From positions 1 through 29,118 of IMG/VR virus record IMGVR_UViG_3300009151_000282: a stretch of 29,118 bases of DNA. One strand, given 5' to 3'. Below the pieces are notes generated by a model, which was not told the DNA's origin, did no database searches, and was given only the letters and a program-made list of their open reading frames with translations. This stretch comes from a virus. The translations under genes were made by a program, and so were the position numbers. This document shows, one piece after another, positions 1 through 29,118 of this stretch (position 1 is the first letter of the stretch; each line of letters begins with the position of its first letter).

Positions 1-2447
1 ACTCCTCCTACATTATGTGTAAGGTGTTCTACTTCATGTCTAAAGATATCTTTTAGAGTCATAGAAATCTCTTCCCAAAACTGTGGTAATAATTCTGGAT
101 CTATTGCAAGGTTAATTATAATGAAATCTCCATCGTCATCAAAGCCTGCTCCTGTACTATCTAAGACTTCCATCTTACCTGTACCAGGTGTTAGCATTAG
201 GTATGCTTCTACATCAAATTCAACATCGTTGTTTGAATAAGTGTCTTCGAATCCTAAGCTTTTTTCTCCCTCATCGTAACCTGTTTTCCAAGCTCTAAAT
301 AAGTCTGATGATGCTTGGTTGCTTATTGTATCATATCGTCCTTCTGCCATAACTTGTTTTTGTTTATCACCATTTTTGATTCCGTCTTCCCAGTTTCTAA
401 AAACTCTGTTACCTTCTAAGTATGCTTCGTCTTCTATTTCCTGTAGATTTGAATCTTCATTTGTATCTGTAGTGTGAACATTCCCTAATCGTCCTTCAAT
501 GTTTTGCATGTGATGTATCATCTCATGTGCAAAAGATCTACAAACATCTTTTGGCAATCTTCCCATTGCATAAAGAATTACTTCTTTATTGTTTGGATCA
601 TAATAAGCTGTTTTACCAAAGAAGTTATCTGCTTGATTTTCATCATATCTTATTTTTACTTCTGGTAGTGGAGTAATGTTCATTCCTTTATCCAGCATGT
701 ATTCCAATATTGATGCTATTTTTGGAGCAAAGTCAAACTTTTGTTGTTGCTCTACTTGTTCAGGTAATTGCGTTTGATATGGTGTTTGATCAAATGCTTT
801 GTCTGAAAATGTCTTTATATAAATGTCAATTCTATCCTGATTAAACACTACTGTGTATTTATCTGGATCTATTGCTTGTGTTAGGTCGTCAAAAAGATGC
901 TCTAAATCTGCTCTGTCTTTTGATGGAATTGCTCCTGTAGGTTGAATTGGTGTACCTGATGATCCTTCTTTTATTGTTTTAGTTTTCTTTGGAAAGAAAC
1001 TTTCAAATACCTCATCTACTGCAGCTAACATTTTATCTTCAATTGCAGGTTCTTCTTGTGGTTTTATAATATCGATAATTGTTTGTTTATCCTCTTTTGA
1101 TACTACTTTTGGAATCCATTTACCTGATAGTAAAAAGTCTTCTGATTTTCTAATGTCGGTTGCTGAGAATTTATCATCCTCTTTATTTGTAATAACTGGA
1201 AGTTCTTTTACTTCTACATTTTTGTAATTACCTTTTTGCTTTTGTTTTTCTATACCTGCAAATTTACCCATTTCATCAGCCATAGCTCCTGTAATGATCT
1301 CAGTTACTTTGTCTTGATTTGCATCAATCCATTCGTAGGTATCTAAGATTGGAGTTACTTTACTGACATGGATTTCCATTGGTACATTTATATATTTAGA
1401 ATAAATCTCCCAAATTGCTTTTGATTGTTCTGCTGTAATTTTTACTCCTTCTCTAATTTTAGGTCCAATAAAGATTACAATCTTATCTGCTTTAGTAGAG
1501 AGGAATTTAGCATTTTCAAAATGTGCTAAGTGAGGTGGTTTAAATCCTCCAGCATATAGAGCTACGATTTCAGATCCATCATCTAATGCTTCTGAGAGTG
1601 TTTGTGCTACTTTTTCAAGTGCAGCTTCTTTACCTGCTCCTTTTGGTGTTCCAACTTCTCCTGACTTAACGGATACCATTGATTTAAATATACCTGCTAT
1701 TCTACTTTTAGATCTACCATTTGTAAGTTTTCTTGCAATGTCGTCTAATAGGTCCTCAAAAGATCCATCTATATTAAAATTTTTAAATAATATTTTAATA
1801 GTACCCCAAGCTGTTGTTGACCATACCTCTTCTCTTGCTACTTCTCTAAAGTCTTCAAGTTTTACTTTTCTAAGAGATAATTTTACTGAAGATAGATTGA
1901 ATTCATATTCTTCACCTTTTTTTAATGGTGGTACGTTTGAAATACCCATTCTTCTAAATACGTCTTGCGGATCTTCTTCTAATAAGATTACTTTTGCAAG
2001 TCCTAATAATAGTCCTTGTTTTTCAGCAGGCATGTCTAAGAAACTTCCTTTGAAAGCATGCTCTTCTTCTGTAAGAGCAATTATATTATCAACTTGAATA
2101 AATTCATCTTCTGCTCCTACGATTGGATAAAGTACTGAGATTAATTCTCCTGAATTATGGTATCTTTTTCCTACATACTTTTCACTCTTGAAAGGTATAA
2201 TTACATTTTGAGGAAGTGCAAGAACTGTATCAATTATTCTTTGTTTTACTTCTCTTTTATCATCTCCTTCAAACCATACAACAAGATCTAAATCTCCATA
2301 GTCAGCTTTTGAACCTACTTTTACAGATCCTGATAACGAAGCTTTTTTGAATCCAGGTATTTTGCTTAGTACCTCTTGCACATACTTATCGAATGTAGCC
2401 TGTACATTCTGTTTTAATATTCTATTTCCTCCTGCTACTCCTGACAT
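1..2447 (-). CDS. Partial multidomain protein: two nucleotidyltransferase-type motifs plus two HExxH metallopeptidase motifs
   Basis: An uninterrupted frame runs from an ATG at 2447 off the left edge of the window, giving at least 815 residues with the C-terminus missing. Residues 40-55 contain a Pol-beta-type nucleotidyltransferase signature (GS....G..DYGDLDL, with D52 and D54 as likely metal ligands). Around 298-310 there is GGFKPPHLAHF, which resembles the HxGH nucleotide-binding motif of cytidylyl/adenylyltransferases. The matching second motif FSATDIRK (compare ISSTxIR) is at 427-434. A zincin motif HEMIH is at 641-645 and a second one, HEVEH, at 804-808 at the window edge. The ATG lies one base after the TAA of the upstream nucleotidyltransferase gene. 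Separate domains of these kinds occur in marine T4-like phages; the substrate is unknown. Motifs are seen directly; enzyme activity is inferred. The protein could be a virion-carried enzyme or a host-takeover factor. Confidence 0.8.
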   Translation of the reverse strand, partial: MSGVAGGNRILKQNVQATFDKYVQEVLSKIPGFKKASLSGSVKVGSKADYGDLDLVVWFEGDDKREVKQRIIDTVLALPQNVIIPFKSEKYVGKRYHNSGELISVLYPIVGAEDEFIQVDNIIALTEEEHAFKGSFLDMPAEKQGLLLGLAKVILLEEDPQDVFRRMGISNVPPLKKGEEYEFNLSSVKLSLRKVKLEDFREVAREEVWSTTAWGTIKILFKNFNIDGSFEDLLDDIARKLTNGRSKSRIAGIFKSMVSVKSGEVGTPKGAGKEAALEKVAQTLSEALDDGSEIVALYAGGFKPPHLAHFENAKFLSTKADKIVIFIGPKIREGVKITAEQSKAIWEIYSKYINVPMEIHVSKVTPILDTYEWIDANQDKVTEIITGAMADEMGKFAGIEKQKQKGNYKNVEVKELPVITNKEDDKFSATDIRKSEDFLLSGKWIPKVVSKEDKQTIIDIIKPQEEPAIEDKMLAAVDEVFESFFPKKTKTIKEGSSGTPIQPTGAIPSKDRADLEHLFDDLTQAIDPDKYTVVFNQDRIDIYIKTFSDKAFDQTPYQTQLPEQVEQQQKFDFAPKIASILEYMLDKGMNITPLPEVKIRYDENQADNFFGKTAYYDPNNKEVILYAMGRLPKDVCRSFAHEMIHHMQNIEGRLGNVHTTDTNEDSNLQEIEDEAYLEGNRVFRNWEDGIKNGDKQKQVMAEGRYDTISNQASSDLFRAWKTGYDEGEKSLGFEDTYSNNDVEFDVEAYLMLTPGTGKMEVLDSTGAGFDDDGDFIIINLAIDPELLPQFWEEISMTLKDIFRHEVEHLTHNVGG

Positions 2448-2448
2448 A

Positions 2449-3357
2449 TTATGCTTTGTATTGTATTAAGTTTGAATTATCTGGTAAGAACTTACCTTTT
2501 AATCCTAATCTTTGTTGGTTATCAATCCAGTATGGTTGTAAGTCTTCTGGTATATCACATCTTGTACTATCTAATATTTTTAGATAAGTATCATAAACTG
2601 CATGCAAATCTTGTGGAGATAATCCCTCTTTCAATGTATCGATTAACTTGAAGTAATCTCCTATTGTATCTCGATCTAAATTTAAACCATATAATTTATT
2701 TAGAAGATCGATTGCTTGTTGTGGTGTATTTGCTACAATTTCTTGTGTCTCCTTATCCTTTACTCCGTAATTGTGAGAGAATGTATATCCTTTCTGAGAA
2801 AATAAAGATACAAGTAATTGTGTTCTGTGTAACCCTTTTACGTTTCCTGAATATGTAGCTGAGTGGTAAGCAAATTGTAGCCAATCTACATCTCCGACAT
2901 TTACATCTATTTGAACGTTTTGTCCTACAGCTTGTTTGTTCTCATCGTATTGTGGGAATAAAAGAAATAAAGCTCCTGCTGAAGATCCTTTTACGTCTGC
3001 TATAATTTCTGTATCAGCTTCTGCAATCTTTTGTGCTATTGCTACAATAACTGCTCTTTTCATTAACTGATCATCTGAAGAGGTTCTAGCTCTTTTTTTG
3101 AATCCTTCAAATAATGCTTGAACGTGTTTCTCGTCTAGTCCCCAATCCTCTACATTATCAAAGGACGACCCAGCTAATGCTAGGTCAATGTCCCCTGAGT
3201 AATCTTTCTTTCCTACAGATCCTAGAGTTTTCATTTCTCTGAAGAAAGGTTCTGCTTTTGGAAATATTTGTTTGAACTGTTTAAAAAACTCTAATAGAGT
3301 TGGTTTAATATGTTCTTTTTTTATTGGTGCTGTACTATCGAATACGTTTCCTCCCAT
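2449..3357 (-). CDS. Nucleotidyltransferase-fold protein
   Basis: 302 residues. Residues 46-59 read GSVGKKDYSGDIDL, the Gly-Ser ... D-x-D core of the Pol-beta/minimal nucleotidyltransferase superfamily (D56 and D58). A third acidic strand follows in the segment QIDVNVGDVDW near residues 150-160. The conserved stretch after it (GNVKGLHRTQLL) matches my memory of a family found in T4-like phages of marine bacteria. The substrate cannot be told from sequence: tRNA, RNA ends, protein or an antibiotic-like small molecule are all possible for this fold. It sits immediately upstream of a second, much larger protein that also begins with a nucleotidyltransferase signature, so the two may be diverged paralogs acting together. 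The start has no Shine-Dalgarno and follows a 69-base gap containing a TATTTATTTAATA element. Confidence 0.85.
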   Translation of the reverse strand: MGGNVFDSTAPIKKEHIKPTLLEFFKQFKQIFPKAEPFFREMKTLGSVGKKDYSGDIDLALAGSSFDNVEDWGLDEKHVQALFEGFKKRARTSSDDQLMKRAVIVAIAQKIAEADTEIIADVKGSSAGALFLLFPQYDENKQAVGQNVQIDVNVGDVDWLQFAYHSATYSGNVKGLHRTQLLVSLFSQKGYTFSHNYGVKDKETQEIVANTPQQAIDLLNKLYGLNLDRDTIGDYFKLIDTLKEGLSPQDLHAVYDTYLKILDSTRCDIPEDLQPYWIDNQQRLGLKGKFLPDNSNLIQYKA

Positions 3358-3410
3358 GCTACTTTTATTTGCCTAAAGATACGCACAATATTTCTATTAT
3401 GCAACTATTA

Positions 3411-3423
3411 TATTAAATAAATA
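3411..3423 (-). promoter_or_regulatory. Candidate late-promoter element TATTTATTTAATA
   Basis: On the minus strand the gap between the nuclease gene and the nucleotidyltransferase gene carries TATTTATTTAATA. It belongs to a set of five similar elements found in true intergenic gaps of this window. Its distance from the ATG (about 53 bases) is longer than for the others. Assignment as a promoter is inferred. Confidence 0.3.
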
Positions 3424-3426
3424 GTA

Positions 3427-4209
3427 CTAAAGTTTAATAGTAGTTGGATATGATGTGAACTTTGGTTCAGTTGTTGGGTGGTCAAGTTCATACAATCTAT
3501 AAATTAATTTGAATAATTCAAAGTTCTTTTCTATCTCATCTACTACTTTCAATTCCCATCCTTTACCTTGAAATTTCTTACCACTTTTGTCTTCCCCTCT
3601 TGTTGCTGCTTTCAACCAAAGGATTGCTGTTCTATCAATTTTTATTCCTTTTGTTTCTTCGATTGATTTAGCATAAGCTGCCAATTGTAAGTCGTATGAT
3701 TTATGTAAATGATTTGATGTTTTAAAATCGATCAACCAAATCTCTCCATTTATCTTTACAACTATATCAGCTGTTCCTGCATACTTATGTTCATCTGAGT
3801 ATGTAAATTCTTCTGTAAAAATTAACTCAGGTTTTGCCTGTGCCCAAAATTCTTTGAACTTTATAATCATTCCCCATACTAATTCATTGTATCGAGCATT
3901 ACCGTAATCGTCCATCCAACTGACTTCTTTTCCTTCAAGCAATTCTTCAATTGCATTATGAACTTGAGTACCTTCATCTCCTGCTTTTCTCATTATGATG
4001 TCTGAATTGTGTCCTACATCTTTGAGCCAAGATTCAAAGAACTTATTCTTTGGCATGTGTTGCAAAATTGAAGTAACTGAAGGGTAGTATACTCCTTCTG
4101 ATCTTTGGTAAACTCTTCTGTCTAAGAAGTTGATTTGTTTTAATTCAGGTTTAAAATCTAACCTCTTTTTGGCATGTTCCGATAGAACATTTGTCCCTTT
4201 TTGTATCAT
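3427..4209 (-). CDS. PD-(D/E)XK superfamily nuclease (RecB/Cas4-like)
   Basis: 260 residues with the ordered motifs of the PDDEXK_1-type nuclease fold. H84 lies in GTQVHNAIEE, acidic residues E133/E134 follow, then D148 in AGTAD, the catalytic D161-x-K163 in LIDFKTS, and Q175 in LQLAAYA. Such proteins cut or degrade DNA with Mg2+, and in phages they act in recombination, DNA processing or host DNA breakdown. There is no cysteine cluster like that of Cas4 iron-sulfur enzymes, so a plain RecB-like nuclease is the better label. It starts 1-2 bases after the primase stop, suggesting a replication/recombination operon. It ends with TAG, one of only three TAG terminations in the window, with an in-frame TAA nine codons further on. 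Confidence 0.88.
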   Translation of the reverse strand: MIQKGTNVLSEHAKKRLDFKPELKQINFLDRRVYQRSEGVYYPSVTSILQHMPKNKFFESWLKDVGHNSDIIMRKAGDEGTQVHNAIEELLEGKEVSWMDDYGNARYNELVWGMIIKFKEFWAQAKPELIFTEEFTYSDEHKYAGTADIVVKINGEIWLIDFKTSNHLHKSYDLQLAAYAKSIEETKGIKIDRTAILWLKAATRGEDKSGKKFQGKGWELKVVDEIEKNFELFKLIYRLYELDHPTTEPKFTSYPTTIKL

Positions 4210-4210
4210 A

Positions 4211-5131
4211 TTATGATAGTTTGTAGCGAAGAAGTTTTCCTAAGTCCATTTCCTCTGCTTGTTGTACGTGATGAGTGAAATTTATAAATCCCATCTCACT
4301 TGGATCTTTATCCTGCATATCTACTAGATATACCTTTTTTCCCATATTCAGAAACTGCTCCACATATTGCAGAGCTTTTTTAAGCGCATCCCTATCAAGG
4401 GCTATATAAATATCTTCTACAGTACTTGATACTATTTTCTTTATCAAAGCTTTTGACAAAGACTTTCCTAGTATTGGTACTGCGTTTCTTTTTACTGCTA
4501 TTGCATCAAATACTCCCTCCACTAATATAATTGGTTGGGACCAGTTAATTAAGTTCTCAAATCCTATTATATCTTTGGAACACTCTGGATTTCTGTATTT
4601 GTGGTACGCATCTTCAAATGTTCTTGCAACAAAGAAGTTTAGTTGATTGTTTTCTCCATAAGATGGAACAATTATTCTTCCTGTGTATTGTCCTGAGGTG
4701 CAATATCCTATATTGTATTTTAAGAAATCCTTGTCTGTAAAACCTCTTTTATACAAATAGCTTCTTACTTTATTTGCTATAATTGAAGTAGTTGTTGCTT
4801 CGTATAAAGATTGAAACTCTTTTGGTAGTTCAACTGTTGAGGTTGGTGCATATCCTATCTCATCTCCTTTTCTTACGTATTTAAGTATTTCGTATGCTTG
4901 TTCTGCAGGTACTTGTAGTTGTTTTAATAGCGACTTTATTGTACGTCCTTTAAATCCACATACCCAACATTCGAATGGATTTTGTCCATTCTCATCTGTG
5001 TGAAGATTTACTTCTAGTTTTGGTTTATGGTGATTGCATTTAGGACAGGTAAATGCATAGTTCTCCCTTGCTCTTTTGTAAGACTTTCCTAATACATTCT
5101 CTATAAAACCTAATAATATATTGCTGCTCAT
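4211..5131 (-). CDS. DNA primase (zinc finger + toprim)
   Basis: 306 residues. An N-terminal CxxC...CxxC zinc-binding module (C29, C32, C55, C58) is of the CHC2-like primase type. The C-terminal half is a toprim domain: E205-G206 in IILVEGVFDA, then D246-x-D248 in IALDRDA, with a further acidic loop at DMQDKDPSE (271-279). Primases of this type make the RNA primers for lagging-strand synthesis. At 306 residues it is much shorter than bacterial DnaG and has no helicase domain, comparable with T4 gp61 in role. It is the first gene after a strong terminator, and a TATAAT-like hexamer lies 22 bases before the ATG, so it probably begins a separate transcription unit followed by the nuclease and nucleotidyltransferase genes. 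Confidence 0.9.
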   Translation of the reverse strand: MSSNILLGFIENVLGKSYKRARENYAFTCPKCNHHKPKLEVNLHTDENGQNPFECWVCGFKGRTIKSLLKQLQVPAEQAYEILKYVRKGDEIGYAPTSTVELPKEFQSLYEATTTSIIANKVRSYLYKRGFTDKDFLKYNIGYCTSGQYTGRIIVPSYGENNQLNFFVARTFEDAYHKYRNPECSKDIIGFENLINWSQPIILVEGVFDAIAVKRNAVPILGKSLSKALIKKIVSSTVEDIYIALDRDALKKALQYVEQFLNMGKKVYLVDMQDKDPSEMGFINFTHHVQQAEEMDLGKLLRYKLS

Positions 5132-5152
5132 AGTTGTACATAACTGGTTGAC

Positions 5153-5158
5153 ATTATA
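5153..5158 (-). promoter_or_regulatory. Possible -10 element (TATAAT) before the primase gene
   Basis: On the minus strand TATAAT occurs 22 bases upstream of the primase ATG, just after the terminator. A TTGAGT lies 14 bases upstream of it inside the terminator, which is a short spacing for a -35 box. It could be a host-sigma promoter; the support is position and an exact hexamer only. Confidence 0.3.
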
Positions 5159-5164
5159 ACATAC

Positions 5165-5192
5165 AAAAAAAGACTCAAATAAACAAGCCTTT
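5165..5192 (-). terminator. Rho-independent terminator
   Basis: On the minus strand AAAGGCT pairs with AGTCTTT (one G-T pair) around a 10-base loop, followed by a run of seven T that begins inside the 3' arm. It lies about 20 bases after the stop of the 137-aa gene and before the primase gene, so it would end the long virion-gene transcript. Confidence 0.75.
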
Positions 5193-5213
5193 CTTTAATT
5201 ATTTTAATATTAA

Positions 5214-5627
5214 TTAGTCTTTAGCAGGAAGTTCTGCTGTTACACTAGTAGGATCTACTTCTAACTTATCTCCTACTTGTTTAAATTTTAAACGTATATT
5301 ATACATAGGTTTACGTGTTTTTGGATCATTATAGACAAACATGTATTCTAAAGCAGTATTAATATCAATACTGTCGTAGTAGTGTTCCAAATCGGCGTTT
5401 AATGCTGCAACTATTTCTGGTGCACCTATTATTGTACCAGTGTTTATATCTTTATCTGTAGCTTCATCGTAGTCTGTTACCTGTATTTTTATATTATCCG
5501 GCACTACAAGGATTTGTGTACCATCCCTTCCTCCATGTTGCACTTCTACTGCTTCATTTAACATCTTAGAGTTAGATGTTAATTTATTCTCTACTAAGAA
5601 TTTTTTTAAATCAAATGTGTTTTCCAT
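5214..5627 (-). CDS. Phage protein with FDLKKFLVENKLT leader (putative packaged protein)
   Basis: 137 residues. No enzymatic motif is recognised. The N-terminus carries FDLKKFLVENKLT (residues 5-17), shared almost base for base with the next upstream gene, and is followed by L23-N-E25/A26. This fits the (I/L)xE|(A/G) site cut by T4-type prohead protease. The rest is a soluble, acidic, probably beta-rich domain (about residues 30-137). It is the last gene before the terminator. By analogy with T4 internal head proteins I infer a capsid-targeting propeptide, so the product may be packaged and perhaps injected. Proteins with such leaders recur in marine T4-like phages, but their function is not known to me. 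Confidence 0.8.
   Translation of the reverse strand: MENTFDLKKFLVENKLTSNSKMLNEAVEVQHGGRDGTQILVVPDNIKIQVTDYDEATDKDINTGTIIGAPEIVAALNADLEHYYDSIDINTALEYMFVYNDPKTRKPMYNIRLKFKQVGDKLEVDPTSVTAELPAKD
5568..5615 (-). repeat. Duplicated leader-coding module, copy 1
   Basis: The bases encoding residues 5-20 of the 137-aa protein nearly match those at 6267-6314 of the upstream gene, including the run GATTTAAAAAAATTC. The bodies of the two proteins are unrelated by eye, so the leader looks like a shuffled or duplicated module. Confidence 0.75.
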
Positions 5628-5651
5628 TTTATTATACTTTTACTATAAGTA

Positions 5652-6323
5652 CTATGCTGCTGCTATTTTGTTTGCTAATCCTACTACTTCTGATGATTTA
5701 AAAGCTGATAATCCACCTTCTAGTCCTTTTCCTATTAAATTGTGTGCTTCTAATGCTTCTGCTCCACTTGATACTGCTGCTGCTACAAGCATTGCTGCAT
5801 ATACACCATGTGCTACTTTATATAATTCAGATGATTCATCATTAGGGTCTTGCTGTCCGTATCTTTTTGGAAAAGCTAGTTTTATCATTCCTCCAATTAC
5901 ATCTATGTACTTATGCTCTAGGTTATGTCCAAATTTCTTAAGAGCATTACCAACTACAGTTCCACTTTTTTTATCTTTCTGGAATAAAGAAGCCATTCCG
6001 TTTACTCCTTTTCCTAATAAGGAAATAATACCTGGTGCTCCTACAATTAATCCTAAAGTCATCGACTCTTCTAGTTGTCCGTCTTGTGCAGATGGTTTAA
6101 TTGTATTTGCTCCTTGTTGTAGTAGAGCTAAAGCTCCATTCAATCCTTGTTGTGCATCTTTATCTGCTACTTGATCATCTGCATTTGGATCTGTAGTAGG
6201 TGCTGGTGCTTGATTCGGTACTGCTGCTTGAGGTGCAGGAGCTACTGGTGCTGCTTCTAGTATTCTAGAGTTATATGTCAGCTTATTCTCTACTAGGAAT
6301 TTTTTTAAATCAAAATTATCCAT
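5652..6323 (-). CDS. Phage protein with FDLKKFLVENKLT leader and hydrophobic segments
   Basis: 223 residues. Residues 4-16 are FDLKKFLVENKLT, followed by I21-L-E23/A24, a good match to a T4-type prohead protease site. A low-complexity Ala/Pro/Gln region follows (about 25-50), then two hydrophobic stretches: near residues 90-105 (LGLIVGAPGIISLLG), and AAMLVAAAVSSGAEAL in the C-terminal third. The second half may therefore associate with membrane or form helical bundles. The ATG overlaps the end of the 41-aa gene by eight bases. It ends TAG, followed in frame by TAC TTA TAG TAA. Function unknown; a packaged or injected protein with membrane affinity is an inference from leader plus hydrophobic segments. 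Confidence 0.8.
   Translation of the reverse strand: MDNFDLKKFLVENKLTYNSRILEAAPVAPAPQAAVPNQAPAPTTDPNADDQVADKDAQQGLNGALALLQQGANTIKPSAQDGQLEESMTLGLIVGAPGIISLLGKGVNGMASLFQKDKKSGTVVGNALKKFGHNLEHKYIDVIGGMIKLAFPKRYGQQDPNDESSELYKVAHGVYAAMLVAAAVSSGAEALEAHNLIGKGLEGGLSAFKSSEVVGLANKIAAA
6267..6314 (-). repeat. Duplicated leader-coding module, copy 2
   Basis: Partner of the module at 5568-5615. It encodes residues 4-19 of the 223-aa protein and differs by only a handful of bases, mostly at third codon positions. Confidence 0.75.
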
Positions 6324-6441
6324 TCTGTAATTTTTTAAGTACTAATTCGTTTTGCTTTATTAAGTTTAGAGTCTTTACTGTTGACTTTCTGCTTTTGTTT
6401 GTTCTAGTTCTTTGTGGTGATGTATGATTTCCTCTTGCCAT
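6316..6441 (-). CDS. Small basic protein (41 aa)
   Basis: A 41-residue frame fills the gap between the kinase-like gene and the 223-aa gene. Its ATG overlaps the upstream TAA as TAATG, the junction used throughout this window. Its TAA lies inside the first codons of the next gene (ATGGATAA). The product begins MARGNHTSPQRTRTNKSRKS and contains about ten Lys/Arg, clustered in the first half, with a possible C-terminal amphipathic helix. Such composition suits a nucleic-acid-binding or DNA-condensing peptide, but no family is recognised. The exact fit at both ends, and the fact that the 117-base gap is otherwise unexplained, are the main support. Confidence 0.65.
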   Translation of the reverse strand: MARGNHTSPQRTRTNKSRKSTVKTLNLIKQNELVLKKLQNG

Positions 6442-6881
6442 TATACGTCTATTATTTTTACGTTTCCTTGTTTATCTTGCATTACATTATCAAGCTTTAT
6501 TTTACCACCTGGTCCTTCTAGGTCAGGATAAATATCTAGCTCGTCTGCTTCTGCCATTATATCGTCAATTGGAATTTCATCTGGATCTGCTGTGTATGGT
6601 TCCAAATCTTCCATTGTAATGATTCCTAATTTTTGATTTATAATTTCTACATCATAAATGTGAACAAAATACTTAGTATCAACTCCTTGTAGTTTTCCTG
6701 CATCTTCTAATTCTTCTGAATCAGTGGTTACTTTTACTACTCTGTTTCCTAATAAAAAAGCTGCACCATAATCACCCGATCCTAAAAACTCACCTCCTTG
6801 TTGTCTTATTTTATCAACTTGTTGTTCGTATTCGGTAGTTGATTGTATTACCTCTTTTATTATTTTGGTAAGGCTTATCAT
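6441..6881 (-). CDS. Minimal protein-kinase-like protein
   Basis: 146 residues. A Gly-rich loop GSGDYG (34-39) is followed by VVKVT with K50, like the ATP-anchoring lysine of kinases. A hinge-like stretch follows (IITMEDLEPY), and the C-terminus reads DNVMQDKQGNVKIIDV, resembling the catalytic-loop Asn (N132) and the metal-binding Asp of a DFG-type motif (D145). The protein stops there, so the usual C-lobe is absent. The HRD-type catalytic Asp expected five residues before N132 is a lysine, so it may be a pseudokinase or a degenerate phage kinase. The N-terminus (ISLTKIIKEVI) resembles the leaders of its neighbours. The gene is joined to both neighbours by TAATG overlaps. The kinase-fold call is by motif only. 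Confidence 0.7.
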   Translation of the reverse strand: MISLTKIIKEVIQSTTEYEQQVDKIRQQGGEFLGSGDYGAAFLLGNRVVKVTTDSEELEDAGKLQGVDTKYFVHIYDVEIINQKLGIITMEDLEPYTADPDEIPIDDIMAEADELDIYPDLEGPGGKIKLDNVMQDKQGNVKIIDV

Positions 6882-7801
6882 TAATCCAATCCTCCCATTG
6901 CTCTAACAGCTGCACCGTGTGCTTCATCGTAAGGAGCACTAAATGATATTGTTTCTCCGTATAGGTCTAATTCAAATTCATTAATTGGAGAATCTTGTAC
7001 TGCTTGTATTGCTTGATTTTCATCTTTGCATACTTGTTGAGTTCCTCTACCACTTGCAATCTTATAATACTTAGCTCCTAAGTTATCTTCGATATACTGT
7101 ATTGCATCATCTTTTGAGTATAGGTCTTTTACTTCTTCATACATAGGTTCTTCACCTCTAGTAATTCTGTCTACATTTTCAGGATTAGCTCTATCCAATA
7201 CATCATTGCCTCTTGTTTCTTGGTCTTTTCCGTGTACTAAGTTCCATAGAATTTCACTAAAATCAGTATCGCTTCCTGTAGTTGTTCCTCCTGCTTTGTA
7301 TTTAGAGTATCCTATTTTATTTAACTCTTCTCTAATTACTTGTCTTAATTGTGATTTTTTCATTGTTTTAATTTCTTGTACTGGTGCTACGTAGTGGTTT
7401 TTGTATTTCTGCTTTAGGTATTCTTCAAATCGTTTATTAATGTCAAAGCTTGGATCTAGAGCAGTGTCATCTGGTATCTTTGATATTGTATTTGCTAATT
7501 GTTGGAAAAATCCATTTTCAACTGTATCATCAACTATTGCTGCTGTTTGATCATCTATATCTAATTTATCTAACCAAGTATTTGTTTTTTGAGTATCTGG
7601 TTTTTTTCCTATTGCTCTAAATATATCGTATGTCTTTTTTGCAGCACCTATTCCTTGCACAACTGATGCTAGCAAACTTACTGCTATGTTTACGCCTTCG
7701 TCCGCTAACACTCCTTTCACATTTTGAAAGATGTTTTGCTTGGTCACTTTGTTAATGATTGCTTTTACATCGCCATATGTTTTTAGCTCAACGTTAGCCA
7801 T
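6881..7801 (-). CDS. Conserved phage virion-associated protein with an internal MKKSQLRQ leader (apparent fusion)
   Basis: 306 residues in two parts. Residues 1-146 start MANVELKTYGDVKAI, include a hydrophobic helix (VNIAVSLLASVVQGIGAA, about 36-53) and the stretch LDIDDQTAAIVDDTVENGF. From memory this resembles a stand-alone family in marine T4-like phages. At residue 147 a new leader begins, MKKSQLRQVIREEL, of the type that starts the neighbouring 105-aa gene, and continues into an acidic C-terminal domain to residue 306. The layout suggests fusion of two genes, or an internal start at 7363 making a second, shorter product. No catalytic motif is seen. The gene begins one base after the 105-aa gene stop and its TAA overlaps the next ATG. 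Confidence 0.78.
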   Translation of the reverse strand: MANVELKTYGDVKAIINKVTKQNIFQNVKGVLADEGVNIAVSLLASVVQGIGAAKKTYDIFRAIGKKPDTQKTNTWLDKLDIDDQTAAIVDDTVENGFFQQLANTISKIPDDTALDPSFDINKRFEEYLKQKYKNHYVAPVQEIKTMKKSQLRQVIREELNKIGYSKYKAGGTTTGSDTDFSEILWNLVHGKDQETRGNDVLDRANPENVDRITRGEEPMYEEVKDLYSKDDAIQYIEDNLGAKYYKIASGRGTQQVCKDENQAIQAVQDSPINEFELDLYGETISFSAPYDEAHGAAVRAMGGLD

Positions 7802-7802
7802 A

Positions 7803-8120
7803 TTATTTCCAGCTTAATTCTTTAAGAGCTTTGTTTATTGTTGCAATAAGTGTTCCATAAGGTACTTTTGTTTTACCTTGTTCTGTTCCTGCACCTGATT
7901 GGATGCCTAATGTAGTAATCCATCCTTTGAATGCTTGCTGCAACTCTGCTACATTATTTATTCTTTTATTTGCATTTGAGATAGTTGTAGAGCTAGTTCT
8001 TGCTTTTTGCAATTGTTTTACATCTGAGCTTACAGGTGCTGTTGCTCCTGGTACTGCTCCAGTTGCTGCAGGTGCTGCTATTGCTTCTTTTATTAGTTTT
8101 CTTAATTCTGATTTTTTCAT
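7803..8120 (-). CDS. Small phage protein with MKKSELRKLIKEA leader
   Basis: 105 residues. It starts MKKSELRKLIKEAIAAP, where I10-K-E12/A13 fits a prohead-protease-type site. This is followed by an Ala/Pro/Gly/Thr-rich linker (13-35) and a C-terminal helical domain (about 36-105) without recognised motifs. If cleaved at E12, the mature product would be about 93 residues. Leaders of this form are common on structural or packaged proteins in marine T4-like phages; function unknown. The start lies after an A-rich stretch (AAAAAATAAAATG) without Shine-Dalgarno, the initiation style of Bacteroidota. Confidence 0.78.
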   Translation of the reverse strand: MKKSELRKLIKEAIAAPAATGAVPGATAPVSSDVKQLQKARTSSTTISNANKRINNVAELQQAFKGWITTLGIQSGAGTEQGKTKVPYGTLIATINKALKELSWK

Positions 8121-8121
8121 T

Positions 8122-8211
8122 TTATTTTTTGTTAAATTCCTTTACGAACAAAGCAATACCCAATAGCAAAACTGTTGCTATCCAATAGTACGCTGAAACT
8201 CCTTCTTCCAC
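8122..8211 (-). CDS. Tiny one-TM membrane protein (29 aa, GTG start)
   Basis: A 29-codon frame starts with GTG directly after the TAA of the cupin-like gene (TAAGTG) and ends TAA just before the 105-aa gene. The translation contains a single hydrophobic span, YYWIATVLLLGIALFV, flanked by an acidic N-terminus and a basic tail (KEFNKK). This gives an N-out/C-in topology by the positive-inside rule. It fills an otherwise empty 91-base gap. GTG is the only plausible initiator, which lowers confidence. Since the frame is the same as that of the upstream gene, readthrough of the TAA would add a membrane anchor to the cupin-like protein. Function unknown. Confidence 0.45.
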   Translation of the reverse strand: MEEGVSAYYWIATVLLLGIALFVKEFNKK

Positions 8212-8481
8212 TTAGAACTCGTGTATTAATATATTTAACTCTCCTGTTCCCTTTATCACCCTATGATAGGTGTCTTTGGGTATAAATATTACGTCTTTTA
8301 ATTGCTGAGGTAATTGATCCTCAAGTTGAAACATCCAGTCTGTTTGTCCTAGTACTTGTACTCTTCGATCCCTTCTGTCTCTGTGCCAAACTAATTCTGC
8401 TTCAGCTATATCCTGTTTGAATTTTCTTTGGATAATGTCAAATGCTTTTTGCTCTTGATATGGTCGACTTTGTTGACTCAT
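8212..8481 (-). CDS. Small cupin-like protein
   Basis: 89 residues. The stretch VWHRDRRDRRVQVL, with H33 and D35, followed by VIFIPKDTYHRVIKGTG with H73, resembles the two short metal-binding motifs of a minimal cupin fold (an acidic/His motif, then the PxxxxH motif). It ends almost immediately after the second motif. Similar segments, from memory, occur in marine T4-like phages either alone or as the tail of a leader-bearing virion protein. A metal site is plausible, but no substrate can be assigned. It lies between the Dps-like gene and a tiny membrane ORF in the same direction. Confidence 0.65.
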   Translation of the reverse strand: MSQQSRPYQEQKAFDIIQRKFKQDIAEAELVWHRDRRDRRVQVLGQTDWMFQLEDQLPQQLKDVIFIPKDTYHRVIKGTGELNILIHEF

Positions 8482-8494
8482 GTCAAATTATGTA

Positions 8495-8863
8495 TTATGC
8501 TAAAAATCTTAATTTGTATTTAGTTGACTCTATTAATTCAACTACATTATCAATTTGATTCTGTAGGTATGAATCTTCAAAGTCTTCTCTCATTACGTGT
8601 ACTAATTCTGCCAATTGTATAAAGTACGTTACTACTTGCATATTGTCCTGGTAGTTTTGTAATGGTAAGTTGCTATAATCTACTAATATGCCATACTTAC
8701 CTTGAAATGTTTCAATTAAACCATCTGTTAATTCCACAACTTCATCGTAATACTTATTTAATGCTTTGTGTTCAGAGTATGAATTTGTTTGTAAGTGAAA
8801 GATATGCACTTGTGTACTTGAGTGAAATAAGCACGATACTAATTTTGTAAAATTCTCTATCAT
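8495..8863 (-). CDS. Dps/ferritin-like helical protein
   Basis: 122 residues, predicted all-helical. The segment HIFHLQTNSYSEHKALNKYY (20-39), followed by the acidic ELTDGLIETFQGKYG (44-58), resembles the first two helices of Dps/ferritin-like four-helix bundles (H20, H23, H32 and E51 as candidate metal ligands). It matches a conserved phage family I recall from T4-like genomes (a DUF in Pfam, possibly DUF5856). A role in protecting or binding packaged DNA is possible but not shown. The gene starts 17 bases after the zinc-ribbon gene, behind a TATTTATATA element, and may head its own transcript. Confidence 0.7.
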   Translation of the reverse strand: MIENFTKLVSCLFHSSTQVHIFHLQTNSYSEHKALNKYYDEVVELTDGLIETFQGKYGILVDYSNLPLQNYQDNMQVVTYFIQLAELVHVMREDFEDSYLQNQIDNVVELIESTKYKLRFLA

Positions 8864-8870
8864 TGTTTTT

Positions 8871-8880
8871 TATATAAATA
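8871..8880 (-). promoter_or_regulatory. Candidate late-promoter element TATTTATATA
   Basis: The 17-base gap before the Dps-like gene reads TATTTATATAAAAAACA on the minus strand, with the element about 7 bases before the ATG. One of five similar elements. The opposite strand reads TATAAATA exactly, the T4 late consensus, but points away from any gene. Confidence 0.3.
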
Positions 8881-9585
8881 TTACCAATATCCACTAAAGT
8901 TCTTTTCTCCTCCTAATGACTTCCAATATCTTCCAATATGACATCCCCAATAGTTTGGTGATAGCCTATTTTTTTCTGTAGCACATTTATGTCTTGCTGC
9001 AAATGCATGTCTTGCTTTTGGATCATCTATCTTAACTGAAAGTCCTGTTGTATCTCCAAAGTTGACTTTCTTTATGTTTTTAGTTTTTGGATCTTTTACA
9101 TATACAAAGAACTTTTTAGAACCTCCTCTATGTGGTTTTCCTAACTCAACATCTTTACCGTGGTACTGTGCTTCATTAAGTGCTTTCCAATCCTCAAGAG
9201 CTTGCATATCGTAAACTCCTCTTACATTATCATATCCACAATTATGGCAAAGCGCTGGGTGAGTGTCCTCAGGTGTTACTTGCCATCTGTGTTTGCATTT
9301 TCTACAAATAACTTCTTCTCCTGGATTTACCATTGGCATGTCTAGTGGTACTGTCTTTCCTTGAAAGCTTCCAAACTCTCCTATATCTGTTTCTTCTAAA
9401 AGAACTCTGTCTGCTTCACATAGTTGCAAATAACCGTCTCTGTGAAGGTTTCTTGCTTCAGTGAACAATTGTAAGAATGCATCGGAAGAATACCTGTAGA
9501 CATTCTCAGATAAAGGGATATCATGTTTTAAATGGTAGTCTAAACCTGGAGTAGTATCAACTAATAAATTAAGTAGTTTTATCAT
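8881..9585 (-). CDS. Zinc-ribbon phage protein with conserved C-terminal YVKDPKT module
   Basis: 234 residues in three parts. Residues 25-85 hold a conserved segment (SENVYRYSSDAFLQLFTEAR ... GSFQGKTVPLDMP). A zinc ribbon follows with C94, C97, C113 and C116 (ICRKCKHRW ... LCHNCGYDN). A C-terminal module (about 157-234) contains FFVYVKDPKT, FGDTTGLSVK and a RHAFAARHKC-like stretch. From memory all three recur in different orders in marine T4-like phages and Bacteroidota phages, so this is a modular virion or packaged protein. No enzyme motif is present; nucleic-acid binding by the ribbon is plausible. It overlaps the GIY-YIG-like gene by 17 bases. Confidence 0.75.
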   Translation of the reverse strand: MIKLLNLLVDTTPGLDYHLKHDIPLSENVYRYSSDAFLQLFTEARNLHRDGYLQLCEADRVLLEETDIGEFGSFQGKTVPLDMPMVNPGEEVICRKCKHRWQVTPEDTHPALCHNCGYDNVRGVYDMQALEDWKALNEAQYHGKDVELGKPHRGGSKKFFVYVKDPKTKNIKKVNFGDTTGLSVKIDDPKARHAFAARHKCATEKNRLSPNYWGCHIGRYWKSLGGEKNFSGYW

Positions 9586-10018
9586 AAAAGTCTTTTTTAA
9601 AATACCTTCCTTCTATGTTATCATTAATATAGTTGGATTGTGGTTCAATTACTTCTTTAATAAATAGAAATTTATTTTCGTAGTAAGTATGCAATTTTTT
9701 ACTTGTAGTAAACATAAGAATTTCTCTTGAGAATTCCGACTGTTTACCTTCTTTCATTAATGCTTTTATTTCTGAGTGGGAGCCATAATATGTTTTCCAG
9801 TCAGATTCTTTTTTGACTATTTTGTATGTCTTAGCTCTTCTGTCTTTTAGTTCAGCTAACTCTTTTTTACCTAAAGGTTTTTTTGTAACAGAAATTAATT
9901 GCTTTTTTCCTAAATACTTTCTACCTGTTGGTATATGTGTTACTTCGTAGATAAACCCGAAGATGTCTTCGGGCATATCTGAAAGTTGATTTATTTGTTT
10001 ATTTTGATATAACCACAT
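9569..10018 (-). CDS. GIY-YIG-like endonuclease
   Basis: 149 residues. The order of motifs matches a variant GIY-YIG nuclease: GFIYEV (21-26), KYLGKK (34-39), W74 and YYGS (77-80), R98 in FSREIL, E114 in TYYENKFL, and N133 in the INDN stretch near the end. This family of short phage proteins is widespread in T4-like phages and may be a stand-alone homing-type endonuclease or a structure-specific nuclease. It lies directly after the tail-fibre gene, a common place for homing endonucleases, although there is no sign of an intron or of disruption here. Catalytic residues appear intact, except that the first Tyr-containing motif is FIY and the second YLG. Confidence 0.65.
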   Translation of the reverse strand: MWLYQNKQINQLSDMPEDIFGFIYEVTHIPTGRKYLGKKQLISVTKKPLGKKELAELKDRRAKTYKIVKKESDWKTYYGSHSEIKALMKEGKQSEFSREILMFTTSKKLHTYYENKFLFIKEVIEPQSNYINDNIEGRYFKKDFYDKTT

Positions 10019-10032
10019 TTTTTATTTTTTTA

Positions 10033-12540
10033 TTAGAATAATGCATTCCAAGTTGTTCCATCATAGTAGTACAATTTGCTTGCTAATGCAGATCCCTGTG
10101 CTACTATCATTCCTTCTGATGCTGGTGAAGGGAATGATGATTGTCTTGCTAATTGTAGTACACTGCTTATTGACACTGACCCTGTTACCTGTACTTGTGA
10201 ACCTGATGCAAATATTAAGTTACTTCTGCTTGCTCCTGTTCCATTTCCAACTATAAAAGCTGATTGTGCTGATGAGGATATATTATACTGTCCAACTACT
10301 GATTGGTAACTACCAGATGCTACTGTTTGGTTTCCTGCTGCATGTGAGTAGCTTCCTAATGCTGTTGTATAATATCCTTCGGCATGTGAGTATGAACCTG
10401 TTGCTATTGTAAAGAATCCCTCTGCATGTGATCCTACTCCACCTGCTACTGTACTATTTCCTTCTGCATGTGAGTAGTTCCCATTTGCATATGTACTATT
10501 TCCTTCAGCATGTGCAAACGATCCTGATGCAGTTGTTCCACTTCCTTCAGCGTGTGATTGATCTCCTTGTGCGTATGTAAGTGATCCTTCTGCATGTGAA
10601 TTTGCACCATTGGCCTGTGTTCCTATTCCTTCTGCATGTGAATAGCTACCAACGGCATATGTTTGAAATCCCTCTGCGTGAGAGCCATACCCTATTGCTA
10701 CTGCTTGGTCTCCTTCAGCATGTGAGGATTGTCCTGATGCAACTGCTGAGTTTCCTTCAGCATGTGAGTTTGGTCCTGATGCTAGTGTGCTAGCTCCTTC
10801 AGCATGTGCTCCTGATCCTGATGCAGTTGTATAGTACCCTTCAGCATGTGAGTAGGAACCTGTTGCTATTGTGAAACTTCCCTCTGCGTGAGAATACTGT
10901 CCATTTGCTTTTGTATTTCCTCCTTCTGCGTGAGCATGTTGTGCTGTCGCTTGAGTACTATATCCTTCTGCATGAGCGTATGTATATGCTATTGAAACAT
11001 ATCCTTCAGCATGTGCAAACGATCCTGATGCTATTGTATTATTTCCTTCTGCGTGGGAGTAGTCTCCTTTTGCGATGCTAAACTCACCTTCTGCATGCGA
11101 GTAGTTTCCTGATGCTGTATTATATAATCCTTCTGCATGAGATCCGTTACCTGATGCTATGTTGTTGCTTCCTATTACTACCGATCCTGTTATTATTACG
11201 TTTCCGTTTCTAATTCCAAGCCATTGAGATGCTGTTAGTGCATATGAAGCTGTTGTAGCATTTGTTGCTGTAGCAATTGTGTATGAAGCTGTTGTAGCAT
11301 ATGAAGCTGTTGTAACATATGATGCTGTACCAAATAGTGATCCTGTAAATCCTTGTGTTGCACTAATACTTCCTGTTACTTGTAATAAGTTACCTGATGC
11401 AAATAATAAGTTTGATCTACCTGCTCCAGCTCCTGTTCCGTTACCTATTATAAATGCTGATTGAGCTGATGATGATATGTTATATTGTCCTATTACTGAC
11501 TGATAACTACCAGATGCTACTGTGTTCCAACCTGCTGCGTGTGAAGCAAGTCCTACTGCTCTTGAGCCTGATCCTTCTGCATGTGAATAATCTCCTGATG
11601 CTGTTGTATTGTATCCTTCTGCATGTGATCCTGTTCCAAATGCCAATGTATTCTGTCCTTCAGCATGTGATGCATATCCAAAAGAAAGTGATCCTGATCC
11701 TTCAGCATGTGAGTAAGCTCCGGATGCTATGGTATATCCTCCTTCTGCATGTGACCATTGTCCTTTTGAGTTTGTATAAGTTCCTTGAGCATGTGAATGA
11801 TCACCTGATGCTGAGGTGTATAGGCCTTCTGCGTGTGAGTTTTCTCCTAAAGCTACTGTCCATTCACCTTCTGCATGGGCAAAATATCCTATTGCTTGAG
11901 TATATTCACCCTCTGCATGTGAACCTTCTCCTATCGCCATTGTACCTTCTCCTTCGGCATGAGTGAAGTATCCTATTGCTTGAGTAGATCCTCCTTCAGC
12001 GTGCGAATAAGATCCAGATGCTGTTGTGCTCTGTCCTTCAGCATGTGATCCTGTTCCAGATGCTGTTCCATTTCCTTCTGCATGGGAATATAGTCCTGTT
12101 GCTTGAGCAGAGTTTCCTTCAGCATGTGAATAAGGTCCTGATGCTATTGAATAGTATCCTTCTGCATGTGAGTATTGGCTTGTTGCTTGTGTGTTTATTC
12201 CTTCGGCATGTGATCCTGTTCCTGAAGAAAGTGATCCTGATCCTTCAGCATGTGAATAAGGTCCTGTTGGTAGTACTCCTATTCCATTTGCAAAAGATCC
12301 TGATACGTCTACTCGTCCTAATCTACTGATTCTATCAATACTTGCTGTCCAAAGTGTATCTCCTCCACCTATGGTGAACGATGCACTTGTTCTTGGTATT
12401 CCTAATGCAGTACTTCCAGTTCTAAAAAAGGTTACTACTGATCCAGTATAGGATGCTGAGTAGAACATTGAAGTAAAGTTTGTATCTACCTGTGCATGAG
12501 ATAGTGCTGATCCTGAGTCTAGTCTTAATGTAATTGCCAT
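10033..12540 (-). CDS. Tail fibre/adhesin with about 38 SHAEG (Hep_Hag/YadA-head) repeats
   Basis: 835 residues. After an N-terminal domain (about 1-88) there are two long arrays of a 14-residue unit, roughly GxYSHAEGxxTxASG, as in the left-handed beta-roll heads of trimeric adhesins such as YadA. The first array has about 18 units and the second about 20. Each array ends in an SHAAG unit followed by the same module (GQYNISSSAQSAFI ... GNGTGA ... RSNL), near residues 340-385 and 741-783. Between them is an ASYATTASY-type linker. The C-terminus (LYYYDGTTWNALF) is a typical fibre tip/trimerisation end. I infer a trimeric host-recognition fibre. It overlaps the 323-aa gene as TAATG. No tail-fibre chaperone is recognised nearby. 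Confidence 0.88.
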   Translation of the reverse strand: MAITLRLDSGSALSHAQVDTNFTSMFYSASYTGSVVTFFRTGSTALGIPRTSASFTIGGGDTLWTASIDRISRLGRVDVSGSFANGIGVLPTGPYSHAEGSGSLSSGTGSHAEGINTQATSQYSHAEGYYSIASGPYSHAEGNSAQATGLYSHAEGNGTASGTGSHAEGQSTTASGSYSHAEGGSTQAIGYFTHAEGEGTMAIGEGSHAEGEYTQAIGYFAHAEGEWTVALGENSHAEGLYTSASGDHSHAQGTYTNSKGQWSHAEGGYTIASGAYSHAEGSGSLSFGYASHAEGQNTLAFGTGSHAEGYNTTASGDYSHAEGSGSRAVGLASHAAGWNTVASGSYQSVIGQYNISSSAQSAFIIGNGTGAGAGRSNLLFASGNLLQVTGSISATQGFTGSLFGTASYVTTASYATTASYTIATATNATTASYALTASQWLGIRNGNVIITGSVVIGSNNIASGNGSHAEGLYNTASGNYSHAEGEFSIAKGDYSHAEGNNTIASGSFAHAEGYVSIAYTYAHAEGYSTQATAQHAHAEGGNTKANGQYSHAEGSFTIATGSYSHAEGYYTTASGSGAHAEGASTLASGPNSHAEGNSAVASGQSSHAEGDQAVAIGYGSHAEGFQTYAVGSYSHAEGIGTQANGANSHAEGSLTYAQGDQSHAEGSGTTASGSFAHAEGNSTYANGNYSHAEGNSTVAGGVGSHAEGFFTIATGSYSHAEGYYTTALGSYSHAAGNQTVASGSYQSVVGQYNISSSAQSAFIVGNGTGASRSNLIFASGSQVQVTGSVSISSVLQLARQSSFPSPASEGMIVAQGSALASKLYYYDGTTWNALF
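10322..11148 (-). repeat. Tandem 42-bp repeats encoding SHAEG units (second array)
   Basis: About 20 imperfect 42-base units, each carrying a core like CCTTCTGCATGTGAG on the plus strand, encode the C-proximal SHAEG array of the fibre. Spacing keeps the reading frame throughout. Confidence 0.85.
11526..12262 (-). repeat. Tandem 42-bp repeats encoding SHAEG units (first array)
   Basis: About 18 imperfect 42-base units encode the N-proximal SHAEG array. Such repeats permit copy-number change by recombination without losing frame. Confidence 0.85.
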
Positions 12541-13511
12541 TATATGTCTATTTTAACTATTATTGTCATTTCTGTATTTGCTGGTTTAGGAACTGGTTGT
12601 GACATCTTTCCTACTGCTATTAATTGATTTGCATCATTGTATAATCCAACTGTTGTAATGTACGGCTGGAAAGTGCTTCCTGTTACGTTATTGTTTAAAT
12701 CCCCTTTTACTATGCTACCTGAAGTGCTGTATATATTTGCAGTATTGTCGTGAACTACACCTAGTGAACTGCTTAATGCAGTCGGATTATATGTAAAATT
12801 ATATTCCGATTCTCTTATCCTGCAGTGGTAGTTATGGGTAAATATTGGCTGGCTTGATTGCCACTTAAGTGCTATGTTTTTACGACTATCTGTAGTTGGA
12901 GCTGGCTTTGCGCCTAATGGGTCAGCTTGTATTACCGGAGCTGCCCACATGTTTCGTATTAATGTTAAATAGTCACTATCTGTCAGTATCAGCATACCAT
13001 GTGGATATACTATATCTCCTACATACTTTCTTGGATTACTTCCACTTGTATATAATCCTCCTTCACCATCATCATACAGTGTTGTTGTGTTTATATTTGT
13101 ATATGTTACTGGATCGTTAGTGTAGTTATCGTTAGCCCAGTATGAATTGCTTACGTATCTATTAACGTCTACGTTATAAATAGATAAATCCAACTCAGCA
13201 CCAGGTCTTATGTGAATACCTGTTTTTGCTCTTGGGATTGATATTATAAATGAATTTGGATTAAAATTTCTAAGTTGTGGTAAGTATAGAGTTGTATCTG
13301 TGTAGTTATCAAAAGAATGTGAAACTATACTTCCTGATATTTTTGGTGGGTAGTATAACTGTGCAAGACTGCTTGAATATACTCCAGTAGCTTGAGGAAT
13401 TATTTCAATTCCATAGTCACTAAATTGACTACCTGATACCGCCCAGTGTTTGTAGGCAGTATAGGTAGTAATAAAGGCATCTTGTTTGTTTAGTTTTTTG
13501 TAAGTGCTCAT
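12540..13511 (-). CDS. Tail/baseplate structural protein, paralog A
   Basis: 323 residues, Ser/Thr/Tyr/Asn-rich and without catalytic motifs. It starts MSTYKKLNKQDAFIT, similar to MSFKRLDQEDVAIS of the next upstream gene. It ends with a domain sharing TTVGLYNDANQLIAVGKMS (286-304), aligned with the same region of that neighbour and with an equal 19-residue tail. A preceding RESEYNFTYNP motif matches VRNSEFNYSTNP. From memory this C-terminal domain is common in T4-like phage virion proteins around the tail fibres and baseplate. The two genes are tandem paralogs. The gene is joined to the fibre gene by a TAATG overlap, suggesting it connects the fibre or forms part of the distal tail. The exact role is unknown. 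Confidence 0.78.
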   Translation of the reverse strand: MSTYKKLNKQDAFITTYTAYKHWAVSGSQFSDYGIEIIPQATGVYSSSLAQLYYPPKISGSIVSHSFDNYTDTTLYLPQLRNFNPNSFIISIPRAKTGIHIRPGAELDLSIYNVDVNRYVSNSYWANDNYTNDPVTYTNINTTTLYDDGEGGLYTSGSNPRKYVGDIVYPHGMLILTDSDYLTLIRNMWAAPVIQADPLGAKPAPTTDSRKNIALKWQSSQPIFTHNYHCRIRESEYNFTYNPTALSSSLGVVHDNTANIYSTSGSIVKGDLNNNVTGSTFQPYITTVGLYNDANQLIAVGKMSQPVPKPANTEMTIIVKIDI

Positions 13512-13514
13512 TCA

Positions 13515-14534
13515 TTAATAATCAAGCTTGATTCTTACTAACGCTTCTTTTGTAAAATCTTTTAATAAAGGTTTAGATAATTTAGCTACTCCTAGAAGAT
13601 CGTTATTGTCGTTATATAAACCTACTGTTGTCATATATGCTTGAGGAGTATTAATAAGTACATCATATCTTAATTCTCCTGATCCTGATATAATTGATGG
13701 ATTTGTTGAGTAGTTAAATTCACTGTTTCGTACTCTTACAAATATATAATTTGATGTAATTGTTTCTTCTGATTGAAGTTTAAAACTACCTCCTGCAACT
13801 AGTGCGTTGTAAAGAGTTCCTAGGTTAACTGTTGGTGCAATATTTGATCCTTCGTTTATAGATAATGCTATTCCTCCTTGTGCTGCAGATCCACTCAATG
13901 CTGCTACATTTAATATAATTGTACCTACGTCTGGTAAGAATTTGCCATAAGATCCTGATCCTGGTGAGAATCCTGTTGTTGTTACTCCTGTGTATGGTAT
14001 TCCATCTGAACCTGATACTATGTCGAAAACTCTACCTGCATCTACATATGATACTGCTGTTATTGCTTGTGAGTTGTCTGTTAGTTTTATAATACCACCT
14101 GAACCTGAAAGTTGTAAGTTGAAACTTCCTGGTAGTAGTTTTTCTTTATATCTAGCTCTGTTAAGAGATATCACATAAACTGAGTTTGGTGTTGTATTTC
14201 CAAAAGTAAAGTTTGTGTTTTCATCTCCATTTACTAAAGTTCTATACTGACCATATACTATTGATGATGGACTTGCAAAGCTAACCGCTGTATTAATAGG
14301 TGTTGAACCACTTCCGTGTAAGTTACCATATCCTATTGAGAATTGAACGGTTGCACCTGTTGTTCCTGGTGCTGATTGGTAAATATCGTAGTAGTAGTTA
14401 CCTGACCCTACTCCTATTTGGTTTGATGAAGTATAAAAACTTGTAAGAGTTGTTGCCTGTCCTGTCCAAGCTGGTGCTACTACTGATTCTGCACTTATTG
14501 CAACATCTTCCTGATCTAATCTTTTAAATGACAT
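13515..14534 (-). CDS. Tail/baseplate structural protein, paralog B
   Basis: 339 residues, Gly/Ser-rich and beta-rich in appearance. The N-terminus MSFKRLDQEDVAIS and the C-terminal domain (VRNSEFNYSTNP ... TTVGLYNDNNDLLGVAKLS, 302-320) pair it with the 323-aa gene downstream, while the middle parts have diverged. A long GSGG-rich central region is typical of phage fibre-connector and baseplate-periphery proteins. It lies 6 bases after the 219-aa gene and 3 bases before its paralog, all on one transcript. No enzymatic motif seen; a structural role is inferred from context and composition. Confidence 0.78.
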   Translation of the reverse strand: MSFKRLDQEDVAISAESVVAPAWTGQATTLTSFYTSSNQIGVGSGNYYYDIYQSAPGTTGATVQFSIGYGNLHGSGSTPINTAVSFASPSSIVYGQYRTLVNGDENTNFTFGNTTPNSVYVISLNRARYKEKLLPGSFNLQLSGSGGIIKLTDNSQAITAVSYVDAGRVFDIVSGSDGIPYTGVTTTGFSPGSGSYGKFLPDVGTIILNVAALSGSAAQGGIALSINEGSNIAPTVNLGTLYNALVAGGSFKLQSEETITSNYIFVRVRNSEFNYSTNPSIISGSGELRYDVLINTPQAYMTTVGLYNDNNDLLGVAKLSKPLLKDFTKEALVRIKLDY

Positions 14535-14540
14535 ATCTTA

Positions 14541-15200
14541 TTATTGTGTTACTTGAATAATTGTTACTGGAATTGTTAGTCGTGCTCCTGAATCTCTACC
14601 TATTACTGTAATTGTAGTTTGTAGTGTTGTGTTACCTCCAAATAAAGTATTAACTGTTGTAGCAGTTAAGTTAATTGAAGTTCCAATTACTGTCTTAGAA
14701 ACATTTGTTCCTAAAGTTGTAGTTGAATTTAAAGCTGCAGCTTCAGGTGTATTAATACCTACTCCATTGTATGTGTTTAAAACTCTAGCATCAGCAATTG
14801 TTGCTACATATCCTCCAGCTTCAAAAGTATGAGAAGATCCTAAGTAATTTAATGTTTGTGGAGTGATTGCCAAAGAAGCTCCTTGCTTCAATCTGATAGC
14901 TGCAAATCCTAAATCAAGAACTGGTAGCTTAGCTGTTCCTCTTGGAAGAGTTGTAAGTTTATATTTCATGATTTGATTCTCATCAGGAAATGCTTCCAAT
15001 AGAGGCATTGCTTCGATAGCTTCACCATAGTATGCTGATCCACCTGGATGGTCAGGATTGTACAATGTATAATCTATTTCGTCATCTGCTAAAGCAAATT
15101 GTGTAATTTTGAAAGAACCATCCCCTTTTGCTAGAAGCTCTCTTCCTTTTTTTGTAAGAATAGCATCAACTGTTACTACTTGATTACTTAAATATCCCAT
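14541..15200 (-). CDS. Conserved phage virion structural protein (TKKGRELLAKGDG family)
   Basis: 219 residues. The N-terminal half (VDAILTKKGRELLAKGDG, residues 11-28, then ITQFALADDEIDYTLYNPDH) is a strongly conserved block I recognise from T4-like phages of marine bacteria and Bacteroidota, where it is annotated only as a structural protein. The second half is Thr/Val-rich and beta-like. Being placed among tail/baseplate genes, it is most likely part of the tail or baseplate periphery. A TATTTATTAATA element lies 14-25 bases before the ATG in a 57-base gap, so this gene may begin a separate late transcript covering the paralog pair and the fibre. Confidence 0.8.
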   Translation of the reverse strand: MGYLSNQVVTVDAILTKKGRELLAKGDGSFKITQFALADDEIDYTLYNPDHPGGSAYYGEAIEAMPLLEAFPDENQIMKYKLTTLPRGTAKLPVLDLGFAAIRLKQGASLAITPQTLNYLGSSHTFEAGGYVATIADARVLNTYNGVGINTPEAAALNSTTTLGTNVSKTVIGTSINLTATTVNTLFGGNTTLQTTITVIGRDSGARLTIPVTIIQVTQ

Positions 15201-15213
15201 TTGTGTATGTTTT

Positions 15214-15225
15214 TATTAATAAATA
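15214..15225 (-). promoter_or_regulatory. Candidate late-promoter element TATTTATTAATA
   Basis: In the 57-base gap before the 219-aa structural gene the minus strand reads TATTTATTAATAAAAACATA. The same 12 bases occur before the 154-aa gene at 24825-24836. It is the clearest pair in the set of five. Confidence 0.38.
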
Positions 15226-15257
15226 TATGTTTTTTATTTTTAGTTACAAACTATGGA

Positions 15258-16412
15258 TTAGTATGCTAATACATTACTAGCAGTTACTATGTATCCCAAT
15301 GCATCTAGTTTTACAGATACTCCTGTTTGTTTTACAACAACCTGACCTTTAGGTACTCCTAATAATTTATCTCCAGTCATATTATATATTTGTACTTGTT
15401 GTATGTATTGTATAGGTTGACTTGATGGGTACCCAGCCGGAGTACCTGTATAGCCTCTAAGTACTGTTAGTGTATATATTGGTGGAGTTGTTGCTGTATT
15501 GATCCCTGCTTCTACTACTTTTACTACTTCTGAACCTATTTGGTAAAAGTCTCCTGCTTGTGGCATTCTTACTAGACCTGATCCTGGTGGAGCTTGTATT
15601 TGTATTATAATGTCAGTGTCTGTAACTGTATCGTACACCAAGTATCCTAAATCTATTGTATTAAATCCTGGTGTTTCTCCTGCTCCTGCTGAGAAGTAAT
15701 TTTTATACAGTATTTGATTGCTCTGTTGTGCATAGTTTATTTGTGAAATAGATGCACTTGCTGGAAATTCTGCTCCTTGGAAAACTACTCCTGTTACTGC
15801 AGGACTAGTTTTATAGTCTTTTTCGTTTGTTTTAGTTCCTTCATACCTACCTCTTATCCACCCTGTAGATGTGTAGTTACTGTCTTGGACATGTGCTAAT
15901 GATGCTGATCCTGACAAGAGTTGTTCTATGTTTAAGGGTCCTGTGTATGTTGGGTTTGCTAAAGTGCCTATTTTATATCTATCACTTTGCATAATATATG
16001 TAGAATTTCTTAGTTCTTCTATGGAACCATGTAATACATTGTATGGACTATCAAAAAATTCTGCATCATCTATTGCTGGTAATAGTTGTATGTTACATGT
16101 TTCACTAACTGGTGTTATTTGTGAAACTGTTACTGGTGTTGTGTCTAGTAAGTAACAAGTTGTGAAAGTTCCGTTAACAGTACCTGTTACAACTTGTCTA
16201 GCTGTTACTGTTAGTGTTACAATTCCTCCTTGAGGTAGTGGTAGTGTAATATGCTGTACTAGTGTTAGGTAATTTGTAATGTTGTTATGATTACCATCTA
16301 TTACTGGTATTGATATTGCTTTTATTATATATGGTGGTGCGTCATCATTATACCAAACATTTACCTGGTTAGGATGTAGTTGTACATGCGCTAAAAATTC
16401 TTGTCTTGTCAT
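15258..16412 (-). CDS. Tail/baseplate structural protein
   Basis: 384 residues, without recognised enzyme motifs. The first third is hydrophobic/beta-rich (ISIPVIDGNHNNITNYL). Residues near 310-340 (YTLTVLRGYTGTPAGYPSSQ) resemble short motifs seen in phage baseplate and tail-fibre proteins ('vvRG..GT.a'). The C-terminal part contains VQIYNMTGDKLLGVPKG, weakly like the GLYNDxxxLLxVxKxS motif of the paralog pair downstream. It sits 17 bases after the 1414-aa gene. I infer a virion structural protein from composition and position; its exact place in the tail cannot be told. Confidence 0.7.
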   Translation of the reverse strand: MTRQEFLAHVQLHPNQVNVWYNDDAPPYIIKAISIPVIDGNHNNITNYLTLVQHITLPLPQGGIVTLTVTARQVVTGTVNGTFTTCYLLDTTPVTVSQITPVSETCNIQLLPAIDDAEFFDSPYNVLHGSIEELRNSTYIMQSDRYKIGTLANPTYTGPLNIEQLLSGSASLAHVQDSNYTSTGWIRGRYEGTKTNEKDYKTSPAVTGVVFQGAEFPASASISQINYAQQSNQILYKNYFSAGAGETPGFNTIDLGYLVYDTVTDTDIIIQIQAPPGSGLVRMPQAGDFYQIGSEVVKVVEAGINTATTPPIYTLTVLRGYTGTPAGYPSSQPIQYIQQVQIYNMTGDKLLGVPKGQVVVKQTGVSVKLDALGYIVTASNVLAY

Positions 16413-16429
16413 TGTATTACTCTATATTA

Positions 16430-19400
16430 TTAAAAGCCTGGTATGTTGCTTCCCCATCCTTGTCCTACTACGTACATAATCTGTTGCTTTTCTGTCATTG
16501 GATAGGTTGGTTGCCAGAAATATCTTATTGGTACTTTTATCCATGGTCCAAATGTAGTTATGCTTCCATCAGGGTTAGTCTGAGGTGCCGGTATACTAGC
16601 TGGATCAAATTCACCTGCTGTTGGTGGTGTGTATATTGTATTTTGGATACCTGATGGAGTACCTAGTGAGTAGTCCCAATTTGTAAGTAACCAAATATCT
16701 ATGTATTTAGCATCATCTGCACCCATTCCTGATATACCGTTTAATACTACGTTATATGGTGCTCCTTCTAGTGGAAGTTGTGTATAGCCATTATACTCTT
16801 CTTGGTTTAGAATTCCAGAATCTCCGTATACTGTAACTTGTGCATATGAAGTAGGATGTTGATCTTGATAAGCTCTCAATATGTATGCTCGATCTAATAA
16901 ATGTTTTGATCTCCATAATGGTACTAGAGCACCACTACTATCTTCTTGATATGTCTTAGAAACCTGGGTTTGATAGGTCAGTGCATAAGGCTGTACATGG
17001 GTTCCTGATCCTGTTTGAAATGGTCTATATGGTCCATATCTTGCAGTTGTTGGATATGATTTTTCTCCATTTCTTAAATATTGAAATAATCCTTCTCCAC
17101 CTTCTTCTATTGCATCATTGTAACTATATGCACTTTTATCTTTAAATGGTATAGGATCTAATGTGATACTTCCTTCTAAGCCGCTAGCTAGTAAATTATC
17201 TGCTGTAAGATGTACTGCTATATTCCAATTTCCTCTCCAACCACCAACTGGGCTACCTGGTTGTGCTGTTGTAGTATCGTATGTTCTATAGTTTGCATTA
17301 GTACATGTTAGTGTGTATGCAGTGTATCTTGTAGATGGTCCTAATCCTAAATTATACTGTGCAGGGTAGTTGTAAGGAGTAAAATATCCTGGTATCCCTC
17401 TATTTGCTGTTGTTGAATTACTGTGTATATTTCCTGCTATTGTAAGTCCTACATATTGCAAATTTTCATTAAATTGATGTGATTCTACACCTTGTGCAGT
17501 TGTTACTGGAGTTGCTTCTGCAAATGCAAATTGCAATCCGTGATGTCCATGGTAGCTATTTGTATATGAACCGGTATTCACTGTTCCTAATGCTGTTGTT
17601 GATACAAATACTTGTATGCTAGATTTACATAGATTACCTAGTCCTGTATCTGCTACTTGAATTGTTACTACTGTTCCTTGGTCTTGTGTAAAGTGGTATG
17701 CAGTTGGATTTGTAATTGTTACTGTATGATCTGTTCCATCATTCCAAGATGCTGTATATTGTAGGTTGGCTATAGCTGCAGGTCCTGTATTAAACCAAGT
17801 TGTAATATCGTACTCTGTTGTTGGATCTCCTTGTAAATACTGTGTTACACTATTGCTGTTATAGCTTTGTTGTATGTTACAAATTCCATAAACTAAATTT
17901 GTTGATGCTTGACATGTTACTAGTTTTGTTGGATCTGTTACTGATAGGGAGAAGTGCTGATATTGGCTATACCCATCATTTCCGAAATTACGTGGAAAAG
18001 TAATTGGTGTATATGGTGGTGTAAATGCTATTGCTGATTCACTTACATTGCAGTTAACTGCAAAGCTAAAAAAATCACTTAGGTTAAAGGTATCTGTTGA
18101 TGATGTAATGTAGGTAATGTTATTTGTTGGTTGTAGTAGACAAATTTCATTAGATGAACTTACAAAGTAAACACTATAAAAATGTGCTCCTTCTATGTTT
18201 ATTAAGTATGGATTATTTACTGTTAAATTGCCATTTGTAACTAGTATTTCACTTCCTGATAGTTCTCCGTTATACTTTGGTTGTTCTTGTAAATGTTGAT
18301 AACCTTGAATAGCCTGTCCATTTGGTGTTTGTACTGTATCTGGGTATGCTGTACTCCATTCTGCAAAACCTACGTTGTAGACATTTCCATGTCCTCCTGC
18401 AATAAATGCGGTATCAATTGAACCTGTATATTCAGGTCTTGAACCTGATGTTATTACTGATTTAGCTTTTGATCTGTTAAGTAAATTTGGTTTAATTATA
18501 ATTCCTGTATCTGCTACTGCTCTTGCTGGAATAAAATCTTTAACCATTTTAAAGATTGTATTATCATAAAACTTAATAAGTCGTACATAATCTCTTAAAT
18601 CATACGATCCTGAAGTTCCTAGTGATCCTGATAATAGTGTATTGGCTACTCCACTTAGTCCTGAGTATGTGTTTTCATATTGACTTTGCGGATCTCCTAT
18701 GTAATCATCAATATCAAATGATCCAGTTATATTTGCTCGAATGTATGTATCAATATTATCTACATGAGAAAATCCAACCTCTAGTACATGTAGATCGTCG
18801 GTATACTTATCATTTCTTTTTATTATAGATGTATTGATTGATAAAGTACTTCCTGAAGTTATACTTCCAGTATTGTCAAGTCTTATTTTATCAAGAGAAC
18901 TTGTATACGGTTGGTAGTCTCCAAAGAACGGTCTTTCTGTATTATTTCTACCTCCGTAGTACTTTATATCTAAAAGATCTCCTTGTATTCCAAAACAATT
19001 TATAAGTGCTCTTAAACCTCTTTCTGTTCCTTTTGATTTTAAAAGTAGAGGTAAGTTGTGGTAGATTCTTTTTTGAACTTCTTTGTTGTAATTATCATAA
19101 GAAGTTGGTTGAATAGGTGTATTTGATCCTGTTAAAGAACCTGTTATGTAGTGGTTTATTTTTTCACTTCCTGATTGATATGCTTGTCCTATAAATGTTG
19201 TAAATAAATCTTCTATAGATTTATTTGATGTATATAGTTTAACTCCAAAGTTCCTTAAAGCTTCACCTACTAAATCTTTTGAAATACCATAGTTAATTCT
19301 ATTATCAGCATCATACTTATCTGTTACTGCTTTTGAATACAGCCATAAGTTATCAAAATGCTGGCCTACCATGTAGATGAAAGTCAAATAGTTGTCGTTA

Positions 19401-20674
19401 TTTGTATCATCTCTTATGAAACTCGGAATACTATATACTAGTGAATTGTAATTTGTTAAATCGTAGCTTGTTGCTGTTGATAGTTGATTTGCGTACCAAG
19501 TTATACTCTCTACGTTGTTACTACTTTTATTTATGTAAGGACTAGCTGTATTGCTTTTAGGCCATGAATTACTTCCTGATTCGTAGTATAAGAATCTTTC
19601 ATAGTGATCAAAATTACTAACTACTCCTGTTAATAGGTTTTTATAATAGTCACTACTTCCTGATACTCCTACTGATCCTGATATTGTATTTATTGATATT
19701 GCTGATAGGCTTGCTGAGTAGTTATTTATTAAATCTAATTTATATTTAAAATTCATCAATCTCTCTTGTGCTGAAGAGAAGTGAATAAAGTTGTTATAGT
19801 CAGAATAATCCACACTAATCTCAGCTCCCATTTCATTTATGGCTGAAAATATTTGACTATTTGAGTTGTTTATTGGATAACTAAATAGGTCATTATAGTC
19901 TAAATATCCTGTAGGAACTACTGCGTTATCAGCTATTTCTAAATTAAAATTAGGAGATCTTAAAGTTGGTGGTTCTACTTTAGGAGCTATATACTGAGAA
20001 TCTACTTCATATGCTACTGAATCACATACAACCTCTGCTATACTAGTTACACTTTTTACTCCATACATTGTTGGAAGTGGTTCGTATAATTTAACCACAA
20101 CCACTTTTCCTGCAGGAGTATCTAGCGTATCGATATTTGTTGCAATTAGCAAATCATTTTGACCAAAATTAAGTCTAAATCCTGTAAAGTATGATTGAGT
20201 TGTTAACTTGTCTTTAATTGCAGAAGTAATTATAACTAACTTCTCTGGCTGTATTTTTAAAGTATTTAAACTTATTTCTGTTCTATCTGCCGATATGCTG
20301 TCAATATAAAAATCTACCCTAGAAGCATCTTCTGAGTATAAGTCATTTAGAAAGTGGTATAGTAGTTTAACTCCTGTATTTGTATATCCGTAACTTTTTA
20401 CGTCCTCAACAGGATCAATAGTTAGTACAGATGCTCCAGGCTGTCCTGCAGATTGAGCATTTAAAGATTGCTTTAATCCACTATAATTATAATTACTCTC
20501 TACTAATTCATCTGATAGTGATAGTATATGTAGTTCGCAGTAGTTCTTATCGGTATCAAATGTACTGTTTATTGTAAACGAACCTACCAACGCTGTATCT
20601 TCGTCTGAATATTTTTCAAAGCCTGAAATGCTGTTGGGTGTGTCTTGGTTAACTTTATAAATAATATCTGCCAT
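16430..20674 (-). CDS. Large tail/baseplate structural protein (1414 aa)
   Basis: 1414 residues, the largest gene in the window. Roughly the first 750 residues are a conserved baseplate-type portion, including IYHNLPLLLKSKGTERGLRA followed by LINCFGIQGDLLDI (near residues 535-570). This signature is shared by T4-like baseplate-associated proteins and reminiscent of tail-protein-I-like wedge components. Near 840, QPKYNGELSGSEI marks a linker often seen in Bacteroidota phages. The C-terminal third is variable, with an Ig/PKD-like beta domain (about 960-1030) and Tyr/Pro-rich stretches, as expected for surface-exposed fibre-like modules. I infer a baseplate wedge or fibre-attachment protein. It starts ATG three bases after the TAG-TAA of the 111-aa gene. 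Confidence 0.82.
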   Translation of the reverse strand: MADIIYKVNQDTPNSISGFEKYSDEDTALVGSFTINSTFDTDKNYCELHILSLSDELVESNYNYSGLKQSLNAQSAGQPGASVLTIDPVEDVKSYGYTNTGVKLLYHFLNDLYSEDASRVDFYIDSISADRTEISLNTLKIQPEKLVIITSAIKDKLTTQSYFTGFRLNFGQNDLLIATNIDTLDTPAGKVVVVKLYEPLPTMYGVKSVTSIAEVVCDSVAYEVDSQYIAPKVEPPTLRSPNFNLEIADNAVVPTGYLDYNDLFSYPINNSNSQIFSAINEMGAEISVDYSDYNNFIHFSSAQERLMNFKYKLDLINNYSASLSAISINTISGSVGVSGSSDYYKNLLTGVVSNFDHYERFLYYESGSNSWPKSNTASPYINKSSNNVESITWYANQLSTATSYDLTNYNSLVYSIPSFIRDDTNNDNYLTFIYMVGQHFDNLWLYSKAVTDKYDADNRINYGISKDLVGEALRNFGVKLYTSNKSIEDLFTTFIGQAYQSGSEKINHYITGSLTGSNTPIQPTSYDNYNKEVQKRIYHNLPLLLKSKGTERGLRALINCFGIQGDLLDIKYYGGRNNTERPFFGDYQPYTSSLDKIRLDNTGSITSGSTLSINTSIIKRNDKYTDDLHVLEVGFSHVDNIDTYIRANITGSFDIDDYIGDPQSQYENTYSGLSGVANTLLSGSLGTSGSYDLRDYVRLIKFYDNTIFKMVKDFIPARAVADTGIIIKPNLLNRSKAKSVITSGSRPEYTGSIDTAFIAGGHGNVYNVGFAEWSTAYPDTVQTPNGQAIQGYQHLQEQPKYNGELSGSEILVTNGNLTVNNPYLINIEGAHFYSVYFVSSSNEICLLQPTNNITYITSSTDTFNLSDFFSFAVNCNVSESAIAFTPPYTPITFPRNFGNDGYSQYQHFSLSVTDPTKLVTCQASTNLVYGICNIQQSYNSNSVTQYLQGDPTTEYDITTWFNTGPAAIANLQYTASWNDGTDHTVTITNPTAYHFTQDQGTVVTIQVADTGLGNLCKSSIQVFVSTTALGTVNTGSYTNSYHGHHGLQFAFAEATPVTTAQGVESHQFNENLQYVGLTIAGNIHSNSTTANRGIPGYFTPYNYPAQYNLGLGPSTRYTAYTLTCTNANYRTYDTTTAQPGSPVGGWRGNWNIAVHLTADNLLASGLEGSITLDPIPFKDKSAYSYNDAIEEGGEGLFQYLRNGEKSYPTTARYGPYRPFQTGSGTHVQPYALTYQTQVSKTYQEDSSGALVPLWRSKHLLDRAYILRAYQDQHPTSYAQVTVYGDSGILNQEEYNGYTQLPLEGAPYNVVLNGISGMGADDAKYIDIWLLTNWDYSLGTPSGIQNTIYTPPTAGEFDPASIPAPQTNPDGSITTFGPWIKVPIRYFWQPTYPMTEKQQIMYVVGQGWGSNIPGF

Positions 20675-20677
20675 TTA

Positions 20678-21013
20678 CTATATGTTTGTCTGTAGAGTAA
20701 GTATTTGTTCGTTTAGTGCTAAATTTTGTTGCCTTAGTTGTGCAATCTCATCCAATAGTGGTTGTATATCTTCGGTTACTTTGTCAAAGGTTAATAACTC
20801 AGAACTCTTCTTTACTAGGTATTCGTGAGAATCTGTAGGACCATTTACGTTTATTACGTAATATAGTTTTTCATACAACCTAAACAATTCGTCAGGTGTA
20901 TCCGTATCCTCAGCTGGTACTGGTTGTTTGAATGTTTTGAAAGTGTTATCAACTACTTTATTAAATTCTGTAGCATTAAAAACTGTCTTTTGTATTTGAA
21001 TGTCATTAGCCAT
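20678..21013 (-). CDS. Small virion protein with C-terminal coiled coil
   Basis: 111 residues. The N-terminal half has no known motif; residues 82-111 form a heptad-rich coiled coil (EIAQLRQQNLALNEQILTL). It overlaps the upstream interrupted gene by eight bases and is followed by the 1414-aa baseplate protein. Small coiled-coil proteins in this place, from memory, are conserved in marine T4-like phages and may be oligomerisation partners of the large tail protein. It ends TAG immediately followed by TAA, then ATG of the next gene. No function can be assigned beyond a likely structural role. Confidence 0.75.
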   Translation of the reverse strand: MANDIQIQKTVFNATEFNKVVDNTFKTFKQPVPAEDTDTPDELFRLYEKLYYVINVNGPTDSHEYLVKKSSELLTFDKVTEDIQPLLDEIAQLRQQNLALNEQILTLQTNI

Positions 21014-22117
21014 TTTGTACTACTTTGAATATATTTTGACCATCTACTACTGTAGTACTTCCATCTAAAGTTGTCTTTACTAATATACGATAATATCTCT
21101 CAGGTTGCAAGCCATCCATATATACATCAAAAAACGATCCGTTTGAGTCACAGCTTACTTTTGTAAAATCGGTATCAAAAGGTACTATCATTTCTTCTGT
21201 GTTCTCGTCTCGTAATCCCCAGTACGAAGCTGATGGAAGAGCGTAATTTATTAAGTATGCTGAAGATGTTGTAAATGATCTTTGAGGATATTTTGGTCTT
21301 GCTGAAAGTCTGAATCTTTGTTTTCCGTTATCTACGTAGGTACCTCTATTGTTAGTCAAATTTATTATACATAGATTGTTTGCTAGTACTGATAGTGATC
21401 CTGTAGTATATACAGTGTCATCCCACTTGAATTCTAAGAATGGTGGATAAATGGTATTTGTATCTGCACCATAGTATTTTAGTTTGATAGAGGAAGTTGT
21501 ATTATATTCAAGATTGTCAGGTAGTTTCAGTATAAACCCGTTATTGACTAATGTATTTGCATTTATTAATTGAATTGCTTTTGTTACATTTATATCAACA
21601 TCATTAGTTGTATTTAATCCATGTGATTGAGTAAATTCTAAATTAACTCCTGCTGAAGCTGTATACCAGTTTCCTCCTGCACCCACTGTTCCTGATTTAA
21701 ACGAACCTGTTACTCCTGCTGCAAAAGACGATGTTAACCATGCTGATGATAATCCTGCTTGTCTGTATTTCCAAGAAACTCCTGAAGTATCTACTGGTGT
21801 GTCTCCATACTTACCTATACCATTGTCCCATGCTCCTGAAATTGGATATCCGTATAGATTGTAGTCTACGGGAATTTGATAAGCATCCGCTAAATACAAA
21901 TGTAAGCTAGCACTATATCCTGCTCCTGCTATTTTAGTTGCAATTACATCTTGAATCTCTGAAGTGCGATACTGTACTAAAAGTCGGTTTGTCTGTCCTG
22001 TACCTGATATATCTGAATATCCTCCTATTTCAATGATCTCATCTTTCCCAGCATTACCTGTTGGAATTTCTATGATATGAAGGTGTCTTTTTCGGGAAAT
22101 AGTCTGTATACTGCCAT
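21006..22117 (-). CDS. Virion structural protein, interrupted by a one-base frameshift near 22071
   Basis: An ATG at 22117, one base after the gp6-like stop, encodes MAVYRLFPEKDTFIS and then meets TAG at 22070-22072. In the next frame the expected continuation begins at once (EIPTGNAGKDEIIEIGGYSD) and stays open to 21006. One extra base in the TAG codon would give a single protein of about 370 residues. The family, as I recall it from T4-like phages (FPEKDTFI...TGNAGKDEI...LYLA), is continuous across this point. The remaining downstream frame has no ATG near its start; TTG at 21899 is only a fallback. Either a deletion in the sequence or a true defect in a baseplate/tail gene. The rest is beta-rich with GSFKSGTVGAGG-type sequence and no enzyme motif. 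Confidence 0.75.
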
Positions 22118-22118
22118 G

Positions 22119-23951
22119 TTATATTATTGTTATTCTTCCTTTAATATCTAGGTTAGGATATTTTACCTCAAAGATCATAGGATCATATGATGGATACACT
22201 ATATTGTTCTTAGTTGCTCCTTTCATATCATAGGCATACTGTGAGTAATTACCTCCTACTATATTTACTAATTCAACTTTTTGTACTGTTTGAACTCCTT
22301 TCACTTGGTCAAGTAGTGTATACAAACTTGATATGTTAATTGGTTGGTTTATGTTCCATTTTGCTATACTAAAATAATCTTTCAATAAACCTGTACATAT
22401 TAGCAATACATCCCTTCCTACAAAGTTAGGTTTTGTTATTATGTCAAAAGTAACACCAATATTAACAACAAAAGCATCTTTTATGTTGATTGCGTCAGTC
22501 ATAATCATGTACTCTGAAAGATAGTTTTTTAAGTTCTTTTTAAGTGTTGGTGTTGCTTGTGTTAGATTTTTGTAGTTATCGTATGCTAAGGTATATAGTG
22601 ATAGTGATAGTGGATTACTATCAATTATGCTATCTGTGGTTAAATTTGGGTTTGTTAGTTGATCTTGTGTTATGTATACTTTTGCAATTGAGCCATACTT
22701 AGAAGCCATTGATAATGCTCTTACTGTATAATCCTGTAAGGTTACTGCTCTCCCTTGTTCATTAAAAGCTCTTAAAGAGTTCTCTCTTAATTCATCTACT
22801 GTATCTCCATCTCTTCCTCCTGTCGCTGCTTCAGTATTATTGAAAGTAACTGTTCCCTTTTGTGTGGTTCCACCAAGTTTATCTACAACTGTTCCTCCAT
22901 ACCCTATTAATGTATTTATTGTATTTGCAGGAACATTTGCTGTTACTCCCCCTCCTACTACGTATTGGATTGTTAACGTAGTGTTGGCTGGTGCTAATCC
23001 GTATGACTTTGTTGATAAAAAGTTCGATGGATCAAATGCGTAGTCAACTCTTGTAACTCCTTGTACTGATCCAAATCCTACATTTGTTGGATCTGGCGTG
23101 ATTACTGAATCATCTTGGCCTGTTATACCTGCTCCAAATTGAATTTGTAGTTGTCCTGTTGAATTAAATCTTGTTACAAATCTTCTAGGAACTCTTTGCA
23201 ATGTTAAACTATATGGTACAATCTGCTTATCAGTATCATTATTTGTATTATCTACAAAAACTGTATCCTGACCTAAGAAGGGAACTTCGTACCATATTGT
23301 ATTTCCGTTATTTTCTGTTATATTTAATACTCCTACTATGTTTGTATCACTAATAGTTATTGTTTTAAACTTTTCAACAGAATTTACTGTTTGGGTTATT
23401 GTTTTTATCTCTCCCGATGTAGCAGTTGCAGTTTTAATTAATCTAAAAGTTGTAGGTTGACCACTACTATCTACTGTATCAACTACTACTTGTGTTAGAT
23501 CGTATGAGCTTGAAAAACCAAAATCTATAGGTTTTTCTATATAAAAATTTCCTTGTCCTGAGTTAGTTGCTTTAATCCTAGTGTATGCAGGTAGTTTAAG
23601 TGCTTGATCCCAGTTAGGTGCTCCTTGTACTGATCCTACTAGTTGTGATACTTGTACCTCTACTTCAGATGGAGAAGTTACCTTTGGACGATAACCCATC
23701 ATGTATGCTAAGTTGTATAAATTAGCAGGATTTTTTGCATGTTGAATATAAGTCTCTTGTAATTGAGTGTCTTGGTAAAATGCTAGAATGTCTCCTACAT
23801 AGGCAGCCATTTCGATAAACATCATACCAGGTGATGTTGGTGTAACGTCGTTGTAAGAATCTGGAATGTAGTTCTTATCCTACTCCATTAACTGAGTTCT
23901 GTAATCTCCGAAATCCCTGCTTACGTATTTTATATCTCTATTTTGAGCCAT
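22119..23951 (-). CDS. Baseplate wedge protein, gp6/baseplate-J-like, with in-frame TAG at codon 24
   Basis: The natural start is the ATG at 23951, which overlaps the gp25-like TAA as TAATG. It reads MAQNRDIKYVSRDFGDYRTQ, LME, then TAG at 23880-23882, then in the same frame DKNYIPDSYNDVTPTSPGMM and on without further stops to 22119 (610 codons). The segment SPGMMFIEMAAYVGDILAFY is typical of phage gp6/baseplate J-like wedge proteins that follow gp25, and the conserved block spans the stop. The longest uninterrupted frame begins at 23825 and would lack the first 42 codons. A Tyr or Phe would be expected at the TAG from family memory, so a point change, sequencing error or readthrough are the options. 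The protein forms the inner baseplate wedge ring. Confidence 0.82.
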
Positions 23952-24361
23952 TATTGTTCAAAATTAATTACTACTTGATCTTGTATGTTTGTTTGTGATA
24001 CATCATATGTTATTGCAACTGCTACTGTATTTGTGTCTTCAGTGGCTTTTATTACTAAGTCTCGTATATTTACATCAGGAAACCACTGTGCCATATCTTG
24101 TCTTATTATGTAGGCTATTTGGTCTTTTGTGTCTGTTGTTATTTGTTCAAAAAGCATCAATCTTAACCCTGCTCCAAAACCTGGATTGAGAAATCTTTCA
24201 CCTTTTTCTGTTAGAAAATAGTTGATTATATTAGACTTTAGTGCATCTTTTGTTGTATAAGTAGATTCAAAGACTGCTCTAGATGTAAACGGTAGTTTTA
24301 CTCCTACTGCTTTTCTAGGTTGTAGATCTAGTGGATGTATTTTTTGTACATTAAATGCCAT
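23951..24361 (-). CDS. 25: Baseplate wedge protein gp25-like
   Basis: 136 residues, the usual length of the GPW/gp25 family. Recognisable are the N-terminal AVGVKLPF (18-25), the helix LKSNIINYFLTEKGERFLNP (41-60) and GFGAGLRLMLFE (61-72), the standard signature around the conserved EKGER/NPxFG turn. In T4 this lysozyme-like-fold protein joins gp6 and gp53 in the inner wedge and primes sheath assembly. It lies between the 154-aa gene and the gp6-like gene with TAATG junctions at both ends, the normal T4-like order gp25 then gp6. Confidence 0.93.
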   Translation of the reverse strand: MAFNVQKIHPLDLQPRKAVGVKLPFTSRAVFESTYTTKDALKSNIINYFLTEKGERFLNPGFGAGLRLMLFEQITTDTKDQIAYIIRQDMAQWFPDVNIRDLVIKATEDTNTVAVAITYDVSQTNIQDQVVINFEQ

Positions 24362-24825
24362 TATGCTCCAAATCTTTGTTTATCTTTCTCATTAGATGCT
24401 TTATAAATTGCACCTGCTTTTTTTATAAAATCAAATTGTGAAATATCTAGCCCTGGTTCAGGACTTGGTCTAAATTGATCTTCTGCTAATAGTGCTTCTA
24501 ATCCTGTTGATTGCATTCCTAGACCTGTTGCTTGTACCATGTCCGAAGTTGCACTTACTAAACTTCTATATTCTCCCTGAGTCATTGAGTACTTTGTTTC
24601 ATTCATCAAGTCTGCAATTGGATCTCCTGTTGGTATAGGTTTAGCTATTACTGGTTTGTATTCTTCGTACTTTGTCACAGCGGGTTTTGATTCTCTATAT
24701 TCAGATACAACCTCTGTTGGTACTTTTGCAGAGTTTGCTCCTTCAGATAGAATTGTTTCTAATTCTTCACGAACTGCTTCTTTTACTGCTTCTTTAATTA
24801 ATTTTTTTAATAAATCTAACTTCAT
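24361..24825 (-). CDS. Phage protein with LLKKLIKEAVKEAV amphipathic leader
   Basis: 154 residues. The N-terminus (residues 2-23) is a strongly amphipathic Lys/Glu/Ala/Leu helix with I10-K-E12/A13 and a later L-S-E-G site, like the leaders of the small genes between 5214 and 8120. It is followed by a flexible, Pro/Glu/Lys-rich middle (about 35-70) and a helical C-terminal part. It lies between the 260-aa gene and gp25, so it is probably a baseplate or hub component rather than a head protein, which argues that this type of leader is not exclusive to head targeting. A TATTTATTAATA element abuts the ATG. No enzyme motif is present. Confidence 0.75.
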   Translation of the reverse strand: MKLDLLKKLIKEAVKEAVREELETILSEGANSAKVPTEVVSEYRESKPAVTKYEEYKPVIAKPIPTGDPIADLMNETKYSMTQGEYRSLVSATSDMVQATGLGMQSTGLEALLAEDQFRPSPEPGLDISQFDFIKKAGAIYKASNEKDKQRFGA

Positions 24826-24836
24826 ATTAATAAATA
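24825..24836 (-). promoter_or_regulatory. Candidate late-promoter element TATTTATTAATA overlapping a start codon
   Basis: The minus strand reads CTATTTATTAATATG, where the last three bases are the start of the 154-aa gene. The 12-base core is identical to that at 15214-15225. If it is a promoter, transcripts would begin inside the gene or would be made for the downstream genes only. Confidence 0.3.
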
Positions 24837-24842
24837 GTTATG

Positions 24843-25625
24843 TTATGCTAATTGATTATCTATTCTAAATTTAATTTCATCTAACAATACCTTTGTATCT
24901 GAACTGAATGAAGATGGTCCTTGCAAAATTACTGCTCCTATTCTATCTTTTGCAATTGCATACCTCTTTGGTGCAATACTGGGTGAGTTTTTATCTTCTA
25001 TTACTGCCAGCTTATATCCTTTGTAGTAGTAGTCTGGATCTTTTGGTGTTCCCTCTGAACCTGTATTTGCTTTTGGTTGTGCTTGGTTAACTATACCTGG
25101 TAAATTTGGAGAGCTTTTACTGCACTCTTCTATAGCTGCATCTAAAGCTTCTAGTCGAGCTTTTAAGTTTGTTAAAGTATCTGATGCTGTGCTTGTTATT
25201 GTTACTACTGCATTTTTCTCACTTTCTAAGTGATCTACTAATTTATTTAACTGTATTAATGCATCACTATATCTAGTTAGTATGTTAATTGGTATACCTA
25301 CTCCTCCTATCTGTCCTGGTATTATTGCTGTTGGTATTGTAATGTTTTTTATTACAGTAATTGCTGTTCGTAATGTTGTTATAGGTGCATTAAATTTATT
25401 AGCTATACCTCCAACTGTTGTAATTCTACTTTCAAAAGAATTTATAATACTAAGTAAATTACTTCTTTCTTTTATTATTTGTGGAAGTTCTCTTCCTGTA
25501 GGACATTCATTTACAAATTTTTGTAACATTTGTAAAACTCTAGACTGAACTTGAGCAGTCACTTTTCCTTGAATAGATCCTACTTGTCTAGCAACAATAC
25601 CTGATATTTGTGATGATAAAGCCAT
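24843..25625 (-). CDS. Conserved virion protein next to the spike (probable baseplate hub component)
   Basis: 260 residues. The N-terminal two-thirds are helical: MALSSQISGIVARQVGSIQG, a long helix with RELPQIIKERSNLLSIINSF, then a hydrophobic/beta stretch near residues 90-112 (VIKNITIPTAIIPGQIGGVG), and a further coiled helix. The C-terminus holds a conserved block, YYYKGYKLAVIEDKNSP followed by RYAIAKDRIGAVILQG, that I recall from marine T4-like phages. It lies between the gp5-like spike and the gp25 cluster, so a hub or tube-initiator role is likely, but no T4 counterpart can be named with confidence. It joins the spike gene by a TAATG overlap. Confidence 0.75.
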   Translation of the reverse strand: MALSSQISGIVARQVGSIQGKVTAQVQSRVLQMLQKFVNECPTGRELPQIIKERSNLLSIINSFESRITTVGGIANKFNAPITTLRTAITVIKNITIPTAIIPGQIGGVGIPINILTRYSDALIQLNKLVDHLESEKNAVVTITSTASDTLTNLKARLEALDAAIEECSKSSPNLPGIVNQAQPKANTGSEGTPKDPDYYYKGYKLAVIEDKNSPSIAPKRYAIAKDRIGAVILQGPSSFSSDTKVLLDEIKFRIDNQLA

Positions 25626-26776
25626 TATTCAGTAAATACTTTTTTAGATTGAAATGTTTTGTACTGTGTTCTTAGCGATTGTATTGTTGATTTTAAACTT
25701 GGTCCTGCTGCATTTAATTGGGTAACCGGACCTGCATCTACTGCTGTTGCTGTAGACATTGCAGTTGCTACAGTGTCTAGTGTATCTAGAAGTGCTCCTA
25801 ACCAGTTCTCTAATTGCCTACCTAATACTACTGGTTGGTTACCACTTTGAGGTGATGTTCTAGCTTTTTTACCTATGTATATTTTATCTGCATCGATACA
25901 TGCGTATTCCTTTCCATCAAAATTTAAAGTGTTTGCATTTAATCCTATAGAAGTTTTAGCTGAAATTAGTGCACTTTCTTCTTTTGCATTAAAGTACAAT
26001 CTTCCTCCATTTATTAATACTTGGTTTCCTTTATACTGATCTGACCCTGGTGGAACTTCGTTGTATGTATCTCTTTTATCGTTTGCTGCTTTTAGAGTTG
26101 TAGTGTGGTTTGATAGAAAATGTATTGAGTTGTGATCCTCATTAATATCCTCTTCAATAGGAAGATCTCCTACATCTGTTTTTATTTGTCCATTGCTTAT
26201 CAGTACTATTGGCATTCCATCGTTACTGTCGTCAATATTCTTTGATTGAGTTCCTTTATATCCTCCTAATCTAATAGATTGACCTAGTCTTCCTTCTATC
26301 AGGGTATCTCCAGGGTTTGCTTGTAAAGGACTTACTGTTGCCTTCTCAGCTTGTCCACCTAGTAACCTATCACTCCAGTTCTCTTGCTTTAAATCTGGTA
26401 CAGCATTGTGGTGTGGGTGATTCCACACATTTATGATCTTTCCCCAATATACTGTATCTGTTCCTGTTGCATTTTTGGATACCCCTCTGTATATTTCAAC
26501 CATCTCCCCTTCCATAGGAATAACTCTCATTGAGGCATCTCCTTGTCTTGCAAAAGATAATTTACCTAGTACTCCTGCTGTCTGGGTTTCGCTTCCTGCT
26601 ACTTTAGCTAATCTATAAAACACTCCATTTAGCATGGATGGATCTGTACAATCAGGATCTGATAATGATAGTATTGTCTTAACTACTCTACCCTGTTGTA
26701 ATTTTCCACCACCTCCTGCTCCTCCTTTCGATCTTCCTGATCCTGCCTGGGCTGTGAAATGCGATTGGTATGCCAT
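25625..26776 (-). CDS. 5: Baseplate central spike, gp5-like (no lysozyme domain)
   Basis: 383 residues. A Gly/Lys-rich N-terminus (AGSGRSKGGAGGGGKL) leads into an OB-fold-like region (about 30-130: GRVVKTILSLSDPD ... MRVIPMEGEMVEIYRG). Later parts (SIRLGGYKG, then VLISNG and YFNAKEESALISAKTSIGLN) resemble the gp5/VgrG-type beta-helix that forms the membrane-piercing needle. The T4 gp5 lysozyme domain is absent, as in many T4-like phages of marine hosts. The C-terminal 70 residues are Ala/Thr-rich and helical. It sits at the head of the baseplate block and is joined by TAATG to both neighbours. Confidence 0.82.
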   Translation of the reverse strand: MAYQSHFTAQAGSGRSKGGAGGGGKLQQGRVVKTILSLSDPDCTDPSMLNGVFYRLAKVAGSETQTAGVLGKLSFARQGDASMRVIPMEGEMVEIYRGVSKNATGTDTVYWGKIINVWNHPHHNAVPDLKQENWSDRLLGGQAEKATVSPLQANPGDTLIEGRLGQSIRLGGYKGTQSKNIDDSNDGMPIVLISNGQIKTDVGDLPIEEDINEDHNSIHFLSNHTTTLKAANDKRDTYNEVPPGSDQYKGNQVLINGGRLYFNAKEESALISAKTSIGLNANTLNFDGKEYACIDADKIYIGKKARTSPQSGNQPVVLGRQLENWLGALLDTLDTVATAMSTATAVDAGPVTQLNAAGPSLKSTIQSLRTQYKTFQSKKVFTE

Positions 26777-27126
26777 TACTCTTTATCTTCTTTATCTAAG
26801 TTCTTACCTACTTCTTGACTTTGTTCCATTAATCTTGCAAGCTCTTCTGGATCGAAGAAATCTGCAGCATCTTTACTACCTCCTGATTCTAGTCGTTGAA
26901 CAAGTGCTACCATTTTAATAAGATGCTCATCATTCTTAACTCCTACCTCTAAGTACTCTTTAATCATTGGTACTACCAAAGTTGCATCCCCTATATTCTC
27001 TACAAGAGGTTTTAGCTCTCCAATAAGTGAATTTACTTGCTTTGATTTACTCTTAGAGTTATCGTAAATCTCTTTCAATACATCTGAAACTGTCTTGTTT
27101 CCAAAAATTACTGTTTCTAATCCCAT
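26776..27126 (-). CDS. Conserved small helical phage protein
   Basis: 116 residues, all-helical in appearance. It contains SKSKQVNSLIGELKPLVENI, VVPMIKEYLEVGVKNDEHLI and KMVALVQRL, a block that I recall as conserved next to the gp55/gp5 region of marine T4-like phages without a known function. The C-terminal 25 residues are highly acidic and charged. It has no cysteines or enzyme motif. Its start follows a 34-base gap with a TATTTATACAATA element, and its stop overlaps the spike-gene ATG, so it may be the first gene of the baseplate transcript. Confidence 0.75.
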   Translation of the reverse strand: MGLETVIFGNKTVSDVLKEIYDNSKSKSKQVNSLIGELKPLVENIGDATLVVPMIKEYLEVGVKNDEHLIKMVALVQRLESGGSKDAADFFDPEELARLMEQSQEVGKNLDKEDKE

Positions 27127-27134
27127 AGTGTATT

Positions 27135-27147
27135 TATTGTATAAATA
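27135..27147 (-). promoter_or_regulatory. Candidate late-promoter element TATTTATACAATA
   Basis: In the 34-base gap after the sigma-factor gene the minus strand reads ATATTTATACAATAAATACACTATG, placing the element 8-20 bases before the ATG of the 116-aa gene. It would be the promoter at the head of the baseplate block. The reverse strand reads TATAAATA. Confidence 0.35.
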
Positions 27148-27160
27148 TCTTTAAAATATA

Positions 27161-27859
27161 TTATTGAATAGAAAACCCTGCATCTTGGTAGGATTTGTAT
27201 ACCTTATAGAACTCTTCTTTAAGTTTTGAAATAACTTTGGTAAGTGTAGGAGTTTCGCAGTCAGTCATTTCTCTAATATAAATGTATAGAGCTTTTTTTC
27301 TGAATATTTCTAAATCGTGTCTGGTGTTAAATAGGGTAAGGATTGCATCAGCAACTTTTTGATCTTGTTCTTTAGGGAATAGTATCTCTATATCCTTGTA
27401 ACTGTTTTCTACAAAAAAGTTTACTATTGATGCTAGGGCTACTTTTCTTTCGGAATTAGGGATCCCTTCTACTTCGTAGGAATCTTCCATTTCTTCAAAA
27501 GATCCTATTTGTTTTAATTTCTTGTAGTTTTTGTTGTTGTAATTGATAAGCCATCTCTTAACAATTGTTTGAAAGTATGAAAATGCTTTAGCTCCGTTAG
27601 TTGCATCAAATCTGTGGATCTTCTCCTCTACCAGCATACTTACTACATCTAGTTTTAAATCCTCTATGCTATCAACATCGAGGTAGTAGAACTTAAAAGT
27701 ATGTATAATATTTTCTGCTAATTTATAAAACGGATAGTAAATTTCTCTAGTAAATATCTTATCCCTTAAAATAGGGTCAGAGGATGCGTTATATCTTACG
27801 ATTGCATCCTCCGTTCCTTGAGTGAAATAGTAATTATCTTTATTCTGTGGTTTTGCCAT
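27161..27859 (-). CDS. 55: Late sigma factor, gp55-like
   Basis: About 232 residues from the ATG at 27859 (MAKPQNKDNYYF); an ATG eight codons upstream at 27883 is possible but deepens the overlap with the membrane-protein gene to 44 bases. The block YFTQGTEDAIVRYNASSDP, then YYPFYKLAENIIHTFKFYY, then VSMLVEEKIHRFDATNGAKA and FSYFQTIVKRWLINYNN corresponds to the sigma-2 region of T4 gp55-type sigma factors (core binding and -10 recognition). A short helical C-terminal region follows. Such factors direct host RNA polymerase to late promoters consisting only of an extended -10 box. Its presence supports the search for a shared element before the virion genes. Called from sequence resemblance and context. 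Confidence 0.85.
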   Translation of the reverse strand: MAKPQNKDNYYFTQGTEDAIVRYNASSDPILRDKIFTREIYYPFYKLAENIIHTFKFYYLDVDSIEDLKLDVVSMLVEEKIHRFDATNGAKAFSYFQTIVKRWLINYNNKNYKKLKQIGSFEEMEDSYEVEGIPNSERKVALASIVNFFVENSYKDIEILFPKEQDQKVADAILTLFNTRHDLEIFRKKALYIYIREMTDCETPTLTKVISKLKEEFYKVYKSYQDAGFSIQ

Positions 27860-28133
27860 AATCTTCAGGGAGGCGGTAATCATTTATGGTTTCTTGAATT
27901 TCTTTCATGAAATCAAAGAAGACTCCCACTTCGTCATCTGACCTAAATGTACCTTTCTCATCTAATTGTTCAACATAAATTTTTGATTCATTAATAAGAT
28001 ACGCAACATTTCTTAAATAACCTACTTGGAATTCTATGATAGATTCTTGCTTAATTACTTTACGGTTTAGATTGAATACTACGTATCCTAATCCTAAAAT
28101 CAATAAACTTAAAATTATTACTAAAATTATCAT
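27840..28133 (-). CDS. Small single-pass membrane protein
   Basis: 97 residues. Residues 2-20 (IILVIILSLLILGLGYVVF) are a clear transmembrane helix, followed by a basic segment (NLNRKVIKQ), which places the rest in the cytoplasm. The cytoplasmic part is helical and ends with the conserved block KGTFRSDDEVGVFFDFMKEI, which I recall in a family next to the gp55-like gene in marine T4-like phages. Its role is unknown; a membrane-anchored regulator or adaptor is possible. It starts one base after the HD gene stop and overlaps the sigma-factor gene, so translation is probably coupled. Confidence 0.8.
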   Translation of the reverse strand: MIILVIILSLLILGLGYVVFNLNRKVIKQESIIEFQVGYLRNVAYLINESKIYVEQLDEKGTFRSDDEVGVFFDFMKEIQETINDYRLPEDYGKTTE

Positions 28134-28134
28134 A

Positions 28135-28872
28135 TTAAATATTTTTTACTAAACTCATTAATCCTTCTGAGGCATTTACTGTTTTGCCTGTGGAAGATTT
28201 TGTTTTTTCAACTTTAGGTTCTTGAACCTCTCCTGTAGCTTTCCATGCATCATATTCTATTTTGGATGCTAGGAAATCTGCTTGGTGTAAAATATAAACT
28301 AAATTAGTTCTTAGTTTAGAATCTGGATTGAACGAAATATAATAAGGTTTATTTACGTCATCATATAATCCATCGTGTAATTTAATTGCTAGAAACTCTT
28401 TCTCTGAAACAGGTATTTGATTTTGCTGAAGAGTAAATAGGGAACGATCTTGGATTAACATATAAGGTAAGTCCTTATTGTGAGTGTAAATTTCTCCTAA
28501 TTTATCCTGTCTCCACTTATCAGTCTGAGGAAGATAATATGCTTGGTCTGATGTTCCTATTTTTCCTAAATCATGGTTAAGGGCTGCGAATACCAATTCT
28601 TCATCTGTAAAATCTATAGTAGCCCCCATTTCTTCCCAAAGAGCTTTGCTTTTTAAAGCACAATGAACAACACGATTAACATGATCAATATATCCTCCAG
28701 GAAAAGCATTATGGTAAGAAGGTTTACCGGAGGCAGGAGCCATAACCATAGTATCAGCCAAGGAAACATAAAGAGCTTTTAATTTCTCTTTACGTTCTCC
28801 CGTTATAAAAGTATCTACAATTTTGAGATGTTTATCCCAATTCTTTTGTATTTGCTCTGCTGTTAAATTCAT
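28135..28872 (-). CDS. HD-domain phosphohydrolase
   Basis: 245 residues. The motif order matches an HD hydrolase: GGYIDHVNRVV (H64), LNHDLGK with H100-D101, KLHDGLYDD with H165-D166, then HQADFLAS with D198. Such enzymes hydrolyse phosphate esters of nucleotides using one or two metal ions, and a nucleotidase or dNTPase role is possible. The homologs I recall sit in T4-like phages of marine bacteria close to the late sigma gene. The C-terminal 40 residues are a Lys/Thr-rich linker and tail (about 205-245). The ATG overlaps the TAA of the 57-aa gene (TAATG). Confidence 0.85.
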   Translation of the reverse strand: MNLTAEQIQKNWDKHLKIVDTFITGERKEKLKALYVSLADTMVMAPASGKPSYHNAFPGGYIDHVNRVVHCALKSKALWEEMGATIDFTDEELVFAALNHDLGKIGTSDQAYYLPQTDKWRQDKLGEIYTHNKDLPYMLIQDRSLFTLQQNQIPVSEKEFLAIKLHDGLYDDVNKPYYISFNPDSKLRTNLVYILHQADFLASKIEYDAWKATGEVQEPKVEKTKSSTGKTVNASEGLMSLVKNI

Positions 28873-29045
28873 TAGTCTTGGTGTTCTGTATTTAATAAAG
28901 TTCTAAGATCTCCGATCTTTTCTAAAAGTACTTCTACTAATTCATAGGCTGTACTTAATTCATTTCTATGAATATTATACCCTATGTTTTTTACTTCTGC
29001 TTCAAATCTTTCTAATTTTTGTTCAAACAAATCTTTGTTTCTCAT
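28872..29045 (-). CDS. Conserved small helical phage protein (57 aa)
   Basis: A 57-codon frame from ATG at 29045 to TAA at 28872, sharing TAATG with the HD gene. The translation (MRNKDLFEQKLERFEAEVKN, later ending LRTLLNTEHQD) is two or three amphipathic helices. It matches a short family I recall from marine T4-like phages, where the C-terminal 'LLNTE' is conserved. Function unknown. The start follows an A/T-only stretch of about 28 bases without Shine-Dalgarno. Confidence 0.8.
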   Translation of the reverse strand: MRNKDLFEQKLERFEAEVKNIGYNIHRNELSTAYELVEVLLEKIGDLRTLLNTEHQD

Positions 29046-29073
29046 TTTAATTTTTATTTTAATTATTATTTTT

Positions 29074-29118
29074 TTATTTCCTTTTTTCTATTTCTAAAGG
29101 CCTATAGATAGAAGTTAC
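29074..29118 (-). CDS. Possible C-terminal end of an upstream gene (partial)
   Basis: From the right window edge one minus-strand frame stays open for 14 codons (ending RPLEIEKRK) to a TAA at 29074-29076; the other two frames stop within five codons. It is too short to identify. The remaining bases, 29046-29073, are an A/T-only leader for the 57-aa gene. Confidence 0.3.
   Translation of the reverse strand, partial: VTSIYRPLEIEKRK

Follow-up and report, generated by a model that had tools for sequence, protein, structure and literature searches.

Several unrelated proteins of an uncultured T4-like phage begin with short leaders which are most probably (a probability of about 0.8) propeptides similar to the T4 CTS and belonging to a new sequence family, and the proteins behind these leaders would be cleaved, kept in the head and ejected into the host. 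Several types of protein may in this way be loaded into the particle and delivered with the DNA. The leader family, its boundary at the motif, its co-occurrence with the protease, its position in the operon, the exchange of leaders and the avoidance of the motif are results of computation done on the window (i.e. the whole stretch of 29,118 nucleotides which was analysed) and on its relatives, and the docking, cleavage, retention and injection of the leader proteins would proceed as in T4. The first weapons of a phage in infection are its injected proteins, and to our knowledge these are not recognisable by sequence outside the T4-like coliphages, the phiKZ-like phages and a few others. Among the internal proteins of T4 the targets are known only for IP1, IP2 and IP3 (type IV restriction enzymes, PMC12373910).

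The original prediction was that unrelated proteins of this region carry amphipathic leaders with T4-gp21-like sites, and this was borne out, as each of the named (I/L)xE sites was read in the window sequence on the minus strand. The 137-aa protein (5214..5627, minus strand) is a leader-bearing cargo candidate with a body of no recognised family. Its leader, MENTFDLKKFLVENKLTSNSKMLNE25|A, covers residues 1-25 (5553..5627, minus strand) with a predicted cut at LNE25|A, and zero [LI]xE sites are present behind residue 25. The 223-aa protein (5652..6323, minus strand) starts with MDNFDLKKFLVENKLTYNSRILE23|A (residues 1-23; 6255..6323, minus strand; predicted cut ILE23|A). These two leaders are one homologous peptide, of the FDLKK class, on unrelated bodies. 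A second predicted cut of the 223-aa protein, L84-E85-E86|S (6066..6074, minus strand), lies before the predicted mature hydrophobic/helical domain (residues 87-223; 5655..6065, minus strand), and E86 is the sole invariant residue in this protein family. The leader of the 105-aa protein (7803..8120, minus strand) is of a different class, KKS, and reads MKKSELRKLIKE12|A (8085..8120, minus strand); no homologs of this protein were found among six relatives.

The 146-aa kinase-like protein (6441..6881, minus strand) opens with a 10-aa leader, MISLTKIIKE10|V (6852..6881, minus strand), which has the length and spacing of the T4 CTS and whose E10 is invariant among homologs down to 29% identity. 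The window copy has zero [LI]xE sites behind the leader, and K50, E59, N132 and D145, in the kinase order Lys, Glu, Asn, Asp, are invariant in 5 homologs. No Pfam match was obtained for this protein, its PDB profile match was weak (E 0.31), and the top Foldseek matches of its model (pLDDT 57.6) were kinases at E values of only 0.04 to 0.15; a kinase fold by structure search was dropped as a claim, the model confidence being too low. The 306-aa ORF (6881..7801, minus strand) consists of an upstream 146-aa part fused to a downstream module which is a separate gene in relatives. The site described earlier as internal to this ORF is present, in a KKS-class leader at residues 147-158 (7328..7363, minus strand; MKKSQLRQVIRE|E), and because the homologs begin at M147 it belongs to the N-terminal leader of the fused module. 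The reading as T4-type capsid-targeting propeptides is strong for the 137-aa, 223-aa and kinase-like proteins and for the second half of the 306-aa ORF; for the 105-aa protein it is weaker.

The FDLKK leader, with the consensus M(D/E)N(T)FDLKK(F/Y)LVENKLTxNSxx(L/I)xE in the 137- and 223-aa proteins, was found again in relatives of Flavobacterium phage immuto among the T4-like phages. There are 144 distinct leaders of this class on 73 body groups having no detectable mutual similarity (clustering by blastp at 1e-3), the sequences being phylogenetically related and the counts therefore not independent. [LIVM]xE stands at the expected place in 133-135 of the 144 leaders, against 39.7 in shuffles (maximum 56), and is absent in nine. 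The conservation of the leader ends exactly at this position, which corresponds to the cleavage motif of T4 gp21: the information falls from 3.4 bits at P1 = E to 0.7 at P1' and to some 0.2 further on, P3 is L92 I25 V12 M6, P2 is free and P1 E is conserved. The published gp21 motif is L/I-x-E with no demand on P1' (PMC9026906). Of the (I/L)xE|A motif proposed originally, the requirement of A at P1' is dropped: the position is variable (A, E, G, N, V, D and others occur), and A is conserved neither in the leaders nor in the MCPs of relatives. The codons vary at most of the conserved residues, hence the conservation is at the level of protein. Homologous bodies have the FDLKK leader in some phages and NFDMHQW, KKSEL or MKLSELILE in others, exchanged at or near the predicted cut, and the body of the 223-aa protein bears three different leader classes in relatives. 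One FDLKK-led protein of a relative is an ECF-like sigma factor (L056:8509) and another leader-led cargo is an HD-domain protein; a search of viral contigs for sigma factors turned up no other one with such a leader. In the literature no paper on the FDLKK leader and no virion proteomics of immuto were found.

The sites were to be compared with the specificity of the capsid protein and protease, and the comparison was made in relatives, the window being a fragment without head genes in which no protease or capsid gene is present. All leader contigs found with a T4-type portal or MCP also carry a gp21-like protease (17 contigs with protease), and in the leader-bearing relatives having head genes the prohead protease is of gp21 type (S77). 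The MCP cleavage column, LTE|A in T4, reads VSE|A, VIE|Q, IVE|T or VTE|Q in relatives and their scaffold has KQAIAE|A, like T4 gp22; these sites fit the [LIV]xE-type leaders. The order of the prohead operon is core - leader protein - protease - (leader protein) - scaffold (L184, L196, L180). A pattern with the T4 spacing (hydrophobic residues at -6 and -3 and L/I/V at -2, followed by xE, all within 17 aa) is present in 5/30 window proteins (interior-position rate 0.022; binomial P 5e-4). Six relatives show a 2.3 to 6.9-fold enrichment of it, and T4, where IPII, IPIII, gp24, gp2 and Alt were picked up, one of 2.7-fold; no enrichment was seen in the control phages crAss001 (0.85) and phi14:2 (1.25).

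Behind the FDLKK leaders the [LI]xE motif is depleted, with O/E 0.735 vs 1.19 in length-matched proteins; 0/5000 length-matched sets were equally low, and the control motifs [LI]xD, [LI]xK, Ex[LI] and [LI]E showed no depletion. The FDLKK bodies are therefore predicted to survive the protease, and the sequence statistic is as expected for proteins surviving a gp21-like enzyme. The O/E is 1.53 for scaffold and 1.63 for core, and in T4 it is 2.7 for gp22 and 2.5 for gp68, with zero sites in IPII and IPIII. The KKS- and MIKL-class bodies taken as a whole are not depleted (O/E 1.01 and 1.14), by which they were rejected as uniformly protected cargo; among single families, the KKS-led GYSKY family (0.32) and the kinase family (0.77) are depleted. 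The original claim of T4-like capsid-targeting propeptides for a gp21-type protease is thus supported by the motif logo, by the protease and the MCP and scaffold sites of relatives, by the position in the prohead operon, by the leader swaps and by the site depletion behind the leader.

A 234-aa precursor (8881..9585, minus strand), located beyond the region described originally and overlooked there, opens with the leader-like MIKLLNLLVD. It has an N-terminal part rich in protease sites and a basic C-terminal domain. The predicted cut is L136-N137-E138|A (9172..9180, minus strand), with [LIV]xE|A in 7/7 homologs, followed by the predicted mature C-terminal part (8884..9171, minus strand); the 86-aa GKPxRGG domain of the precursor has a net charge of +13 and zero [LI]xE. 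The Dps-like (8495-8863; PF19174/phrog_858) and cupin-like (8212-8481) proteins, earlier suggested as perhaps also cargo, were rejected, as both are without a leader; they have 3 and 2 internal [LI]xE sites, respectively, and the cupin-like protein's IAE|A is missing from its homolog (DVEEEELVWHRD). The family name of PF19174/phrog_858 is also applied to T4 rI.-1. The 154-aa protein of the baseplate block (24361..24825, minus strand; leader-like MKLDLLKKLIKE|A), for which caution had been advised, has a KKLIKE leader, lies amid baseplate genes in several relatives and shows no site depletion. It is probably not head cargo, and it is a counter-example to the short KKLIKE-type leader and not to the FDLKK leader.

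This similar N-terminus in the baseplate block, together with the lack of overall depletion in KKS and MIKL bodies, would suit the explanation that only the FDLKK class is real and that the short leaders are N-terminal amphipathic helices of an ordinary kind in which LxE occurs by chance. We consider it unlikely, since the T4-like spacing is enriched 2 to 7-fold and not so in control phages, KKS and MKLSELILE leaders substitute for the FDLKK leader on homologous bodies, the kinase family keeps its E10 and the GYSKY family is strongly depleted. Less probable still is that the leader proteins are components of the prohead core or scaffold, like T4 gp67 and gp68, which are targeted, cleaved, expelled and never injected. 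Several of their genes lie alongside the protease gene in the prohead operon, and some of these products could be core components and not injected cargo; moreover, some body domains recur inside the MRTLQEKYN core protein, and the N-terminal part of the 234-aa precursor is site-rich. Against this, [LI]xE is over-represented in core and scaffold (1.5 to 1.6) whereas FDLKK bodies are depleted (0.74), and a sigma factor and an HD-domain protein would be odd for a scaffold.

The leader might also be an uncleaved docking tag, with conservation stopping at LxE since a helix ends there. In the 223-aa model (of low confidence; the alignments for structure models left out the immuto rows) a helix is predicted for FDLKKFLVE, and P1' is little constrained, but conserved P3 [LIVM] and P1 E with a free P2 is the exact gp21 pattern, downstream [LI]xE is specifically avoided and second conserved [LIV]xE sites precede mature domains, which makes such a tag very improbable. 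An explanation at DNA level, in which a promoter or recombination site was copied between genes as a cassette with no peptide function, would account for the upstream element ATTTATAACTAAAACAAAAC common to many leader genes of one lineage and for early Leu/Val codons biased to TTA/GTA. It has almost no likelihood, being contradicted by synonymous variation, which is about the body level at conserved D, K, E, N and L (offsets 11, 17, 18), and by the three other peptide classes standing in for the leader on homologous bodies; the two window genes (137- and 223-aa) also differ in their upstream DNA.

In the preferred reading, as T4-CTS-like propeptides, the N-terminal leader would dock each precursor onto the scaffold core during prohead assembly, and the gp21-type (S77) protease would remove it by cutting after [L/I/V]-x-E. 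Some precursors would receive a second cut ahead of their functional domain, at E86 in the 223-aa protein and at E138 in the 234-aa one. The bodies, proposed to survive because they avoid the motif, would remain in the DNA-filled head until, at infection, they are ejected into the host, a member of the Bacteroidota. With such docking, cleavage, survival and ejection, the region 5214-8120 plus 8881-9585 would be read as a cargo cassette, coding for a kinase-like protein, a strongly basic domain, a protein that is hydrophobic and helical, and small proteins without assigned function. A wider proposal, which we hold tentatively and at slightly less than even odds, is a general protein-injection system in uncultured Bacteroidota T4-like phages, where dozens of unrelated proteins would be directed into the head, for delivery at infection, by several interchangeable classes of leader. 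If true, its cargo would include the ECF-like sigma factor, HD-domain, kinase-like and membrane-active proteins, and metagenomes would reveal injected effectors directly; by packaging a sigma factor, a phage would reprogram the transcription of its host ahead of any phage gene expression. From a leader that marks the cargo of uncultured phages, candidate injected effectors can be listed directly, in this case the 73 body groups, and the cultured phage immuto offers a simple test. The motif-avoidance statistic may serve as a general experiment-free way to separate cargo from degraded core proteins.

The system resembles the T4 CTS (IPI, IPII, IPIII, Alt; protease gp21) in having a short N-terminal peptide ending in [LI]xE on otherwise unrelated proteins, the same prohead protease family, portal and capsid in leader-bearing relatives, a short leader class of 10 aa with hydrophobic residues at 4, 7, 8 and E10, and bodies with few or zero internal sites like the T4 internal proteins. 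The spacing for targeting (4, 7) and processing (8, 10) is fitted exactly by MISLTKIIKE and the MIKL-class leaders. The FDLKK leader differs in sequence and length (~24 aa), with a CTS-like core FDLKKFLVE, which keeps the T4 spacing relative to E, plus a second site NKLTxNSxxLxE. Unlike T4, there are several interchangeable leader classes per genome, internal and C-terminal leader copies and far more numerous cargo families. Giant phages of phiKZ/SPN3US type are similar in their related protease cutting after Glu, redundant cut sites and ejected proteins, and SPN3US gp53/gp54 have identical N-termini on diverged proteins (PMC5694885). Their sites are A/S-x-E and their propeptides mostly >100 aa, whereas the present leaders are outside that type, having L/I/V-x-E (P3 = L, I, V or M) and 9-25 aa. 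The T4 core proteins gp67, gp68 and gp22 are comparable in their operon position adjoining the protease and in the many [LI]xE sites also seen in the 234-aa precursor and the core proteins; unlike them, the FDLKK bodies are depleted of sites and predicted to survive.

The window, an IMG/VR fragment of 29,118 bases, holds no protease gene and no capsid gene, so the leader idea was examined in relatives. The leader of the 223-aa protein was used as query and gave 67 loci, and an alignment of leader variants gave 78 loci (one already among the earlier loci) and one MAG contig. The only cultured relatives found in the phage collection to have the FDLKK leader, the N-terminal peptide of the window's 137- and 223-aa proteins, are Flavobacterium phages immuto (genus Immutovirus), with 66% identity to the window in the baseplate wedge protein. 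From the loci, 150 leader proteins with 144 distinct leaders were collected, and the bodies behind FDLKK leaders form 73 clusters of undetectable mutual similarity. On comparative sequence evidence, the best reading of these leaders is a new sequence family of capsid-targeting propeptides of T4 type.

The conserved columns of the FDLKK leader are F-[DN]-L-K-K-[FY]-L-V-E-N-K-L-T-x-N-S-[RK], followed by [LMI]-L-x-E, and nothing is conserved thereafter. In leaders aligned on the last Glu (P1), P3 is L92 I25 V12 M6, P2 is free and P1 is Glu in 135/144, the Glu itself but not its place being demanded by the leader search (mostly offset 20, otherwise mainly 19). P1 carries 3.4 bits of information, P1' 0.7 and the positions further on about 0.2. 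The predicted cleavage site was present in 133 of the 144 leaders, against a mean of 39.7/144 and a maximum of 56 on shuffling residues within each leader tail. Codon variation at the conserved columns is near the body level for most residues, showing selection at the peptide level. In T4, the prohead protease gp21 recognises L/I-x-E and cleaves behind the Glu; of IPIII the first 10 residues suffice, targeting depending on residues 4 and 7 and processing on residues 8 and 10 (PMC9026906). The original prediction of (I/L)xE↓A sites (↓, known or predicted cut) holds for its [LI]xE part and fails for alanine at P1' (A36 E26 G16 N13 V12 D10, plus others), where the major capsid proteins (MCPs) are likewise relaxed.

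The proposed check against the prohead protease and the MCP cleavage site was run in relatives, and it found the protease present and MCP sites of like type. The gp21-type family PF03420 matched in 17 distinct contigs that carry a leader; it was present in every contig found to have a T4-type portal or MCP, and the three protease-negative contigs re-tested with the portal model also lacked the portal. In MCPs of six relatives aligned to T4 gp23, the column of the LTE↓A cut reads VSE↓A, VIE↓Q, IVE↓T and VTE↓Q, so that relaxed P1' and V at P3 are common to leaders and MCP. In the prohead operon of loci L184, L196 and L180, the core gene (MxTLQEKYN or a like sequence) is followed by an FDLKK leader protein, the protease, an optional second leader protein and the scaffold; in L184 a 223-aa family member with leader MKLSDVILE↓S lies between protease and scaffold. 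In immuto, two leader genes are directly upstream of terminase and one adjoins primase, in a block syntenic to the window's.

Bodies which are exposed to the protease and survive should avoid [LI]xE. In 71 cluster representatives of FDLKK bodies, the 90 sites present fall short of the 122.5 that shuffling predicts (0.735), whereas length-matched proteins of the same phages had a mean ratio of 1.19 and 0/5000 random sets were as low. The same-shape motifs [LI]xD, [LI]xK, Ex[LI] and [LI]E showed no depletion and [VFM]xE a mild one. T4 IPII and IPIII have zero sites. Such depletion, as against the enrichment in core (1.63) and T4 gp68 (2.5), appears to separate packaged cargo from degraded core. 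KKS and MIKL bodies taken whole showed no depletion (1.01, 1.14), so these classes are mixed or partly false.

Within the window, the 137-aa protein (leader, no internal [LI]xE) is a strong candidate for leader-bearing cargo. The 223-aa protein has a second site, L84-x-E86↓S, directly before its hydrophobic helical domain, and E86 is its sole invariant residue across 18 relatives; [LI]xE[GAS] precedes the hydrophobic segment in 19 of 33 leader proteins having one, against 4.5 by shuffling, these sequences being related and not independent. In the kinase-like protein E10 is invariant down to 29% identity, the window copy has no internal site, and K50, E59, N132 and D145 look kinase-like, as residues of a putative kinase fold. 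Homologs of the 306-aa protein begin at M147, making it a fusion, with a KKS leader on the second module; the weaker site noted there is present in the sequence, and it belongs to the N-terminal leader of the fused module rather than being internal. This module's family is strongly [LI]xE-depleted (0.32), and the immuto copy has K at P1. The 105-aa protein shows a leader only, and a search for its homologs in six relatives found none. Absent from the original list was the 234-aa protein (8881-9585), starting MIKLLNLLVD; Asp at this position in T4 keeps targeting and loses cutting (PMC9026906). It and its homologs have 6 to 11 [LI]xE sites, then [LIV]xE↓A (7/7 homologs), and this precedes an 86-aa domain that has at most one [LI]xE and a net charge of +13 to +20. 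This very basic GKPxRGGxKKFxVY domain (8884-9171, minus strand; phrog_7595, unknown function), also found in pelagiphages, Roseobacter and Methylophilales phages, is a candidate DNA-binding internal protein. A GIY-YIG-like motif (GFIYEVTHIPTGRKYLGKKQL) occurs in a 149-aa protein (9569-10018, minus strand) whose place beside the 234-aa gene is conserved in close relatives, and an 835-aa tail fibre-like protein built of YadA-head SHAEG repeats (PF05658) lies at 10033-12540 (minus strand). The T4-like leader and cargo reading stands for the propeptide-like leaders, on comparative evidence in relatives, and is dropped for the Dps-like and cupin-like proteins, both without leader. Caution over the 154-aa protein (24361-24825) was justified, as its N-terminus is leader-like and it sits among baseplate genes in relatives and is not site-depleted.

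Most leader bodies gave no family match. Locus L056, an immuto-like contig, encodes at 8509-9105 (+) an ECF-type sigma-70 factor (PF08281 53.5 bits, PF04542 29.1 bits) behind an FDLKK leader with site LVE↓S, directly preceded by a second kinase-like gene (7889) with the 10-aa leader MIKLLDILRE; this single example on one fragment is a candidate packaged sigma factor. An HD-domain protein (L171:1800) is also among the leader-bearing proteins, and in immuto a leader-like N-terminus of another kind precedes a 5'-nucleotidase domain.

Leaders are also exchanged. The body EITKDSPSF... (87% identity) follows FDLKK...SKILKE in L173 and NFDMHQWRANFLKKVLKE in L069 (beside the protease), the swap point being exactly the predicted cut, and homologous 223-aa family bodies follow FDLKK, MKKSELVKLIKE (immuto, L126) or MKLSELILE (L195, L184). 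Some large leader proteins have a second leader copy in the C-terminal half, internal or at the C-terminus (G001:17022-18308, G004:136406-137272, L152, L157, L198, L200), adjoining terminase where visible (G001, G004); in one case, G001, LxE flanks it on both sides, LQE↓GAFDLRKFLAENKITANSRLLKE↓E. Such proteins are possibly bivalent core linkers or fused cargo. In one lineage (L012, L015, L020, L025, L027, L034, L042, others), the element ATTTATAACTAAAACAAAAC lies 20 bases upstream of many FDLKKYLVENKVTTNS genes and may be a common promoter or translation start region.

Another common N-terminus, (K)KQILSEQF(K/R)RMQKLAGI(I)TE↓S (L083:25061, L085:11675, G010:97461, L044:3057), is perhaps a further leader class ([LI]xE observed/expected 0.93 in the bodies). 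The densest T4-like 10-aa leader cluster seen lies at G006:136677-140009 (-), where MIK(L/F)xx(I/L)LxE opens five of six consecutive genes.

By T4 precedent, the leader proteins would be cleaved, packaged and injected. Counted from the Glu, T4 IPIII (MKTYQEFIAE) is hydrophobic at -6, -3 and -2, a spacing common to IPIII, the kinase-like leader MISLTKIIKE, the 105-aa leader MKKSELRKLIKE and the long-leader core LKKFLVE. A pattern based on it has 15 matches in T4, among them IPII, IPIII, gp24, gp2 and Alt; at N-termini the window shows 7.4-fold enrichment and the six relatives 2.3 to 6.9-fold, with 80/992 proteins in five large genomes pooled against a rate of 0.024, and it is at background level in crAss001 and phi14:2. 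Scaffolds of the relatives likewise resemble T4 gp22, in the N-terminal start (..AIAE↓A or ..AIADA) and in [LI]xE enrichment (1.53, and 2.7 in gp22).
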